From: Spirosoma oryzicola
GTDB taxonomy: Bacteria > Bacteroidota > Bacteroidia > Cytophagales > Spirosomataceae
DNA: 64,000 nucleotides
Direction of reading: 5' to 3'
NCBI RefSeq assembly: GCF_021233055.1
Contig: NZ_CP089538.1
Location: 4,108,501-4,172,500, forward strand
The notes below the pieces were generated by a model that saw only the letters and a list, made by a program, of their open reading frames with translations, was not told where the DNA came from and did not search any database. The position numbers and the translations under genes were made by a program. This document shows, piece by piece, positions 1-64,000 of this stretch (position 1 is its first letter; every line of letters begins with the position of its first letter).

Positions 1-1
1 T

Positions 2-1465
2 CCCGGCTTACCGGAAGTCGTGATCAGACCCGACGTTATTATCCTTATTTTCCTGCCGCCTTTGATTTATGCCGCAGCCTGGAATACCTCCTGGGCCGAT
101 TTCAAGGCCAATTTCCGTCCTATCTTACTGCTGGCGTTTGGTCTCGTTCTGTTCTCTACGGCGGGCGTAGCCTGGGTCGCTCACACATTTATACCGGGCT
201 TCTCGTGGCCATTGGCTTTTGTGATGGGAGCGACCGTATCGACTACCGACCCTATTGCCGGTACGGCGGTTATCAAACAAATGGGGCTGCCGCGTCGGGT
301 TATTGCCATTCTGGAAGCCGAGAGCCTTGTCAACGACGCCACGGGACTTATTGCGTATCGTTATGCCGTCGTGGCGGTAACGACCGGAAATTTTGTGCTG
401 CTGGAAGCAGGTCAACAGTTCCTTGTCGTTGTTTTAGGCGGTATTCTGATTGGTGTGGCGTTGGCATGGCTCGTCAAGGCTATTCATCAACTGACCAATG
501 ACACACCGGTTGTTGAAACCACGCTGACCCTGCTTATGCCCTTTGCAGGCTATATCGTTGCGGAGGAACTGCATGTGTCGGGCGTGCTGGCCGTATTATC
601 ATCGGGCTTGTTTCTAACGCTCCGGTCTTCCGAGTTTTTGTCGCGGCAGGCTCATTTACAGATCATCAACATCTGGAACGTTGTCACATTCCTGCTCAAT
701 AGTGCCGTATTCGTGTTCATGGGTTTACAACTCCGACGGATCTTGATGACCACGTCCGTCTATTCACCAGGAATGCTTATCGGCTACGGGGCACTGATTA
801 GTCTGGCGGTTATCGTGGCGCGCTTTGTATGGGTATTCCTGGCAAGTTATATCCCTCGGTTATTCGGCAGACACCACGCTCCGCTGTTCAACAACAAACT
901 GCTTACCGTGATAGGCTGGACGGGCATGCGGGGTGTACTCTCGCTGGCAACGGCGCTGGCCCTTCCGCTAACACTGGCAAACAAATCACCATTCCCTCAC
1001 CGCGACCTTGTTATTTTTTTCACCTGCTGCGTTATCTTTTCTACGCTCGTTCTTCAAGGTATCGCCTTACCTTTTCTGATCCGCTGGCTGAACATTGAAC
1101 CAGACCAGCGCTCCAAGCAGGATGAAGTCAAACTGCGAATTCGACTGGCAGCCAGCGCTATTGAGCACCTGGAATCGAACTATTCCCTGAGCGACGATAT
1201 ATCCGACGAGGCCCTGGCTTTGCTCAAGCATAAATACGAAACCCGCATCGACCGGCTACGCCTTCAGCAAGACCGCCGACGTCGGCATATCAATGAATCC
1301 GAAGTGAAAGAATCGCTTCGGATTCAACAGGAAATTATTCAGGTCGAGCGCGAAATGGTTTCTCAACTCCGCCGGGAAGGTCGCCACGACGACGAAGTAC
1401 TACGCACGATCCTGTATGAACTGGACCTCGAAGAGTCACGATTGCTGATGGAAACGATGGGCTAA
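2..1465 (+). CDS. CPA1-family Na+/H+ antiporter (5'-truncated by window edge)
   Basis: Inner-membrane monovalent cation/proton antiporter. The frame is open from base 2 and already reads family sequence (PGLPEVVIRPDV, then LPPLIYAAAW), so the true start lies left of the window and the GTG at 20 is not the start. Visible signatures are STTDPIAGTAVIKQMGLP, the ESLVNDATGLIAY segment with the ND pair typical of electroneutral CPA1 exchangers, and TGMRGVLSLATALALP. About ten hydrophobic segments precede a charged, helical cytoplasmic tail of roughly 115 residues rich in Arg/Glu, probably regulatory. It converges on the FAD oxidase gene with only 7 bases between stops. Family assignment is firm; whether it moves Na+, K+ or both cannot be read from sequence. 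Confidence 0.93.
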   Translation, partial: PGLPEVVIRPDVIILIFLPPLIYAAAWNTSWADFKANFRPILLLAFGLVLFSTAGVAWVAHTFIPGFSWPLAFVMGATVSTTDPIAGTAVIKQMGLPRRVIAILEAESLVNDATGLIAYRYAVVAVTTGNFVLLEAGQQFLVVVLGGILIGVALAWLVKAIHQLTNDTPVVETTLTLLMPFAGYIVAEELHVSGVLAVLSSGLFLTLRSSEFLSRQAHLQIINIWNVVTFLLNSAVFVFMGLQLRRILMTTSVYSPGMLIGYGALISLAVIVARFVWVFLASYIPRLFGRHHAPLFNNKLLTVIGWTGMRGVLSLATALALPLTLANKSPFPHRDLVIFFTCCVIFSTLVLQGIALPFLIRWLNIEPDQRSKQDEVKLRIRLAASAIEHLESNYSLSDDISDEALALLKHKYETRIDRLRLQQDRRRRHINESEVKESLRIQQEIIQVEREMVSQLRREGRHDDEVLRTILYELDLEESRLLMETMG

Positions 1466-1472
1466 TACCGGA

Positions 1473-2816
1473 CTACCCATAAATGGTCGAATCCAGAAAC
1501 GCGTTTCGAAATTTGCCTTTCGGGTCAAAATCCCGGACCAGCTTTTTGAAATCGTCCAGCTTCTCGTAGCGGGATTGCAGTTTGGCCGCCGATAGCGTAA
1601 ACAGTTTTCCCCAGTGCGGACGCGCCCCAAACGGCTCCAGCTCTTTTTCGATCATCGGCAGTACCTTACTGACCGACGCCCAATCCTGTTTCCAGGTAAA
1701 GTGAATAGCCAGGCTCGGCTGTTTGTAGGCCATACTCATCCACAAGTCGTCGGCGTCGATGGTGCGAAGTTCCGAAATCAGCAGGTGCGGGCTAATGTGG
1801 TCGCGGAGCCGCTCGACAGCAAGAATCGCTTCGACGGCATTTTTGTACGGGACAAAGTATTCCGATTGCAGTTCTTTGCCGCTGCTCGGTGTAAAGCCCA
1901 TTCGGAAGTGGGGTAAACGCTCATACCAAGGACCCGGTACGCCCATCTGTTCGGTACAGTTCTCAGCCGATATTTCGGCAATAGGATGCAGATTTTTGGT
2001 AGCCAGCGTAGCACCGAAGAAATCCGGTTTAGCCTTCGCCTGATCATCTTTCTTAGCGCGGCTTTTAATCCACACTTCATTGACGCGCTTTTTCTGCCAG
2101 TCGGTAAACAGGCTGACGCTGTAACCACCCGACATGATGGCATCGAAATTTCCGCTCATCTGATCCAGCGGGAGATCGACATACACGTCCTGCCGCATCG
2201 TAAAGGTCGGCTGTACGTCGAGCGTCATTTTTGTGACAACCCCCAACGCGCCAAGGTTAACGACAGCCGCCCGAAAGGTGTCGCCGTCTTTCGCGCGTGA
2301 CAAGGTTCGTACATCGCCATTGGCCAGCACAATTTCCATCGCCGATACCGCCGTTGCCAGATTCCCGTTTTTCACCCCTGAACCATGCGTAGCTGTTGCG
2401 CAGGCCCCAGCCACGGAGATGTGCGGTAACGACGCCAGGTTGTGTAACGCGTATCCTTTGCTATCGAGGTACGGCGCTAACTGTCCATACCGCATACTAG
2501 CGTCAACCGTTACTGTACGAGCCTCCGTATCCATTGCCAGCACCTTGTCCATCTCCCGGAGCGAGATAAAATTATGGGTGCTATCGGCAATACCGTTGAA
2601 GCAGTGACGCGTGCCCAGCACCTTCAATTTGTCGTACTTTTTTACCAGTTCCGACACCTGCTCGATTGATTTGGCAGCGTACAACCGACTGGTGCTGTAG
2701 GTATAGTTACCGGCCCAGTTCTTTAACTTTTCGTCCGATACTAGCTGAGCCAGTGGAGAGATGATTGGAGTTGCCATTAAGGCCGAAGATAGTTTAAGAA
2801 AGGTTCTTTTTTTCAT
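1473..2816 (-). CDS. FAD-linked alditol/lactone oxidase (VAO family, xylitol-oxidase-like)
   Basis: 447-residue flavoprotein of the D-arabinono-lactone/L-gulonolactone/alditol oxidase family, which oxidises polyols or aldonolactones with O2 as acceptor. LGTRHCFNGIADS near residues 68-79 is the FAD-binding loop, and His71 sits where this family attaches FAD covalently. VAGACATATHGSG near residue 135 is the second FAD-contacting stretch. The C-terminal half carries the substrate domain, ending in the DFDPKGKFRN motif typical of the family. The N-terminus (KKRTFLKLSSALMATPIISPL) looks like a Tat-type signal with a KR pair instead of RR, so export is plausible but uncertain. It is monocistronic on the minus strand. 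The substrate is unknown; the alditol-oxidase side of the family fits best. Confidence 0.88.
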   Translation of the reverse strand: MKKRTFLKLSSALMATPIISPLAQLVSDEKLKNWAGNYTYSTSRLYAAKSIEQVSELVKKYDKLKVLGTRHCFNGIADSTHNFISLREMDKVLAMDTEARTVTVDASMRYGQLAPYLDSKGYALHNLASLPHISVAGACATATHGSGVKNGNLATAVSAMEIVLANGDVRTLSRAKDGDTFRAAVVNLGALGVVTKMTLDVQPTFTMRQDVYVDLPLDQMSGNFDAIMSGGYSVSLFTDWQKKRVNEVWIKSRAKKDDQAKAKPDFFGATLATKNLHPIAEISAENCTEQMGVPGPWYERLPHFRMGFTPSSGKELQSEYFVPYKNAVEAILAVERLRDHISPHLLISELRTIDADDLWMSMAYKQPSLAIHFTWKQDWASVSKVLPMIEKELEPFGARPHWGKLFTLSAAKLQSRYEKLDDFKKLVRDFDPKGKFRNAFLDSTIYG

Positions 2817-3016
2817 AGTTACAGGGTTTCGGCTAAACTAATTGAATTAATTGATAGACCAGTCGTCTTCCAGGGAGAGATACAGCCTTGTTCATCTGAA
2901 GTCACTCTCTATCAAATGATTATTTAATCCCTATTTAAACTAATAAAAATACCAAAATAAGTTGACTCTAGCCAAATTACTCCATACATTAACCGTTGAA
3001 TCAACATTTACCGGTC

Positions 3017-3502
3017 ATGAAAACGTTATTCGTAGCAACCGCTTTTTTGTTGAGTATGGCTTCGTACAGTTGGGCTCAGACCGACACGGAAGCAATCAAA
3101 CGGGTATTGTACAACGAAACCGAAGGGTTTTTCAAGCGCGACAAAGCGAGATGGGCTGCGGCCTGGGCTCATGAGCCTTACGTGAATTTTGCGGCTAATC
3201 TATACGGGGGTGACTTTATGCTCATCAAGGGATGGGCTAATTTGGAAAAGCAGTTCGCCAACCAATTCAAGAGTTCAAAAGTCTCGGACAACGTAACGGT
3301 GCAGAATGCCAACTATATCATCCATCAAAACGGGAATATGGCTTTAGTCACCTACGATCAGACGCTGCTGGACAGTCACGGTAAGACAACATCGAAAGAG
3401 ACGCGGGTCGTTGAAAAATTCAACGGCCAATGGAAGATAATCAACGTAATTGCCCTGACCAACCTAAAGAATTTTGGGTTAGCGCAGGCGCAGAAAAAGT
3501 GA
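3017..3502 (+). CDS. secreted SnoaL/DUF4440-like (NTF2-fold) protein
   Basis: 161-residue protein. I place the start at the ATG at 3017, because an in-frame TTG 21 bases upstream adds only residues before a normal signal peptide (MKTLFVATAFLLSMASYSWAQ). The mature part reads TDTEAIKRVLYNETEGFFKRD, then an alternation of strands ending in VEKFNGQWKIINV, the pattern of small NTF2-fold proteins annotated as nuclear transport factor 2-like or DUF4440. No catalytic residues can be assigned. Such proteins are usually periplasmic or secreted and bind small molecules. It is followed by a strong hairpin terminator shared with the convergent thioredoxin gene. Function unknown beyond the fold. Confidence 0.85.
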   Translation: MKTLFVATAFLLSMASYSWAQTDTEAIKRVLYNETEGFFKRDKARWAAAWAHEPYVNFAANLYGGDFMLIKGWANLEKQFANQFKSSKVSDNVTVQNANYIIHQNGNMALVTYDQTLLDSHGKTTSKETRVVEKFNGQWKIINVIALTNLKNFGLAQAQKK

Positions 3503-3547
3503 AGTAAGCAATGTGCTGGTGTCTTCCACAGAGCATGGGTCCAACTT

Positions 3548-3606
3548 AAAAAGGAAAGAGTCCGGTCGTACACGCACGACCGGACTCTTTCCTTTTTACT
3601 TTTTTA
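3548..3606. terminator. bidirectional intrinsic terminator
   Basis: A perfect 22-bp inverted repeat (3548-3569 with 3576-3597, six-base loop) has A-runs on its left and T-runs on its right. It sits between the converging stops of the NTF2-like gene and the thioredoxin gene, so it can terminate both transcripts. Confidence 0.93.
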
Positions 3607-3608
3607 GA

Positions 3609-3917
3609 TTAGCTGAACTGTTTAACCAGCCCTTCCAGTGTGTGTAGGGGTTGAACGCCCGACTGCCGCCAAACAATCTTTCCGTCTTTAAACATGATCA
3701 TGGTCGGGATACTCCGAATCTGATACTGGTTGGCCGCAGCCTGCGCTTTATCGACGTTGATCTTAACGACCCGTACTTTATCGCCAGCGCGGTCGGTGAG
3801 TTGCTTCAGGATGGGAGCCTGCTGTTTACAGGGACCGCACCAATCGGCGTAAAAATCGACAAGTACGGGCTTGTCTCCTTTTATGATGTCCTGGAATGTT
3901 TCTTTGCTCTGATTCAT
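3609..3917 (-). CDS. trxA: thioredoxin
   Basis: 102-residue cytoplasmic thioredoxin, close to the usual 105-110. The redox-active motif WCGPCK occupies residues 26-31, preceded by VLVDFYADW, and the cis-proline loop RSIPTMIMF follows near residue 70. It has no signal peptide or membrane anchor, so it acts as a general cytoplasmic disulfide reductase fed by thioredoxin reductase (not in this window). It is a single gene, divergent from the DUF1684 gene and ending at the shared terminator. The genome may carry other thioredoxins, so the trxA label means family rather than proven orthology. Confidence 0.93.
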   Translation of the reverse strand: MNQSKETFQDIIKGDKPVLVDFYADWCGPCKQQAPILKQLTDRAGDKVRVVKINVDKAQAAANQYQIRSIPTMIMFKDGKIVWRQSGVQPLHTLEGLVKQFS

Positions 3918-4021
3918 GGCCTTGTTGCGTATGTTGATTCGATGTGGTTCTTTCGCATAGGAATAACACTGCCCTGTTCGTGGCGGTTCACTGCTATAAA
4001 CATCGCTTTGCCCGAATAGTT

Positions 4022-4627
4022 ATGCGCTTTACCCTGCTCCTATTATCCGTTTTGCTGACAACCACTGCACTCGCACAACTACCTTACGCAGAAGAAGTTG
4101 CCAAATACCGCGAAACGTACAAAAGTGACTTTATAACCTCCTCAAGTAGCCCGCTGAAATCGAAAGACGATCTGTCATTTCTGCGATTCTACGAACCCGA
4201 TTCGACCTACCGTGTTATCGCTACCATTCAGTTGACGCCTAAAGCGGAGCCGTTCGATATGCCCACCTACAGCGGCAAAACACAACCCCACGTAGCCTAC
4301 GCCCTGCTATCGTTCACGGTAAACGGCAAACCCCAACAGCTAACGATCTACCGCAATCTGAACTTGCTACGCATGCCGGAATACCGTGATTACCTGTTTC
4401 TTCCGTTTAAAGATGCTACGTCCGGCCTATCAACCTACGGCGGAGGCCGCTACCTCGACTTTCGCATGGGCGACATCAAAAACGGGCAGATGACGCTTGA
4501 CTTCAACAAAGCGTACAATCCGTATTGTGCTTACCGCGAAGGGTACTCCTGCCCGATTCCGCCCAAAAACAATGTTTTGCCGGTAGCCATTGAAGCGGGC
4601 GAAAAAACATACGGCAAGGCGCATTAA
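4022..4627 (+). CDS. secreted DUF1684 family protein
   Basis: 201-residue protein. The ATG at 4022 is preferred over an in-frame upstream start at 3944 because it opens directly on a signal peptide (MRFTLLLLSVLLTTTALAQ). The body matches DUF1684: a YRETYKSDF helix near the mature N-terminus, PLKSKDDLSFLRFY, the central YAVLSF-like strand (HVAYALLSFTVNGK), RYLDF, and the C-terminal segment DFNKAYNPYCAY with CPIPPKNN. These conserved Cys/Asn/Pro residues are diagnostic of the family, whose biochemical role is not established. It probably resides in the periplasm. It converges on the SDR gene. Confidence 0.9.
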   Translation: MRFTLLLLSVLLTTTALAQLPYAEEVAKYRETYKSDFITSSSSPLKSKDDLSFLRFYEPDSTYRVIATIQLTPKAEPFDMPTYSGKTQPHVAYALLSFTVNGKPQQLTIYRNLNLLRMPEYRDYLFLPFKDATSGLSTYGGGRYLDFRMGDIKNGQMTLDFNKAYNPYCAYREGYSCPIPPKNNVLPVAIEAGEKTYGKAH

Positions 4628-4647
4628 CCTGTTTCTTACTACCGTGC

Positions 4648-5421
4648 TTAGTAACCCCAGGCCAGTAATCCGCCATCTACGGCAATGACTTGACCAGTGA
4701 TATAGCCCGATGCGGGCATCGTCAGAAACGAAACGGCGGATGCTACCTCGGCGGGTTCGCCAATCCGGTTCATGGGCGTTCGCTTAAGAATGCCACCTAA
4801 CTTTTCGGGATTGGTCAGAACCGGCGCGGCTAAGGGCGTATTGATGTACCAGGGCGCAACCGCATTCACCCGAATTCCATCCGACGCCCATTCGACCGCC
4901 AAATTGCGCGTCAGTTGCAGCATAGCCGCTTTGGTCATGCCATACAACGAGCCACTACTGGTATGTGTAAGCCCCGACACTGACGATACGAAAACGATTT
5001 TTCCACCCGCTTCGGATTCCTTCAGCATCGGGTAAGCCGCCTGACTTAGTTCGTAGGCCGAGCGCAGGTTGGTGTTCAACACATAATCGTACTCGGCAGG
5101 ACTGTATTCGGCAGTGGGTTTCCGGATATTCGATCCGGCATTGTTGACCAGAATATCCAGCTTACCCCAGGTCGTTTTTACGGATTCAATGATCTGAGCC
5201 GCTACGCCCGGCTGACTAACATCGGCCGCAATTCCCTCGACCGTATGGCCTTGCTGCCGGTAATCGTTGATCTGTCTCTGAAGCAATTCATTGTCGCGAG
5301 CCACGATAAAAACCGAGGCTCCCAGATCGAGAAACTGACGGACAATAGCCTCGCCGATACCTTTGGTTCCGCCCGTTACGAGCGCACGTTGACCGCTCAA
5401 CGACCACAGCGTTTGATTCAT
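4648..5421 (-). CDS. SDR-family NAD(P)-dependent oxidoreductase
   Basis: 257-residue classical short-chain dehydrogenase, standard length for the family. The nucleotide-binding motif TGGTKGIG lies near residues 16-23, NNAG near 92-95, the catalytic Ser in VSSVSG near 142 and the YGMTK pair (Tyr and Lys) near 155-159. PWYINTPLA follows, and the C-terminus ends with [15 protein letters not shown], typical of the tropinone-reductase-like/3-ketoacyl-reductase group. The GGTKG glycine-rich loop and the following basic residue make NADPH likely. Cytoplasmic. It stands alone, so the substrate cannot be inferred from neighbours. Confidence 0.92.
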
Positions 5422-5551
5422 ACAATAGCTTTTTACACGTTTTTCTCGCTAATAAGCGCGAAACTAAACGCCAATTTCCGCAGAACAAAGCTTGTTTTCC
5501 GCTTAATTTAAAACAGGTTTATCGACAAGCGCGTCTGTTCGGCTTCGGACT

Positions 5552-5573
5552 GTTGTGTCCGAATTCGTACAAC
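5552..5573. promoter_or_regulatory. candidate PadR operator upstream of padR
   Basis: GTTGT at 5552-5556 and ACAAC at 5569-5573 flank the palindromic core CGAATTCG (5560-5567), about 100 bases before the padR start. A near copy (ATTGT, CCGAAATCCGT, ACAAT) lies at 8797-8817, directly after the permease gene. The imperfect dyad and its repetition around the same operon suggest a site for the PadR protein. This is inference. Confidence 0.4.
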
Positions 5574-5669
5574 CGTGTTAATCCGAAAAGCAGTCCATTT
5601 TAACCGAAAAAGACTTTTTTAATCCTGGCAAGCCATTTGTTCTACAAAAATTGAATATATCTCAATCGT

Positions 5670-6008
5670 ATGAGAAGATCGTATCTGGGCGAGTTCGAAG
5701 AGGTGGTTTTATTGACGGTTGCCGTGCTGGGCGATGGCGCTTATGGCGTGGCGATTACCGATGAGCTTGATCGACAGACCGGGCGCTCGGTAAGCATCAG
5801 CGCCGTTCATGCCGCCCTCCATCGGTTGGAAGAAAAAGGGATGCTGTCTTCCCGCATGGGTGATGCCACCGCCGAACGCGGAGGACGTCGTAAACGGCTG
5901 TTCGCGGTCACGGCATTAGGTAGCCGGACGCTGCATGACATTCGGGCCACGCGCGACCAGTTGTGGAGTTCCATTGCGCCCAACGCTTTACCGGCTATCA
6001 GCCTATGA
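5670..6008 (+). CDS. PadR-family transcriptional regulator
   Basis: 112-residue winged-helix regulator of the short PadR type. LGEFEEVVLLTVAVLGDGAYGVAITDEL is the N-terminal helix pair, followed by a helix-turn-helix (VSISAVHAALHRLEEKGML) and the wing with GGRRKRLFAVTALG. This variant, without a long C-terminal dimerisation helix, is common in Cytophagales directly ahead of large FtsX-type permeases. Its stop overlaps the permease start (ATGA, 6005-6008), indicating translational coupling and a shared operon. It probably represses its own operon in response to an unknown envelope or toxic signal. Confidence 0.92.
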   Translation: MRRSYLGEFEEVVLLTVAVLGDGAYGVAITDELDRQTGRSVSISAVHAALHRLEEKGMLSSRMGDATAERGGRRKRLFAVTALGSRTLHDIRATRDQLWSSIAPNALPAISL

Positions 6009-8707
6009 ACGCTAAGAAACGACTAGACAGCCCAGAAAAACCAGTAGCCCCGCCCCGTTGGGCCGACCGGCTGCTCGAATGGTTCTGCGCTCCACATCTG
6101 CTGGAAGAAGTGCAGGGCGACTTGCACGAACGCTTTGAGCGCAATCAAACCCAGCTGGGCGAGCGATCCGCCCGGCGGCAGTACGCCAAAGAAGTGCTGA
6201 GTTTCCTGAAACCCTTCGCGATCAAACGAAATCCAACGGACTATCCCTCCCCTTTTTTCCTAAATCCTGCCATGCTACGCAACTTTTTCAGAATCGCCTT
6301 TCGTAATCTGGTCAAGCACAAAGCCAGTACGCTCATCAACCTGTTTGGCCTGACGCTGGGCGTAACGGCCTGCCTGGTTATCTACCTGATCACCAACTAC
6401 GAGCTAAGCTACGACACGTTTCATCCCGATAAGGAGCGGATTTACCGGCTTGTTGGCGACGTAAAATATGAAGCGAACGACGAACGGCATCCCGTTGGTT
6501 TTGTTCCCAATGCGGTTCCGGCGGCTGTTCGAAACGAGATTGCGGGCGTGGAAACGGTAACCGCTTTTCACAATATCGAAACCGACGTACTGATTCCGAA
6601 CGGCAGCGAAAAGCCGGTACGCTTCGAAAGCCGCCGGAGCACAGGCAACAATGCGGATATTATCGTTGCTGATCCACAGTACTTTTCTGTTTTCAACTAC
6701 AAATGGCTCGCTGGCAATCCCCGCACAGCGCTCAATGAACCGTTCAAACTAGTACTATCCGAGCGCAAAGCACGCACCTATTTTGGTGACATTCCCCTCC
6801 AGCAGATGCTGGGCAAAGAAGTCATTTACCGGGATTCGATACGGACTAGCGTGGCGGGTATCGTGCAAGACTGGGAGCAGCCAACCGACTTTACGTTTAC
6901 CGATTTTATTTCGATGGCTACGGTACGGGCCAGTCAGCTAAAGCAGGACATCGACCTCGATCAATGGAACGACAACTGGTCGGCATCACAGGCTTTCGTT
7001 AAACTGCCCCAGGGTACAACACCCGCTCAGCTAGCCGCTCAATTTGGACAATTTTCGAAGCGTCACTACGCGAAGGAAATGAAGTTCTGGCCGAGTTTAC
7101 AGCCACTTTTCGACCTTCATTTCAATGCTAATTATGATGACAACTACTCCCGAAAAGCGCACCTCCCGACCCTATACGGCCTGATGGGTGTTGCGGCTTT
7201 CATTCTGATCATTGCGGCTATCAATTTTATCAATCTATCGACGGCACAGTCTGTTCAGCGGTCAAAAGAAATCGGTATTCGCAAAGTCATGGGAAGCAGC
7301 CGGAACAGCCTGATCGTTCAGTTTCTGAGCGAAACAGCGCTGCTAACCTGCCTGGCGGTAGTGCTGGCTTTACTGCTTACGAAGCCGATCCTGTCATCGA
7401 TTCAATCCTTGACGCCAAACGGCTTAACGTACAGTTTATTCAGTCTCAAAACGCTCGCTTTTCTGGTGGCGATGGTGCTGATCACGTCGTTGCTGGCCGG
7501 TTTTTATCCGTCCTGGCTCTTATCATCGTACCTGCCAGCGTTGACATTAAAAGGGCAAAACGCCTTGCCCGGTAGCCAGAAAGGGTATTTCCGGAAAGGG
7601 CTGATTGTGTTTCAGTTTACGGTGTCGCTGGTTTTCATTATTGCCACGTTGATCGTCGGTCAGCAGCTTGATTTCATGCGCAACAAAGATCTGGGCTTTA
7701 CCACGAACGCTACGCTTGAAGTACGCACCCTGCGTGATGATAAAAGTCAGGTACTGGCCGAAAAAATTAAACGGTTATCGGGTGTTGATCGGATATCGAT
7801 GCAATGGTTTTCGCCGATGGGCGGTGCATACATGATGACCAAGCTGAAATATCCCGGAAAAAAGACGGTAGATATGAAGTCTTCGATCAAGGTGGGCGAT
7901 GCCAATTATATACCGCTCTATCAGTTACGCTTGCTGGCGGGTCGAAATTTTCATCCAGGGGATTCGCTTCGTGAACTGGTCATCAACGCGACTTTTGCCA
8001 AAGCTATGGGCTTCAAAAAGCCAGCCGACGCGGTAAACCAACAGCTCCAATTCAACGATAAAATGTATCCTGTCGTTGGCGTTGTCGCCGATTTCCACGA
8101 ACAGTCATTTCACGAAAAAATCTCCTCGTCTTTTATTGGCTACATCCCCCAACTAGCACGCAATATTGGCGTCAGACTAACGACAAAAGGCAGGCACGCC
8201 GACGATTTGAAAGCAACGCTAGCGAGTATTGAACAAGCCTGGAATGAGGTGTACCCAGACAACAAATTCGACTACGCATTTCTTGATGATTCCATTGCCA
8301 AACTCTACGAGAAAGAGCAGAAAACTGCTCAACTTGTCAATCTGGCGACGGCCATCGCCATCCTGATTTCCTGCATGGGCTTGTTTGGTCTGGCTACGTT
8401 CACCGCCGAACAGCGCACGAAAGAAATTGGCATTCGTAAAGTGCTTGGGGCCAGTGTCGGCAGTATCGTCGGCTTACTGTCGAAAGACTTTTTGAAGCTG
8501 GTTATCATTGCCTTGTTTATTGCTTCGCCAGTGGCGTGGTGGGCGATGACAACGTGGTTGCAGGATTTCGCCTACAAGATTGATGTGGCGTGGTGGGTGT
8601 TTGCCTTGGCGGGTTTGGCAGTGGTCCTGATTACGCTCCTGACCATCAGCTTCCAGAGCTTAAAAGCCGCCCTGACCAACCCGGTAAAGAGTTTACGAAC
8701 GGACTAA
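6005..8707 (+). CDS. FtsX/MacB-type ABC transporter permease with permease-prefix domain
   Basis: 900-residue inner-membrane permease. The ATG at 6005 overlaps the padR stop and is chosen over an upstream in-frame start at 5963. Residues about 17-70 (PRWADRLLEWFCAPHLLEEV onward) form the soluble permease-prefix domain found in these proteins. A first membrane helix (STLINLFGLTLGVTACLVIY) is followed by a MacB periplasmic core, three FtsX helices with the EIGIRKVMGSS motif, a second periplasmic core and a second FtsX unit with EIGIRKVLGAS. It is therefore a fused double FtsX permease, as in mechanotransmission-type exporters. No ATPase gene is adjacent, so an ATP-binding partner must be encoded elsewhere. 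The role may be efflux or envelope stress; the substrate is unknown. Confidence 0.93.
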   Translation: MNAKKRLDSPEKPVAPPRWADRLLEWFCAPHLLEEVQGDLHERFERNQTQLGERSARRQYAKEVLSFLKPFAIKRNPTDYPSPFFLNPAMLRNFFRIAFRNLVKHKASTLINLFGLTLGVTACLVIYLITNYELSYDTFHPDKERIYRLVGDVKYEANDERHPVGFVPNAVPAAVRNEIAGVETVTAFHNIETDVLIPNGSEKPVRFESRRSTGNNADIIVADPQYFSVFNYKWLAGNPRTALNEPFKLVLSERKARTYFGDIPLQQMLGKEVIYRDSIRTSVAGIVQDWEQPTDFTFTDFISMATVRASQLKQDIDLDQWNDNWSASQAFVKLPQGTTPAQLAAQFGQFSKRHYAKEMKFWPSLQPLFDLHFNANYDDNYSRKAHLPTLYGLMGVAAFILIIAAINFINLSTAQSVQRSKEIGIRKVMGSSRNSLIVQFLSETALLTCLAVVLALLLTKPILSSIQSLTPNGLTYSLFSLKTLAFLVAMVLITSLLAGFYPSWLLSSYLPALTLKGQNALPGSQKGYFRKGLIVFQFTVSLVFIIATLIVGQQLDFMRNKDLGFTTNATLEVRTLRDDKSQVLAEKIKRLSGVDRISMQWFSPMGGAYMMTKLKYPGKKTVDMKSSIKVGDANYIPLYQLRLLAGRNFHPGDSLRELVINATFAKAMGFKKPADAVNQQLQFNDKMYPVVGVVADFHEQSFHEKISSSFIGYIPQLARNIGVRLTTKGRHADDLKATLASIEQAWNEVYPDNKFDYAFLDDSIAKLYEKEQKTAQLVNLATAIAILISCMGLFGLATFTAEQRTKEIGIRKVLGASVGSIVGLLSKDFLKLVIIALFIASPVAWWAMTTWLQDFAYKIDVAWWVFALAGLAVVLITLLTISFQSLKAALTNPVKSLRTD

Positions 8708-8754
8708 AAGTCTTGCTCCCCATGCTGAAAGTGGTATCGCTAAGGCCACCCATT

Positions 8755-8984
8755 TGGTGGTGTCGGCGGGTCCGCCCGCGCGGTTCTCAAAACAGTATTG
8801 TCCGAAATCCGTACAATGCATGATGTGGTGGTGTCGGTTTTAAGAAACCGACACAGATTGCTGACGCGAAGTGTCGGTTTTGAGAACCGCGCGGGCGGCC
8901 CCGCCGACACCACTATAGAAGGACATCGGATCGAAGCAAATTTAACATTTCGGACAATACTGGTTCGCAAAACCGACACCACTG
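8755..8984. repeat. nested inverted-repeat island (REP-like)
   Basis: Non-coding island between the permease and GH92 genes. Arm A (8759-8793) and its inverted copy A' (8877-8911) are 35 bases long with one mismatch, built on GGTGTCGGCGGG, CCGCCCGCGCGG and TTCTCAAAAC. Arm B (8793-8808) and inverted B' (8947-8962) match over 16 bases and contain TTGTCCGAAAT, resembling the candidate operator before padR. A smaller hairpin, GTGTCGGTTT with AAACCGACAC (8831-8854), lies inside, and a further inverted partial copy AAAACCGACACC is at 8969-8980. The GTGTCGG family recurs elsewhere in the window. Confidence 0.85.
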
Positions 8985-8993
8985 AAAAATAGG

Positions 8994-11282
8994 TTATTTC
9001 CTGACGGGTTTGTTGGTCATGTAAAACGTCAGTTTACCGCCTTTTAGAATATCAGCGTGCGTAATGCTTGGCTGCGTTAGTGGTTTGCCGTTTAAAAGCA
9101 CTTTTTGAACGTACACATTTTTGTCGCTCTGGTTGATGGCCTCAACTGTAAACGTCTGACCATTTTCGAGTTGCAATCGGGCACTCTTAACCGATGGACT
9201 ACCCAAGGCGTATTCGTCTGATCCCGGCGCTACGGGATAAAAACCCATCGACGAGAACATATACCAGGCGCTCATCTGCCCGCAATCGTCGTTACCGCCC
9301 AGACCGTCGGGAGTGGGTTTGTACTGCATATTAAGAATCATACGAACGCGCTCCTGCGTTTTCCAGGGTTGGCCCGCCCAGTTGTACAGATAAGCGACGT
9401 GGTGCGCCGGTTCGTTGCCGTGAATGTAGCCGCCAATGATGCCTTCGCGCGTAATATCTTCGGTTTCGGCAAAAAACTTGTCGGGCAGGTTCATGGCAAA
9501 CAACGTATCGAGCCGGGCCGCAAACTTCTTGGGGCCACCCATGTACTGGATCAAAGACGCCGGGTCCTGAGGGACGAAGAAGCTGAAGTTCCATGAATTT
9601 CCTTCGATAAACCCTTGCCCGTGCGTACTGAGCACATCAAACTCTTTCTTGAACGACCCATCGGTCAGGCGCGGACGCATGAAGCCAATCGACTTATCGA
9701 ACACGTTTTGCCAGTTCTGAGCGCGTTTGCGGTAGGTTTCGTACACGTCCTGCCGGTTTAGTTTCTTCGCCATCTGGGCGATACACCAGTCGTCGTAGGC
9801 ATATTCCAGCGTGTTCGACACCGATGTTCCATTAGCCGACGCCGGAATGTAGCCCTTGTCGATGTAGTCGCCGATTCCTTCGTAATCGCGGTGATTGGAG
9901 GTAGCAATGCAGGCATCGAGCGCTTTTTGGGCGTCGCCGTTGAATACGCCTTTGATAACTGCGTCGGCTATTACTGACACGCTGTGGTAGCCGCTCATGC
10001 ACCAGTTGTCGTTGGCGTAGTGCGACCAGACCGGCAGCATTTTCAACGTGCTCTGATCGTAGTGACTAAGCATAGATTTGACCATGTCATTGTTACGGGC
10101 GGGCTGCATAAGATTGAAAAACGGATGCAACGCCCGGTACGTATCCCACAGCGAGAACGTCGTATAATTCGTAAATCCCGCTGCCTGATGAACACCCTGA
10201 TCCAAGCCTTTGTACTGCCCATTCACGTCCATATACTCCGTCGGATTAATGAAGGTATGGTACAGCGATGTGTAGAAATTCACCTTATCGGTTTCCGACG
10301 CGTCAATCTGAATTTTGTTCAGCTCCCGGTTCCAGTCGGCCTGCGCTTTGGCTTTGACCTGCTCGAAATTCCAGTGCGGAACTTCGGCCCGCATATTCGC
10401 CAGGGCATTTTCCTGGCTAACTGGCGATAAAGCCATTTTTAGCTTTACCTGCTCGCCTTCTTCCGTGTCGAAGTCGAAATACATCCGAATCCGCTTACCA
10501 GCGATGTCCGGAAAATTGCGGGTCTGGTCAAACTTGCGCCAGAAGCCTTTGTAGACCTGCGCTTTGTCCAGATTTTTCTGACCGTAGCTTTTGAACGGCT
10601 TCGAGAACGACAAGGCAAAGTACACCGTGCGGGTGCGCGCCCAGCCGTTGGTTTGCCGGTAACCAGTCACCAGTGTGTCGTTCACCACGCGTACGAATGT
10701 CCAGACGGTCTTGTCGTCGTAATTGTAGATGCCATGCATTAAATCGAGAATGATGTGCGACTGGTCGGACTTGGGAAACGTGTACTGGTGAAAACCGACC
10801 CGGTTCGAAGCGGTCAGCTCGGCCAGAATTTTGTGATCGTCGAGCTTTACTTTGTAGTAGCCTGCTTCGGCCACTTCATTCGCGTGAGAGAAAGCCGAGC
10901 GGTAGCCGCTCTTTGGATTCGAGGCCACCCCCGGATTGAGCTGTAAAGCGCCCTGCGTGGGCATAATCAGGAAATCGCCCAGATCGGAATGGCCCGTACC
11001 GCTGAAATGCGTGTGGCTGAAACCGACAATCGTTTTGTCTTCGTACTTATAACCAGCGCAGTACTTGTACACATCGCCGTTGTATTTGCCGTTGAGTTCG
11101 TAGGATAGCGTATCGGAGTCAGGACTTAGCTGAACAGAGCCGAAGGGAACGGTAGCGCCGGGGAAGGTGTGCCCCATTTTCTCGGTACCGATCAGCGGGT
11201 GCACATAAGGAACCAGGTTTTGTTGAGCGTAGGAAACAAGTAAAACGAATTGAAAGAGGATGGTCAGGTTTACTTTAATCAT
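8994..11282 (-). CDS. GH92 family alpha-mannosidase, secreted
   Basis: 762-residue exo-acting, calcium-dependent glycoside hydrolase of family 92, which removes terminal alpha-linked mannose from N-glycans or mannans. After a signal peptide (residues 1-20, ending SYAQQ), IGTEKMGHTFPGATVPFG opens the N-terminal beta-sandwich. The helical-barrel domain carries the family signatures EGNSWNFSFFVPQD and GNDDCGQMSAWYMFSSMGFYP, with catalytic acid and base in these segments. Length is normal. Bond specificity (1,2, 1,3 or others) cannot be told from this. It is a single gene; no SusC/SusD pair is adjacent, so this is not an obvious polysaccharide-utilisation locus. Likely periplasmic or surface-located. 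Confidence 0.95.
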   Translation of the reverse strand: MIKVNLTILFQFVLLVSYAQQNLVPYVHPLIGTEKMGHTFPGATVPFGSVQLSPDSDTLSYELNGKYNGDVYKYCAGYKYEDKTIVGFSHTHFSGTGHSDLGDFLIMPTQGALQLNPGVASNPKSGYRSAFSHANEVAEAGYYKVKLDDHKILAELTASNRVGFHQYTFPKSDQSHIILDLMHGIYNYDDKTVWTFVRVVNDTLVTGYRQTNGWARTRTVYFALSFSKPFKSYGQKNLDKAQVYKGFWRKFDQTRNFPDIAGKRIRMYFDFDTEEGEQVKLKMALSPVSQENALANMRAEVPHWNFEQVKAKAQADWNRELNKIQIDASETDKVNFYTSLYHTFINPTEYMDVNGQYKGLDQGVHQAAGFTNYTTFSLWDTYRALHPFFNLMQPARNNDMVKSMLSHYDQSTLKMLPVWSHYANDNWCMSGYHSVSVIADAVIKGVFNGDAQKALDACIATSNHRDYEGIGDYIDKGYIPASANGTSVSNTLEYAYDDWCIAQMAKKLNRQDVYETYRKRAQNWQNVFDKSIGFMRPRLTDGSFKKEFDVLSTHGQGFIEGNSWNFSFFVPQDPASLIQYMGGPKKFAARLDTLFAMNLPDKFFAETEDITREGIIGGYIHGNEPAHHVAYLYNWAGQPWKTQERVRMILNMQYKPTPDGLGGNDDCGQMSAWYMFSSMGFYPVAPGSDEYALGSPSVKSARLQLENGQTFTVEAINQSDKNVYVQKVLLNGKPLTQPSITHADILKGGKLTFYMTNKPVRK

Positions 11283-11615
11283 TTTCTGAATGAGTAGAAA
11301 TAAGGCTAAAAGGTACGAAAAGCTTCGCTAAACCCCTATTCGCATCGCCCATGGAGGTCTATTATCCCGCACCAGCCTGGACCGCTACCAAAGATTATAG
11401 CCAGCTGGAAACGATTTATTGCCGGATCTGGCTTATTTAAGTCCAACAAACCGTATTTTTCATACCGTTATTCCTGCGCAGTCGTTAATTATTCGATAAA
11501 ACATAAACGTGGTACTGCGTACGATCGCTCGTTTCTTACTTGTACGTCCTCTCAATCAACGCCTGGCATACGTATTGATAGCTCATCAACCAGCAGTATT
11601 CTTTACCTTTTCCAC
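11283..11615. other. intergenic region, divergent upstream of GH92 and lipoprotein genes
   Basis: 333 bases between two divergent genes. A 29-codon ORF (ATG at 11351, reading MEVYYPAPAWTATKDY) has protein-like composition and might be a gene remnant, but it is too short to assign. No hairpin or convincing promoter was seen; TACCTTTT at about 11603 is only one base from the Bacteroidota -7 consensus. Confidence 0.4.
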
Positions 11616-13253
11616 ATGAATCAATCACCTTATCGCCTTCTCATCGTAACCATTTTTATAGGTATTCTTGGACTAGAGGGTTGCAAAGATGCTCCGCTTA
11701 CATGGCCCACTCCGGGAACTGGCGGTAATCCGGCACCGCCCGCTGTGGTCGTTCCACCCGCTACTGTCGTATCGTCAAGTACCGTTGGTCCTTTTACGTA
11801 CACGGTCCCGGCTCAGGAAGCCGAGTGGCTGAGCTACAACGGCAACCTGATCAATGGCCGCGCGATTGGAGCTACTACGGTTCAGGAATCGGCCACGCTT
11901 CGGCTGGAAGTACGGAAAGAGTACGGCGGATCGATCCAGATCTACGACAAGACGACCAATCAATATTTGGTTAATTTCTTCGATAAAGGGCGCGAATCGG
12001 GTTTTGCTTCTTACGCCGGGCCTCGCTCCTTTGCCGATGATTCACCCCGCTGGAAAGGTGTGGGGTACAATCCGTTGCAGGCGGGTGACGATGGTGGCAA
12101 TTCCTCGCCGGTATTATTTCACGGTCTGATTAATGGGTACATCTACACGAAAACGCAATGCCTTTCCTGGGCGCATCAGGACAAGCGACTGCTGCCTTTC
12201 TTTTATGAGCAATGGGTACGGCTCGATGAGAACAAGGTGCATGTAAAAGTGCGTCTGACAAACCAGCGTGGCGACAAAGGTTTTTACAATTTCGAGGAAC
12301 AGGAGTGGCCGTTTCTGATGATTAACGGAGCCAAGAGCGTTCGGTTTTATAACGGATCGGCTCCGTTCACCAACGCAGCAACGAGCACATCGGACGGTAT
12401 CGAGCGGGCGCAAACGCAGGGCGGATCGATTATTACGCAACAGATCTCGTCCTTTTACCTGACCGAACCCTGGGAAGCCGTTGAAATTGGCGCAAACCGG
12501 CTGATTGGCCTGTATTCACCCGAGATGTACCGGGCAAATTATAACGTTGCGGCAATTCCGGCTCACGATAATTGGGAAGGCGGCAATACCATGACCTATT
12601 TGGGCGGGCGGGTTTTCGATCCGCTGGATAGCGACAATACATGGCTGAAAGAATTCACGCTTATCGTGGGTACCGAGGCCCAGATTCGGGAGCATGTGTA
12701 TGCGCAACCGCGCCTGACTAAACCCGATTTCTGGTTCGACAAGACCAACGGCCGCAATCAGTGGTACGTGTTTGATGGCGGCCACGACCAAAAGCAGCCA
12801 TTCCGGGTAGACAACTGGACCGTCACCTACGACGGCCACATCGACAACGGGCCGCTGAACGCTCGGGGAACAAAAATTCTTTCGTCGACGGGAAGCTGGC
12901 GGGCCAGCGACATTGATACGATCTACATTCGAATGGGTTATAAAGGTCCCGAGCAGCAACTCAACCTGACCTGGCTTCTGAACGGACAGTCGCCCGATGG
13001 CATTAATCCGGAGTTTCCTATTCAGAATTCACTTGTGTTTCCGCGCGGAGCACGACCGCACTATGGTCAGGTTTTGCCGATTTCCGTCGTCAACGATGGG
13101 CAGATCCGCACGTATCGCATACCCATGCGCCATAGTTTGTGGAAAGATATCGTTCAGCAATTCGAGATTATTCATACACAAGGAACATCGGTGATTGCGC
13201 CCGGCGAACAAATTGAGCTGGTATATTTTGGGACGACGAATCCAGACAAGTAA
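11616..13253 (+). CDS. uncharacterised large lipoprotein
   Basis: 545-residue lipoprotein of unknown function. Residues 1-22 are a lipoprotein signal and the lipobox LEGC gives Cys23 as lipidation site. A proline/threonine/valine-rich spacer (TWPTPGTGGNPAPPAVVVPP and on) runs to about residue 55. The rest is rich in aromatic residues and short strands, with WLSYNGNLINGRAIG near the start and many Trp/Tyr/Gly/Asn, suggesting one or two beta-sandwich or carbohydrate-active-type domains. I recognise no catalytic motif. It is divergent from the GH92 mannosidase, so a link to glycan use is possible but unproven. It is exported and membrane-anchored, perhaps on the cell surface. Confidence 0.85.
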   Translation: MNQSPYRLLIVTIFIGILGLEGCKDAPLTWPTPGTGGNPAPPAVVVPPATVVSSSTVGPFTYTVPAQEAEWLSYNGNLINGRAIGATTVQESATLRLEVRKEYGGSIQIYDKTTNQYLVNFFDKGRESGFASYAGPRSFADDSPRWKGVGYNPLQAGDDGGNSSPVLFHGLINGYIYTKTQCLSWAHQDKRLLPFFYEQWVRLDENKVHVKVRLTNQRGDKGFYNFEEQEWPFLMINGAKSVRFYNGSAPFTNAATSTSDGIERAQTQGGSIITQQISSFYLTEPWEAVEIGANRLIGLYSPEMYRANYNVAAIPAHDNWEGGNTMTYLGGRVFDPLDSDNTWLKEFTLIVGTEAQIREHVYAQPRLTKPDFWFDKTNGRNQWYVFDGGHDQKQPFRVDNWTVTYDGHIDNGPLNARGTKILSSTGSWRASDIDTIYIRMGYKGPEQQLNLTWLLNGQSPDGINPEFPIQNSLVFPRGARPHYGQVLPISVVNDGQIRTYRIPMRHSLWKDIVQQFEIIHTQGTSVIAPGEQIELVYFGTTNPDK

Positions 13254-13358
13254 ATTCGGGCTTTCCGGCTATATTACACGATGCAACATCAACCGCGCAT
13301 TGTTGTCTTTTAGCCCGAAAACCGTTTCATTTTACTATTTCATTCGCAAATCATTTCC

Positions 13359-14702
13359 ATGAACAAACGAATCGGGCTGCTGGCCGGACTAACCCTCTCT
13401 GTGGGTATCGCGCTGGCACAGAACAAGCCCAAACCGGAGGACGTGCAGACGTTCACGCTCAAGAACGGCATGAAATTCATGGTCCTCGAAGACCACTCTA
13501 TCCCCAACGCCAACTTCTACACATTCTGGAAAGTCGGTGCCCGCAACGAAGTCCACGGCATCACGGGGCTGTCGCACTTTTTCGAGCACATGATGTTCAA
13601 CGGGGCAAAAAAATACGGTCCTAAACAGTTCGACCGGGTGATGGAAGCCAACGGCGGTTCGAACAATGCCTACACGACCGAAAACACGACGGTCTATACC
13701 GACTGGTTCCAGAGCGGTGCCCTCGAAACCATCTTCGACCTCGAATCCGACCGCATCCGCGACTTAGCGATTGACCCCAAGATGGTGCAGAGCGAACGGG
13801 GCGTCGTGCTGTCCGAGCGCAGTACGGGTCTGGAAAACAGCAACTACCGTGTCATCAGCGAACTGGTCAAATCGGTCGCTTTTGTCGAGCATCCGTACAT
13901 GTTTCCGGTCATTGGTTTCGAATCCGACATCAAAAAGTGGACGCAGGAAGATTTAGAAAAGTATTTTAAAACCTATTACTCGCCCAACAATGCCGTTGCG
14001 GTGGTCGTCGGTGATGTGACGGCGGCTCAGGTAAAGAAGCTGGCCGAAAAGTACATCGAGTCGATTCCGGCCCAGAAATTACCCGACAGCCTGCGCACGG
14101 TAGAACCGGCCCAAAACGGTGAACGGCGCGTGACAACCTACAAGGACATTGCTACGCCGAACATTCTGATGGCGTACCACACCCCCGAAGCCCGCAACCC
14201 CGACTACTACGCGCTTGATTTGCTGAGTGGTGTGTTGAGTTCGGGAAACTCGTCGCGGTTGATTAAATCGCTGGTACTCGATTCGACCATTGCCTCGCGG
14301 GCGTCCAGCTACTTTGGCGAGTCGTTCGATCCGAACCTGTTTTCGGTCTACGCCATTGCCGCCAGCAATGTTTCGGCGGAGCAACTGGAAAAATCGGTGC
14401 TTAACCAGATCGACAAAGTCATCTCGGAAGGCATTACCGACGTTGAGTTGCAGAAATTGAAAAACCAGAAGCTGATGGAATTCTATCGCACGATGGAAAC
14501 AATCAACGGTAAAGCCAATTCGCTCGGCACCTATGAGCTGTTTTTCGGCGATTACAAAAAGCTGTACGAAGCACCGGCGCTTTACGAGAAAGTCACCAAA
14601 GAAGACATTCAGCGCGTGGCCAAAACGTATCTGACGGCCCGCAACCGCACGGTTGGCTATCTGCTGCCAGAGCCAAAAACCAACCCCGCGAAAAATAACT
14701 AA
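13359..14702 (+). CDS. M16 zinc metallopeptidase, catalytic subunit
   Basis: 447-residue pitrilysin-family peptidase with a signal peptide (residues 1-21, ending IALAQN). The inverted zinc motif HFFEH at residues 73-77 and the downstream acidic ligand segment SERGVVLSERS are intact, so this partner should be catalytic. The C-terminal half holds the second M16 fold (peptidase_M16_C). In periplasmic bacterial M16B pairs one chain is catalytic and the other carries substrate-binding residues, and the gene that follows fits the second role. The two are 48 bases apart, a clear operon. It probably degrades peptides in the periplasm. Confidence 0.94.
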   Translation: MNKRIGLLAGLTLSVGIALAQNKPKPEDVQTFTLKNGMKFMVLEDHSIPNANFYTFWKVGARNEVHGITGLSHFFEHMMFNGAKKYGPKQFDRVMEANGGSNNAYTTENTTVYTDWFQSGALETIFDLESDRIRDLAIDPKMVQSERGVVLSERSTGLENSNYRVISELVKSVAFVEHPYMFPVIGFESDIKKWTQEDLEKYFKTYYSPNNAVAVVVGDVTAAQVKKLAEKYIESIPAQKLPDSLRTVEPAQNGERRVTTYKDIATPNILMAYHTPEARNPDYYALDLLSGVLSSGNSSRLIKSLVLDSTIASRASSYFGESFDPNLFSVYAIAASNVSAEQLEKSVLNQIDKVISEGITDVELQKLKNQKLMEFYRTMETINGKANSLGTYELFFGDYKKLYEAPALYEKVTKEDIQRVAKTYLTARNRTVGYLLPEPKTNPAKNN

Positions 14703-14750
14703 CTACGATTATTCATCCCCAATGATTCAAAGACCGACGGGCTTTGTAGT

Positions 14751-16127
14751 ATGAAAAAAATAGTCATAATCATAACCGCCTTGCTTATAGCGGGCGTGTC
14801 GCTGGCGCAGACATTCAAAGTGCCACCTTACCAGAAGTTTAAACTCAAAAATGGCTTGACCGTCTACCTGATGGAACAGCGCGAAGTACCGCTGATCAAC
14901 GTGTCGGTGGTCTTCGACGCGGGCGCTGTGCAGGATGGCAACCGCTACGGCCTAGCCAATATGACCGCTGATGCCTTGTTGTTTGGCAGCTCCAAGTACA
15001 CCAAAGCGCAGCTGGAAGAAAAAGCGGAATACGTGGGAGCCAGCGTAGACACCTATGGCGGAAAGGAAGTAGCGAAACTAACGGCTTCATTTGCTGTGAA
15101 AGATCAGGATCTGCTCTTCGACATTATTCAGGACGTAATCACCAAACCGACGTTCGACAAAGGTGAGTTCGACAAGTATAAACAGCGGCAACTGCTCCAG
15201 CTAACGCAGCAAAAAGAAAGTCCGCGTGGGGTTGTCAATTCGTATTTCAACCGGTTCGTATTCGAAAACCACCCGTATGCCAACCCGATTTCGGGAACCC
15301 CTTCGTCGGTATCGGCCATTACAGCGAATGACGTTCGGCAGTTTTACCAGAAAAACTACACTGCCGACCGGGCGGCCATCGCGGTTGTGGGTGACTTCAA
15401 TACGGCTGCCATGAAAAAGCGGATCACCGATTTGTTCGGCAACTGGAAAACAGCCGCGGCTACCTCACCCAAACTAACGGACCCAACGGTTTCGTTCGAC
15501 AAAAACCGGGTCTTGCTGGTCAACAAAGACGATGCCCGCGAAACGACCTTTTTGATTGGCGGCAAAGGCATCACGCAAAACAATCCCGATTACATTCCGG
15601 TCGTGGTAGTCAACACCATTCTGGGCGGTCGGTTTACGTCCTGGCTCAACGACGCGCTACGCGTCAATTCGGGATTGACCTACGGGGCCGGTAGCCGGTT
15701 CGGTACGTTCCGCAACAGCGGTACCTTCGCCATTTCGACGTTTACGAAAGTGAGTACCACCACGGAGGCCATTGATATGGCCCTTCAGGTACTGGACAGC
15801 CTGCACCGCACGGGTATCGACGAGAAAACGCTGCTTTCGGCTAAAAACTACGTCAAAGCCGATTTCCCGCCCCGATACGAATCCGCCGGTTCGCTGGCCG
15901 ACCTGCTGACGGATATGTTTAGTCTGGGTTTTGACGAGTCGTTTATCAACAATTTCCAGAAGAATGTCGATGGATTGACGGTAGCGAAAACGCGGCAAAT
16001 CATCGATCAGTATTTCCCAAAAAACAACCTGCAATTCGTGCTGATCGGCAAAGCGGATACCATCCGCGAAAAGGTCAAGAAGTACGGCACAATCACCGAA
16101 AAGGAAATTAAGGCCGACGGCTTTTAA
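14751..16127 (+). CDS. M16 peptidase family, non-catalytic partner subunit
   Basis: 458-residue M16-fold protein with a signal peptide (MKKIVIIITALLIAGVSLAQ). Where the catalytic paralogue has HxxEH, this one reads GLANMTADALLFG, so zinc cannot be bound and it is not a peptidase by itself. The C-terminal half keeps the substrate-pocket region (SGLTYGAGSRFGTFRNSG), which supplies the conserved Arg/Tyr contacts in M16B heterodimers. Adjacent to the catalytic gene and of matching length, it is best read as the obligate non-catalytic subunit. The riboswitch and btuB-like gene lie downstream in the same direction but have their own promoter. Confidence 0.92.
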   Translation: MKKIVIIITALLIAGVSLAQTFKVPPYQKFKLKNGLTVYLMEQREVPLINVSVVFDAGAVQDGNRYGLANMTADALLFGSSKYTKAQLEEKAEYVGASVDTYGGKEVAKLTASFAVKDQDLLFDIIQDVITKPTFDKGEFDKYKQRQLLQLTQQKESPRGVVNSYFNRFVFENHPYANPISGTPSSVSAITANDVRQFYQKNYTADRAAIAVVGDFNTAAMKKRITDLFGNWKTAAATSPKLTDPTVSFDKNRVLLVNKDDARETTFLIGGKGITQNNPDYIPVVVVNTILGGRFTSWLNDALRVNSGLTYGAGSRFGTFRNSGTFAISTFTKVSTTTEAIDMALQVLDSLHRTGIDEKTLLSAKNYVKADFPPRYESAGSLADLLTDMFSLGFDESFINNFQKNVDGLTVAKTRQIIDQYFPKNNLQFVLIGKADTIREKVKKYGTITEKEIKADGF

Positions 16128-16230
16128 ATAACGCGCCCATCTGGTCCCCCCTCGAATACACTGTCCGGTAAATTCGTACCGACACATTGATTCGGGACGG
16201 ACCGGATGGCCGTCTTACGCGTTTATGGCC

Positions 16231-16238
16231 TATATTTG
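16231..16238 (+). promoter_or_regulatory. Bacteroidota-type promoter -7 element for the B12 riboswitch transcript
   Basis: TATATTTG matches the Bacteroidota -7 consensus TAnnTTTG exactly and lies six bases before the first riboswitch helix at 16244. No good -33 TTTG is visible upstream, so the promoter call rests on the -7 element and its position. Confidence 0.6.
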
Positions 16239-16243
16239 TCCGC

Positions 16244-16414
16244 TCGTTTTAGGTTTGCCCTTCTCGTAAGGGTGATTAAAAGGGAACACCGGTGTAAATC
16301 CGGGGCTATTCCCGTAGCTGTAAGTTCTAATTACCAGCTGATAACTAAAAAGCCACTGCCGTTTGGCGGGAAGGCGTTGTCGGTAGAACAAGCCAGAAGA
16401 CCTGCCTCAAACGA
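16244..16414 (+). ncRNA. cobalamin (B12) riboswitch aptamer
   Basis: The conserved cobalamin-aptamer landmarks appear in order: AAAAGGGAACACCGGTG, AAATCCGGGGCT with CCCGTAGCTGTAA, GCCACTG, GGGAAGG, and the B12 box GCCAGAAGACCTGCC (16392-16406). Closing helix P1 can form between 16244-16253 and 16405-16414, nine of ten positions pairing. It precedes the BtuB-like receptor by about 150 bases, so B12 binding should switch off uptake genes. Aptamer identity is very secure from sequence. Confidence 0.96.
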
Positions 16415-16491
16415 ATTCATGATTCGAGCTTTCGGGTAAAAAGCCGGAGATGAAAGACAGTTCGGTTAGGTGGCGCGTCACCTGTGCGGTC

Positions 16492-16524
16492 ACAAACGAG
16501 CAACGGTTCGTTTGTCTTTTATTT
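16492..16524 (+). terminator. candidate riboswitch-controlled terminator (expression platform)
   Basis: ACAAACGA (16492-16499) pairs with TCGTTTGT (16508-16515) and is followed by CTTTTATTT. The right arm overlaps TTCGTTTG (16507-16514), which is also perfectly complementary to CAAACGAA (16408-16415), the 3' side of aptamer helix P1. This gives a mutually exclusive antiterminator when B12 is absent. The U-run is imperfect, so translational control remains possible. Confidence 0.6.
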
Positions 16525-16567
16525 CAGTTTCCGACAGCTCATTACTTAATCTCATTTTACCTGATTA

Positions 16568-18568
16568 ATGATGAGCAAAATCAGTACGTTTCTTTCGGCG
16601 GCTCTGGCCGTATCCTCCCTGTCCGCTCTGGCGCAGGACAATCCACAAGTTCCTTCTTCGAACTCCGTTCAACTGGATGCCGTGACGGTCACGGCCAACA
16701 AGATCGAACAAAAGCTTTCCCAAACCGGCAAAGTCGTTACGGTACTGTCTGACTCGGTATTGCAACGCTACGCAACACAATCCGTGAGCGAACTGCTGTC
16801 GCGGCAGGCCGGTCTGCAAATCGTCGGTTCGAATGGACCACTCGGCACCAACACCGACATTTTTCTACGGGGAGCCTCAGCCGGTAATACGTTGATTCTG
16901 CTGGACGGACTGCCGGTTTATGATCCGTCTGGCGTAGCGAACACCTTCGACCTGAACCTGCTGACCGTGGGCGAGTGCGACCGGATCGAAATCTTACGGG
17001 GAGCGCAATCAACCAGTTACGGTTCCGATGCAGTGGCGGGCGTCATCAACATTTTTACGAAGCGCGCGAGCAGCAATGCCGTTGGCCGAAAGCCGTTTGG
17101 CGTGAATGCAACGGTTAACTACGGTACGTACAAAACTTTTCGGGGAAGCGTGGGCGTAAGCGGCCAAACCAATAGGCTATCGTACAACGTGCAGTACACG
17201 CGGCTGTCGTCGGCGGGTTTCTCGTCGGCCACCGATCCCACCGGCACAAATAATTTTGACAAGGATGGTTACCGGCAGAACGCCTTACTGGCCAATTTCG
17301 CGTTTCAACCAACGTCACGGCTTACGCTGAAAGTACAGGGTTTGACGACGGCCTACTCCGCCGACATCGACGCCGGAGCGTTTGCCGATGATAAAGATTT
17401 CACGTTCAAGAGCCAGTTCAAGCGGTTAGCGACTGGCTTTGATTACAAACACGCCCAGGGCAAACTGTCGTTTAACTACAGCATCGGTGATAGCCGCCGG
17501 ATGTTTAAGAACGACTCGACAGCGGTTGAGCCGAACGCATCAGAGATTTACTCGTACCAGCAATACGGAGGGCTGGCTCACTTTGCGGAAGTGTATCACA
17601 ACCTGAAGCTAGGTTCCTGGGGCGAATTGCTGACTGGTGCGGATTATCGTTTTAGCAACACCGACCAAAGCTACCTGTCGATCAGCCAGTACGGTCCTTA
17701 CCAGTCGCCATCCATTGGAAAAGATACCGCTCGTGTTGGGCAAGTTGGTGTGTATGCCACGGCCATCCTCACCCCATACCGGGGTCTTTCGGTTGAGCTG
17801 GGTGGTCGATTTAACCGGAATTCGTTGTACGGAAACGTGTTTACGTACTCGTTTAACCCGTCTTACCTACTGTCGGATCGGATCAAGATCTTTGCTAACC
17901 TGTCGTCGGGATTCCGCGCGCCTTCGCTTTACCAGTTATTCTCGCCGTACGGCAACAAAACACTGCGGCCCGAATACAGCGTCTCCACCGAAGCCGGATT
18001 GCAAGTATTCACCAAAAGCCGCACGGCCTGGGTCCGGGCCGTTTATTTCGACCGGCAGATCAAGGACGTTGTATTTTTTGAATCGCTGAACAGCGCACCC
18101 TTCGGTCGTTATATCAACTTCGACCGGCAGCACGATCACGGTCTGGAACTGGAAGCACAGGCGGCTATCAACAAACTGACCCTGTCAGGCAACGTAACCT
18201 GGCTAACGGGTAAGGTAACGACTGCTAATGCCGGACGCGACACGACCTACAACAACCTGTTTCGGCGACCCAAGACACAGATCAACCTGAGCGTAGGCTA
18301 TCAGATTATACCGCGCCTGTTCGTTTCCGCCACGATGCGCTCCATTGGTGAGCGTACCGATCGTTTTTATAACGGAGAAACCTTTACAACGGAGAGCGTG
18401 ACGCTGGCCTCTTATACCACGATTGATCTGTACGCGGAAGGGCAGATTACGCCTAAACTGCGTTTATTCGCTGATGTCCGTAATTTGTTTGACCAAACCT
18501 ATTACGATGTCTACGGCTATAACACCCGCCGTCGGAATGCGAACATTGGTATTCGCTTTACTTGGTAA
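16568..18568 (+). CDS. btuB: BtuB-like TonB-dependent cobalamin receptor
   Basis: 666-residue outer-membrane receptor. Signal peptide is residues 1-23 (ending ALAQD) and the TonB-box region (DAVTVTANKIEQ) follows. The plug domain (SVSELLSRQAGLQI, NTDIFLRGASAGNTLILLDG, GVINIFTKRA) runs to about residue 165, then a 22-strand barrel with strand-like alternation ends in the C-terminal aromatic ...RFTW expected for BAM recognition. Length matches BtuB (about 600) rather than the larger FecA or SusC types. The strongest functional clue is the cobalamin riboswitch in its leader. An ATG at 16571 is an alternative start with no effect. The next gene is a BtuG-like lipoprotein, supporting B12 uptake. 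Confidence 0.93.
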   Translation: MMSKISTFLSAALAVSSLSALAQDNPQVPSSNSVQLDAVTVTANKIEQKLSQTGKVVTVLSDSVLQRYATQSVSELLSRQAGLQIVGSNGPLGTNTDIFLRGASAGNTLILLDGLPVYDPSGVANTFDLNLLTVGECDRIEILRGAQSTSYGSDAVAGVINIFTKRASSNAVGRKPFGVNATVNYGTYKTFRGSVGVSGQTNRLSYNVQYTRLSSAGFSSATDPTGTNNFDKDGYRQNALLANFAFQPTSRLTLKVQGLTTAYSADIDAGAFADDKDFTFKSQFKRLATGFDYKHAQGKLSFNYSIGDSRRMFKNDSTAVEPNASEIYSYQQYGGLAHFAEVYHNLKLGSWGELLTGADYRFSNTDQSYLSISQYGPYQSPSIGKDTARVGQVGVYATAILTPYRGLSVELGGRFNRNSLYGNVFTYSFNPSYLLSDRIKIFANLSSGFRAPSLYQLFSPYGNKTLRPEYSVSTEAGLQVFTKSRTAWVRAVYFDRQIKDVVFFESLNSAPFGRYINFDRQHDHGLELEAQAAINKLTLSGNVTWLTGKVTTANAGRDTTYNNLFRRPKTQINLSVGYQIIPRLFVSATMRSIGERTDRFYNGETFTTESVTLASYTTIDLYAEGQITPKLRLFADVRNLFDQTYYDVYGYNTRRRNANIGIRFTW

Positions 18569-18782
18569 GGGGTAAGGCAGTCAAATCGGCTCATTGGTAA
18601 CGAAGATGATGCATTCAGGCCGGTTGGCAGCAACCAGAGAACAACAACGAGGTCTTTCGCAAACGGGTAACTAACCGGAGTACGCGGAGGGTAATTTCAG
18701 GCACAAAAAAAGCGTCAGGGAGCGCGGTATGTCAGCAATAAATCGGTTCTTTGTCTAATAAAATAGCTCAGCCGTAACGTTT

Positions 18783-19880
18783 ATGACCATGCGTACTCTT
18801 CTACTCAACAGCCTTAGCCTTGCTTTTCTGACGCTTTTTAGTGAAGCCTGCCACGTTGGAGATGCCCCGCCTTCGCCCTATGAGCGGGGTGCGTACGTTG
18901 TCAACGCCGGTTCTCCCTCAGCCAATAACGGGACAATTTCCTTTATCGCTCGCAACACCAATACGGTTACGAACGATGTGTTTACCGCTGCTAATGGACG
19001 ATCCTTGACCGGCGTTATCAAAGACTATGTAGAGATCGATGGGAAAGGGGTGATTCTGCTCGATAACAACGCTGCGGGTCAGGATAAAGTTGAAGTCGTT
19101 GAATCGGGTACGTTTAAATCACTGGTGACGTTCCAATCACCGGACGTAGAAAATCCGCGATTCGTTATTTATGCCGCCCCCAACAAGGCGTATATCAGTT
19201 GCTGGGATGCCGTAGGAAGCGGAGGAAACGCCTTTGCTAACCCCGGCTATATCCTGGTGCTGAACCTAGCCTCCCGGACCGTCAGCAAAAAGATACCGGT
19301 TCCGAAAGGTGCCGAACGCATGGTACTAGTCGACAAAGAAGTGTTTGTGGGCAGCGCGGGTGGCGAACGGGTACTCACCGTGATCAATACAGACACGGAT
19401 GAGGTTGTTCAGCCGGGTATCGATGCGGGCGTCAATGCTAATCCAGTCGGCTATGATTTCAATCAAAAGCTGTGGGCCTATGTATCGTCAACCAACGAAA
19501 TGGTGCGCATCAATCCAGCGACGAAACTAGTCGAAACCCGGCTGCGCGTTGGCAATGGCTCCCGAACGCCCAGCGCCATCACGCTGAGCGCCGACCGAAA
19601 GCTTTTTTTCTTTGTCAATTCCTACAACGATAACGGCAGATTGCGGGGCGAAACGTACCGTTTTTCGATCAACGATACGGACATTCAGGCCAGTACACCG
19701 TTTATACGCCGTTTCTTCAGTGGACTCAGTACAGACCCCAATGACGCACGCGGATTGATTTATGCCGCTGTGACGCCTTCGAATGATCAACCGGGTTACG
19801 TGCTTCGCTACCAGCCCAACGGCGCTCTGGTTGACTCCGTTCGGGTTGGCATTGCCCCCAGCCGTTTCTTCTTCCGGTAA
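18783..19880 (+). CDS. surface beta-propeller lipoprotein, BtuG/DUF5074-like
   Basis: 365-residue lipoprotein, lipidated at about Cys23 (LFSEAC; the lipobox is loose). The mature chain is a repeated strand pattern typical of YncE/DUF5074 seven-bladed propellers: GAYVVNAGSPSANNGTISFI, ILVLNLASRTVSKKIPVP, ERVLTVINTDTDEVV, MVRINPATKLVETRL, GYVLRYQPNGALVDSVRVG. In Bacteroides, BtuG is a propeller lipoprotein of this kind that captures cobalamin for BtuB on the cell surface. Here it follows the btuB-like gene by 214 bases in the same direction, behind the B12 riboswitch. The B12-capture role is inference from fold and context. Confidence 0.85.
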   Translation: MTMRTLLLNSLSLAFLTLFSEACHVGDAPPSPYERGAYVVNAGSPSANNGTISFIARNTNTVTNDVFTAANGRSLTGVIKDYVEIDGKGVILLDNNAAGQDKVEVVESGTFKSLVTFQSPDVENPRFVIYAAPNKAYISCWDAVGSGGNAFANPGYILVLNLASRTVSKKIPVPKGAERMVLVDKEVFVGSAGGERVLTVINTDTDEVVQPGIDAGVNANPVGYDFNQKLWAYVSSTNEMVRINPATKLVETRLRVGNGSRTPSAITLSADRKLFFFVNSYNDNGRLRGETYRFSINDTDIQASTPFIRRFFSGLSTDPNDARGLIYAAVTPSNDQPGYVLRYQPNGALVDSVRVGIAPSRFFFR

Positions 19881-19907
19881 CTATCTGGTACGTCTTGAGG
19901 GGTAGCG

Positions 19908-21500
19908 CTAATTCAGCGGTGTTGTCAGAATAGACAGGCAGGTTTTTATACCTGTCCGTAAGTTACCGAGTCGTAAGTTTTCGTTGGGGCTATGCTGGTT
20001 GTTGTCCATGTTAACCAGCGGAACGATGACTGCCGGAATGTTCAGCGCCTGAATAAACGGAACAACGGGTACCGTTCCTCCCATGATACGGATGATTACC
20101 GGGTCCCTCCTGACCGGATCTTTCCCAAACCCATCGGTCAGTGCTTTTCGCAGCCAGACGCCCATCGGTTCGTTAATATTCGTTCGGAAAGCTGGCGTAC
20201 CTGCATTGCCTTCGAAGTAAACAAGCTGCGCGTATTTCAATCGTTCTTCGGGTGTAGGTACATGGTCCAGTACGGTAAACCCTTGCTTTTCGATGTGCTT
20301 GCGGACCAGTTCGACCATCCGTTTTCCGTCGGTTTCGGGCACCAGCCGAATGTCGAACAGCGCGGTAGCTTCACTCGGCACAATGGTTGCGGCCCCTTTG
20401 CCGATCTCAGCGGACTTCATGCCCCGGACATTCAGCGACGGATATTGCAGCGACTCCTGGTAATTACTGCCTACTTTGTCCTCCTGGGTAATCAGCAACG
20501 CTTTGTTGATGTCCTGTTCCTTATCCGGCACGGCGGCCATGATCTTTTTTGTTTCATCATCGAACGCGATACCCTCGTAGAAATCCGGAATCAGGACCCT
20601 CCCCTGCTCATCTTTCATCGACGTAATCAGCCGGGCGAGCCGAAAGGCCGGATTGGGCGCGTAGTTGCCAAAATGACCGCTGTGCTGAGGGGTAGCAGGT
20701 CCGTAGGTCGTAATGGTGAACCCGGCGTTTCCCCGACAGCCGAACGTGAGCGTTGGCAGGTTGGATGAATGCATCGGACCGTCCATGACAATCATGTAAT
20801 CGGCCCGCAATTTATCTTTATACGTGTCCAGTGCCCCTTTCAATGAAGGTGAGCCTTTCTCTTCCTCCGAATCAATGATGATTTTTACGTTGAAAGGCGG
20901 GGTTTTCTTTTGGTCCTGTACAATGTCGAGCGCGTTGAGCATCATAATGATCGGCCCTTTATCATCCGACGTGGACCGACCGAACAGACGCCACTCGTCG
21001 TTAACTACTGTCTTAGGTGGATTAGAACTCAATTCTTTATAGTCACCGGCGCCCGTTTTCTCCTTCAGTACGGTCACAAACGGATCTTTCTGATTCCATT
21101 CATTAGCCCGTACCGGTTGACCGTCCAGGTGAAAGTAAAACAGAACCGTTTGGGTAGCTTTAGGAAATGTTTTCTCGGCCAGAACCAGCGGCAGATTAGC
21201 GGTTTTGAGTACGGTTGTCTGGAATCCTCGTTTCGCCAACGCTTTTTCGGTCCACGCAATGTTGTTGAGAATATCCGATGCATTGACCGCGTCATTGGGT
21301 AAGGCCACATACGCGCTAAGCTCATCGATGGCAGGCCATAGCTGCTTGTCAACCAACGCGTCTATCTGCTTAGAACTCGGACTCTGCGCTAAAACACTAC
21401 CTGGATAACTAACGACAAGCCAAAAAGCAATCCAGACAAGGCACTGACAGCGGAGTTTGACAAAAGGATAGTAGTATTGATTCGTTTGCTGAAAAGTCAT
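19908..21500 (-). CDS. M20-family zinc metallopeptidase (dipeptidase-like), secreted
   Basis: 530-residue peptidase of the M20/M25/M40 group. A hydrophobic signal segment lies at about residues 21-38 (VWIAFWLVVSYPGSVLAQ), preceded by an unusually long polar stretch. Zinc-site motifs are present: FYFHLDGQPV, GRSTSDDKGP with the bridging Asp, and DSEEEKGSP with the general-base Glu pair. A lid domain (RGNAGFTITTYG onward) sits in the middle and the last His ligand lies in NNQHSPNENLRLG. Length is typical of carnosinase-like members. It probably hydrolyses di- or short peptides in the periplasm. It converges on the BtuG-like gene and is followed, in its direction, by no clear terminator. Confidence 0.92.
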   Translation of the reverse strand: MTFQQTNQYYYPFVKLRCQCLVWIAFWLVVSYPGSVLAQSPSSKQIDALVDKQLWPAIDELSAYVALPNDAVNASDILNNIAWTEKALAKRGFQTTVLKTANLPLVLAEKTFPKATQTVLFYFHLDGQPVRANEWNQKDPFVTVLKEKTGAGDYKELSSNPPKTVVNDEWRLFGRSTSDDKGPIIMMLNALDIVQDQKKTPPFNVKIIIDSEEEKGSPSLKGALDTYKDKLRADYMIVMDGPMHSSNLPTLTFGCRGNAGFTITTYGPATPQHSGHFGNYAPNPAFRLARLITSMKDEQGRVLIPDFYEGIAFDDETKKIMAAVPDKEQDINKALLITQEDKVGSNYQESLQYPSLNVRGMKSAEIGKGAATIVPSEATALFDIRLVPETDGKRMVELVRKHIEKQGFTVLDHVPTPEERLKYAQLVYFEGNAGTPAFRTNINEPMGVWLRKALTDGFGKDPVRRDPVIIRIMGGTVPVVPFIQALNIPAVIVPLVNMDNNQHSPNENLRLGNLRTGIKTCLSILTTPLN

Positions 21501-21641
21501 TTTGACATGCTATGATAAGACCTGTAGCGAATTAAAACACACAACCGTTCATAAAAAATAATCTACCGGATAAATGGCTAATTTCAATAGATAGTAGATA
21601 AATATCTTAAAATAAGCACAAGTCTGTTCTTTCTAATAGAC

Positions 21642-21678
21642 AAAAAAAAATCCCGGCCAGATTTAGTCTGGCCGGGAG
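21642..21678 (-). terminator. intrinsic terminator of nrdA
   Basis: An 11-bp perfect stem (21651-21661 with 21667-21677, CCCGGCCAGA core) is followed on the minus strand by a run of nine T. It starts 26 bases after the nrdA stop. Confidence 0.95.
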
Positions 21679-21703
21679 TCAACAGATAAGGAAAGCTTAT
21701 TGC

Positions 21704-24199
21704 TTACGATCCGCACATTTCGCAACCTTCGGGATCGTCGAGCGAGCAGGTCATAGCAGCGTATTGCTGTTCGAGGTCGGTTACCATCGGCACCGGCGTT
21801 GGTACAGCGTTGGTAGCGTGCTCTTTTGCGTACTGCGCGTAATCGAGTGGCTTCTCGATGGGTGCGGTTTCGGCCATAGCGGGCTCCAGCTGTGGTTCGG
21901 CTTGTGGCTGAACAACGGTAAACTTAACGGCATCGGCAGCAGCTTTGGTACGCAGGTAGTACATACCCGTTTTCAGACCTGCCTTCCACGCGTAGAAGTG
22001 CATCGATGTTAGTTTACCAAAGTTCGAATCCTGAATGTGAATGTTCAACGACTGCGACTGACAGATGTACGCACCCCGGTCGGCGGCCATGTCGATGATA
22101 TTTTTCTGCTTGATCTCCCAAACCGTTTTGTACAGCTCTTTGATATTCTGCGGAATACCGGGAATCGCCTGAATCGACCCGTTGGCCAGGATCAGGTTGT
22201 TCTTCATGGTATCGTTCCACAAGCCTAGTTTTACGAGATCTTTAAGCAGGTGCTTGTTAACCACGACAAACTCACCCGACAACACACGACGCGTGTAGAT
22301 GTTGCTTGTATACGGCTCGAAGCATTCGTTGTTACCCAGAATTTGCGAGGTCGAAGCGGTTGGCATCGGTGCCAGCAATAGCGAGTTCCGAACGCCGTGT
22401 TCAACAACCTCTTTACGCAGGCTTTCCCAATCCCAACGGCCCGACTTTGGTTTCACCGGTTCGCCGTCACGGTCCCACATATCGAACTGGAAAATACCCT
22501 GCGAGATAGGTGAGCCTTTCCAGGTTTCGTAAGGGCCTTGTACTTTCGACAGTTCCATCGAAGCGGTCATGGCTCCGAAATAGATAGTTTCGAAAATATC
22601 TTCGTTCAGGCGACGCGCTTCATCCGACTCAAACGGCATCCGCAGCAGGATAAAGGCATCCGCCAAGCCCTGCACGCCCAAGCCAATTGGCCGGTGGCGC
22701 ATGTTGCTCCGACGCGCTTCATCAACTGGGTAATAGTTGATGTCGATGATTTTGTTCAGGTTACGCGTAGCCGTTTTGGTAACCTCGTATAACTTATCGT
22801 GGTCGAACCGCAACATACCATCGTTACCGCGTGTGATGAACTTCGGCAATGCTATCGACGCCAGGTTACAAACCGCTACCTCGTCGGGAGCCGTATATTC
22901 AATGATCTCCGTGCACAGGTTCGACGACTTGATCGTACCCAGGTTTTTCTGGTTCGACTTTTTGTTGGCCGCATCTTTGTACAGCATGTACGGCGTACCC
23001 GTTTCGGTTTGCGATTCCAGAATCTTGAACCACAAATCCTGCGCTTTTACCGTCCGGCGGGCACGGCCTTCGCGTTCGTAGCGGGTGTACAGTGCTTCGA
23101 ATTCTTCACCGTAGCAATCCGCCATACCGGGGCATTCGTGGGGGCAGAACAGCGACCAGACATCATTGTCCTCAACCCGCTTCATGAACAGATCGGGCGT
23201 CCAGAGCGCGTAGAACAAATCACGGGCACGGTTTTCTTCTTTTCCGGAGTTCTTTTTCAGATCCAGGAAGTCATAGATATCCGCGTGCCAGGGTTCCAGG
23301 TAAATAGCGAACGACCCTTTGCGCTTACCACCGCCCTGATCGACGTAGCGCGCCGTATCGTTAAACACGCGCAGCATCGGGATGATCCCGTTACTGGTTC
23401 CGTTGGTACCTTTGATGTAGGTTCCGGTTGCGCGAATGTTGTGAATGCTCAGACCGATACCACCCGCTGATTGCGAGATCTTGGCGGTTTGTTTCAGCGT
23501 ATCGTAAATACCTTCGATGGAGTCGTCCTGCATCGTCAGCAGGAAGCAGCTCGACATCTGTGGCTTAGGTGTTCCGGCGTTGAACAGCGTTGGCGTTGCA
23601 TGAGTGAACCACTTCTCACTGAGCAGGTTATAGGTTTCGATAGCCGCGTCGATGTCGTCCATGTGAATACCTACAGCCACGCGCATCAGCATATGCTGGG
23701 GCCGTTCGGCAATCCGTCCGTTGATCTTCAACAGATACGACTTTTCGAGGGTTTTGTAGCCGAAATAGTCGTACCCATAATCCCGATCGTAAATGATGGT
23801 AGAATCCAGCAAAGCCGCGTTCTGGCGAACTACCTCGTAGACCTCTTTCGAAATCAGTGCTGCGTTCTCCCCGGTCTTAGGATCTTCGTACGTATACAGC
23901 CGTTTGATGGTACCGGAAAACGATTTGTTCGTCTCTTTGTGCAGGTTCGAAATAGCAATCCGAGCGGCCAGGATGGCGTAATCGGGGTGCTTGGTGGTCA
24001 TTGAAGCGGCTGTTTCAGCGGCCAGATTGTCGAGCTCAGTGGTTTTCACACCGTCATAGAGGCCGTTAACCACTTTCATGGCAACCTCCACGGGCTGAAC
24101 ATAAGCCGGATCTAGGCCGTAGCACAGTTTTTCGATCCTGGCGGTAATCTTGTCGAACTTAACCGACTCCCGGCGTCCGTCACGTTTGATTACGTACAT
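21704..24199 (-). CDS. nrdA: ribonucleoside-diphosphate reductase, class I large subunit
   Basis: 831-residue catalytic subunit reducing ribonucleotides to deoxyribonucleotides. An ATP-cone ([21 protein letters not shown]) occupies about residues 1-90 and gives overall allosteric control. Active-site cysteines lie in [22 protein letters not shown] and [11 protein letters not shown], the radical-site pattern of class I enzymes, and [19 protein letters not shown] is the conserved barrel motif. A low-complexity Pro/Ala/Glu linker of about 60 residues precedes the C-terminal redox pair Cys826 and Cys829 (GCEMCGS), which shuttles electrons from thioredoxin or glutaredoxin. No nrdB is adjacent on either side. 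No clear NrdR box was seen upstream. Confidence 0.96.
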
Positions 24200-24714
24200 G
24201 AGCGTTATGATTATATTTTAATATATGGAATAAATATTGAATTCAAGAAATTGAAGTTTCCAGGAGAAACGCCGACAGGCTTGCTCGCATCATTTCAGTT
24301 GGCAGTCATGTGTAAGTAACTAAAGAAACAAAGTTGGCCTAGTTAGCCGCTGCCAGACTAAAATCGAATTTTAAAGTTCTATTGAAATAGACGGAAAAGC
24401 AACCCCGAAGGTTCGGGTGTTCTTGCAATTCGTTAAAACGTTCAACTCTGCCGGAAGGTTAAGAAATTGTTAAGCCGTAATCCTTAGCGACTTATCAAAT
24501 ACCCAAGTGGAGAGCTATGCTAAGAAAAATAAAAATTGATTTTACTGACTGGTTACGGTGCACAAGCAGGTTTGACGGAGGGCACTCATGCCGTACTGAG
24601 GCTTCTAAAGATATAGAAAATAGCTAGTAGTAACACCTAATTCGCCGTCCAATGTTAGCAAACGGACATGAGTATTCGCTTGATAATCATCTACGCAAAG
24701 AACCCTAGAAACTG

Positions 24715-24746
24715 CTTGTCAATCCGCACAAAACCACGTACCTTTG
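24715..24746 (+). promoter_or_regulatory. Bacteroidota-type promoter of rpmE2
   Basis: TACCTTTG (24739-24746) fits the -7 consensus TAnnTTTG, and CTTG at 24715-24718 lies 20 bases upstream as a weak -33 element. Transcription would begin near 24752, about 47 bases before the rpmE2 start. Confidence 0.6.
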
Positions 24747-24751
24747 CGTTC

Positions 24752-24774
24752 CTTTTCGGTCGGAAACCGAGAAG
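24752..24774 (+). promoter_or_regulatory. leader hairpin in rpmE2 5' UTR
   Basis: CTTTTCGGT (24752-24760) pairs with ACCGAGAAG (24766-24774) around a CGGAA loop, nine pairs with one G-U. It sits at the predicted 5' end of the rpmE2 mRNA, where ribosomal-protein leaders often bind their own product. Such a role here is inference. Confidence 0.45.
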
Positions 24775-24798
24775 ATGACAAGAAACTGAGATTAGATT

Positions 24799-25041
24799 AT
24801 GAAAAAGGGCATTCACCCGGACTACCGCGCAGTGGTATTCCACGACCTGTCGAGCGATTACAAGTTCCTGACGCGTTCGACGGTTCAAACAAAAGACACG
24901 ATCGAGTTTGAAGGCCAAACCTACCCGCTCGTTAAGATCGAAGTTAGCTCGCAGTCGCACCCATTCTACACCGGTAAAAACGTGTTGCTGGATACGGCGG
25001 GCCGTGTGGACAAGTTCCGCAAGCGTTACGGCACAAAATAA
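24799..25041 (+). CDS. rpmE2: 50S ribosomal protein L31 type B
   Basis: 80-residue ribosomal protein. [28 protein letters not shown] and [13 protein letters not shown] with [14 protein letters not shown] are the family landmarks. The zinc-binding cysteines of type A L31 are absent, which defines the zinc-independent type B (C-minus) form. It binds the central protuberance of the large subunit. The gene is monocistronic with its own promoter, leader hairpin and downstream terminator. C-minus L31 paralogues in other bacteria are often zinc-controlled, but no Zur site was recognised here, and in Bacteroidota type B is commonly the main L31. Confidence 0.97.
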
Positions 25042-25383
25042 GCCTAAGAAGAGCTCAACTCTTTTTAGTATACCATCAAAAAAACCTGCTTGGTCTAGAC
25101 CGGGCAGGTTTTTCTTTTTACAGTCGGTTTAGCTGGATGTATAAGCGTACCAATCAGGAGCAGAAACCTTATTTGATCGATTGCCAACAGAGCGTCATTT
25201 ATGTTTACGATAGTCGGTTATCAATGACAGCTATTCTTATAAAACTTCTCAAATAATAGTATTTAACCGTAAATTTTCGTGTAACCAGTCACACTTTGGC
25301 CTGTAATTTGTCAAGTTAATCTATGGATCTATTCTATACCTCTTCTTGCTCAATCATTAATCAGGCTATGCCTGCCCTCTGCT
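25042..25383. other. intergenic region after rpmE2
   Basis: 342 bases. Apart from the rpmE2 terminator the region is AT-rich and I see no gene, repeat or recognisable promoter. Confidence 0.4.
25080..25119 (+). terminator. intrinsic terminator of rpmE2
   Basis: AAAAACCTGC (25080-25089) pairs with GCAGGTTTTT (25104-25113), followed by CTTTTT. It lies about 40 bases after the rpmE2 stop. Confidence 0.93.
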
Positions 25384-25656
25384 ATGACACTCACGTTTGG
25401 CCACTATACCCTTCTGATGGCTACCCGCCACGGGGTGACCTTACACCAGCTTGCAGAACAAACTAACTTCGACCCGAAACTCATCTTTTATCTCCTCGAA
25501 GAGTTGGTTAACCATGACCTATTGAGAACCAGCCAGCAGGCCAACGAAGAGCAGGACTACTACGAATTAACCGATATAAGTTTTTCCTATATCCAAGAGT
25601 ACGAGCGGCAAAATCCTGATTTGATTATCAGTGGCTCCATTGATTCGAACCGATAA
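25384..25656 (+). CDS. small hypothetical protein, winged-helix-like
   Basis: 90-residue protein, no signal peptide. The segment GVTLHQLAEQTNFDPKLIFY with LLEELVNHDLLRTS follows the helix-turn-helix-wing order of small winged-helix proteins, after which an acidic stretch (NEEQDYYELTDISFSYIQEY) ends the chain. That suggests a small DNA-binding or regulatory protein, but I do not recognise a named family. Composition is normal for a real gene. It converges on the next small minus-strand gene with 22 bases between stops and a six-base-pair hairpin across the gap. Confidence 0.65.
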   Translation: MTLTFGHYTLLMATRHGVTLHQLAEQTNFDPKLIFYLLEELVNHDLLRTSQQANEEQDYYELTDISFSYIQEYERQNPDLIISGSIDSNR

Positions 25657-25678
25657 GCGAACGATTGTTTCGCTATGT

Positions 25679-25921
25679 TCAGGCTACGCGCTCAAGATGT
25701 TTCTTGGCCAGACGAGCAATCATCCTTTCCTCCATATTTAGTAGCGAATACTCTTCGCCTTTGTACGGAATAACGACGCCCATGACGGCATCATAAATGC
25801 CAAGCGGAGCTATGTCCTGATCGTTGTCAGCTTTACTTAAATAATCAGTTGCTTGCTGTAGCGACGGAAACCCTTTTGCTACCGGGAAAGCAAATAGTGT
25901 AAATACGGATATGTATTGCAT
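25679..25921 (-). CDS. small hypothetical protein
   Basis: 80-residue protein, no recognised family. The sequence has a hydrophobic start (MQYISVFTLFAFPVAKGF), the segment SLQQATDYLSKADNDQDIAPLGIYDAVMG and a basic helix ending in RLAKKHLERVA. The pattern (strand, helix, GIYD strand, GEEYSLL) suggests a compact alpha/beta protein of unknown role in the cytoplasm; the first residues look like a strand, not a signal peptide. Support comes from balanced composition and lack of a better frame. Confidence 0.6.
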   Translation of the reverse strand: MQYISVFTLFAFPVAKGFPSLQQATDYLSKADNDQDIAPLGIYDAVMGVVIPYKGEEYSLLNMEERMIARLAKKHLERVA

Positions 25922-26043
25922 AGGTTTCGGTTAGTCTACCTATATATACGAATGAAGCTTGCCTATAGTTTTACTTTGAACTACAAATTGTTAACATTTT
26001 TTTATAAAGGTAACAAAATTAGAATTAATAACGCAACAAACAA

Positions 26044-26073
26044 CAAAAGCCAGATCCTAAGATCTGGCTTTTG
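26044..26073. terminator. hairpin, probable bidirectional terminator
   Basis: CAAAAGCCAGATC (26044-26056) and GATCTGGCTTTTG (26061-26073) form a perfect 13-bp stem with a four-base loop. It lies just past the stop of the minus-strand gene at 26096. The trailing T-run is short in both directions. Confidence 0.6.
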
Positions 26074-26095
26074 TACGATGACTTATCTTGCTAAA

Positions 26096-26344
26096 CTAGT
26101 TGTCGCTGGGCTCTATGACGCAGCCTAACTGTTGCTGTACGGCTTTGGCGAAAGCAACCTTGTCCGATTTCCGGTACTTCTCAATTTGTTGTGTTTTAGA
26201 CGGTGGACAGAAATCCTGCTGTATGTGCTGGCAGGCACCCCACATGGCAGGATTCAGTTTAATTTTGTATTGCCGAATCGGCGTATCTTCGCTAAACCAA
26301 AGATTAATTATATTACTGACGGTTGGTTTAAGAACAACACTCAT
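26096..26344 (-). CDS. small hypothetical protein
   Basis: 82-residue protein without recognised family or signal peptide. It reads MSVVLKPTVSNIINLWFSED, a central stretch with two cysteines (WGACQHIQQDFCPPSK), and a charged helix (TQQIEKYRKSDKVAFAKAVQQQ). The composition is that of a folded soluble protein, whereas the overlapping plus-strand frame is Cys/Leu-rich and looks like a shadow. A hairpin lies 23 bases past the stop. Function unknown. Confidence 0.55.
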   Translation of the reverse strand: MSVVLKPTVSNIINLWFSEDTPIRQYKIKLNPAMWGACQHIQQDFCPPSKTQQIEKYRKSDKVAFAKAVQQQLGCVIEPSDN

Positions 26345-26847
26345 GATCTGTTTGACTAACAGGATTTAAAATTGCGGCCCAAAAATAAAGAATAAAACAA
26401 TCGTAGCCCATAAAATATGAGTTAACGGCTGGAGAACTGAACCGAATGGTAACCGCATCTTACCAACTCTTCAAAACCCGGCTCTATCCTCCCAAAATTC
26501 CATACCAACAACAGTAAGGCCCCCTTTTCGGTATTACCACTCCAACGACAATTCCGGGTAAGTTATTAGCTGTAACTGCCAAATAAGCCTAAATTTCTTG
26601 CGACAGAGACGATTTGTGAAACGGCAACTCGTCACTAAGCTGGGGAAGGTAGTACGATGCTCTCTACTAACAAAAGCAGAATTATCCGGCATGTAGTTAA
26701 AAATCGAATTAGTAACGCCTACTCCGCCAGTGATGCATTTTGCACAAATAGTAACTAACTAAATCCAAGCTGTAGCGTTACTACGTTAATATACAACGAG
26801 TAAAGCCGCTGCTTCACACAAGTACCATCTTCTAATCCTATGCAGTT
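26345..26847. other. intergenic region
   Basis: 503 AT-rich bases without a convincing gene. AGTAACGCCTACTCCGCCA at about 26711 is similar to a stretch near 24629. No hairpin with a T-run and no consensus promoter was found. Confidence 0.4.
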
Positions 26848-27090
26848 ATGGACACCAATACCACCGTATCCTATACCCTGCGTCAGCGGACGGTACAAGA
26901 TCACAAGCGACGTGAAAGAGAAATTTATCTGGAATTGTGGAATGCCTTGTCCGACCTGCTCGCTATTCCCGCTACCGAGCTGACTCACGAACAAACAATT
27001 CAAATGGATAAGATCGCTAACCTGCTGTATGAATACGAAAATAAATTATACCCACTCCCAAAAGATACTGTATCGTTCACAGCAGGTTAA
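26848..27090 (+). CDS. small hypothetical protein, helical
   Basis: 80-residue, highly charged protein with no signal peptide. It consists of a basic N-terminal part (TLRQRTVQDHKRREREIYLE) and amphipathic helices (LWNALSDLLAIPATEL, HEQTIQMDKIANLLYEYENK), so it is likely an all-helical cytoplasmic protein. I do not recognise a family. It converges on the GT9 gene. Its real-gene status rests on composition only. Confidence 0.55.
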   Translation: MDTNTTVSYTLRQRTVQDHKRREREIYLELWNALSDLLAIPATELTHEQTIQMDKIANLLYEYENKLYPLPKDTVSFTAG

Positions 27091-27167
27091 ATTATGAGTC
27101 GTCTACTTTGCAGCCACATTTGTGCTATCCGTCAACGGTCTGGATCGCAGTAGATTCAGCATCCCGT

Positions 27168-28175
27168 TTAAAACGTTGCCAGTTCATCCACGGAGATTCC
27201 CCAGGCACAGGCGTAATGACCCAGCGGGCACGCCGATTTACCGTGCAAGGTGCAGGGTTTACACTCCAGTTCTTCGCGCGTCTGTACCACTCTTGACTGA
27301 TCCGCTAGTGGTCCAAAACCAAATTCCGGCACTGTCGAACAGAAGATGGCCGTAGTGGGCGCGTTCATCGCTGAACACAGGTGCATCGGGGCGGAATCGT
27401 TCACGTAATTCATTCTGGCCCCTTGCTGCAAAGCGGCAGACTGCAACAAGCTTAGTTTACCAGCCAGATTAATGACTGCTCCCGCTGGTCGACCGACTTG
27501 CGCAAGGATGGTATCGCAGACCGGCGCGTCGGTGGGTGCACCCAGTAAATAAATCGTCGAGTCGGAAGGTAGTTTCTGGATTAGCTCAACCCAACGCTCG
27601 GCGGGATACTGCTTGGTAAACCACACCGATGTTGGTGCCATGCAGATGTAGGGACGAGTCTGGTAAGGGCGGACGGTTTCGTAATCAGCGCCAGACGGAT
27701 ACAGCTTAGGCTGCGCAACAGGAGCCTGCAACCGAAGCGGTTTTAGAAACTGGGCGTTTCGCTGGACCTCGTGTACACCGGGTTCGATGTGGTGCTCGAT
27801 ACGGTACGTAAAGAACCGAGAAAAGGGATTATTCGCAAAGCCAATCGTTATCCCTGCTTTCGACAAAGCCGTCAGCAACCCCGTTGTACCAAACCGCTGA
27901 AGGTTTAGCATAACGTCATAGTTGCGGGAGCGGATAAGGCCAAGTAATCGCCAGAGGCTGCGATATTTACCGTCTTTTTTTTCCCAGATCAATACCTCAT
28001 TAATAAACGGATGATTTGCCAGCAGACTCTCGTTACCTTTGCGAACCAGTACGTCCAGTACGGCATCGGGCCGGGCCAGACGAAGCTGTTCCAACAGAGC
28101 CGTAGCCAAAATCACATCGCCAATGAAGGCAGTTTGACAGATCAGGAACCGGGGCGAATTGGTTACGGTTATCAT
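27168..28175 (-). CDS. glycosyltransferase family 9 (heptosyltransferase-like)
   Basis: 335-residue GT-B enzyme of family 9, which adds heptose or related sugars to lipopolysaccharide core. N-terminal ICQTAFIGDVILATALLEQL matches the GDVI(L) signature, and the C-terminal nucleotide-sugar domain carries IYLLGAPTDAPVCD, NLAGKLSLLQSAAL and the NDSAPMHLCSAMNAPTTAIF stretch characteristic of the family. Length is typical. The protein is cytoplasmic and membrane-associated. Only 30 bases separate its start from the divergent M16 gene. It is isolated from other LPS genes here, so the exact acceptor is unknown. Confidence 0.92.
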   Translation of the reverse strand: MITVTNSPRFLICQTAFIGDVILATALLEQLRLARPDAVLDVLVRKGNESLLANHPFINEVLIWEKKDGKYRSLWRLLGLIRSRNYDVMLNLQRFGTTGLLTALSKAGITIGFANNPFSRFFTYRIEHHIEPGVHEVQRNAQFLKPLRLQAPVAQPKLYPSGADYETVRPYQTRPYICMAPTSVWFTKQYPAERWVELIQKLPSDSTIYLLGAPTDAPVCDTILAQVGRPAGAVINLAGKLSLLQSAALQQGARMNYVNDSAPMHLCSAMNAPTTAIFCSTVPEFGFGPLADQSRVVQTREELECKPCTLHGKSACPLGHYACAWGISVDELATF

Positions 28176-28205
28176 TAGCGCGCTTACAGCGTCAATTGCT
28201 TAAGA

Positions 28206-29441
28206 ATGGAAGATTACGAAGTATATACCCTGCCCAATGGCATCCGAATTGCTCATAAACAGATTCCGCATACCCAGATCGCTCACTGCGGGATCATGCT
28301 CGATATCGGAAGCCGCGATGAACAACCCCACCAGCAGGGATTAGCCCATTTCTGGGAACATATGGCCTTCAAAGGTACAGAGAAACGAAAATCGTACCAC
28401 ATTATCACACGACTAGAAACGGTTGGTGGTGAATTAAACGCGTATACAACGAAAGAAAAAGTTTGTTTTCACGCGTCGGTGCTGGGTGTTCACTTCGAGA
28501 AGGCAGCCGAACTGCTGGCCGACATTACGTTTCACTCGATCTTCCCCGAAAAACAGATCGAGCGCGAACGGGGTGTTGTTCTGGAAGAAATGGCCATGTA
28601 TTACGACTCGCCGGAAGATGCGATTCAGGACGATTTCGATGAGCTGGTGTTTCCAAATCATGCGTTAGGGGGCAATATTCTTGGTACCAATGAAACGGTT
28701 AGTTCATTCCGGCGCGAAGACCTGCAACGGTTCATCGCAGAAAACTATGATACGAGCCGGATTGTATTTGCTTCAGTGAGCAACCTGCCGTTCAAGCAAG
28801 TTATTAAAATAGCCGAAAAATACCTTCGCGATGTACCGACGCAGCATTCGTCCCGTCAGCGTAAGACGCCCACGGATTATATTCCCCGGCATACGCGGGT
28901 AGAGCGTCCCATCACACAGGCTCAGTGCGCGCTTGGCCGGCCCGCCTATGGCTTGACCGATCCGCGCCGACTACCGTTTTTCATGCTTGTCAACCTGCTG
29001 GGCGGACCGGGTATGAATTCTCGACTTAACCTCAACTTACGTGAGAAATACGGCTTGGTTTATTCCATCGACGCCAGCTACACGCCTTATCTCGACACAG
29101 GTTTTCTGGGTATTTATTTTGGCACCGACCCGAAGAAAGTAGACCGGGCGCATAGCTTGATCAACAAAGAGCTGAAACGTCTTCGTGAAGAACCGCTTAC
29201 TACCTTGCAGCTTCACCAGACCAAGGAGCAGCTCATTGGACAGTTGGCGATGGCCGAAGAAAGCAACAATAGCTTTATGCTGATGATGGCCAAGAGCCTG
29301 CTCGACATCGACCGGGTAGAAGCGCTGAACGACATCTTCAATGACATCAAAGCTGTTACGGCGGATGAACTGCAAACGCTGGCCCAGGAAGTTTTCGAAG
29401 AAAGCCAGTTCAGTTCATTGACGTTCGTACCGGAGAAATAA
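28206..29441 (+). CDS. M16 zinc metallopeptidase (processing-peptidase-like)
   Basis: 411-residue M16B peptidase without signal peptide. HFWEH at residues 48-52 is the inverted zinc motif, and ERGVVLEEMAMYYDSPED near residue 120 gives the third ligand. The second half contains GGPGMNSRLNLNLREKYGLVYSIDA, the substrate-pocket segment. Unlike the M16 pair at 13.4-16.1 kb, this chain carries both catalytic and pocket motifs and lacks an export signal, resembling the YmxG/processing-peptidase group, so it may act as a homodimer in the cytoplasm. It is followed by a short hairpin and then an M28 peptidase gene. Confidence 0.93.
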   Translation: MEDYEVYTLPNGIRIAHKQIPHTQIAHCGIMLDIGSRDEQPHQQGLAHFWEHMAFKGTEKRKSYHIITRLETVGGELNAYTTKEKVCFHASVLGVHFEKAAELLADITFHSIFPEKQIERERGVVLEEMAMYYDSPEDAIQDDFDELVFPNHALGGNILGTNETVSSFRREDLQRFIAENYDTSRIVFASVSNLPFKQVIKIAEKYLRDVPTQHSSRQRKTPTDYIPRHTRVERPITQAQCALGRPAYGLTDPRRLPFFMLVNLLGGPGMNSRLNLNLREKYGLVYSIDASYTPYLDTGFLGIYFGTDPKKVDRAHSLINKELKRLREEPLTTLQLHQTKEQLIGQLAMAEESNNSFMLMMAKSLLDIDRVEALNDIFNDIKAVTADELQTLAQEVFEESQFSSLTFVPEK

Positions 29442-29469
29442 GTTACTTACAACACAACGCATGTTTTGG

Positions 29470-29497
29470 GGGAGTCGGTTTTCAGAAGCCGACTCCT
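29470..29497. repeat. short hairpin of the GTCGG repeat family
   Basis: GGAGTCGG (29471-29478) pairs with CCGACTCC (29489-29496) around TTTTCAGAAG. It follows the M16 stop by 30 bases and could act as a terminator. Loop and stem match the family seen at 8.8, 30.6, 54.8 and 55.7 kb. Confidence 0.75.
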
Positions 29498-29557
29498 TTG
29501 TATGTTTACGGGTATTGATACTGTTTTCACACCACATGGCCCTATTCCTCCCCGTTT

Positions 29558-30619
29558 ATGCCTGGAATTGCTTTACGTTTCTTACTTTTTTTGATACTGA
29601 TTACTCGTCAAACTCACGCGCAACCGGCTCTTTCCCGGCTTGTGGTGTCGGATTCGTTACTCAAAAACCATGTTTATGCCCTAGCCGATAAGCGTTTCGA
29701 AGGTCGTCAAACGGGTACAAAGGGGCAACAGGAAGCGTCTCTGTATTGTGTCCGCTCCTTTCGCCAAAGCCATTTGTCCGCCGTGTTTAGCCTCGATTCG
29801 CTTAGAGGTTCTTTACGCCAACCGTTTTTCTATTCACGGAGCCGTATCAAGCCATTCGGTGCCCGATCAGGGCTTGCCGCCAGTTCATACGAACAGTACG
29901 AGTTGATTTCTCCTCCGTTGACCACCGACGATAGCAGTCAAGTCATTATGGGACACAACGTAGCTGGTCTTCTTATCGGTACTGATTTGAAAAAAGAGAT
30001 ACTGGTGCTGTCTGCCCACTACGATCATCTGGGTCAGAATGGGGACGAGATTTACCACGGGGCCGATGATAATGCCTCGGGCACAGCGGCCCTGTTGAGT
30101 ATCGCTTCTTTATTCGACAGCTTAGCGCAAAAGGGTATTCGAAGCCGCCGGAGCTTACTGTTTGTGCTCTTTTCGGGCGAAGAACAAGGATTGCTTGGGT
30201 CGAAACACTTTGTCAACAATAGCCCTATTCCCTTACAGCAATTTATTGCTGATCTGAATATAGACATGGTAGGACGAACGGACTTCAAACACCGGAAAAA
30301 TCATAACTATTGCTATTTGATCGCGGGAAAAAACGACGACATGCTGCGTAAAACCGCCGATGCGGCCAACAAACAATCCGTCGCCATTGACCTGGATTAT
30401 GCACACGATAGCGAGAATGATCCAAATCAATATTTCTACCGATCTGACCACTACAACTTTGCCCGGTTCGGTATACCCGTGATGTTCTTTTCGGACGGTG
30501 AACACCCCGATTACCACCGCCCCTGGGATACAGCGGACAAGATAAATTACGGTGTCTTGCAAAAACGGGCTACGTTGGTCTTTCAGACAGCCTGGCTATT
30601 AGCCAACCCACCTCAATAA
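29558..30619 (+). CDS. M28-family zinc aminopeptidase, secreted
   Basis: 353-residue peptidase with a signal peptide (residues 1-21, ending TRQTHAQ). Dinuclear zinc-site motifs are all present: SAHYDHLG, GADDNASGTAALL, FSGEEQGLLGS with the catalytic Glu pair, NIDMVGR and YRSDHYNFARFGIPVMFF. It removes N-terminal residues from peptides in the periplasm or outside. The protein lacks any C-terminal accessory domain such as a sorting domain. It ends 64 bases from the convergent GlgE stop, with a REP-like hairpin between. Confidence 0.94.
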   Translation: MPGIALRFLLFLILITRQTHAQPALSRLVVSDSLLKNHVYALADKRFEGRQTGTKGQQEASLYCVRSFRQSHLSAVFSLDSLRGSLRQPFFYSRSRIKPFGARSGLAASSYEQYELISPPLTTDDSSQVIMGHNVAGLLIGTDLKKEILVLSAHYDHLGQNGDEIYHGADDNASGTAALLSIASLFDSLAQKGIRSRRSLLFVLFSGEEQGLLGSKHFVNNSPIPLQQFIADLNIDMVGRTDFKHRKNHNYCYLIAGKNDDMLRKTADAANKQSVAIDLDYAHDSENDPNQYFYRSDHYNFARFGIPVMFFSDGEHPDYHRPWDTADKINYGVLQKRATLVFQTAWLLANPPQ

Positions 30620-30630
30620 ACGGTGTGGAT

Positions 30631-30680
30631 ATGTGGTGTCGGGTTCTCAGACCGCACGGGCGGCCCCGCCGACACCACAT
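30631..30680. repeat. REP-like inverted repeat between convergent genes
   Basis: ATGTGGTGTCGG (30631-30642) and CCGACACCACAT (30669-30680) form a 12-bp stem. The interior keeps GTTCTCAGACCGC and GGGCGGCCCC, so it is a near copy of arm A' of the island at 8.8 kb. It fills the gap between the M28 and GlgE stops. Confidence 0.85.
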
Positions 30681-30683
30681 ACC

Positions 30684-32807
30684 TTACAGCTCGATTCTGA
30701 ACAGGTGCATTGGCAGCGCGTAGGGGTCCAGCTCAACGTAGTTCCATTCGCCACGCCAGGTGTAATAGGCCTGCGTTAGCAGGTCGTGTACCGTGTATTC
30801 CTGATCGGGTGCAATACCCAGTTGCCAGATGGGTACTTGGATGGTAGCGGCCCGCCGGTTGTAGGCATCGGTATTGACAACGATCAGCAGTCGGTTATCA
30901 CCCGACGTTTTCAGATACGCCATAATAGCATCGTCACTCGCGTTGCAGAACGTCAGGTTGTTTGTTTTTTGCAACGCTGTGTTCTCATGGCGAATCCGGT
31001 TGACAAGCGTGATCAGGTACGTAAGCTTGTTTGTTTTGTTCCAGTCCCACCGCCGAATTTCGTACTTCTCGGAATTCAGGTACTCTTCCTTATTTGGGAA
31101 CGGCACGTGTTCCATCAGTTCGAAAGATGGACCATAGATGCCATAATTACTGGATAGCGTTGCCGCCATAAAATAGCGAATCAGGAATTGCGGCTCATGG
31201 CCTGATTGCAGACTATACGGGTTGATATCGTGCGTCGTCGGCCAGAAGTTGGGGCGAAAATAATGCTTCATTTCGCTCTGCGTCAACTCGGTCAGGTACT
31301 CCTGCAACTCCGCTTTTGTGTTGCGCCAGGTGTAGTAGGTGTACGAATGCGCAAACCCCCGTTTGGCTAACTCCTGCATCACTTTCGGTTTTGTGAACGC
31401 TTCCGAAAGAAAGATCATGTCCGGAAACTCGCGCTTCACCTCCGCGATAACCCACTCCCAGAAACTAAATGGTTTGGTATGTGGATTATCGACCCGCACG
31501 ATGCGCACCCCCCACGAAGCCCATACCAACAGAACGCGCTTTAGCTCATTCCACAGGTTTTGCCAATCTTCGGTTTCGAAGTAAACCGGATAAATATCCT
31601 GGTATTTTTTGGGTGGGTTTTCGGCGTACTGGATCGTACCGTCGGGACGTTTTTTGAACCACTCTGGATGTTCTTTGGCCCAAGGGTGATCGGGTGAACA
31701 CTGAATGGCAAGGTCCATAGCGACCTCCATCCCGTAGTTGGCCGAAATAGCAATGAGGTGCTTAAACTCATCAACAGTACCTAGATCAGGGTGGATCGCG
31801 TCGTGTCCACCCTCAGACGAACCAATCCCATACGGAACACCCGGTTCGCCCGGCTGACAAATAACCGAGTTGTTTTTCCCTTTCCGGTGAGCCATCCCAA
31901 TCGGGTGAATGGGCGGCAGATACAACACATCAAAACCCATCTGTGAAATGCGGGGCAACAACGCTTCCACATCCCGGAATGTCCCATGGACAGGCTCGCC
32001 ACCGGGTCCTTCTGCCTGCGATGCCGAGCGCGGAAACAAACAATACCAAGTGCTGAATCCGGCCCTTGCCCGGTCCACTTCGATTCCGAGTTCATGACTG
32101 TAGCGCGTAGGATGCTGACGTTCGGGGTAGCGATTCGCGAAGAACGTGAACTGATCGCTTTCAGCAACGGAAACAGCTTCGTCGTAGCGATTTTCGTCGC
32201 GAAACAAAGCGGCCATATCGCGGAGAGACTTAACATCGGCTGACTCCTCGACGGTCGAGACCGATGTTTTCTTTTTTTCTTTGCCCGGCAGTTTGCCACC
32301 CGCTCGCTGAATCATTCCATCCAGATACTGTGCGCCCGCCAATAGCTCACTGGTAATCCGCTGACCATCGGCTACTTTCAAGTGAATTTCGTGCTGCCAC
32401 GAGGCCGGGTGATCGACCCACCCTTCAATGGTATATGCATAGCGTCCTTGCTTTTCCACGACGAATGACGCGCCCCAGCGGTCATTGACAAGCAAAGTCA
32501 TCGCGGTTTCAGTCCAATCGGCATCGGTCGCGTGCTTATAAAGCAACTTGGCCGTTAGATAATCGTGTCCGTCCGCAAAAATGTCGGCTTCGACGGCAAT
32601 TACATCGCCCGGTACTGCTTTTATGGGAAAACGCCCACCGTCAATTTCGGGGGACACATGCTCAATGACCACTCGCGACTGACCGGAACGAAACGAATCT
32701 GCGGCCGATAAAGAAGTGGATTCGGTTGCTGCTGGCATTGGCACAGCGACGATTGCACTGGCCGTACGTGAAGAAGAAACTTTCGCGCTTTTTTTGGATG
32801 ATTCCAT
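30684..32807 (-). CDS. glgE: alpha-1,4-glucan:maltose-1-phosphate maltosyltransferase
   Basis: 707-residue GH13_3 enzyme that extends alpha-1,4-glucans with maltose from maltose-1-phosphate. Residues 1-45 are a Ser/Ala-rich extension of low complexity. The N-terminal Ig-like DUF3416 domain follows (VVIEHVSPEIDGGRFPIKAV, GDVIAVEADIFADGHD), then the catalytic barrel with the nucleophile Asp440 in VRIVRVDNPHTKP and the acid/base Glu469 in FLSEAFTK; TTHDINPYSLQ carries the third acidic residue. Length fits the family plus the extension. TreS, maltokinase, GlgB and other glycogen genes are not adjacent. Cytoplasmic. It converges on the M28 gene. Confidence 0.94.
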   Translation of the reverse strand: MESSKKSAKVSSSRTASAIVAVPMPAATESTSLSAADSFRSGQSRVVIEHVSPEIDGGRFPIKAVPGDVIAVEADIFADGHDYLTAKLLYKHATDADWTETAMTLLVNDRWGASFVVEKQGRYAYTIEGWVDHPASWQHEIHLKVADGQRITSELLAGAQYLDGMIQRAGGKLPGKEKKKTSVSTVEESADVKSLRDMAALFRDENRYDEAVSVAESDQFTFFANRYPERQHPTRYSHELGIEVDRARAGFSTWYCLFPRSASQAEGPGGEPVHGTFRDVEALLPRISQMGFDVLYLPPIHPIGMAHRKGKNNSVICQPGEPGVPYGIGSSEGGHDAIHPDLGTVDEFKHLIAISANYGMEVAMDLAIQCSPDHPWAKEHPEWFKKRPDGTIQYAENPPKKYQDIYPVYFETEDWQNLWNELKRVLLVWASWGVRIVRVDNPHTKPFSFWEWVIAEVKREFPDMIFLSEAFTKPKVMQELAKRGFAHSYTYYTWRNTKAELQEYLTELTQSEMKHYFRPNFWPTTHDINPYSLQSGHEPQFLIRYFMAATLSSNYGIYGPSFELMEHVPFPNKEEYLNSEKYEIRRWDWNKTNKLTYLITLVNRIRHENTALQKTNNLTFCNASDDAIMAYLKTSGDNRLLIVVNTDAYNRRAATIQVPIWQLGIAPDQEYTVHDLLTQAYYTWRGEWNYVELDPYALPMHLFRIEL

Positions 32808-33120
32808 TCGTAGTCTATCTAGGTTAATACCTCCTCTATGAAATAATCCCGAACGGTAAAGAATGTTGCAAAAAAACGTGCATTCGTCGTCTATTGCTTC
32901 TTATACCGAAACATCATGTTCGTAAAACTACGCGTCGATAGAACTACAGCAAACGATCTATGCGTAAGATAGAATCCCGCTTATGAGCGGAATAGAGCCC
33001 GTTCTCCACTAAAAAGGCGCTCAGAGTCTTCGATTTATTACCTGCTTAGCAGTACGTCTACCAGGCTCATCAGGTTTTCAATGAGGAACCGGGTAGGCGG
33101 ATTGCTGCCCTAGCGCTGTT
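32808..33120. other. intergenic region upstream of glgE
   Basis: 313 bases between glgE and the degenerate haloperoxidase-like gene, both on the minus strand. A short hairpin with CCGCTTATGAGCGG lies near 32980. No other element was recognised. Confidence 0.4.
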
Positions 33121-34605
33121 TTACTTCGCGCCATCGCCTTTTGCCGACTCGACCGCAAGTTTACCAACAGCCGTACCGAGTCTAGATCCTTCTTCGTTGG
33201 CGAACCGATACGCAGTACCGCTATACAGCTCTGCCTGCGTCGCTTCGGTAACCTGGGCGTTCAGTTCAGTCGCTTCGTCGGGAAACAGATAAAGCAGAAC
33301 GGCTGTAGCAGCGGATGCGAACGTGGCCTGTTCAGACGGGTAAGCGGGCGTGTTGGGAATGATCGTTGCGGTTCTGATCGTCGGGTCGATCTGCGAAGGA
33401 CGCGGTACAAAGTAAGTATACTTGGCTGCCCAGCAAGCCGTACCGCCATCCTGCAAAGCGCGGTTCACCAGCGCGTAAGTTCGGGCGGCCCGCAGTTCGT
33501 TCTGCCGGTACTGCTGGATGTATTCTTCGGCGATCAGGTTCCAATGGCCGGGAATGGTGTACGTCCCAACACCGTCGTCCCATTTTCCCGCAATACGCGA
33601 CTGTTCGCGGGTGCGCACGCTGGCAATTGTACGCACTTCGTTTAAATCATTCTGAAATGTGGCTGACGTGGTAGCTGGCGGTACAGATGTAAGACTCTTT
33701 CTAACAGCCGTTGAGTCAAGCCAGGTTTTTACGTTTCCGGCCAGCGGGGCTACCGGAGTCCGGGCAGGAATAAACAGGCTGCTCCATTTTACGTCATAAG
33801 GCGCTTTCGCCAGTACATTCGTCCACGTGTTGTTCGGGTCGTTGGCGACGCTGAACCGATCATTTTTGACCCGATCAATTACTTTTGCGGTTACGGCGGC
33901 TCCCAGATCCTCCCCTCCTTTTATGTCGCTCGGTACGTTGGCTCCGTTCCAAATTCGGCTTTGTTTGTGTTCGGTAGCTTTTGTTTTAAGCCAGGCGGTT
34001 TCGTTCGGAAAGAAATAGGCCAGCATCTGGCAGGACACTTCGGCGATGGCAGCATCTTCCGAGGGGTACGAAGGAACGTTGGCGATGGGCAAGCGCGTGG
34101 TTACCCCCTGATCCAGCAGCGATGGCCGGTTATACTGGTACTTAGCCCGCCAGGCGACAACCATCGCATCGTACTGTGCTACGCTGAGGGCGGCATAAAG
34201 TCGGGCGGCAAATGGCGCGCTAACAGGCGAATTCGTTGCCTCCTGCGGATTACCTGACTCTACACTGTACTTAGCCACCAGCAGCCGCGCAATCTGATTC
34301 CAGCGCTTGACACCCCCAACAGCCCAGTAATTGATGGCCGTGATTTTCTCTGGCTCCAGTCTGGCCACACCGTTCCTAACCTGGGCAAATTCACTTTTAT
34401 ACGCATCGGATGTAACGGCATCCGGTTGCGGAACATTGATAGCAGCCGCTGATGGCAGGACAATCGTACGCCAGTTACCACCGTCGGCATCTACGGTAGC
34501 GGGTTCACTGAACGGCAAAATGCCCTCGTCAATTATCGGTTCTTTACAACCCGATACCCACACAAGGACCGCACTCAGAAACATTATGGACAAAGACTTA
34601 TTCAT
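33121..34605 (-). CDS. haloperoxidase/PAP2-like lipoprotein, catalytic residues lost
   Basis: 494-residue lipoprotein; the ATG at 34605 (MNKSLSIMFLSAVLVWVSGC) is preferred over an upstream start at 34650, and Cys20 is the lipidation site. The fold is that of vanadium-dependent haloperoxidase / PAP2 phosphatases and is clearly paralogous to the protein at 35768-37315. KX6RP is kept (KYTYFVPRP), but the PSGH motif reads PSEQ (residues 423-426) and the SRX5H motif has Ala458, Glu459 and Ala465 in place of Ser, Arg and His. It therefore cannot bind vanadate or phosphate by the usual mechanism and is probably a pseudoenzyme. Last gene of a same-strand envelope cluster. Confidence 0.88.
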   Translation of the reverse strand: MNKSLSIMFLSAVLVWVSGCKEPIIDEGILPFSEPATVDADGGNWRTIVLPSAAAINVPQPDAVTSDAYKSEFAQVRNGVARLEPEKITAINYWAVGGVKRWNQIARLLVAKYSVESGNPQEATNSPVSAPFAARLYAALSVAQYDAMVVAWRAKYQYNRPSLLDQGVTTRLPIANVPSYPSEDAAIAEVSCQMLAYFFPNETAWLKTKATEHKQSRIWNGANVPSDIKGGEDLGAAVTAKVIDRVKNDRFSVANDPNNTWTNVLAKAPYDVKWSSLFIPARTPVAPLAGNVKTWLDSTAVRKSLTSVPPATTSATFQNDLNEVRTIASVRTREQSRIAGKWDDGVGTYTIPGHWNLIAEEYIQQYRQNELRAARTYALVNRALQDGGTACWAAKYTYFVPRPSQIDPTIRTATIIPNTPAYPSEQATFASAATAVLLYLFPDEATELNAQVTEATQAELYSGTAYRFANEEGSRLGTAVGKLAVESAKGDGAK

Positions 34606-34659
34606 TCTCGAAAAGATTCGAACGCAAAAGCGGTGAACCGTTGCGTTCATAGATAGTAA

Positions 34660-35580
34660 TTACCGGGCAATCCGTCCAATGACCAAGCCTCCGGTAACGC
34701 GGCTCGACTTACCAATATTACGTCCATCAATGGTTGCTCCGTAGCCAGCCGTCAGACCAAGTTGTCCTACCAGCTTCAGGTAGACCGTAGCGCCTACACG
34801 GCTAAAGCCGACCGCATTTGACGGAAACGGAATACCGGGCGCGATATTCGTTCCTTCGATGTACTTTTTGTACGGTGTCTGCTGCTGATACCACACGTCG
34901 ATGTAGAGCGGTTTGGTTACAATGCCGGTTCTGACAATAAGCTCCGTCACGTCGGGTACGTTGATCTTGGCACTGGTGTTGGGATTGACCTGTCCGGGTT
35001 CGTAATAATTCACAACCCGATCAAGCGTGACCTGCCCCCGGCGAATATAACCGTACTGCCCAGTCAGGAAAAAGGTACCCGCTTTCAAATGAAGCATGGT
35101 ACGTCCGTCGAGATTTCGAGAACCTCGACCAATCGCAATCAGATCGTCGTTGACGTAGTTCTGCAACGGCATCGAATACCCCAGAGCAAACAGCCAGGAA
35201 AGCCGCGCCTTACCGATTTTGTAATCGTAGGCTTCCCACCGCAACGCAGCCGACACATCCTGAAACCCTTCCTGCTTTTGTCGATACCCCGCGCTGGACT
35301 CCGACCGAATGTAAGGGGCCGACACGATCAGATCAAGATCGTAGCCCAACCCGAAACTACCGTACACGTTCAGCGCCTGCGTCGTCACTGTTCCCAAATT
35401 TGGGTCCCGCGTTTCGGTTTTGTTGATGTAATAAGAATCGTACGTTTCCTGCGAATAGGTCAGGGCTAGGTTTGCTTTTCGGTCTCCCCGCATAAAGCCG
35501 TCGATCAAGCCTTGAGCGTGGGTTGGCCGGGCAAAACACAGCCAGACAAGCGCAATAACAGGGACTGGTAAAAATCGCAT
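34660..35580 (-). CDS. outer-membrane beta-barrel protein (third of cluster)
   Basis: 306-residue protein with a signal peptide (residues 1-22, ending PTHAQ). Many short strands of alternating polarity (SFGLGYDLDLIVSAPYIRSE, LRWEAYDYKI, GTFFLTGQYGYIRRGQVTLD, VGATVYLKLVGQLGLTAGYG) and a terminal strand-like end suggest a barrel of roughly 12 strands; no family name is recognised. It is related in size and layout to the barrel at 37332-38234. It lies between the two haloperoxidase-like lipoproteins and 54 bases before the second, so it probably partners that lipoprotein in the outer membrane. Confidence 0.8.
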   Translation of the reverse strand: MRFLPVPVIALVWLCFARPTHAQGLIDGFMRGDRKANLALTYSQETYDSYYINKTETRDPNLGTVTTQALNVYGSFGLGYDLDLIVSAPYIRSESSAGYRQKQEGFQDVSAALRWEAYDYKIGKARLSWLFALGYSMPLQNYVNDDLIAIGRGSRNLDGRTMLHLKAGTFFLTGQYGYIRRGQVTLDRVVNYYEPGQVNPNTSAKINVPDVTELIVRTGIVTKPLYIDVWYQQQTPYKKYIEGTNIAPGIPFPSNAVGFSRVGATVYLKLVGQLGLTAGYGATIDGRNIGKSSRVTGGLVIGRIAR

Positions 35581-35698
35581 AGTTCTGCTTTAGGCGGGTA
35601 AAGGTAGCCGTTCGCTAGCATCCTTCCCATTAAAGTTGGTGATTCTGTGTCTGCGGTCTTCGTTAGTAACGCCAGGAATAGACAAGTCGTGTACGGCC

Positions 35699-35738
35699 TA
35701 AAACAATAGTTCCCGGCCGCAACGCAACCGGGAACTAC
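35699..35738 (-). terminator. hairpin after the intact haloperoxidase-like gene
   Basis: TAGTTCCCGG (35707-35716) and CCGGGAACTA (35728-35737) form a perfect 10-bp stem; on the minus strand TTGTTTT follows. It could terminate or attenuate transcription before the third barrel gene. Confidence 0.6.
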
Positions 35739-35767
35739 GATTAACCTATGATAAACTCTTTAAACTC

Positions 35768-37315
35768 TTACAATCCTGATCCGTCAGCTTTGCCACGAGC
35801 GATGGCATAAGCGCCAATCGCATTGCCGTGGTCTACCCCTTTTTCGGAATCGAACCGATAGTGAATCAAGCCATATATCCGCGACAAAGATGCCTCGTTG
35901 GCCTGTGCCTTAAATTCATCGGCCTTATCAGGAAAAATATAGGCTAACACCGTAGCGGCTGCGCCCGAGAAGGTCGAGTGACCGGATGGGTACGAAGGAA
36001 AGTTGGGCAGCCCGACCGATGTTTTCATACCGAATTGTTGCGGACGAGGATAATAGTAGTAGTACTTTGCTTCCCAGCAACCGATGGCAGCGTCCATTTC
36101 GGTCGTACCCAGCAACGCCAGCATACGCGCCATGCGGACTTCGCTGTATTTTGCATCATGGCCTGCGTTGGCCGCCGTACGGTGCCAGTGACCGGGAGGG
36201 GTGTAACTGCCCGGACCATCAGACCAGAAGTTCGCAACACGAGCCTGTTCGCGGGTTTGGCTTTTGTTGATCTTACTCAACTCCGAAAAATCAGTGTTGT
36301 ATTCGGCACTGTTCAGCTCCGGTGGTGCGGGTGGGCGCATGCTGACCAAGGTTTTCTTGTCAAAATTCCAGGTCTGAACCGAGCCGTAATTGGGCAACAT
36401 CGGTGGACGCGCCGGACTCTCCTGACTTACCCAGACATCTTTGAGTCCACGCTCTTTGGCCGCCTGAATCATCCCCGCCGTCACGGTCTGGTTGTTCGAC
36501 GTGCTCATCCCATCGGCTTTGGCCCGACCCATTATTTTTGCCGCTACAGCCGTACCGAGTGCCTCACCGGCGGTCAGATCACTCTCGACGTTCACACCCG
36601 CCCACAGACGGCTGTTGCGATGCTCGGCCAGTTTAGCATCCAGATAGGCTACTTCGCCGGGAAACATAGCTTTCAGAATAACCACCGAAGCCGTAGCCAC
36701 AACCGCATCTTCGGATGGGTACGATGGGAGAGCCGACGTAGCCAGCAACGGTTTGATGGAAGCATCCGCTTTATCGGGCGAAATCCGGTTGTACTTGTAT
36801 TTGTAATACCAGGTCGATACCAGGGCGTCGTACTGCGCTACGCTCAAATAAGCCAGAGCACGAGCCGAATACGGTGGATTCGCAAACGGAAACCTTGGGT
36901 CCGCCAGCGGGTTGGCCGCGTCCGGTACGGGGTATTTTCCATCGGCTGTCGAAGCAGGTGGAATATTGTAACGAGCGCACAATTCACGCCCGATTTCGTT
37001 CCAGCGATACACGGCACCGGCTCCCCAGTAGGTTACGGCATCCTGCTGGCTGGCTGTCAGGTTGGTCGTTTTTTGTTTTAAACTGGCCAGTTCAGCCTGA
37101 TATTCAGTAGACCCCACCGCTTTGGGTGCGTCCACAACTATATCAGCGGGTGATGCCAGTACGTATGTTTTCCAGTTACTTGCTTTTTCGTCAAGATTAG
37201 CGGGTGTGTAAGCCTGAACCTGTGGCTCATCGATGCCTTTGTCGCACGACAAAAATGCTGTCGACAAACCAGCGGCAACACTCGTAATTAGTAAAAATTG
37301 ACTTAACTTTTTCAT
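35768..37315 (-). CDS. vanadium-haloperoxidase/PAP2-superfamily lipoprotein, motifs intact
   Basis: 515-residue lipoprotein; start at 37315 (MKKLSQFLLITSVAAGLSTA), lipidation at Cys24 (FLSCDKG). All three vanadate/phosphate-binding motifs are present in the C-terminal half: KX6RP as KYYYYYPRP, PSGH with His446, and SRX5H with Arg479 and His485. A second, degenerate half-copy lies upstream (KYKYNRIS then PSYPSED), giving an internal duplication typical of large bacterial VHPO-like proteins. It may be a haloperoxidase or an acid phosphatase; sequence alone does not decide. It starts 16 bases after the barrel gene at 37332, so the two are co-transcribed and likely act together at the outer membrane. 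Confidence 0.9.
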   Translation of the reverse strand: MKKLSQFLLITSVAAGLSTAFLSCDKGIDEPQVQAYTPANLDEKASNWKTYVLASPADIVVDAPKAVGSTEYQAELASLKQKTTNLTASQQDAVTYWGAGAVYRWNEIGRELCARYNIPPASTADGKYPVPDAANPLADPRFPFANPPYSARALAYLSVAQYDALVSTWYYKYKYNRISPDKADASIKPLLATSALPSYPSEDAVVATASVVILKAMFPGEVAYLDAKLAEHRNSRLWAGVNVESDLTAGEALGTAVAAKIMGRAKADGMSTSNNQTVTAGMIQAAKERGLKDVWVSQESPARPPMLPNYGSVQTWNFDKKTLVSMRPPAPPELNSAEYNTDFSELSKINKSQTREQARVANFWSDGPGSYTPPGHWHRTAANAGHDAKYSEVRMARMLALLGTTEMDAAIGCWEAKYYYYYPRPQQFGMKTSVGLPNFPSYPSGHSTFSGAAATVLAYIFPDKADEFKAQANEASLSRIYGLIHYRFDSEKGVDHGNAIGAYAIARGKADGSGL

Positions 37316-37331
37316 GGTTTGTACGGCTGAA

Positions 37332-38234
37332 TTATTTCCTAAAATTGATTTGATACAGTAGCCCAACGGTATAGCTGGTGCTCTGTCCTACGTTCAGTCC
37401 ATCGACGACGTAACCGACCCGGGCGTTAACCCCAACATTCCGGGGTTGAAACTTACCGTACCAGCCCACCGATGTAGCCTGCATGTTGTTTGTTGGGAAA
37501 GGCATATCGTTCCGACGAATGTTGTCGCCACTCAGGCAGGCGGTACGCTCCGCCCATACTTCGGTTTGCCACCCTTTCCGCAGGACACCCAGGCGAACCG
37601 CTGCATCGTAAACGTTAGGCATTTTCACCTGATTGGTGTTGTAAAGACGTTCGTCGGCGAGGTAGGAATCGCGGTCGAGCTTAATGTTACTCCGCCATCC
37701 GTAGCTGCCGTGCGCCGTCAGATACAGGCCCGTCGATGGGTGTTTGTAGTTGGCTAGTAAGCGCGCGGTAGCGGTACGGCATTGCAACCCAATCGACATG
37801 GGCATGAAATCAGGAACATAGCCACCCAGTGGAACGGATGCGCCGACAATACCATGCAGCGAAAACCCACCGGCAACAAACGCTTTTACTTTTAACCAGG
37901 CCGATATATCCTGAATACCCCGCTGCCCCATCAGATTACCCGCGCTGGCGCTCGTCCAGACGTAGGGTAAGCTCAAAATCACATTTACCCGCTTGCTAAT
38001 TCCGATAGCGGGCATGATCATGGCACTTTGGGTTGTATGGGTGCCAATATTGAAGTTTTCGCGTTTGAGTGTATTCTCCCAGTAGTTATTCCAGGAGCTA
38101 TGTCCGTACATGGCAGCCACACAAACCGAGTTCTTCCCCATGTAGATAGCGTCGTGTGGCATCTGCGCCCGAACGGCGAAAGGCATGAGCAGCAATGCCA
38201 GCGCCAGGTACTGTAGATTCTTTTTCATAGTCAT
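37332..38234 (-). CDS. outer-membrane beta-barrel protein (second of cluster)
   Basis: 300-residue protein with a signal peptide (residues 1-23, ending AVRAQ). It has alternating strands throughout (SVCVAAMYGHSSWNNYW, RVNVILSLPYVWTSAS, FSLHGIVGASVPLGGY, VGVNARVGYVVDGLNVG) and ends YTVGLLYQINFRK, consistent with a 12-strand outer-membrane barrel. It shares layout (a NVILSLPYV strand, an IQDISAWLKVKAF segment) with the barrel at 34660-35580, so the two are probably paralogues. It directly precedes the intact haloperoxidase-like gene. MKK at 38228 is an equally good start. Confidence 0.8.
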   Translation of the reverse strand: MTMKKNLQYLALALLLMPFAVRAQMPHDAIYMGKNSVCVAAMYGHSSWNNYWENTLKRENFNIGTHTTQSAMIMPAIGISKRVNVILSLPYVWTSASAGNLMGQRGIQDISAWLKVKAFVAGGFSLHGIVGASVPLGGYVPDFMPMSIGLQCRTATARLLANYKHPSTGLYLTAHGSYGWRSNIKLDRDSYLADERLYNTNQVKMPNVYDAAVRLGVLRKGWQTEVWAERTACLSGDNIRRNDMPFPTNNMQATSVGWYGKFQPRNVGVNARVGYVVDGLNVGQSTSYTVGLLYQINFRK

Positions 38235-38247
38235 CGGTTAACAAAGG

Positions 38248-38307
38248 AGCTGTTCAGGACTCATCGATTTGGTCGGTGGATACGTTGGAATAAGATCCTG
38301 AACAGCT
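38248..38307. other. intercistronic inverted repeat
   Basis: AGCTGTTCAGGA (38248-38259) and TCCTGAACAGCT (38296-38307) are perfect inverted 12-mers with a 36-base loop between the TonB-receptor stop and the next barrel start. Function unknown: an mRNA processing, attenuation or protein site. Confidence 0.55.
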
Positions 38308-38319
38308 GGTTTTAAAACA

Positions 38320-40548
38320 TTAGATGGTAAGGCCAACCGTCAACACCGCACTCCGACCGTCGGAAGGCCATACGCCCGGTCCAGGGTAAAATGTAGGACG
38401 TTTGGTAAAGTATTGCTTGTTTAAGAGGTTGTTAACACTGCCACGCAGGGTGAGTTGACGACCGATGCGCCAGGTGCCGTTCAAATCGACCAGCGCATAC
38501 GAGGGCACGGGTCCAACAGCTCCGTTCGCTGATGCGGTTGGCGTATTCAGCGCGTCGGAGAACGTTTCACTCACGTAACTGTATTGCAGGGTTAGACTGG
38601 CGGAACCGTAACGCGCTGTGACGCCATTGCGGCTGGTCCAACGCGGTGCCGACTCTACCTGATTCCCTTTAACCGTCCGGTTCTCTGTACCCGCCGACAC
38701 CTGACCGTTCAGATAGCGGGCGTTGTTATAAGCCGTTGACGTGAAACCACTGATCAGTATCTTCTCCGTGCGGAGCAGCTGGGCTTCGATAAGCGCTTCG
38801 ACACCTGTGCTGCGGCTGTCACCAATGTTTGTACGGAAAATATAGTTCGTACCGTCCGTGTTGGTCAGCAACAGCGTTCCTAGACGGTTGCGGTACAACA
38901 GATCAAAAACCGTCAGATTCAGGTGTAACCCTTGCCAACGGCCTTCGATACCGACTTCCGCATTGTAGCCATACGCGTCTTTCAGATTCTTGTCAATCCG
39001 TTCGTAAACCGATGTAGGAATAATGTCTTTGAAGATAACAGGACGGTAAGCCTGCGCCCAGCCACCGTACACTTTCACGGCATCGTTGATACGGTACTGA
39101 GCGTTGACGCCCAACAAAGCAAATTTGTGGCTGATGTCGGTCGGCAGATTTTCGGGCTGGTAGTACGTAATCGTACCGCGCATTTCGGTCTGGCCGTTTT
39201 CGATCCGAATACCCGGTGAAACCGTTAACCGATTCGTCAGGTGAAACTGGCTTTCGGCAAATGCCGCCAGGTTTTTGGTCCGGAAATGCAGGTCACGACG
39301 AAACGGACTGGTCAGCGTCAAATCGAAATCACTGGCTGTCGTTCCTGCGCCCTGCTGACGTCGATGTAAATCCGTGCTAATCAGCTGAACGCCCGCAGCC
39401 GCGGTTGCATTGACGTTACCAAGTTGGTACTGATGCATCAGGCGTACTTCGGTTGTGTAGCTGTGAAAATTGTCGATATCAACCTGACGGGCTCTGTATT
39501 GTCCCGTAGCGCGGTTAATGGTGTCGGGTACGGTCGCAAATGCATCCAGTTGTACGCTGTTACGAGCGCCCAGCACCGCCGAAGTCGTCCAGAGCAACCG
39601 GGTCCGATCCGATAGCTGCCAGTCTACTTTGATCGACGGTACGTAAATATCCGGGTTAAAATAATTCCGGCTTCGGGTCGACTGGCGCGGGTCCTGCGCA
39701 AACATGGCATCGGTTAGCGGCCCCGGAATCTGGTAGGTGTAGGTAGAGCGTCCCACCTCCGCCGTTATTCCCAACCGCTCATTAGCCTGGTAATGCAACC
39801 GCCCTAATTGCGCTTCGGCATCCGACCGGCTATTTTGCCGGTATCCATCCGAATGACGACGGTAGTAGTACGCGTAGTAAGTCCATTTCCCGACCCGACC
39901 ACCGATGGCGTTATACGTGCTCAACAAGCCATACGACCCAACAGAGTTAACCGTTTCAAAACCAAAACGCCGTGTACTATCGGCTCGTTTGGTTACGTAG
40001 TTTAGCATCCCTCCAAATTGGGCTCCGTACTGTAGCGAAGCGGTTCCACGCACGAATTCAACCCGTTCGATGCTTTCCATCGGGGCGGAGTAATGACTGG
40101 CTGGGTAACCGTACATATCCGAATTGGTGATTACTCCATTCTGCCGAATGTTATTCTCCCAGGAACGGTGTGGGTCCAGTCCACGAGTCGCTATATTGAT
40201 TTGATTTCCTGTTCCATCCATATCGTACACAAACACACCCGGAATCCGGGCAAATACCTGCCGGGGCGTCTTCTCAGCTACGTTTGCGTCCACATCAGCC
40301 AGCTTGATCACTTCGCTCCGCTTACCACCCATCAGATACGTGCCGTAGACTTCGGGCAGTGATTCTACGACAACTGGCTTTACTCCCTTAACCGTCACCT
40401 GACTCAGGGTACGGGTGGGCAACGAATCAGAAACGGGCTTGTTGCCAGCTTCCCCTTTGTTAGTCATTTTCTGCGCGTATAGCTGCCCTGCCAGAGCGAC
40501 CATCGCTATTATCAATGCGTAATCAATTCTTATTTGTGATTTCTTCAT
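38320..40548 (-). CDS. TonB-dependent receptor, FecA-like
   Basis: 742-residue outer-membrane receptor. Signal region ends near LAGQLYAQK and the TonB-box area (TRTLSQVTVKG) follows. The plug is FecA-like: KTPRQVFARIPGVFVYDMDG, NIATRGLDPHRSWENNIRQN, EFVRGTASLQYGAQFGGMLN. The barrel of about 22 strands ends in a terminal strand VLTVGLTI. The FecA/siderophore group imports ferric complexes, but family members also take other ligands, and no FecIR-type sigma/anti-sigma pair lies here. Its position among three barrels and two haloperoxidase-like lipoproteins suggests the ligand is processed at the surface by that enzyme (inference). Confidence 0.92.
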   Translation of the reverse strand: MKKSQIRIDYALIIAMVALAGQLYAQKMTNKGEAGNKPVSDSLPTRTLSQVTVKGVKPVVVESLPEVYGTYLMGGKRSEVIKLADVDANVAEKTPRQVFARIPGVFVYDMDGTGNQINIATRGLDPHRSWENNIRQNGVITNSDMYGYPASHYSAPMESIERVEFVRGTASLQYGAQFGGMLNYVTKRADSTRRFGFETVNSVGSYGLLSTYNAIGGRVGKWTYYAYYYRRHSDGYRQNSRSDAEAQLGRLHYQANERLGITAEVGRSTYTYQIPGPLTDAMFAQDPRQSTRSRNYFNPDIYVPSIKVDWQLSDRTRLLWTTSAVLGARNSVQLDAFATVPDTINRATGQYRARQVDIDNFHSYTTEVRLMHQYQLGNVNATAAAGVQLISTDLHRRQQGAGTTASDFDLTLTSPFRRDLHFRTKNLAAFAESQFHLTNRLTVSPGIRIENGQTEMRGTITYYQPENLPTDISHKFALLGVNAQYRINDAVKVYGGWAQAYRPVIFKDIIPTSVYERIDKNLKDAYGYNAEVGIEGRWQGLHLNLTVFDLLYRNRLGTLLLTNTDGTNYIFRTNIGDSRSTGVEALIEAQLLRTEKILISGFTSTAYNNARYLNGQVSAGTENRTVKGNQVESAPRWTSRNGVTARYGSASLTLQYSYVSETFSDALNTPTASANGAVGPVPSYALVDLNGTWRIGRQLTLRGSVNNLLNKQYFTKRPTFYPGPGVWPSDGRSAVLTVGLTI

Positions 40549-40679
40549 TTTAGGCTGTACTGTTAAAAGAAGCTATTCAATCATCCGATCACTGAGATCC
40601 TACGGGGCAATATGCCAAAGGATGCCAAAGATGAAGTCACGTCATGTCGCTCAATAAAGCAATCATGGATGTAAGAGTG

Positions 40680-40709
40680 GAAGATCGAACACAGCGGTGT
40701 CCGATCTTC
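40680..40709. other. intergenic hairpin between receptor and first barrel genes
   Basis: GAAGATCGAACAC (40680-40692) and GTGTCCGATCTTC (40697-40709) pair at 12 of 13 positions around AGCG. It lies just after the first barrel's stop on the minus strand but lacks a T-run, so attenuation or processing is more likely than full termination. Confidence 0.55.
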
Positions 40710-40758
40710 GTCCTCCCGAACAGCGTGAATAGAAAAAGTAAACTCTTGTATATTGTAC

Positions 40759-41880
40759 TTAAAACCAACGTGATACGTTGATCGATACCAGGTAATCAGC
40801 GAAGGCGGCATCGCCGTGCTTCTGTCCCAGTGGATCTAACCGATCAGCATAACTCTTGATCCGGTTCCGGTAAATAGCGATAGGCACTGTAGCCGCTACC
40901 GATGTTTTGTGACGCATATAAGCCAGTCCTGGCTCAACGGAAACGATATAACCGGGCCGCCGGAAACCAGAACTTCCACCGATGGCGTCCATTGCCGGAA
41001 CGCCTTCTACCCGACCGCCCAGCATGACGGACAATCCGGGAACAAAACCCAGCGATTGACTCAAGCCAAGACGAGCGGCAAACTGGTCGGCCACCGAGAA
41101 TGTTCCAACCACCGGATCAACGGGTGTTACTTCGGGACTACGGATAACGCCATTGGTTTCGCGCGGGTTAAACAGGTAAAAACCGTTTGCGTAAGCGGTC
41201 AGCGTTTTTGTTAGCTGCGCATACCCCTGAAGCTCAACACTCGCTCCAACTCCCCCATCGCCAAGCTGAATCGATTGGTCAACTGGTTTATTGATGGTGT
41301 AGTCGGTGCCTTCTTTCGTCAGCTTGTGAAAATCATCGGTCGCCTGATAATTTCCCGTTGGCAGCTTAATGCCAAGGCCCACAGCAAGATTCGCTTTGGG
41401 TAACTTGGCCGGATTAATCACCCAGTAGCTTCCGGAAATCCGCAGGTCGCCGATCCCCTGGGAACCCGTATGAAACCGCTTTTGCTCAGGATTCTGGGCT
41501 ACTGCGTTCCCATAATGTTCATAAAGCGACGAACGATCGTTGTACTGAATCGGCAGATTCGCCGAAAAGGACAGCCGATGGTTGACCAGATACGTTATGC
41601 CCAGGTCAAGGGCATGCGACACGTTGATTACCTGTGTCCCTTGCTCGACACGATGTTTCTGCTCGACATCACCGACGAAGTGTTTGTACGAGCGGAAGAA
41701 ACGGTAACCGGCTGATACTTGCCAGTGTCCATTACGTTGTTTGAAAAAGTCGGCTGAGTTCATTCCTGCCGGAGCCGCGCAACTCATATGCCGCACGGCG
41801 ACGCAACCCTGCGCCCGGCTGGATTCAGTCGAAAATAGTGTATAGGCTACCGCTAGAACGATAGTAGAAATCGTTTTCAT
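40759..41880 (-). CDS. outer-membrane beta-barrel protein with N-terminal Cys motif
   Basis: 373-residue protein; start at 41880 (MKTISTIVLAVAYTLFSTES) chosen over an upstream in-frame start at 41925. After the signal peptide (about 24 residues, ending SSRAQ) the mature protein opens with GCVAVRHMSCAAPAG, a paired-cysteine motif that I recall from a conserved Bacteroidota barrel family usually labelled transporter. Strands such as GHWQVSAGYRFFRSYKHFVG, ALDLGITYLVNHRLSFSANL, QYNDRSSLYEHYG and NLAVGLGIKLPTG are typical of it, and the C-terminus ends in SINVSRWF with terminal Phe. It precedes the FecA-like receptor in the same direction. Substrate unknown; metal or metal-complex handling is plausible. 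Confidence 0.85.
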   Translation of the reverse strand: MKTISTIVLAVAYTLFSTESSRAQGCVAVRHMSCAAPAGMNSADFFKQRNGHWQVSAGYRFFRSYKHFVGDVEQKHRVEQGTQVINVSHALDLGITYLVNHRLSFSANLPIQYNDRSSLYEHYGNAVAQNPEQKRFHTGSQGIGDLRISGSYWVINPAKLPKANLAVGLGIKLPTGNYQATDDFHKLTKEGTDYTINKPVDQSIQLGDGGVGASVELQGYAQLTKTLTAYANGFYLFNPRETNGVIRSPEVTPVDPVVGTFSVADQFAARLGLSQSLGFVPGLSVMLGGRVEGVPAMDAIGGSSGFRRPGYIVSVEPGLAYMRHKTSVAATVPIAIYRNRIKSYADRLDPLGQKHGDAAFADYLVSINVSRWF

Positions 41881-42162
41881 TGAGAAAGATCTAGGTTGAT
41901 CCTGTGTGAATAAGTTGATTGACAATTGCCGACAAGCAATGCATCAACTGGACGCACAAAAGCGCGTACACCTGTGACACAAGGCATTACCAGCAATGAC
42001 AAAAATGGATAGATTACAGTGTGCGAGGATTCGTACCAGCGATTTAGAGGCCAACAAACCGACGGGCAGAACCTACGACCGCTGTTCAGATGCCACAGAT
42101 GTAGGCATAGCCAACGGATCAGTAGAATGTACTGAAAACACACTGTAAAATCATTCAGGAAC

Positions 42163-42702
42163 CTAGATTTCTGGCGGGGGTGAGTGAACGGGCAGCGCAC
42201 GAGCCGCAAACACAAATAATGTGTCGGGAATGCGAACAGCCTCGCGCCATATAGGAGAAAGGAAACTAAAAATGGCTCGCGGATTGGGCGAGTATTCTTT
42301 CAACAAGAATTTGAGCAGCTGATTAGCTTTATGATTAGAATCTGTCGTACCCGAAATATGGTCGTTCAGAAACGAAAGCAAGTCGCTTTGCCAGAAGGAG
42401 CGCCCTTCCGCTTCCAGACCAGCAATGTGCAGGGTGTCGCCCCGGATTTCCAGACTCACCACACTATAATAATGCCCCCGGTACGTAAATCCATCCGATG
42501 TGGTATTCGCCAGCGTGCTTTCGTCGGGTTTGTCTTTGAGCGGAATCTGGAATTCAACGATACTATCAACCGATCGATAAACCAGTAGTCGTTCGGATAA
42601 GTCGTGCTCAGCCTGCCACCACGTACCGATGCACACAAGCACATAAGCCAGTGTGTGGTACAGTAGTAAAACGAAGAGACCGATTGAGACGACTTTCTTC
42701 AC
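42163..42702 (-). CDS. small membrane protein at head of envelope cluster
   Basis: 179-residue protein beginning at a GTG codon (42702). An N-terminal membrane helix (MKKVVSIGLFVLLLYHTLAY) anchors a soluble domain of strands: SERLLVYRSVDSIVEFQIPL, YRGHYYSVVSLEIRGDTLHI. It ends HSPPPEI, a proline-rich tail. I recognise no named family; similar membrane-anchored proteins accompany TonB receptors and barrels of this type in Bacteroidota (recollection, not a search). It opens the minus-strand cluster and has a good promoter 22 bases upstream of its start. Inner-membrane or outer-membrane placement is uncertain. Confidence 0.7.
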   Translation of the reverse strand: MKKVVSIGLFVLLLYHTLAYVLVCIGTWWQAEHDLSERLLVYRSVDSIVEFQIPLKDKPDESTLANTTSDGFTYRGHYYSVVSLEIRGDTLHIAGLEAEGRSFWQSDLLSFLNDHISGTTDSNHKANQLLKFLLKEYSPNPRAIFSFLSPIWREAVRIPDTLFVFAARALPVHSPPPEI

Positions 42703-42724
42703 CTGCTAGAAAGTAAATTTATCT

Positions 42725-42754
42725 CAAAAATAATACTAAATTTTAAATAACAAA
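42725..42754 (-). promoter_or_regulatory. Bacteroidota-type promoter of the envelope cluster
   Basis: On the minus strand TATTTTTG (plus 42725-42732) matches TAnnTTTG, with TTTG (plus 42751-42754) 18 bases upstream as -33 element. It would start transcription about 15 bases before the GTG of the small membrane protein gene. Confidence 0.5.
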
Positions 42755-42948
42755 TATGTTCCGCCTGCCAACGTATTTTTACTTACTATTTTAGTTACCC
42801 GTATACGAAGTCCATTTAGTAAATGGTGTTACCCATCGTCTAATCAGGGGAGCGACTTACTGCACAAAATAACTTTTACTGGTGCAGAAGCTATATATAC
42901 GCTTCCGTGCAATCAAAATCCGTATTTTCGTGTTGGGTCAATACGCTC

Positions 42949-43929
42949 ATGATCTACGACAATCACAATCGCCCTATCTCTTACCTTCGGCTAGCCGTAA
43001 CCGACCGTTGCAATTTGCGGTGCTTTTACTGCATGCCCGAAGAAGGGATCAAGTACCTGCCCAAGCACCAGCTGCTTTCATACGAAGAAATGGAGCGAGT
43101 TGTGCGTGTACTAGCTCGGCTTGAGGTGTCGAAAGTACGAATAACGGGTGGAGAGCCGTTTGTCCGAACGGGACTAATGGACTTCCTGCATCGGCTGGCC
43201 GAAGTTGATGGGCTCAAGGATATTTCACTAACAACCAACGGTGTTTTGACGGCACCTCACGTTGCTGATCTGGCGGCACTCGGCGTTCGGGCGGTCAACC
43301 TGAGTCTGGACACACTTGATCGGGAACGATTTCATAAAATCACCCGACGCGACGAATTACCCGCCGTTCTGAAAACCCTCGATGCTCTGCTGGAAGCGGG
43401 TATTCAGACGAAAATCAACGCGGTTGTGATGGACGGACAAAATACGCAGGACTTGATTCCACTTACGGAGATGACCCGCCTATTACCCGTCGATGTCCGG
43501 TTTATTGAAGAAATGCCGTTCAACGGGGAAGGTAGTCATTACCCCGTATTGCACTGGACTCACCGACGCATCATCGAAGAGATAAGAGCCCAGTACCCGA
43601 CCCTGCAAAAGCTGACCGACCCGCCGTTTTCTACGTCGGCCAACTACCAGATTCCAGGTCATCAGGGAACAATTGGTGTGATTGCCGCTTTCAGTCGCAC
43701 GTTCTGCGGTACCTGCAATCGGATTCGTCTGACGGCGCAGGGAACCCTTAAGACCTGCCTTTATGACAACGGTGTACTTGACATCCGCGCGCTGATCCGG
43801 GCGGGCGCATCCGACGACGAATTGATTACAGCTTTCCTGAAAGCCTTTGCTCACCGCCCGGCCAACGGCTTTGAAGCCGAACAGGGCCGGGATGTTGTTA
43901 CGGAGTCGATGTCGACAATTGGTGGTTAA
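42949..43929 (+). CDS. moaA: GTP 3',8-cyclase
   Basis: 326-residue radical-SAM enzyme, the first step of molybdenum-cofactor synthesis, converting GTP to 3',8-cyclo-GTP. Start at ATG 42949 is chosen over an upstream in-frame ATA/ATG reading from 42907. The radical-SAM cluster motif CNLRCFYC uses Cys21, Cys25 and Cys28. The C-terminal [4Fe-4S] cluster motif (FCGTCNRIRLTAQGTLKTCLY) is complete and the chain ends STIGG, the functional GG tail. It is cytoplasmic. No other moa, mog or moe gene lies near, so moaA is an orphan here. It converges on the substrate-binding-like gene with 25 bases between stops. Confidence 0.96.
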   Translation: MIYDNHNRPISYLRLAVTDRCNLRCFYCMPEEGIKYLPKHQLLSYEEMERVVRVLARLEVSKVRITGGEPFVRTGLMDFLHRLAEVDGLKDISLTTNGVLTAPHVADLAALGVRAVNLSLDTLDRERFHKITRRDELPAVLKTLDALLEAGIQTKINAVVMDGQNTQDLIPLTEMTRLLPVDVRFIEEMPFNGEGSHYPVLHWTHRRIIEEIRAQYPTLQKLTDPPFSTSANYQIPGHQGTIGVIAAFSRTFCGTCNRIRLTAQGTLKTCLYDNGVLDIRALIRAGASDDELITAFLKAFAHRPANGFEAEQGRDVVTESMSTIGG

Positions 43930-43954
43930 TTTCTTATAGCACGAAAGTCTCGGC

Positions 43955-44914
43955 TTACAACCGAATCGGGACGGGCGTATTCTCCAGAAATTCGTTCGTG
44001 AAGAGACGGTCGATGTCGAGTTGCTGAATGAGTTCACCGTCACGATCTGTCAGCATCCGGTTGCGAATCATCCAGTTAACGAACGATGTCCAGACGCTTC
44101 GGTGCATAAAGCCCCAGTTGCCTTCACCATCCAGGTAATAGCAGGAAACCATTTGCTGGCTCTGGTCTACAAAATTCCGGTCGGCCAATGCCGGATGCTT
44201 TACTGTTTTTCTTAAGATACGAGCAGCTTCATCGGAATTCTTAGCTGCATACCGAAACCCGGCAGCCGTTGCTTCCAGAAATTGCCGTAATGCCTCCGGA
44301 TTCTGTTCAACCCAGCTTCGCTGTGCGGTTAGTAAGGGATTGTATCCGTAGGGAATCGCGTAATCGTCGAATAGAAATTGATTCAACTCGACCCCATCAA
44401 TATCGGCCCGAACGCCCTCCCAGGTCAGCCAGAACCAGGCAGCATCGACCTCTCTGGTTAACAAAGATTTCCAGATTTCCGACCACCCTAGTTTGTGCGA
44501 GAGGACCTGACCGCGTCCTTCGTCGTTCTGGATAAGCTGTCGAATAATATCCTCTTCGTAGCGGGCGCCATACGACGCGTAGACTTTACCATCTAGTTTC
44601 TGCGGTCGATCAATACCGCTTTCACCAAGCGTTACAATAGCGCTTATGTCGCGGGCGAGCACGGTAGCGACAGCCACCAGATCAGTACCGTTGGTTTGGT
44701 AGCTGATCACACTTTCGGAAGGCGTAATGGCCAGTTCACACTTACCCTGCGCTAAGCGCCGGGCGGGCATCATCTGGTAGTCATCCTGATCGGGAGAAAT
44801 AAATTCAACATCAAGACCGGCCTCCTGATAAGATCCTTTTGCCAGAGCGACGTAAAATCCGGTGTGGTTAGTGTTTGGCGTCCGGTCGAGCGCTACACGA
44901 ATTTTTGTAGTCAT
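43955..44914 (-). CDS. NMT1/THI5-like substrate-binding-type protein without signal peptide
   Basis: 319-residue protein of the periplasmic-binding-protein type II fold, nearest the NMT1/THI5-like group (RVALDRTPNTNHTGFYVALA, GSYQEAGLDVEFISPD, LDGKVYASYGARYEEDIIRQ, EQNPEALRQFLEATAAG). Start at 44914 (MTTKIRVALD) leaves no room for a signal peptide, so it should be cytoplasmic, unlike an ABC transporter binding protein. The CCCFC iron motif and the active-site His of yeast Thi5 are missing, so it is not a Thi5-type HMP-phosphate synthase. No permease or ATPase gene is adjacent. It follows the Nudix-type regulator by 101 bases on the same strand. Ligand unknown. Confidence 0.8.
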   Translation of the reverse strand: MTTKIRVALDRTPNTNHTGFYVALAKGSYQEAGLDVEFISPDQDDYQMMPARRLAQGKCELAITPSESVISYQTNGTDLVAVATVLARDISAIVTLGESGIDRPQKLDGKVYASYGARYEEDIIRQLIQNDEGRGQVLSHKLGWSEIWKSLLTREVDAAWFWLTWEGVRADIDGVELNQFLFDDYAIPYGYNPLLTAQRSWVEQNPEALRQFLEATAAGFRYAAKNSDEAARILRKTVKHPALADRNFVDQSQQMVSCYYLDGEGNWGFMHRSVWTSFVNWMIRNRMLTDRDGELIQQLDIDRLFTNEFLENTPVPIRL

Positions 44915-45015
44915 GGTAGTCCGTACTATTACGGCTTGTTTAACCATCCAAAAGTAGGAAGGTTTTTTGCAAACGCACGCAAAACGTGTCTAGTATACGT
45001 GCTGCCGAAAAACGC

Positions 45016-45792
45016 TTAGCCGACAAAAAGGGTTTCATCAGCCAATGCCTGCTGGTATTTTTCCTTATCGAACCGGTATAAATACGGTGCTTTATGAGCG
45101 CCCCCCGTCTTACGTTCTTCCAGCCGCTCCAAAATGCCGTACCCCAGCATACGTTTCTGAAAGTTCCGGCGATCCAGCGACTGCCCAAGAATCGTTTCGT
45201 AGAGTTGCTGTAGGTCGGGCATGGTAAATTTATCGGGCAGCAACTTATAGCCAATGGGCTGGTAACTGAGTTGCCGGCGTAACGTCTTCAAGGCTAATGC
45301 AACCATGCTGTTGTGGTCGAAAAGCAAGGGCGGAATCTGGTCAATGTCCCACCAGCGACATTCTTCCGTGAAGAAATCGGGGGTTGGAATCACATTCGCG
45401 AATTCGACCAGCGCGTAATAACCGACCGACACATCACGACCCATCACTTCACTAGCCAGATCTTCGGGCAAACCTAACTTGGCTAATGTCTCCTGCTGGC
45501 TAAAATTGATGTAACGTACCACATCACCGAATGTATGAAATTGCTGAAGGAAAATTTCGCTTAAGCCAGTCCGCTCGTTTAGGCTTCGATAAGCCGCAGC
45601 CTGAAGATCTTCTTCGTGACGAATCCGTCCACCCGGTAAGCTCCACTCGTCCGTTCCTTTCCAGCGTAACAACAGCACTTTTAACTGTCCGTCGTGAAAG
45701 CCGAAAATGACGAAGTCGATTGAGACAGAGGGAATGTAATTAGTCTTTAGATCTAAAATAAGCTGCTGAAACTGGTTTTTGTACTCGGCCAT
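45016..45792 (-). CDS. Nudix-type transcriptional regulator (NrtR/AraR-like)
   Basis: 258-residue protein with an N-terminal Nudix domain (about residues 21-150) and a C-terminal winged helix (LLPDKFTMPDLQQLYETILG, LDRRNFQKRMLGYGILERLE). In the Nudix box Gly55 to Leu77 the catalytic pattern RE...EE is broken: Ser70 and Arg74 replace two conserved Glu residues, so hydrolysis is unlikely. This matches the regulators of sugar or NAD genes such as NrtR and Bacteroides AraR, in which the Nudix domain is an effector sensor. It is divergent from the PQQ dehydrogenase gene across a 76-base gap containing repeats, and upstream of the orphan binding-protein gene, both of which it may control. Confidence 0.88.
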   Translation of the reverse strand: MAEYKNQFQQLILDLKTNYIPSVSIDFVIFGFHDGQLKVLLLRWKGTDEWSLPGGRIRHEEDLQAAAYRSLNERTGLSEIFLQQFHTFGDVVRYINFSQQETLAKLGLPEDLASEVMGRDVSVGYYALVEFANVIPTPDFFTEECRWWDIDQIPPLLFDHNSMVALALKTLRRQLSYQPIGYKLLPDKFTMPDLQQLYETILGQSLDRRNFQKRMLGYGILERLEERKTGGAHKAPYLYRFDKEKYQQALADETLFVG

Positions 45793-45811
45793 GTAAATTT
45801 TAAAATATTTA

Positions 45812-45866
45812 TAGTGTGTTTTTCATACACAATGGCAAATAAAGCTATTATTGTGTTGAAAATACG
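45812..45866. promoter_or_regulatory. candidate operator repeats of the Nudix regulator
   Basis: In the 82-base divergent gap GTGT (45814-45817) and ACAC (45827-45830) flank GTTTTTCAT, forming an inverted repeat. Read on the minus strand this is ATTGTGTATGAAAAACAC. A partial direct copy, ATTGTGTTGAAAATACGC, lies at 45850-45866 on the plus strand. Position between regulator and target suggests operators. Inference. Confidence 0.4.
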
Positions 45867-45874
45867 CATTGTTA

Positions 45875-48652
45875 ATGAAACAACATTCTTTTACGCTACA
45901 ACCTTTCCGGACCCTGGCTACCTTGTGTGTAGGCGCTATCGGTCTGTGGGCTTACTCGGTCAGGCCCTTCGTCGATCCCGGCGATTTACCCGATGAGAAC
46001 CGCTTCACAAAAGTAGTCTTGGCCGAAAAGCTTAATGAGCCGCTCGAAATGGCCGTTCTACCCGATGAACGTGTATTGTTTATCGAACGGCATGGCGAGG
46101 TCAGACTTTATTCGCCGGCGACCAAGCAACTCAAAACGATCGCTACCATTCCGGTTAGCACCAAATACAAAGACAAAGAAGGCCACGAAACCGAAGCGGA
46201 AGATGGTCTGCTCGGTGTTAACATCGACCCTGATTTTACTAAAAACCACTGGGTATACCTCTACTACTCACCCGCTGGCGACGAGCCCAAGAATATTCTG
46301 ACCCGCTACGAATTACAGGGCGATGAGTTGGTTCTTTCGTCAAAAAAGGTGTTGCTGGAAGTTCCGGTGCAACGCGAGCAATGCTGTCATACCGGCGGCT
46401 CAATCGACTGGGACCGCGACGGCAACCTGTACCTATCGACCGGTGATAACACCAGCCCCCGCGCGACGCTCTACGCGCCCATCGATGAGCGGCCCGACCG
46501 CAGTCCGTGGGATGCTCAGAAATCGTCGGCTAACACCAACGATCTGCGGGGAAAAATTCTTCGTATTCACCCCGAAGCGGACGGAACATACACGATTCCG
46601 GAAGGCAACCTGTTCGCAAAAGGAACGCCCAAAACACGGCCTGAGATTTACACGATGGGTCATCGCAATCCGTACCGCATTTCGGTCGATAAACGAACAA
46701 ACTACGTATACTGGGGAGACGTTGGTCCCGACGCAGGAACCGATTCCGTTGGTGTTGGCCCGACCGCTGAAGATGAGTACAATCAGGCAAAAAAGCCCGG
46801 TAATTTTGGCTGGCCTTATTTTGTGGGCGACAACAAAGCCTACAACGACCTCGATTTTGTGACCAACAAATCAGGCGCTAAATTCGATCCGGCACACCCG
46901 TTCAACGATTCGCCGAACAGTACCGGTCTTCGCGATCTCCCGCCCGCTCAGCCCGCTTTGATTTCGTACCCAGCGGCTGAAAGCAAGAAGTTTCCGCTCA
47001 TGGGCAGTGGTGGCCGCAGCGCGATGGCTGGTCCTGCTTACTACAAAGACGATTTCAAAGGCGCTAAGCGTCCTTTTCCAGAGTACTACAACGGAAAACT
47101 CTTTCTGTACGAATGGATGCGCGATATGATTCTGGCGGTCAGCTTCGATGGCAAGGGCGACATGACCAAGATGGAGCGGTTCCTGCCTAATATGCCGTTG
47201 AGCCACCCGATTGACATGGCGTTTGGGCCAAATGGTGATCTGTACGTACTCGAATATGGTACGGGCTGGTTCCTCAAAAATGATGACTCGCGGTTGGTAC
47301 GCATTGAATTTAACGGAGGCAACCGTAAACCCAACGTACAGCTAGCGGCCAGTCAGAAAGCGGGTGCGGTACCCCTGAAAGTAAATCTATCATCGGCAGG
47401 TACTACCGATTTCGACGGCGATGCGTTAACCTACCAATGGAAAATTGTAAGCCGGACGGGCGGACAGCCAACGGTTTTGACCGAGCCGAATCCAACCTTC
47501 ACGTTTCAGAAACCCGGTCAATACAAAGCTATTCTGACCGTAACCGACGCCCACGGACTCGCCAGTACCCGCGAGGTAGACATTACAGCGGGAAACCAGC
47601 CACCCCAGGTGACGCTGGACATCACGAATGGAAACAAAAGCTTTTATTTTCCCGGTCAGCCGATTGCGTATCAGGTAAGCGTAACCGACAAGGAAGACGG
47701 AAGTCTGGCGAGTGGTCGCATTCCAGCGAAACAGGTTTTAGTGCGGGCGAACTACATAAACGAAGCAAATGCGAAGGAAACAGGTAGCAGCGAAGGGCAT
47801 AAGTTTTCGGAAGCGGCTTATCTGGGTACTGGCAAAACGCTTATGGACAAAAGCGATTGTAAAGCCTGTCATTTTACGGATAAAAAATCGGTCGGTCCCT
47901 CGTTTATCGACGTTGCGAAACGCTACAAAGGCGACGCAAATGCCGTAGCCAGCCTGTCGAACAAGATCATCAAAGGCGGTGGTGGCGTGTGGGGCGACGC
48001 CATTATGACGGCTCACCCTCAGTTGAATCAAGCTGACGCGGGCGAGATTGTCAGATACATTCTTACGCTGTCGGATCAGAAAGTTGCTAACCCCCTGTTG
48101 CCTGCCAAAGGAACGTACACACCGGCTCAGAACGAAAAAGGGAATCTGGTGTTTCAGGCATCTTACAAAGACAAAGGCGCGAACAATTTGCCCGCGCAGA
48201 CCGCCGAACAAACGCTTATTCTGCGCAATCCGGTGATGGCGATGGGATCAAGCGACCGCCAGTCGAAAGGGATAAACCTCTTCAAAATGGGTACACAACC
48301 GTACCCGCTAGTGATCGTCATGGGGGCGGATACGTACGTTCAATTCAATCAGCTCGATCTGACGGGAATCAAGGCAATGGAATTTGCGGTAGCTGTTCCC
48401 AAAGCGCAGTTGAGCGCCGTGGGCGGTCGCATTGAAGTGCGGATCGATTCGCCAACCGGCAAACTACTGGGTCAGACTGAAGACATTTTGCCCAGCGAAA
48501 GCAAAGACCCCGCCGAGATGTTTAAGCCAAGCATGGCGAAGGTAAGCGTTACGCCTACTATGGGTACGCACGATTTATATTTTGTCTTTAAAAACGAGAA
48601 AGCGGGTAAAGCTCCGCTCTTCGTCCCCGCTACCGTTCAATTTTCCAACTAA
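45875..48652 (+). CDS. PQQ-dependent sugar dehydrogenase / PKD / cytochrome c / CBM fusion
   Basis: 925-residue exported fusion; ATG at 45875 is chosen over a TTG six bases upstream. A signal segment (residues 1-28) precedes a six-bladed PQQ glucose/sorbosone-dehydrogenase propeller (about 45-475: PLEMAVLPDERVLFIERHGE, AEDGLLGVNIDPDF, HTGGSIDWDRDGNLYLSTGD, NFGWPYFVGDN). One PKD-type Ig domain (about 490-580) with GDALTYQWKIVSRTGG and GQYKAILTVTDAHG follows, then a cytochrome c domain with heme motif CKACH at 662-666 and GPSFIDVAKRYKG, and a C-terminal CBM6-like sandwich (about 750-925). It can oxidise a periplasmic sugar and pass electrons straight to its own heme. First of a three-gene operon. 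Confidence 0.92.
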   Translation: MKQHSFTLQPFRTLATLCVGAIGLWAYSVRPFVDPGDLPDENRFTKVVLAEKLNEPLEMAVLPDERVLFIERHGEVRLYSPATKQLKTIATIPVSTKYKDKEGHETEAEDGLLGVNIDPDFTKNHWVYLYYSPAGDEPKNILTRYELQGDELVLSSKKVLLEVPVQREQCCHTGGSIDWDRDGNLYLSTGDNTSPRATLYAPIDERPDRSPWDAQKSSANTNDLRGKILRIHPEADGTYTIPEGNLFAKGTPKTRPEIYTMGHRNPYRISVDKRTNYVYWGDVGPDAGTDSVGVGPTAEDEYNQAKKPGNFGWPYFVGDNKAYNDLDFVTNKSGAKFDPAHPFNDSPNSTGLRDLPPAQPALISYPAAESKKFPLMGSGGRSAMAGPAYYKDDFKGAKRPFPEYYNGKLFLYEWMRDMILAVSFDGKGDMTKMERFLPNMPLSHPIDMAFGPNGDLYVLEYGTGWFLKNDDSRLVRIEFNGGNRKPNVQLAASQKAGAVPLKVNLSSAGTTDFDGDALTYQWKIVSRTGGQPTVLTEPNPTFTFQKPGQYKAILTVTDAHGLASTREVDITAGNQPPQVTLDITNGNKSFYFPGQPIAYQVSVTDKEDGSLASGRIPAKQVLVRANYINEANAKETGSSEGHKFSEAAYLGTGKTLMDKSDCKACHFTDKKSVGPSFIDVAKRYKGDANAVASLSNKIIKGGGGVWGDAIMTAHPQLNQADAGEIVRYILTLSDQKVANPLLPAKGTYTPAQNEKGNLVFQASYKDKGANNLPAQTAEQTLILRNPVMAMGSSDRQSKGINLFKMGTQPYPLVIVMGADTYVQFNQLDLTGIKAMEFAVAVPKAQLSAVGGRIEVRIDSPTGKLLGQTEDILPSESKDPAEMFKPSMAKVSVTPTMGTHDLYFVFKNEKAGKAPLFVPATVQFSN

Positions 48653-48671
48653 TCCCTTTTTCTGCTGAACC

Positions 48672-49697
48672 ATGAGCCAATCTCGTCGTGAATTCCTTAA
48701 CCAACTTGGCCTGACAGCCGCCGGAATCGGCCTATCGTCCATTTTGCCAACCCAATCCTTTGCCCATATGCCCGCTAAAAAATTCAATTTCGACATCTCA
48801 CTCGCTGAGTTTTCGTTCGCGGGCGATCTGTTCTCCGGCAAAATGACCAACATGGATTTTCCGGCGCGTGCCAAAAACGATTTCGGTATCAACGTACTGG
48901 AGTATGTTTCCATGTTTTTCAACGACAAACATACCGATCAGGCTTATTTGAAAGAGCTTAAGCAGCGCTGCGACGACCTGGGCATGAAAAACAACCTCAT
49001 CATGGTTGATGGCGCTAACATTGCCGATCTGGATGCGACGAAACGCCAGCAAGCCGTTGAAGCGCATCGTCCCTGGGTCGAAGCCGCCAAATTTCTGGGA
49101 TGTAGTGCTATTCGGGTCAACCTGGGCGATTCGTCAAAAGCGTTATCGGGAACGCCCGATGATCCCGCTGACGAAGCGGCCAAAGCCGCTGCCGATGGCT
49201 ACCATAAACTGCTGGAATACGCTGCCAAATCGAACATCAACGTAATTGTCGAAAATCACTTTGGTAATTCGACCAATATCGACTGGTTGGTGGGTATCCT
49301 GAAGCAGGTCAACATGCCCAACGCGGGTCTCCTCCCCGATTTCGGCAACTTCTGTATGCAGCGCAGCAAGCCGGAAACCAACGATATAAAGGGGGTCATG
49401 GGCACCAAATGCATCAAAGAATATGATCGGTACGAAGGGGTCAAAAAAATGATGCCTTACGCCAAAGGAATCAGTGCCAAAACGCATAAGTTCGACGCCA
49501 AGGGCAACGAGACCGAGACCGATTTCCGGCGGATGTTCCAGATCATCAAGGATGCAGGTTTCAGCGGTTATGTGGGCGTTGAGTACGAAGGTGGCATCAT
49601 GAGCATGTACAATCCGACGGGTGGTTATCTATCTACCGCCGACGGCATCAAAGCCACGAAAAGTCTGCTCGAACGAGTACGAACTGAACTGGCCTAA
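48672..49697 (+). CDS. Tat-exported sugar phosphate isomerase/epimerase-like TIM barrel
   Basis: 341-residue xylose-isomerase-like TIM-barrel protein (AP endonuclease 2 family). N-terminal MSQSRREFLNQLG carries a textbook twin-arginine motif followed by a hydrophobic helix, so the folded protein is exported. The barrel shows the family's metal residues within VIVENHFGNSTNI, AGLLPDFGNF and GYVGVEYEGG. Sugar isomerase/epimerase or keto-sugar-processing activity is likely; the exact substrate is unknown. It is 19 bases after the dehydrogenase fusion and three bases before the ThuA gene, so one transcript makes all three. Export places it with the dehydrogenase in the periplasm. Confidence 0.92.
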   Translation: MSQSRREFLNQLGLTAAGIGLSSILPTQSFAHMPAKKFNFDISLAEFSFAGDLFSGKMTNMDFPARAKNDFGINVLEYVSMFFNDKHTDQAYLKELKQRCDDLGMKNNLIMVDGANIADLDATKRQQAVEAHRPWVEAAKFLGCSAIRVNLGDSSKALSGTPDDPADEAAKAAADGYHKLLEYAAKSNINVIVENHFGNSTNIDWLVGILKQVNMPNAGLLPDFGNFCMQRSKPETNDIKGVMGTKCIKEYDRYEGVKKMMPYAKGISAKTHKFDAKGNETETDFRRMFQIIKDAGFSGYVGVEYEGGIMSMYNPTGGYLSTADGIKATKSLLERVRTELA

Positions 49698-49700
49698 GCC

Positions 49701-50540
49701 ATGCGCAAACCCCTAAAAATCGTACTGGGTCTAGTTCTGTTCCTAGCGCTACTGGTGGGTGGCGCCGTCCTGTTCGGCATGTACGTAACCAGACAACTTC
49801 CCGGACAAGAACCGGTCTTTGACACCGTTCGTCCGGCAGATCCGGGTCAGGTTGGCGAGAAAGGCGTTTTGATCTTCTCAAAGACGAACGGTTTCCGGCA
49901 TGAGTCAATTGAACCCGGTATTGATGCGCTGCAAAAGGCCGGGAAGGAAAGAGGCTGGGATGTTCGTACGACCGAGAACGGTGCGTTCTTTAACGATGAT
50001 TACCTACGTCGCTTTAAGGTCGTTGTGTTTCTGTCAACAACCGGCGATATTCTGACCGCAGATCAGGAAAAAGCCTTCGAACGATTTGTCGAAAATGGTG
50101 GCGGTTACATGGGTATTCACGCGGCCTCGGATACGGAATACAGCTGGGACTGGTACGATCATTTGCTGGGTACGCACTTCCGCGATCATCCGCTTTTTCC
50201 CGAACACACGCCCGAAGCCGAGATCATTACGGACACGCGTACGCATCCAACGACGAAGCATCTGCCTGCCAAATGGCGAAAGGTCGATGAATGGTACAAC
50301 TTTAAACAAAGCGTACGGGGTAAAGACAGCATTCAGGTGTTGTTGACTCTCAACGAAGCGTCGTACAAAGCCACCTTACCCAAAGCGATGGGCGGAGATC
50401 ATCCGATTTCGTGGACAAATACTGTTCGCAAAGGCCGCGTTTTTTACACCGGCATGGGGCACACAAATGAAACATTTACCGATCCAAACGCAATGCCTCA
50501 TATTGTAGCGGGAATCGACTGGGCCGGACGGTTTGAGTAG
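49701..50540 (+). CDS. ThuA-domain protein, membrane-anchored
   Basis: 279-residue protein with an N-terminal membrane helix (RKPLKIVLGLVLFLALLVGG) and a ThuA domain from about residue 50: GVLIFSKTNGFRHESIEPGI, GFVENGGGYMGIH-like loop (FVENGGGYMGIHAASDTEY), LLGTHFRDHP and the C-terminal GRVFYTGMGHTNETF. ThuA proteins have a glutamine-amidotransferase-like fold and participate in trehalose and other disaccharide use through 3-keto intermediates in Rhizobium-type pathways. The anchor suggests periplasmic display. It starts three bases after the isomerase stop, so translation is coupled. Last gene of the dehydrogenase operon. Confidence 0.92.
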   Translation: MRKPLKIVLGLVLFLALLVGGAVLFGMYVTRQLPGQEPVFDTVRPADPGQVGEKGVLIFSKTNGFRHESIEPGIDALQKAGKERGWDVRTTENGAFFNDDYLRRFKVVVFLSTTGDILTADQEKAFERFVENGGGYMGIHAASDTEYSWDWYDHLLGTHFRDHPLFPEHTPEAEIITDTRTHPTTKHLPAKWRKVDEWYNFKQSVRGKDSIQVLLTLNEASYKATLPKAMGGDHPISWTNTVRKGRVFYTGMGHTNETFTDPNAMPHIVAGIDWAGRFE

Positions 50541-50573
50541 CGCTTGGCAACCACTTCGCTTAGGTCAGTAGAA

Positions 50574-50609
50574 AACAGAAAAAGCGGCTCCGGAGCCGCT
50601 TTTTCTGTT
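50574..50609. terminator. bidirectional intrinsic terminator
   Basis: A perfect 36-base palindrome (AACAGAAAAAGCGGCTC with its complement around CCGG) with T-runs on both strands separates the convergent ThuA and deacetylase genes. Confidence 0.95.
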
Positions 50610-50623
50610 GGGTTTAACCTCAA

Positions 50624-51559
50624 TTATTTGTTATCGAAGCTTTGAATCATGTTCCGATACATGGTCTTTGCTTTCCACTGCCCACCCGCAATAATCCGCC
50701 GGACGGTATAGAGCGGCATCTGATCATCGCGTTTGTCAGCCAGCGTGAACGCAGCTGCATAACCCCGTTTCTGTAGTTCAGGCAGAGCAGGCTTATTCCA
50801 CAGACCGAATGGATAAGCAAAATACCGAACGGGTTTACCGGTAATCGCTTCCAGCTTGGCTTTAGGCTCTTCCAGTTGTATTTTCCAATCTTCGCCCTGG
50901 TATTTCTTCACGTTGTGGTGATCCCAGGTATGCGCGCCAATGGTATGCCCCCGATCAGACAAATCCTTGATCTGGGCCTTATCCATGTACGGCTGCTTAC
51001 CCCGACGACCGATGGCGACGGTCATGATAAAAAATGACCCTTTGAAGCCATGCTTTTCGAGTTCAGGCGCTGCCACTTCGTACTGGTCCAGATCGCCATC
51101 ATCGAACGTGAGCATGAATGGCTTAGGCGGCAGAGGTGCGCCAGTCGTCAGATACGCGTAAAGCTGATCGGGCAAAATAGTGTGGTAACCACTATCGGCC
51201 AGCATCTGCATCTGTTCTTTGAAAGCGGCCACCGGAATGATGTAATCTTTCGCCGATTTGGAGTCACTCGCTCGCCAATCCCGAATCTGGTGATAACACA
51301 GAATGGGTACCTGAGGACGAGACAAAATAGTAGCCGCATCCGCTATCTTGCTGGCAGGAATACTTGTCGGATCAACGGAGGGTGCTGTTTCGGCGTTAGC
51401 TTTAGCGGGTTTATCCGCGTTGGATGCTTCGGTCGCCGTAGTCGTTTTTGTCGATTCGGCAGTGTCGGAGCCTTTTGATTGGCAACCAGTTAATGTAGCA
51501 CTAAGGGAAGCAGATAAACAAACAGCCGTTAGAAAGGGAACGATTGTACGGGTAAGCAT
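50624..51559 (-). CDS. polysaccharide deacetylase lipoprotein
   Basis: 311-residue CE4-type deacetylase, anchored as a lipoprotein at Cys26 (TLTGC). A Thr/Ala/Lys-rich linker (residues 30-75) separates the anchor from the NodB domain. Motifs: ILCYHQIR at the start, TFDDGD with the catalytic base and metal-binding Asp, and HTWDHH with the two metal His; FAYPFGLWN and TVRRIIAGG follow. It removes acetyl groups from a polysaccharide, possibly exopolysaccharide or peptidoglycan, in the periplasm or at the surface. ATG at 51559 is taken as start rather than an upstream one at 51580. It is single. Confidence 0.92.
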   Translation of the reverse strand: MLTRTIVPFLTAVCLSASLSATLTGCQSKGSDTAESTKTTTATEASNADKPAKANAETAPSVDPTSIPASKIADAATILSRPQVPILCYHQIRDWRASDSKSAKDYIIPVAAFKEQMQMLADSGYHTILPDQLYAYLTTGAPLPPKPFMLTFDDGDLDQYEVAAPELEKHGFKGSFFIMTVAIGRRGKQPYMDKAQIKDLSDRGHTIGAHTWDHHNVKKYQGEDWKIQLEEPKAKLEAITGKPVRYFAYPFGLWNKPALPELQKRGYAAAFTLADKRDDQMPLYTVRRIIAGGQWKAKTMYRNMIQSFDNK

Positions 51560-51770
51560 AGTAAATAAGTATGTCCCCAAACATACTGAAAAGACTTCGG
51601 CTCAGCGTATAGTTTTTAGTCAGGAAGCTAAAATTTAATGCTACGGTACTTAACGACAGCTGACATTTCATAAACAATCCTGTATTTCGCGAGCCAATTT
51701 TCAGCCCCAGCACCGAAATAAAGAACCTTAAAATCAGCAAGATAACTTTCTAGCTACCGTTCAACCCGGA

Positions 51771-52082
51771 CTAATTACTTGGCTTTGCCAACCGCATACC
51801 AAGTCCCATCCAGTTCATAAGTAAGCGAACCCAGGAATAAGCAGCAAGCTTGTTTTTTATGGTTGGGCGGGTCTTAGCCTTTAGTTTATTGACTATGTTT
51901 TCCCCCTGACTATAAAAAACGATTTTATCAGTAGACACCTCAATAATTGACAACGTATCCTCTTTGTCGTTTTTTTGACTAGTCGTTATTGATACGGCAT
52001 ACGAAAGAGCAGCTTCGACGGTTTCGGTGTAGGCAAAGGTGGGCTCATTGCCTTTATAGTACACCACAAGATAATTATCCAT
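51771..52082 (-). CDS. hypothetical protein
   Basis: 103-residue basic protein, no signal peptide and no recognised family. It has short strands (NYLVVYYKGNEPTFAYTET, KIVFYSQG) and a C-terminal helical tail rich in Lys, Trp and Leu (NKLKAKTRPTIKNKLAAYSW, MNWMGLGMRLAK). It may bind membrane or nucleic acid but nothing proves this. The gap before mutS2 is 235 bases without clear elements. Confidence 0.55.
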   Translation of the reverse strand: MDNYLVVYYKGNEPTFAYTETVEAALSYAVSITTSQKNDKEDTLSIIEVSTDKIVFYSQGENIVNKLKAKTRPTIKNKLAAYSWVRLLMNWMGLGMRLAKPSN

Positions 52083-52317
52083 GTATGATATGTAGTTTCG
52101 ATAAACCAGTGATTGATAACATTACCTTGTTTCTTTACGCTTATTAATTTCTAAGTAAACGTAAGTATAATACAAAGTATTTTCAAAAACTTTAACCGGA
52201 TTTATGACGCGCTCTATTACCAGCTGGTCACATATATAAAGGAATTTCTGTAGCGAACCTCCCCAGGCCAATAAACGTTATCTAAGTGGCTATTTATAAC
52301 GCCTTTTCACCCATTAA

Positions 52318-54750
52318 ATGCTTTACCCAAATACACTAGAACAAAAACTCGGGTTTGACACCATTCGTCAACATCTCAAAGACGCCTGCGTCAGTCAGTT
52401 AGGCCAGGATTACGTTGAGAAAATTCGATTTACGGACAACGCTCAACTGATTGATAAACTGCTACGACAAACCGATGAGTTTAAGCAGATTGTCCAGTAC
52501 GAACCTGAATTTCCAAGCAGTAATTATATTGACGTTCGGCCCCACCTGAACCGCGCCCGCGTTGAAGGTCTCGCCTTGACGGAAGCCGAATTTTTCGATC
52601 TAAAACTGGCGCTGCGGACCATTCAGGACTGTCTGAAATTTCTCGCCAAACGCGAAGAAAACAACGCCCATGCTGACCGTAGCTTTCCGTTCCTGCGTGA
52701 ATTGGCCGGTCCGATAGGTGTCGATAAAAATTTAACGAACGCCCTGGAACGGGTCATCGATGATCGGGGTCTTGTCCGCGACTCGGCTTCGCCCGAACTG
52801 GCCAGCATCCGTCGCCGTATTATTAGTGAGCAGGCCAACCTGCGCAAACGGCTCGACAGCATTTTGCGGCAAGCCCGCCAGAACGGCTGGATCCCGGACG
52901 ATCTAAGCTTAACCATTCGGGGTGGACGGTTGGTGATTCCGATTGCCGCTGAACACAAGCGCAAGATCAAGGGATTTGTGCACGATGAGTCGCAAACGGG
53001 ACAAACCGTGTTTCTCGAACCGGCTGAAGTTTTCGACGCGAACAACGAAATCCGGGAACTTGAGTACGAAGAACGGCGCGAAATCCACCGGATTCTGCTC
53101 GCATTAACGGATCAGATTCGTCCGCATCTGGACGAACTCAGGAAAGCCGTAAACTTTCTGGCCCAGATTGACTTCATCCGGGCGAAGGCAAAGCTGGCGG
53201 TTCAACTGGATGCTATCATGCCAAAGCTTATCGAGCGACCATTCGTGAACTGGATTGACGCCCGGCATCCGCTGTTGCACTTATCCTTCCAGAAGCAGGG
53301 AAAAACGGTCATACCGTTAAGCGTTCGCCTTGAGGAAAAAACACGAATTCTGATCATTTCCGGTCCCAACGCGGGTGGTAAGTCGGTAGCGCTGAAAACC
53401 ATTGGCCTGGTACAGTACATGCTCCAGTGCGGATTGCTGGTTCCGATGGCGGACTACTCCGAGATGGGCGTTTTTCAGAACCTATTCATTGACATTGGCG
53501 ACGAACAATCGCTCGAAAATGACCTGAGTACCTATTCGTCGCACCTGACGGCGATGAAGCAGTTTGTGATTGGGTCCAACAAACGGACTTTGTTTCTGAT
53601 TGACGAGTTTGGGACGGGTACGGAGCCGGGTTTGGGCGGAGCAATTGCGGAGTCGATCCTGGAAGAATTAAATAAGTCGGGGGCTTACGGAGTCATCAAT
53701 ACGCACTACACCAACCTGAAAGTCTTTGCCGACAAAACGTCGGGATTGATCAACGGAGCGATGCGCTTCGATGGCGAAAATCTGGAACCGCTCTACCAGC
53801 TGGAAATTGGTCGTCCGGGTAGTTCGTTTGCCTTCGAAATTGCGCAGAAGATCGGCTTACCCAAAGGCGTAATCGACCGGGCAAAAGAGAAGCTGGGCAA
53901 TCAGCAGGTAAACTTCGAGAAGCTGTTAAAAGAGCTGGATATTGAAAAGCGTGTGTTCTCGGAGAAAAACCTGGAGATCAGCATCAATCAGCGGAAACTG
54001 GCTCAACAACTGGCTGAATATACGGCGCTGAAAACCCGGCTCGACAACGAACAGAAACTCTTGATTAATAACGCCAAACTGAAAGCAAAAGCGTTGGTTC
54101 AGGAAGCGAATCAACGGATCGAGAGCACAATTCGTGAGATCAAGGAAAATAAGGCTGAACGCGAAGCAACCCGACAGGTTCGGCAGGATTTGGAGCAGTT
54201 TGAGCAGAAAGAGCTAAAGCCCGAAACGCTTGTTGCGGATAAACCCAAACCGGCAGAAGAAGAATTTGAAGCCGACAATGGGGCAATTACGGTCGGTAGC
54301 TACGTACGCATTGCCGGACAGAATGCGGTGGGTCAAGTCCTATCGTTGCGCGGTAAAGATGCCGAAATTCGCATCGGTGATCTGAAGTCGAACGTGAAAG
54401 TGAATCGGCTGGAAAAGGTAAGCAAGAAAGCCTTCAAAGACGCGACTGAAACGAAAGATGACCGCCCGCGTAGTCAGGGGCTGGATATGAACGAGAAGAT
54501 GCAGAACTTTAGCTTCAACCTCGACATCCGGGGCAAGCGGGGCGAAGAAGCCCTCGGCGAAGTAGACCGTTTTGTCGATGATGCGCTGATGCTCGGTTAT
54601 CCCGAATTGCGCATTGTTCACGGCAAAGGCGACGGTATTCTTCGGACGCTCGTACGGAATCACCTGCGTGGTTACAAGCAAGTTGGTAAGATGGAAGACG
54701 AACACGCCGACCGCGGTGGCGCGGGCGTAACCATCGTCCGAATGAAATAG
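52318..54750 (+). CDS. mutS2: endonuclease MutS2
   Basis: 810-residue MutS2. Core domain and clamp helices (residues about 1-310) precede the ATPase with Walker A GPNAGGKS at 349-356 and the Walker B region LFLIDEFGTGTEPG. A long coiled-coil region follows (about 515-645), and the C-terminal Smr nuclease domain begins at LDIRGKRGEEAL (residue 735) with the catalytic HGKGDGILR near 770. Unlike MutS1 it lacks the mismatch-recognition domain; MutS2 suppresses recombination and can act on stalled or collided ribosomes. Length fits the family (about 780-820). It converges on an SRA-HNH nuclease gene with a 52-base gap holding a hairpin. Confidence 0.95.
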   Translation: MLYPNTLEQKLGFDTIRQHLKDACVSQLGQDYVEKIRFTDNAQLIDKLLRQTDEFKQIVQYEPEFPSSNYIDVRPHLNRARVEGLALTEAEFFDLKLALRTIQDCLKFLAKREENNAHADRSFPFLRELAGPIGVDKNLTNALERVIDDRGLVRDSASPELASIRRRIISEQANLRKRLDSILRQARQNGWIPDDLSLTIRGGRLVIPIAAEHKRKIKGFVHDESQTGQTVFLEPAEVFDANNEIRELEYEERREIHRILLALTDQIRPHLDELRKAVNFLAQIDFIRAKAKLAVQLDAIMPKLIERPFVNWIDARHPLLHLSFQKQGKTVIPLSVRLEEKTRILIISGPNAGGKSVALKTIGLVQYMLQCGLLVPMADYSEMGVFQNLFIDIGDEQSLENDLSTYSSHLTAMKQFVIGSNKRTLFLIDEFGTGTEPGLGGAIAESILEELNKSGAYGVINTHYTNLKVFADKTSGLINGAMRFDGENLEPLYQLEIGRPGSSFAFEIAQKIGLPKGVIDRAKEKLGNQQVNFEKLLKELDIEKRVFSEKNLEISINQRKLAQQLAEYTALKTRLDNEQKLLINNAKLKAKALVQEANQRIESTIREIKENKAEREATRQVRQDLEQFEQKELKPETLVADKPKPAEEEFEADNGAITVGSYVRIAGQNAVGQVLSLRGKDAEIRIGDLKSNVKVNRLEKVSKKAFKDATETKDDRPRSQGLDMNEKMQNFSFNLDIRGKRGEEALGEVDRFVDDALMLGYPELRIVHGKGDGILRTLVRNHLRGYKQVGKMEDEHADRGGAGVTIVRMK

Positions 54751-54789
54751 AAGCTTAAATGTAGATTTTCTTATCTGAGGCTGCTTAAA

Positions 54790-54819
54790 GTGAAGTCGGG
54801 TTTTAAAGCCCGACTTCAC
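54790..54819. repeat. GTCGG-family hairpin, probable shared terminator
   Basis: GTGAAGTCGGG (54790-54800) pairs with CCCGACTTCAC (54809-54819) around TTTTAAAG. It separates the convergent mutS2 and SRA-HNH genes and belongs to the same repeat family as the hairpins at 8.8, 29.5, 30.6 and 55.7 kb. Confidence 0.8.
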
Positions 54820-55675
54820 GAGAAAAGAAATGCTGCCGATGGTATTGAAGATACTCAATGCCAACAACATGGCTCTTGTGATTATAAAGTTTACCCTTCA
54901 CCCCCAGTAGGCTCAAATCATCAGCTATGCTAAACCCGCCAAAGTCAAACATGACATGATGGTTTGGACACAGGCAGAGCAAATTAGTTAACACATCGGG
55001 GCCATTATGGGGCCGCCCTAATGGTCGGATGTGAGCCGCTTCGGCGTAGGGACCGATGTTTGTTTCGATTGTACGCTGACAAACCTGACAATGATAGCCA
55101 TACAGTTCTTTAATAAACCGGCTTAGTTGGCTGTCGCGCACGATTCTAGACACACTTGTATCGACCCGCTGCGTTTGGCCGTAAGTCGGTTGCTCTTCCG
55201 AAACCTGATTCGAATCCGTTGAAGGCTTAATCTTGATCAGCCGAAACCGCCAGACGAAAAAACCGGACAATCCTTTCTCTCGCCAGTAACTGTCTACCCG
55301 ATACAAGCCATCATACCGGTACCCCACCGAAGGAGAATACGGCGAATTATGGTTGTAGCCTCGAATGACTCTGACCGGTAGCCCTCGCTGACAGTTAAGC
55401 GCTAAGGCTAGATTCTGTCGGCTGAGGGTCTGATCGCTCACCTGTAAGCCCGTCACCTGGCTTCTTCCGCCGTGCCCCGTGTATATAATTTCGTCGCCAT
55501 TGTCTTCGTCGTCCTCGTAACCGCCAGACAATACAATCGAGTCCGCGCCTTCAGTCTGCGAGCCGCTTATTCCCGCTTGCAGAGGGCGATGTATGCCGTA
55601 CTGGGAAAGGTAAAAGCGATTTTCAAATTCACTTCCTTCGGGTATCCCCGTGATTTCACCGAAAATGCGATCCAT
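54803..55675 (-). CDS. SRA-HNH modification-dependent endonuclease
   Basis: 290-residue protein from ATG 55675; a TTG at 55693 would add six residues. Residues 1-148 are a SET/RING-associated (SRA, YDG) domain that flips and reads 5-methyl- or hydroxymethyl-cytosine: FGEITGIPEGSEFENR, HRPLQAGISGS, SIVLSGGYEDDED, PVRVIRGY, GYRYDGLYRVDSYW. A linker (149-185) leads to an HNH nuclease (190-245) with CQVC (196-199), AHIRPLG with His215, and NLLCLCPNHHVMFD. This architecture is a type IV restriction enzyme that cleaves modified DNA, for instance of phages. No methyltransferase is near, as expected for that type. It converges on mutS2. Confidence 0.93.
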   Translation of the reverse strand: MDRIFGEITGIPEGSEFENRFYLSQYGIHRPLQAGISGSQTEGADSIVLSGGYEDDEDNGDEIIYTGHGGRSQVTGLQVSDQTLSRQNLALALNCQRGLPVRVIRGYNHNSPYSPSVGYRYDGLYRVDSYWREKGLSGFFVWRFRLIKIKPSTDSNQVSEEQPTYGQTQRVDTSVSRIVRDSQLSRFIKELYGYHCQVCQRTIETNIGPYAEAAHIRPLGRPHNGPDVLTNLLCLCPNHHVMFDFGGFSIADDLSLLGVKGKLYNHKSHVVGIEYLQYHRQHFFSREVGL

Positions 55676-55690
55676 AGCGTGAGTATATGA

Positions 55691-55752
55691 CAAATGCCGA
55701 AGTAATCACCCCGGCATTTGACACGTGGAGTCGGCGGCCCCGCCGACTCCAC
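55691..55752. repeat. two tandem hairpins (GTCGG family)
   Basis: First, CAAATGCCG (55691-55699) with CGGCATTTG (55712-55720). Then GTGGAGTCGGCGG (55725-55737) with CCGCCGACTCCAC (55740-55752), a member of the GTCGG family. They lie between the SRA-HNH start and the isomerase stop, both minus strand, so they probably end the isomerase transcript before the nuclease gene. Confidence 0.8.
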
Positions 55753-55770
55753 ATCTACGAAAAATCAAAC

Positions 55771-56823
55771 CTACAACCCGAGCACTTTCTTGTTAAAGTT
55801 CTCGTCGGCACCCGTTCCAGCGAAATCGTCGAAAGCCCGTTCGGTTACGCGGATGATGTGACTCTCGATGAACGGTGCACCTTCGGCAGCGCCCTGTTCA
55901 GGATGTTTTATGGCACACTCCCACTCCAGTACCGCCCACCGGTCGTAGTCGTACTGCGCTAGTTTGGAGAAGATACCGGAGAAATCAACCTGTCCATCGC
56001 CCAGCGAACGGAACCGTCCGGCCCGCTCAACCCAGCCTTGATAACCGCCGTACACACCCTGCTTACCCGTTGGATTGAACTCAGCATCCTTAACGTGATA
56101 TGCAAAAATACGCTCGTGGTAGAAATCAATGAACTGAAGGTAATCCAGTTGTTGTAACACGAAGTGGCTTGGGTCGTAGTTGATACCCGCCCGTGGATGG
56201 TTGTTGACGTGTTCCAGAAACATCTCAAACGTAATTCCATCGTGCAGATCTTCACCCGGATGCAACTCGTAAGCGACATCGATACCCGCTTCGTCGTAGG
56301 CGTTCAGGATGGGTGTCCAGCGCTCGGCTAACTCTTTGAAACCCGTTTCTACCAGACCAGCCGGACGCTGCGGCCACGGATAAATAAACGGCCAAAGCAA
56401 GGCTCCCGAGAAGGTGGGGCTTACTTTCAGACCCAGGTTTTTACTAGCCTTGGCAGTCATCAGCAACTGATCAACCGCCCAGGCTTGTTGCTCTTTCGGT
56501 CTGCCGGCCAGCTCGGCGGGGCCAAAGCCATCGAACATAGGTCCGTAAGCCGGATGAACCGCTACCAATTGTCCTTGCAGGTGCGTAGCCAGTTCGGTTA
56601 CTTCTACACCAATTTCTCTGAGTTTACCCGCGTAATCGTCGCAGTAGGTTTTGCTCTCCGACGCCTGTTTCAGGTCGATCATTCGAGGGTCCCAGGTCGG
56701 AATCTGTACACCTTTATAGCCGAGATCGGCCATGTATTTGGCAATTGACTCTAACGAGTTGAAGGGTTCGGCATCGCCCAGAAACTGAGCCAGAAAGATG
56801 CCAGGGCCTTTCATTGTTTTCAT
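55771..56823 (-). CDS. sugar phosphate isomerase/epimerase (TIM barrel)
   Basis: 350-residue cytoplasmic TIM-barrel protein of the xylose-isomerase-like/AP endonuclease 2 family. It lacks a signal peptide. Family residues include ELHPGEDLHDG with the first metal Glu/His, INYDPSHFVLQQ with Asp and His, and AYHVKDAEFNP; VLEWECAIKHPEQG is the last metal Glu segment. It is followed by a four-helix-bundle gene and two Gfo/Idh genes transcribed the same way, so it forms the distal end of a sugar operon; the order in transcription is Gfo/Idh, Gfo/Idh, bundle, isomerase. Confidence 0.93.
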   Translation of the reverse strand: MKTMKGPGIFLAQFLGDAEPFNSLESIAKYMADLGYKGVQIPTWDPRMIDLKQASESKTYCDDYAGKLREIGVEVTELATHLQGQLVAVHPAYGPMFDGFGPAELAGRPKEQQAWAVDQLLMTAKASKNLGLKVSPTFSGALLWPFIYPWPQRPAGLVETGFKELAERWTPILNAYDEAGIDVAYELHPGEDLHDGITFEMFLEHVNNHPRAGINYDPSHFVLQQLDYLQFIDFYHERIFAYHVKDAEFNPTGKQGVYGGYQGWVERAGRFRSLGDGQVDFSGIFSKLAQYDYDRWAVLEWECAIKHPEQGAAEGAPFIESHIIRVTERAFDDFAGTGADENFNKKVLGL

Positions 56824-56825
56824 GT

Positions 56826-57297
56826 CTTATTGAGTGAATTAGTGATTGAGTAATTGAGTGACCCTTTTTAGCTAGTACCCGTGTTATTCCGCGCTTTCGC
56901 CACTATTTTTAACAACTGGTATCCCTCATCGATTAAACTACTCAACCGTGTTTCTGACAAAATTTCAGTAAAAATGAGCATTTCAAGCCAAAACAGCGAT
57001 TCATCTAATTCTTCGACAACTATGCTAAGTTTAGCAAAGAATTCATTTTTACTACGAGCACGTCTTACGGCTCGGTAGTTAGCTGCGGATGACGACGAAC
57101 TACGGACTAATTGCTTCCCAAAGTGTTGCGCTTCGTATGATCGAGGCAATGCTCTAAAAACTTGAACACAGCGAAACGTATACATTTTCAGGCGGTTTTC
57201 TATGCCATCGGCAAACTCACCTTTATCGAATCGCTGTGTATCCATATTGCTCAGAGCTTAACGATCACTCATTCACACAATCACTCAATAGTGACCC
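56826..57297. repeat. TGAGTGA-type inverted repeats flanking the four-helix-bundle gene
   Basis: Left, 56829-56864: TTGAGTGAATTAGTGATTGA then GTAATTGAGTGACCC. Right, 57264-57297: TCACTCATTCACACAATCAC then TCAATAGTGACCC. Both edges end in AGTGACCC and the interior units are inverted relative to each other. On the right the repeat overlaps the stop codon of the Gfo/Idh gene. Confidence 0.6.
56868..57245 (-). CDS. four-helix-bundle protein (S23/IVP family)
   Basis: 125-residue protein of the S23 / 23S rRNA intervening-sequence protein family, the fold shared by Avd of diversity-generating retroelements. LKMYTFRCVQVFRALPRSYE, GKQLVRSSSSSAANYRAVRRARSKNEFFAKLSIV and EELDESLFWLEMLIFTEIL show the four amphipathic helices and the conserved RSSSS motif. 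Its cellular role is unknown; no reverse transcriptase or variable-repeat cassette is near. It lies between the isomerase and a Gfo/Idh gene with TGAGTGA-type repeats on both sides, which suggests it arrived as a movable passenger in the operon. Confidence 0.92.
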   Translation of the reverse strand: MDTQRFDKGEFADGIENRLKMYTFRCVQVFRALPRSYEAQHFGKQLVRSSSSSAANYRAVRRARSKNEFFAKLSIVVEELDESLFWLEMLIFTEILSETRLSSLIDEGYQLLKIVAKARNNTGTS

Positions 57298-58429
57298 ACG
57301 CCTGTTTGCGGTTGCTTTCCAGGATTTTCTCGCAGATAAGCAGTTCGCGGTAGCCGTCGGCAAAGGTCGGGAAGGTTGGGTTTTCGGGTTGTTTACCGGC
57401 AGCAATGGCATCGTAAACTTCTTTGAACAACTGCTTCGAGGTATCGGGGAAACCTTCGTTGTGACCACCGGGGAAACTGATTACCGACCGAGCTTCGGCG
57501 TGCATCAGCGATGGATCGCGCATGAGCGACTGGTTCGCTCCGTCGCGGTTACCGATCCACATCTCGTTGGGCGCTTCCGAATTCCAGGCAAACGTTTGCT
57601 TCGATCCGGCAATCTCCAGCTTCATCTGATTCTTACGACCCGCCGACACCTGCGATACCGTGATGACGCCCCGGTTACCGTTGTCAAACTTCAGCAACAC
57701 GTTGGCGTGGTCTTCCGTATTGATGGGGACATCCGCGTAGTCTTCGGGTTGCAGCATCTTGCCCGAATAGGTTTCCACCGGCTTCAATGGCTTCTTACGA
57801 ACTTTGTGGACCGTATTGAAGTCGGCCATTACCGCTACTGTTTTCAGCCCTGTGATGTACTCCAGACTATCCATCAGGTGTGAACCAATATCGGCAATCG
57901 CCCGCGAATCGCCCGACTTGTCGGGTTCGAGCCGCCAGTTGTAGTCGGTATCGTAGAAAAGCCAGTCCTGCAAATACGAACCGATCACGGAATAGACGTC
58001 TCCCAGATCGTTTTTCTCCCGCATTGCCTTCATCTGACGAACCAGCGGATAGTAGCGAAGATTGAAATGAACCGCATTGACCAGCCCGGTTTCTTTCGCC
58101 AGTTTTACCAGTTCTTCGGCTTCGTGTAAATCTTTCGCCAGGGGTTTTTCACACACCACGTGCTTACCCGCTTCCAGAGCCGCTTTCGACTGCTGGTAAT
58201 GCAGAAAGTTTGGCGTACAGATATGGACTACCTGAATATCATCCATGGCCAGCAGTTCTTCAAACGTGCACGAACGTTCGATACCTAATTGATCCGCTTT
58301 CTGACGAGCGAGTTCAGCAGTTACCTCACAAAGAGCAAGGACATTCGTGTTTGGTAAGCGACGGAGGGCTTCGATGTGTGCGGGTCCGATGAATCCAGTG
58401 CCAACAACACCAACATTAATTTTTTGCAT
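57281..58429 (-). CDS. Gfo/Idh/MocA-family oxidoreductase
   Basis: 382-residue NAD(P)-dependent oxidoreductase; ATG 58429 is chosen over an upstream start at 58468 that would add a Gly/Arg/Pro-rich stretch read from a repeat. Rossmann motif VGVVGTGFIGPAHIEAL at the N-terminus, EKPLAKDLHEAEELV with the catalytic Lys segment, the dimerisation domain with NFLHYQQSKAALEAGKHVVCEKP earlier, and HLMDSLEYITGLK with the conserved His near 185. Such enzymes oxidise or reduce sugars, inositols or their keto forms. Its stop overlaps the flanking TGAGTGA repeat. No signal peptide: cytoplasmic. Co-directional with the next Gfo/Idh gene, so they form a sugar operon. Confidence 0.93.
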   Translation of the reverse strand: MQKINVGVVGTGFIGPAHIEALRRLPNTNVLALCEVTAELARQKADQLGIERSCTFEELLAMDDIQVVHICTPNFLHYQQSKAALEAGKHVVCEKPLAKDLHEAEELVKLAKETGLVNAVHFNLRYYPLVRQMKAMREKNDLGDVYSVIGSYLQDWLFYDTDYNWRLEPDKSGDSRAIADIGSHLMDSLEYITGLKTVAVMADFNTVHKVRKKPLKPVETYSGKMLQPEDYADVPINTEDHANVLLKFDNGNRGVITVSQVSAGRKNQMKLEIAGSKQTFAWNSEAPNEMWIGNRDGANQSLMRDPSLMHAEARSVISFPGGHNEGFPDTSKQLFKEVYDAIAAGKQPENPTFPTFADGYRELLICEKILESNRKQAWVTIE

Positions 58430-58436
58430 GATCAGG

Positions 58437-58505
58437 GGTTTGTCGCCCGGACGGCCACGTCCGGGCAATGTAGCGTATCTAAAATCCAGACGTGGCCGTC
58501 CAGAC
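58437..58505. repeat. composite palindrome between Gfo/Idh genes
   Basis: GCCCGGACG and CGTCCGGGC form a hairpin at 58447-58468; GGACGGCCACGTC (58450-58462) recurs inverted as GACGTGGCCGTCC at 58490-58502. It is GC-rich, non-coding, and a second repeat type distinct from the GTCGG family. Confidence 0.65.
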
Positions 58506-58524
58506 TGGCTGCCGAGCAGCTATT

Positions 58525-59676
58525 TTACTGCACAAACTTCGTCCATTTTTCGTCCGACTTCGACGAGGCAATAACGGTATCGATAAAAGCCAGACCCCGA
58601 ACACCGTCTGCCACGCTTGGAAAGTCATAAACCGGATCGGCCGGGCGACCTTCCATGTGCGCTTTCACGGCATAAGCAAAGTTGCGGTAGATATTCGCGA
58701 ATGCTTCAAAGAATCCTTCGGGGTGGCCCGCTGGCAACCGCCAGTGCGCTTTCGCGGATGCTGATAGATCGCCTACGTTCGTGCGGATGATGCGCTGCCC
58801 TTCCTGCGTCTTGTACTTGAGCGTGTTGGGATCCATCTGATGCCACTCCAGGCCACCCAGTTCACCGTACACAAATAGCTTCAGTGAGTTTTCTTCACCA
58901 TTCGCAATCTGGCTGGCATGCAGAACACCTTTCGCTCCATTGTCGAAACGCAGCAATACGTTGCCGTCGTCGTCGAGCTGGCGACCCGGTACAAAGGCAC
59001 TCAGGTCGGCACAAAGCTCGCTTATTTTCAGGCCGGTAACGTATTCGGCCAGGTTTTCCGCGTGCGTCCCGATATCACCCATACAGCCAGCGGCTCCCGA
59101 CTTGGTAGGGTCTGTCCGCCAGATTGCCTGTTTGTAGTTATTGTCTTCTTCTTTCTTCGACAGCCATCCCTGCGGATATTCAACCACCACTTTCCGAATC
59201 TGGCCTAATTTTCCGTTACGGACCATGTCGCGGGCTTCTTTCACCATCGGATAGCCCGTATAGTTGTGCGTCAATCCAAAAACCAAGCCTGACTTTTCAA
59301 CGATTTCTTTCAGTTCTTTCGCTTCCTCCAGATTCAGCGTCATCGGCTTATCGCAGATAACGTGAAAGCCATTTTCGAGCGCCATCTTAGCGGGCGGGAA
59401 GTGCAGGTGATTTGGCGTTACGATAGACACAAAATCCATCCGCTCGCCTTCGGGCAACGTTTTTTCGCGTTCGATCATTTCTTCAAACGAGGTATAAACG
59501 CGGTCTTCGGGTAAGTAGAGCGCATGGCCGGTCGCTTTCGATTTTTCGGCTGATGCGCTGAAAACGCCACACACCAGTTCAATTTCGTTATCAAAACCTG
59601 CCGCCCGGCGGTGAACGGCGCCAATGAAGGCATCAAGCCCTCCGCCAACCATACCCATTCGCAATTTTCTGTGCAT
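58525..59676 (-). CDS. Gfo/Idh/MocA-family oxidoreductase
   Basis: 383-residue oxidoreductase, about the same size as its neighbour but divergent in sequence. The N-terminal Rossmann glycine motif reads MGMVGGGLDAFIGAVHRRAA, followed by EKTLPEGERMDFVSIVTPNH, VICDKPMTLNLEEAKEL with the catalytic Lys, and MGDIGTHAENLAEYVTG with the conserved Asp/His pair. The first-Gly-rich loop GGGLDAFIG is characteristic of the group resembling LgdA- and AntK-type enzymes that act on keto-sugars (inference). Cytoplasmic. First gene of the minus-strand sugar operon, divergent from an MFS transporter gene. Confidence 0.92.
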   Translation of the reverse strand: MHRKLRMGMVGGGLDAFIGAVHRRAAGFDNEIELVCGVFSASAEKSKATGHALYLPEDRVYTSFEEMIEREKTLPEGERMDFVSIVTPNHLHFPPAKMALENGFHVICDKPMTLNLEEAKELKEIVEKSGLVFGLTHNYTGYPMVKEARDMVRNGKLGQIRKVVVEYPQGWLSKKEEDNNYKQAIWRTDPTKSGAAGCMGDIGTHAENLAEYVTGLKISELCADLSAFVPGRQLDDDGNVLLRFDNGAKGVLHASQIANGEENSLKLFVYGELGGLEWHQMDPNTLKYKTQEGQRIIRTNVGDLSASAKAHWRLPAGHPEGFFEAFANIYRNFAYAVKAHMEGRPADPVYDFPSVADGVRGLAFIDTVIASSKSDEKWTKFVQ

Positions 59677-60089
59677 CAGTGTTCGAGTTGAGTGTTCGTT
59701 AAGGATAATTTACGATTGATCATGAGCGTTTTGGTTACAGAGTATTTGCACGAGCCTGCCGCCAACAGACTCGGCCACAACAGAATGTAAAAAAGAATGG
59801 TGAGCTTGGTACTATGTCAAGCCTGACAATGGAGGAACCTACTCGCTTTTTCACGACCGGAAATTAGCGGTTTTCTATTATTTTTCGGAAATTTTGCATA
59901 AATACGACTATCCAGCGGGGAGTTTATGCCGCCGAATGTCTTTAGAAAACTATTGAATAAAGAGAATTCAGGCTCCGAAAAGTCATGCAATAGACATGTT
60001 TCCAAAGCCCCTTCTTTGTTCTTCTCAACTGCATTAACCCGTTTAACTCTTTAACGAATTACTAATTTTTAATCCCCTTCTTTCAAAAA
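59677..60089. other. intergenic region between Gfo/Idh and MFS genes
   Basis: 413 AT-rich bases between two divergent genes, probably holding both promoters. A 62-codon minus-strand reading frame inside shows no protein-like features. No consensus TAnnTTTG promoter or clear operator was found. Confidence 0.4.
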
Positions 60090-61340
60090 ATGGACCTGAC
60101 CATTAATCGTTCGCGACTGTTCAACGCCAGTTGCTTCTCGCTTATCACGACCGCTATGGCGTTTGCTATTCGAGCCGGTGTGCTGACCCAGCTCGGGCAG
60201 GAGTTCAACCTGACCGCCGAACAGCTGGGCTTCGTTAACGCAATGGCTTTCCTGGGCTTTCCAATTGCTATGATTTTTGGGGGTCCTTTATACAACGTGA
60301 TTGGCCCTAAACGCATCGTTTGGGTTGCTTTTGTAACGCACGTCATCGGTCTGGTGATGACGATTACAGCTGATGGTTACTGGACGCTACTTCTTTCCAC
60401 GTTCTTCGTTGGCTTTGGTAACGGAACAGTTGAAGCGGCCTGTAACCCGATGATTGCCGATATGTACGAAGGCAACGTGAAAATCAAAATGCTCAGCCGT
60501 TTCCACATGTGGTTTCCGGGCGGTATCGTGATCGGAACCTTGGTGTCGAAGTTTATGACCGATGCGGGCCTAGGCTGGCAGTATCAAATTGGCTCGATCC
60601 TGATTCCTGCTGTGATCTACGCGCTTATGTTCCTGGGTCAGCAGTTTCCGGCCAACAAAGTGGAAGGAGCCGCATCGACTGGTGCTAACCTGAAAGCAAT
60701 GTTCTCTCCACTCTATCTGTTTATGCTGGCTTGCATGGCCCTAACGGCTATTTCGGAGTTCGGTCCAGAGCAGTGGGTTGGCCCGATTTTGGGTAAAGCA
60801 GGGGCTAGCCCGATGCTTATTCTGGCGTTGGTAACGGGTTTAATGGCCGTAGGGCGGTATTTCGCTGGTCCGGTTGTGCACAACCTGAACCCGATGGGCG
60901 TACTACTTGGCTCGTCTATTTTTGCCGCGCTTGGTGTTTACCTGATGAGTACGGCAACGGGTCCAATGGTGTATGTTTCGGCTGTCATTTTCGCGATTGG
61001 CGTTTGTTATTTCTGGCCAACCATGATTGGTTTTGTTGCTGAATACATCCCACGCGCTGGTGCATTTGGTATGTCGATCATGGGTGGTATGGGCATGTTT
61101 GCTTCATCTATTTTCCAACCGGTTATTGGTAAGTGGCTGGATGCGGAAACCGCAGAAGCAAAAGGTCGTGGTCTTTCGGGTGATGCAATGGAACTAGCGG
61201 CTGGTCAGGCGACCTTATCGCACATGGTTATTTTCCCCGTTATCCTCATTGTTGCGTTCAGCGGTCTTTACTTCTTCATGCGGAACCGCAAGCCGGGTCA
61301 TGTTGACGAAACGTTGGTAGCTGAGCAGCCTCAACTGTAA
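60090..61340 (+). CDS. MFS transporter (nucleoside/sugar-type)
   Basis: 416-residue major-facilitator permease with 12 predicted membrane helices, no cleavable signal. AIRAGVLTQLGQEFNLTAEQ at the start, then GGPLYNVIGPKRIVWVAF, the intracellular loop motif between helices 2 and 3, and a long cytoplasmic loop after helix 6 (FPANKVEGAASTGANLKAMF). The second half includes EFGPEQWVGPILGKAGASPM. It lies divergent from the Gfo/Idh operon, so import of the sugar or cyclitol oxidised there is likely (inference). A strong terminator follows. Substrate unknown. Confidence 0.92.
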   Translation: MDLTINRSRLFNASCFSLITTAMAFAIRAGVLTQLGQEFNLTAEQLGFVNAMAFLGFPIAMIFGGPLYNVIGPKRIVWVAFVTHVIGLVMTITADGYWTLLLSTFFVGFGNGTVEAACNPMIADMYEGNVKIKMLSRFHMWFPGGIVIGTLVSKFMTDAGLGWQYQIGSILIPAVIYALMFLGQQFPANKVEGAASTGANLKAMFSPLYLFMLACMALTAISEFGPEQWVGPILGKAGASPMLILALVTGLMAVGRYFAGPVVHNLNPMGVLLGSSIFAALGVYLMSTATGPMVYVSAVIFAIGVCYFWPTMIGFVAEYIPRAGAFGMSIMGGMGMFASSIFQPVIGKWLDAETAEAKGRGLSGDAMELAAGQATLSHMVIFPVILIVAFSGLYFFMRNRKPGHVDETLVAEQPQL

Positions 61341-61367
61341 GTTTATACCGTAAGTTATCCCTTATTG

Positions 61368-61405
61368 AAAGCTCCGTCGCTAATTCAGCGCGGAGCTTTT
61401 TGTTT
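61368..61405 (+). terminator. intrinsic terminator of the MFS gene
   Basis: AAAGCTCCG with CGCT (61368-61381, one bulged T) pairs with AGCGCGGAGCTTT (61387-61399), followed by TTGTTT. It lies 28 bases after the stop. Confidence 0.93.
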
Positions 61406-61587
61406 ACAAACTTATCTCTTAAGTATGATTTTTCATTAATATGTTACTGCAAATTAGAATTATCCGATCAAGTATGGAATTATGTTTCCTATCCGCCTAA
61501 CTACCTCATTAAAAGTCAATTAAGCGGTAAAATCCGTTAGAGCACTAAGTATATTTACGCGGTATTACGCATGCTAGCCAGAAGAAT

Positions 61588-63153
61588 TTGACCGTTCATA
61601 CCGTGGCCTTACTCGACGCTTACACCCAACCCCTGACTGCCGCCCAGGTTGCTCATCTGATCCGGCGAACAACGTTTGGTCCTACTCCCGAACAGATTAA
61701 AACCAACACGGGCAAAACAGCAAGTCAGCTCTTACCCGCGCTTTTAGCCGACCAGCCGACTCCACCTCCACCGCTCGATGCAGTTACCGCAACAACCTTT
61801 CACGATCAGCCATTCGACATGACAAATGCCGGAAAACGCACCGGTTACGTCAAATCCTGGTGGGCCAATCTGATGCTTGGTCAACCGCTGTCGTTGTTGG
61901 AAAAAATGACGTTGTTCTGGTCAAACCATTTCGTGACCAACACCGCCACGGTTGATGACTACCGCTACTCGTACCGGTATAATACGCTGTTACGCCAGCA
62001 CGCTCTGGGCAACTTTAAAGCATTCGCCATAGCGATTACGCAGGACCCGGCGATGCTTCGTTTCCTGAACGGCAATCAGAATGTAGTTGGGAAAGCAAAC
62101 GAAAACTACGCCCGCGAGCTACAGGAGCTGTTTACCATCGGTCGTAACGGTGGCTATACCGAAGATGACGTTCGCGCAGCGGCCAAGGTGCTGACGGGTT
62201 GGGTCGATACCGGCTACCGCGATGCCACGAATGCCACATTCAGCAGTACGTTTCAGCCAAACCGGCACGACACAACCGCCAAATCCTTTTCGACTACTTA
62301 CCGGAATACCGTTATCAAAGGAAGATCAGGCGCAAACGCAGGGCTGGATGAGCTGAACGATCTGCTTGACATGATTCTGCTCAATGCCGAAACACCCCGG
62401 TACATCTGCCGTCGGCTTTATCGCTGGTTTGTCAACTCGGACATTACACCGACCATCGAAACCAATGTTATTCAACCGTTGGGCGATCTGTTCAGGAAAA
62501 ATAATTTCGAGATCAAACCCGTATTGCGGACCCTGTTTCAAAGCCAGCATTTCTTTGACGAAAGCATCCGGGGGGCTATTATCAAATCGCCGACCGACCT
62601 GGTTGTGGGAACGCTGCGTTTTTGGGGTGTGCCAGTTCCTGACCCAAAACAGGCGATAACGACCTTTTATCAGGTAGGTAATTATGCATACGCTCGGCTT
62701 AAAGAGCAGCAACAGGACCTTCTCGATCCACCGAACGTTTTCGGCTGGACAGCTTACTATCAGACCGGCTACTACCAGCAATGGATCAACTCGACAACGC
62801 TGGGCTTGCGGGGTAGTTTCAGCGATACATTGACAACAGGTAATTTGAAACTAGCGGGCAAGCCCGTCATTGATGTGCTCGCTTATGCCAAATCGCTGTC
62901 GGACCCAACCATTGCGGGTAAACTGGTCGATGACATGACCACGCATTTACTGGCGGTTTCGCTTTCTCAGGCTCAGAAAGATTTTCTGACGGACACAGTT
63001 CTGCTCAGTTCGATTCCTCGCTACGAATGGACGGGCGAATGGAACGATTACGTCCGAAACCCGAACGATACGGCTAAGAAACAGGCCGTTCAACTGAAGC
63101 TAACGAATCTGCTCCAGTACATTTTTCGCATGGCCGAGTATCAGATTGCCTGA
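61588..63153 (+). CDS. DUF1800 family protein
   Basis: 521-residue protein of DUF1800, usually encoded next to DUF1501. AAQVAHLIRRTTFGPTPEQI opens the family and WWANLMLGQPLSLLEKMTLF and NHFVTNTATVDDYRYSYRYN follow; GRNGGYTEDDVRAAAKVLTG and SQHFFDESIRGAIIKSPTDL are further signatures. The family has no established biochemical role; with DUF1501 it is thought to be exported. The start codon is uncertain: TTG at 61588 (with AGAAG just upstream) or GTG at 61603; the only nearby ATG, at 61571, ends after six codons. The protein lacks a visible signal peptide in either case. Confidence 0.9.
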   Translation: MTVHTVALLDAYTQPLTAAQVAHLIRRTTFGPTPEQIKTNTGKTASQLLPALLADQPTPPPPLDAVTATTFHDQPFDMTNAGKRTGYVKSWWANLMLGQPLSLLEKMTLFWSNHFVTNTATVDDYRYSYRYNTLLRQHALGNFKAFAIAITQDPAMLRFLNGNQNVVGKANENYARELQELFTIGRNGGYTEDDVRAAAKVLTGWVDTGYRDATNATFSSTFQPNRHDTTAKSFSTTYRNTVIKGRSGANAGLDELNDLLDMILLNAETPRYICRRLYRWFVNSDITPTIETNVIQPLGDLFRKNNFEIKPVLRTLFQSQHFFDESIRGAIIKSPTDLVVGTLRFWGVPVPDPKQAITTFYQVGNYAYARLKEQQQDLLDPPNVFGWTAYYQTGYYQQWINSTTLGLRGSFSDTLTTGNLKLAGKPVIDVLAYAKSLSDPTIAGKLVDDMTTHLLAVSLSQAQKDFLTDTVLLSSIPRYEWTGEWNDYVRNPNDTAKKQAVQLKLTNLLQYIFRMAEYQIA

Positions 63154-63225
63154 TAGCCTATCGAACTCAGAACTCTCTACCGGCTTTTTGCCGCATCTAC
63201 GCTAACTCATCCTACTCTGAATCGA

Positions 63226-64000
63226 ATGAAACGTCGTCATTTTTTGCAGCATGCCGCTTCGTCGCTGCTCCTGCCGGTTTTGATCGATGGCTATGGAGCA
63301 AAAGCATTTGCCAAGCCGTCCTCGTTTATACGGTCAATGATCAGTCTGGCTAGTCAGACCGACCGGGTACTGGTGATCATTCAGCTTCAGGGTGGTAACG
63401 ATGGGTTGAACACCGTTATTCCGCTCGATCAGATGAGTGTGTATTCGTCATCGTCGTTTCGCGGCAACATTGCCATTCCCGAAGGGAAGGCGCTAAAGCT
63501 AAAAAACTATGCAGGCACGGGGCTGCATCCGGCCATGAGCGGTATGCAGCAGCTCTTCAACGATGGCAGACTGAGCATCATTCAGGGCGTGTCGTACCCT
63601 ACCCCTAACTTTTCGCATTTTCGGGCGAGCGATATCTGGATGACCGCCGTCGATTCCAATCAGACAGCTACGTCGGGCTGGACGGGCCGTTACCTCAATA
63701 GTCGGTACCCGAATTTTCCGGAGGCCTATCCATCCAAAGCCATGCCCGACCCACCGGCTATCCAGATCGGCTACGTCACAGCAACAACCTTACTTGGTCC
63801 AAGCAATTCGATGGCGCTGGTACTCCAAGACCCTGATACGTTTGCCCGGCTGGTGGGCGAGCGCCCGAACAGCCCATCCGGTAGCGAGTCAGGCTACGCT
63901 GGTCAACAGCTTGATTATATCCGCCAACAGCAGGCAAGTTCGGTTAGCTACGCCAGCCAAATCAAGAATGCCGCTGGAAAAGGAAAGAATCTAGCGACTT
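63226..64000 (+). CDS. DUF1501 protein (3'-truncated by window edge)
   Basis: At least 258 residues, open to the window end. The N-terminus MKRRHFLQHAASSLLLPVLI is a twin-arginine export signal. VLVIIQLQGGNDGLNTVIPL is the hallmark LxGGNDxLN(T)V metal-site motif of DUF1501 (sulfatase/alkaline-phosphatase-like fold), followed by LHPAMSGMQQLF, SIIQGVSYPTPNFSHFRASD and a GWTGRYLNS segment. It follows the DUF1800 gene by 72 bases in the same direction, the standard gene pair. The role is not established for the family. The missing C-terminal part prevents judging completeness. Confidence 0.93.
   Translation, partial: MKRRHFLQHAASSLLLPVLIDGYGAKAFAKPSSFIRSMISLASQTDRVLVIIQLQGGNDGLNTVIPLDQMSVYSSSSFRGNIAIPEGKALKLKNYAGTGLHPAMSGMQQLFNDGRLSIIQGVSYPTPNFSHFRASDIWMTAVDSNQTATSGWTGRYLNSRYPNFPEAYPSKAMPDPPAIQIGYVTATTLLGPSNSMALVLQDPDTFARLVGERPNSPSGSESGYAGQQLDYIRQQQASSVSYASQIKNAAGKGKNLAT

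Follow-up and report, generated by a model that had tools for sequence, protein, structure and literature searches.

Organization of the locus

A seven-gene cluster in the window, the whole 64,000-nucleotide stretch of Spirosoma oryzicola DNA analysed here, raises the question of whether its genes form a single outer-membrane system, and of what kind. The first-pass annotation proposed a composite importer: the lipoproteins E and G would oxidize or dephosphorylate a ligand, which the TonB receptor C would then take up. We instead read the cluster, with confidence evenly divided, as a conserved Bacteroidota envelope operon comprising a haloperoxidase-type protein (E), its dedicated barrel (D), and a cis-acting leader (A), with the genes presumably co-transcribed. 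Searches of the open-access literature returned no report of a vanadium-dependent haloperoxidase (VHPO) with a TonB receptor in Bacteroidetes and no haloperoxidase report for Spirosoma, and judged from these searches the system appears undescribed.

The cluster consists of seven co-directional ORFs on the minus strand at 33121-42702, in the order originally given: small membrane protein (A), barrel (B), TonB receptor (C), barrel (D), VHPO-like protein (E), barrel (F), and degenerate VHPO-like protein (G).

Promoter candidate, 42725..42754, minus strand: TTTG and TATTTTTG with an 18-nt spacer, about 22 nt upstream of the GTG start of A
A, 42163..42702, minus strand: 179-residue protein with a hydrophobic N-terminus and C-terminal HSPPPEI; operon-head family
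B, 40759..41880, minus strand: outer-membrane barrel (PF13557) with a conserved Cys26 near the mature N-terminus (14-row alignment)
C, 38320..40548, minus strand: TonB-dependent receptor (plug and barrel), facultative member
D, 37332..38234, minus strand: probable barrel, the constant partner of E
E, 35768..37318, minus strand: VHPO-fold protein with a lipoprotein-like N-terminus; ATG at 37318 taken as start
Hairpin between E and F, 35706..35738, minus strand: 15-bp stem followed by a short T run
F, 34660..35580, minus strand: paralogue of D, partner of G
G, 33121..34605, minus strand: VHPO-like pseudoenzyme; ATG at 34605 taken as start

Gap lengths were taken from the ORF coordinates, using these starts for E and G. 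While C-D, D-E, and F-G are separated by 85, 13, and 54 nt, the gaps at A-B (282 nt), B-C (210 nt), and E-F (187 nt) do not fit the earlier description of the genes as separated only by short gaps. The hairpins said to lie in the gaps were likewise in no clear excess over chance, with 17 terminator-like sites compared to 11.7 +/- 3.3 in shuffled sequences, and the idea that conserved hairpins act as operon glue was dropped for this reason. A hairpin 46-79 nt upstream of B was present in 9 of 15 Spirosoma gaps (raw count). The E-F hairpin is a possible terminator separating E from F-G. It was absent from the E-F gaps of relatives in a scan for perfect stems of at least 8 pairs, which also misses the window's own stem because that stem contains G-T pairs.

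The consensus promoter reported ahead of A survives as a plausible pair of elements, which we take to be of the Bacteroidota -33/-7 type, but not as an E. coli-type promoter (9 sites versus 9.3 expected). Across 15 aligned Spirosoma upstream sequences, conservation covers the -7 half and the AT-rich spacer; the TTTG of the window is displaced by about 3 nt from that of its relatives. The relatives' pattern matched once within the window and in 0 of 100 shuffles. A single promoter element common to all A copies of the host was rejected, as genome-wide matches were the window copy and one site with three mismatches.

Conservation of the core and the place of the TonB receptor

In close relatives, the core of the neighbourhood is conserved, and this conservation extends beyond the genus. 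The outcome that the first-pass annotation named as refuting, an unconserved gene order in close relatives, did not arise. The arrangement A-(B)-(C)-D-E is found repeatedly within the family and turns up here and there in other families of the same phylum, yet it is modular, with A usually at the head and B and C optional. Dyadobacter carries A-D-E only (A in 27/27 and D in 25/27, with B and C absent). Among 18 distant regions with D-E, A was recognized in 10. Region L162, where ORF calling recognized no A, was kept outside the counts. A single seven-gene unit was ruled out, since F-G is separable and B and C are facultative.

B matches PF13557 (27.6 bits against a Pfam gathering score of 22), and C has the Plug and TonB barrel domains of Pfam. 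The "FecA-like" label is loose (106.3 bits compared to a cut-off of 1100), and C also scored below the NCBIfam TonB-siderophor cut-off (149.9 versus 223.5). Within 10 kb and on the same strand, B was found in 35 of 75 loci and C in 16 of 75; a looser tblastn search recovered C in 23 of 80 loci, some of them cut.

These distributions bear directly on the composite importer. C lies inside the operon or directly after E in several genera, and one locus from a distant family (L211) has A-VHPO-B-D-E-C in line, an arrangement that speaks for import through C. The conserved core and the lipoprotein-barrel pairing also stand, but the seven genes do not make up a single system whose parts are all required. 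Given the scarcity of C and its absence, with B, from Dyadobacter, obligatory entry through this receptor cannot be general, and C is also found behind A at loci with no D-E (L163 and L164). We consider the importer quite improbable.

E has a haloperoxidase fold and an intact active site

The best-known vanadium haloperoxidases are those of algae, fungi, and streptomycetes; enzymes of this class bind vanadate through a set of K, R, S, G, H, R, and H residues. Both E and G were identified as PAP2 proteins by Pfam scan, with E scoring 54.4 bits against 27.2 for PF01569. The active site of E is intact (residues 414-426, 444-447, and 479-490); all seven vanadate-binding residues are present, and each is at least 90% conserved across the E alignment. 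A degenerate N-terminal repeat around residues 170-247 is recognizable as a second active-site repeat in the N-half, and E has the two four-helix bundles of VHPOs. Precomputed matches to VCPO_2nd (PF22778.4) exist for relatives of E, with PAP2 the only hit in our Pfam scan of the window E; the PF22778.2 profile gave no match in the genome, and none in its control. Based on its sequence, E has the vanadium-haloperoxidase fold with all vanadate-binding residues, and we read its N-terminus as lipoprotein-like. E may be a lipoprotein of the outer membrane with haloperoxidase activity, acting on a halide or a comparable anion with H2O2.

Alternatively, E could be a PAP2-superfamily phosphatase at the cell surface or in the periplasm, with D, B, and C forming a system that scavenges phosphate or phospho-compounds. 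E does carry the PAP2 domain of acid phosphatases. Acid phosphatases align to about 195 of the 516 residues of E, covering one half, and a full-length single-bundle match was not obtained. We regard the phosphatase as unlikely.

Of the 150 genomes sampled from one family, 126 encode an E-type protein, and further examples are scattered among other Bacteroidota. With a haloperoxidase-type protein and its dedicated barrel this widespread, the physiological role is directly testable by gene removal.

D and E form a constant pair, repeated by F and G

The first-pass observation that each lipoprotein is next to a barrel was confirmed, as D travels with E and F with G. In 77 of 80 named loci, and likewise in 25 of 26 loci from distant Bacteroidota, the gene immediately upstream of E is D. 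Across the 150 family genomes, both genes were present in 125 and both absent in 23, with the two exceptions at contig edges. This distribution shows that D and E come and go as a pair. D is a probable barrel by sequence: the window D does not match PF13557, but 2 of 36 D family members do (best 1.6e-7). For a possible relationship of D to B, hhalign gave 40.5% probability (E 0.00029). A PDB search with the D profile returned nothing up to E = 1.

F and G are a separate, lineage-restricted paralogous pair. All 11 F rows fall in one clade of the D/F tree (support 100/100) and all 8 G rows in one clade of the E/G tree; the trees used 62 of 85 and 66 of 94 rows, respectively, with close relatives and fragments left out. 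As originally noted, E kept the catalytic motif and G lost it. In a 24-row table of G residues, in which some genomes are counted twice, Gly446 is lost in 24/24 rows and His447 kept in 10/24, Arg480 and His486 are each kept in 3/22 (2 rows gapped), and Lys418 and Arg425 are kept in 16 and 24/24. G therefore does not have the vanadate-binding set of VHPOs; its C-terminal site is eroded, while its N-terminal pseudo-site is kept. Read from these alignments, G is a conserved pseudoenzyme that, with the N-half pseudo-site only, probably binds rather than catalyses.

As the dedicated barrel of E, D would serve either as an anchor or export partner or as a pore for the substrate or product of E. B, together with C where present, would carry related small molecules. 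The version in which D is chiefly an assembly or surface-export partner, flipping E outward or retaining it there instead of passing the compounds of its chemistry, draws on the near-perfect co-occurrence and adjacency of the two genes. It also draws on the F-G pair, where a barrel accompanies a protein with no intact active site and so seems needed even without catalysis. Set against this, the D profile found no relative of solved structure. Overall, a chiefly export role seems somewhat unlikely.

Gene A is a candidate leader with a proline-rich tail

The main surprise of the cluster, and its most unusual component, is A, a small uncharacterized ORF at the head of envelope-gene operons whose unusual nature the first-pass annotation missed. 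It has no credible family match in NCBIfam or Pfam: scans of 30 A members gave only scattered matches, each confined to one or two of the members, the best at 0.02 and 0.0044. Of 418 homologues, the 120 listed were all unnamed, "hypothetical", or "uncharacterized". In the alignment, A has a hydrophobic N-terminal stretch, conserved core positions, and an S-P-P-P-E tail. Conservation peaks in this tail; over the whole protein, identity to the window copy goes as low as 17%. Pro-Pro occurs near the stop codon in 134 of 134 A sequences examined, and PPP in 117, compared to 35/466, 11/101, and 1/70 for a Pro motif near the stop in other ORFs of 90-230 residues. Divergence by codon position (0.181/0.098/0.475; 15 Spirosoma sequences) indicates that A is a selected protein.

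A is multicopy, and its copies head separate operons of differing content, one per operon in cis, with VHPO, peroxidase-related CMD, di-haem peroxidase, or TonB receptor genes. From its triple-proline tail, A looks to carry its own brake on expression. It would act in cis from the operon head: its Pro-Pro-Pro-Glu tail would hold back the ribosome shortly ahead of the stop codon and so tune expression of whichever operon it heads. We tentatively propose A as the first member of a family of nascent-chain regulators spread across Bacteroidota, membrane-anchored leaders with a terminal Pro-Pro-Pro-Glu brake that were copied into operon heads and couple surface redox and uptake expression to an envelope signal. 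The operons concerned would encode either a peroxidase acting outside the cytoplasm (vanadium haloperoxidase, di-haem peroxidase, or CMD) or a TonB receptor. The envelope signal could be peroxide or export state.

A could possibly be an ordinary trans-acting accessory instead, a membrane-anchored chaperone or partner for each outer-membrane system, with a PPPE tail that binds a shared partner and causes no arrest. The protein-level constraint and conserved core positions fit such a role, and no conserved RNA element was found 3' of A. The strong conservation of the tail relative to the rest of the protein counts against it, and a single cis copy ahead of operons of varying content is more easily explained by a cis element. 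The layout of A is also shared by leader proteins known from upstream of TonB genes (PMC9426467 and PMC12992588). The gaps after A are structured, but no more so than control gaps. As support for a leader, this structure was rejected: a control with upstream DNA was favourable (z -0.43), but the support was lost against a better-suited control, other gaps between co-directional genes (z -2.18).

Comparison with known systems

The nearest named systems for E are the vanadium-dependent iodoperoxidase of Zobellia galactanivorans (PDB 4cit/4usz) and the bacterial and fungal VHPOs, to which E adds a degenerate N-half active-site repeat, a lipoprotein-like N-terminus, and a constant barrel partner. 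The head gene A is shared with a Spirosomaceae operon of SusC-type TonB, CMD, MFS, and DUF3179 genes, which often lies directly after E. In the genome of the window, the SusC-type operon is found on contig C2, lacks DUF3179, and has an A copy of its own. A can serve as an anchor for finding related operons.

The layout of A resembles that of the CruR/CutF/RAPP leader proteins, although the family is different. According to PMC9426467 and PMC9973294, CruR (DUF2946, Bordetella pertussis) and CutF (Rhodobacter capsulatus) are small exported operon-head proteins with a Pro-rich C-terminal motif, and their operons contain a TonB receptor or oxidase. A has in common with them its small size, operon-head position, and Pro-rich C-terminal motif, but its motif reads SPPPE where theirs is RAPP, it shows neither a conserved Cys pair nor a DUF2946 match (none among 30 members at E <= 1), and it heads VHPO, CMD, peroxidase, or TonB genes. 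As described in PMC10987492, PMC7897499, and PMC12992588, arrest peptides of the RAPP/RGPP and Sec/YidC types (SecM, ApdA, ApcA) combine an N-terminal export signal with a C-terminal Pro motif near the stop and lie upstream of envelope genes; Bacteroidota uORFs ending in NSP or NAP belong to the same class. A shares the Pro motif close to the stop and the place upstream of envelope genes; its motif and family are different, the genes seen after it here are not Sec/YidC, and arrest is putative. If A is a leader protein, nascent-chain control, as described for copper and Sec systems, would also cover peroxidases of the cell surface and TonB receptors in one of the major phyla.

A conserved pair of probable barrel and haloperoxidase-type protein in a modular gene set

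Seven minus-strand genes, A to G, lie within 33121-42702, with one promoter candidate ahead of them.

42725-42754: promoter candidate TTTG / TATTTTTG, 18 nt between halves
42163-42702, minus: A, small membrane protein heading the operon, no Pfam match
40759-41880, minus: B, barrel, Pfam PF13557
38320-40548, minus: C, TonB receptor, Pfam Plug and TonB barrel
37332-38234, minus: D, probable barrel, no Pfam match
35768-37318, minus: E, vanadium-dependent haloperoxidase (VHPO)-like protein, Pfam PAP2, ATG start
34660-35580, minus: F, paralogue of D, no Pfam match
33121-34605, minus: G, degenerate VHPO-like protein, Pfam PAP2

An alternative, longer TTG frame of E runs into D. The closest named relative of this E is that of Spirosoma validum (78% identity), pointing to Spirosoma as the probable genus of the host. 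Downstream, the cluster is flanked by a GlgE-type gene (Pfam), and upstream by a divergent gene that we take, by eye from its sequence, to be of MoaA type.

Searching genome contigs for E gave 80 named loci. ORF clustering recovered E-family members at 78 of these, A at 75, D/F at 72 and B at 39; the MoaA and J families of the flanks were each present at 16. Using D and F as tblastn queries, we found a D-type barrel at most 400 nt upstream of E in 77/80 loci; of the other three, L137 lies at a contig edge, L153 is a broken copy and L155 is an unrelated Pedobacter VHPO. At phylum level, D had any match at E-value <= 0.001 in 80/395 genomes, with E-value < 1e-50 in 29 of these (manual count). 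E stood beside the barrel in 25 of the 26 best extra-family loci from this search, and the barrel was nearer F than D in five of the 26 (L202, L204-L207). Across 150 family genomes, D and an E-type match (E-value <= 1e-100) were both present in 125, neither in 23 (including G010, whose E match is intermediate at 2e-73) and one only in 2 (G025, with a weak D match of 4e-4, and G105, both cases at a contig edge), the absence of D in three genomes being deduced from the matches listed. The best-supported statement is that D and E form a conserved pair of barrel and haloperoxidase-type protein within an A-headed gene set, of which B and C are common yet optional members. No published description of this gene composition was found in the open-access literature searched, as far as its text was available.

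At 75 loci where the E model matched strongly, the co-oriented genes no more than 10 kb away were A 71, D/F 70, B 35, SusC-type TonB 26, CMD 24, MFS 22, DUF2490 20, DUF3179 20 and C 16. A looser tblastn placed C in 23/80 loci, some cut. Among 27 Dyadobacter loci, A occurred in 27 and D in 25, and B, C and the other counted families were not found in that range and orientation. A CMD-SusC TonB-MFS-CMD-CMD-DUF3179 run of ~7 kb separates E from F in three Spirosoma loci (L085, L089, L092); the distance between them in the window is just 187 nt, and in the window's genome the run lacks DUF3179 and is located on contig C2, following its own A copy. The full order A-VHPO-B-D-E-C was present in a distant family (L211).

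Separately, a record named Flavobacterium sp. SUN052 (L139) has counterparts of the window's A, B, D, E and C that are 55-77% identical to them, reflecting either transfer or a misnamed assembly. The mature part of B (40759-41880) starts QGCVAVRHMSC, with Gln24, Gly25 and Cys26 invariant in 14 rows.

F and G as a lineage-specific pair

The 11 F rows and the 8 G rows each formed one fully supported clade, so each gene appears to be one old lineage. Within the named loci, the F-G pair was present in Spirosoma, in Fibrisoma and in one unassigned Spirosomataceae bin. Residues of G were tabulated in 24 rows (the window and 23 loci, several genomes entered twice). Its C-terminal site is eroded (Gly446 0/24, His447 10/24, Arg480 3/22, His486 3/22), with Arg425 (24/24) and Lys418 (16/24) persisting, and its N-half pseudo-site is kept (Arg178, Pro201, Ser202, Glu203 and Ser236 24/24; Asp204 and Arg237 21/24). 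This pattern suggests that G is a conserved pseudoenzyme and not a gene in decay, and from sequence F-G is best described as a putative lineage-specific pseudoenzyme pair. Residues ~170-247 of E (35768-37318) form a degenerate N-terminal repeat with a strongly conserved YPSED ... SR..AGMN pseudo-site, which suggests a second, non-catalytic binding site.

A heads different operons

Over 15 aligned Spirosoma upstream regions, the -7 half and AT-rich spacer of the promoter candidate are strongly kept, and the window TTTG is displaced ~3 nt relative to that of the others. The pattern derived from relatives occurs once in the window. A looser motif was found ahead of 7/21 paralogous A genes and 19/45 in-cluster A genes (the first 45 of 82), against 36/2060 simple shuffles, with some sites at an implausible distance from the A start.

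The host genome has four A copies. One precedes the window operon; the others stand ahead of a VCPO_N+PAP2 protein, of CMD-SusC-MFS-CMD-CMD and of a di-haem CCP_MauG protein. Genes of these kinds are scarce in its 7.3 Mb, with five CMD and four CCP_MauG genes by our reading of the search output. Immediately after the fourth copy, on host contig C1, L230:10055-11428 encodes the di-haem cytochrome c peroxidase-type protein. The A-copy loci compared (see table) were picked to span families and copies outside the cluster, which makes the sample non-random; the peroxide theme among A-headed operons is a post hoc observation.

Table. First gene after A.
21 paralogue copies: CMD 9, VHPO 4, C-type TonB 2; CRTAC1, SusC, DUF3179, B, an unknown 145-aa ORF and none, one each
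10 of 18 distant D-E regions (those with A recognised): D 7, VHPO 3
21 copies at 20 further distant loci: TonB-type 10 (7 checked by Pfam, all confirmed), VHPO 6 (1 checked, confirmed), CMD 3, B 1, cut off 1

Two loci carry several A-family genes: three within ~10 kb near MetE-like, CRTAC1 and VHPO genes (L158; G004:C1:5147000-5165000), and two with PPP tails, each followed by a TonB-type receptor gene, as two convergent pairs (L271; G441:C1:1577500-1586000).

A as a possible leader protein

Judged from sequence, A is under selection as a protein; its codon-position divergence across 15 Spirosoma sequences is 0.181, 0.098 and 0.475. A match was present in 51/395 genomes of the phylum sample. 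The best 120 of 418 database matches are all unnamed, "hypothetical" or "uncharacterized", and identity to the window copy falls as low as 17%. Pro-Pro lies within the final 16 residues of 134/134 sequences and Pro-Pro-Pro in 117/134, with every one of the four Pro codons in use, in sets collected by a profile that covers the Pro tail; Pro-Pro was also present in 4/4 fetched copies whose match ended before the tail (L273, L274, L275, L279). Among non-A ORFs of similar size, PP within the final 14 residues occurred in 35/466 (named loci), 11/101 (paralogue loci) and 1/70 (distant loci), many of those displayed being CMD proteins.

Such a tail could mean that A acts in cis, its Pro-Pro-Pro-Glu end braking the ribosome and tuning the operon. 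The presence of one copy per operon in cis favours this reading. Against it, the gap 3' of A showed no structure beyond that of control gaps and no conservation was found there. Setting the one against the other, we consider a leader function for A possible but doubtful.

Known leaders, as described in the available text of the sources, provide the comparison. The DUF2946 leader CruR carries RAPP at its C-terminus and controls a TonB receptor via ribosome stalling and Rho (PMC9426467), and its arrest was demonstrated in vitro (PMC12992588). In the case of CutF, a nascent exported protein, the Pro-rich tail by itself gave no stall in a reporter (PMC9973294). RAPP/RGPP small proteins precede TonB-related genes across Gram-negatives (PMC12992588), and uORFs confined to Bacteroidota, with Pro at the end, lie ahead of sec genes (PMC10987492). 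Unlike CruR, A is not a DUF2946 protein, and it has neither RAPP nor a conserved Cys pair; what A has in common with the CruR, CutF and RAPP leaders, to the extent that these sources describe them, is their layout.
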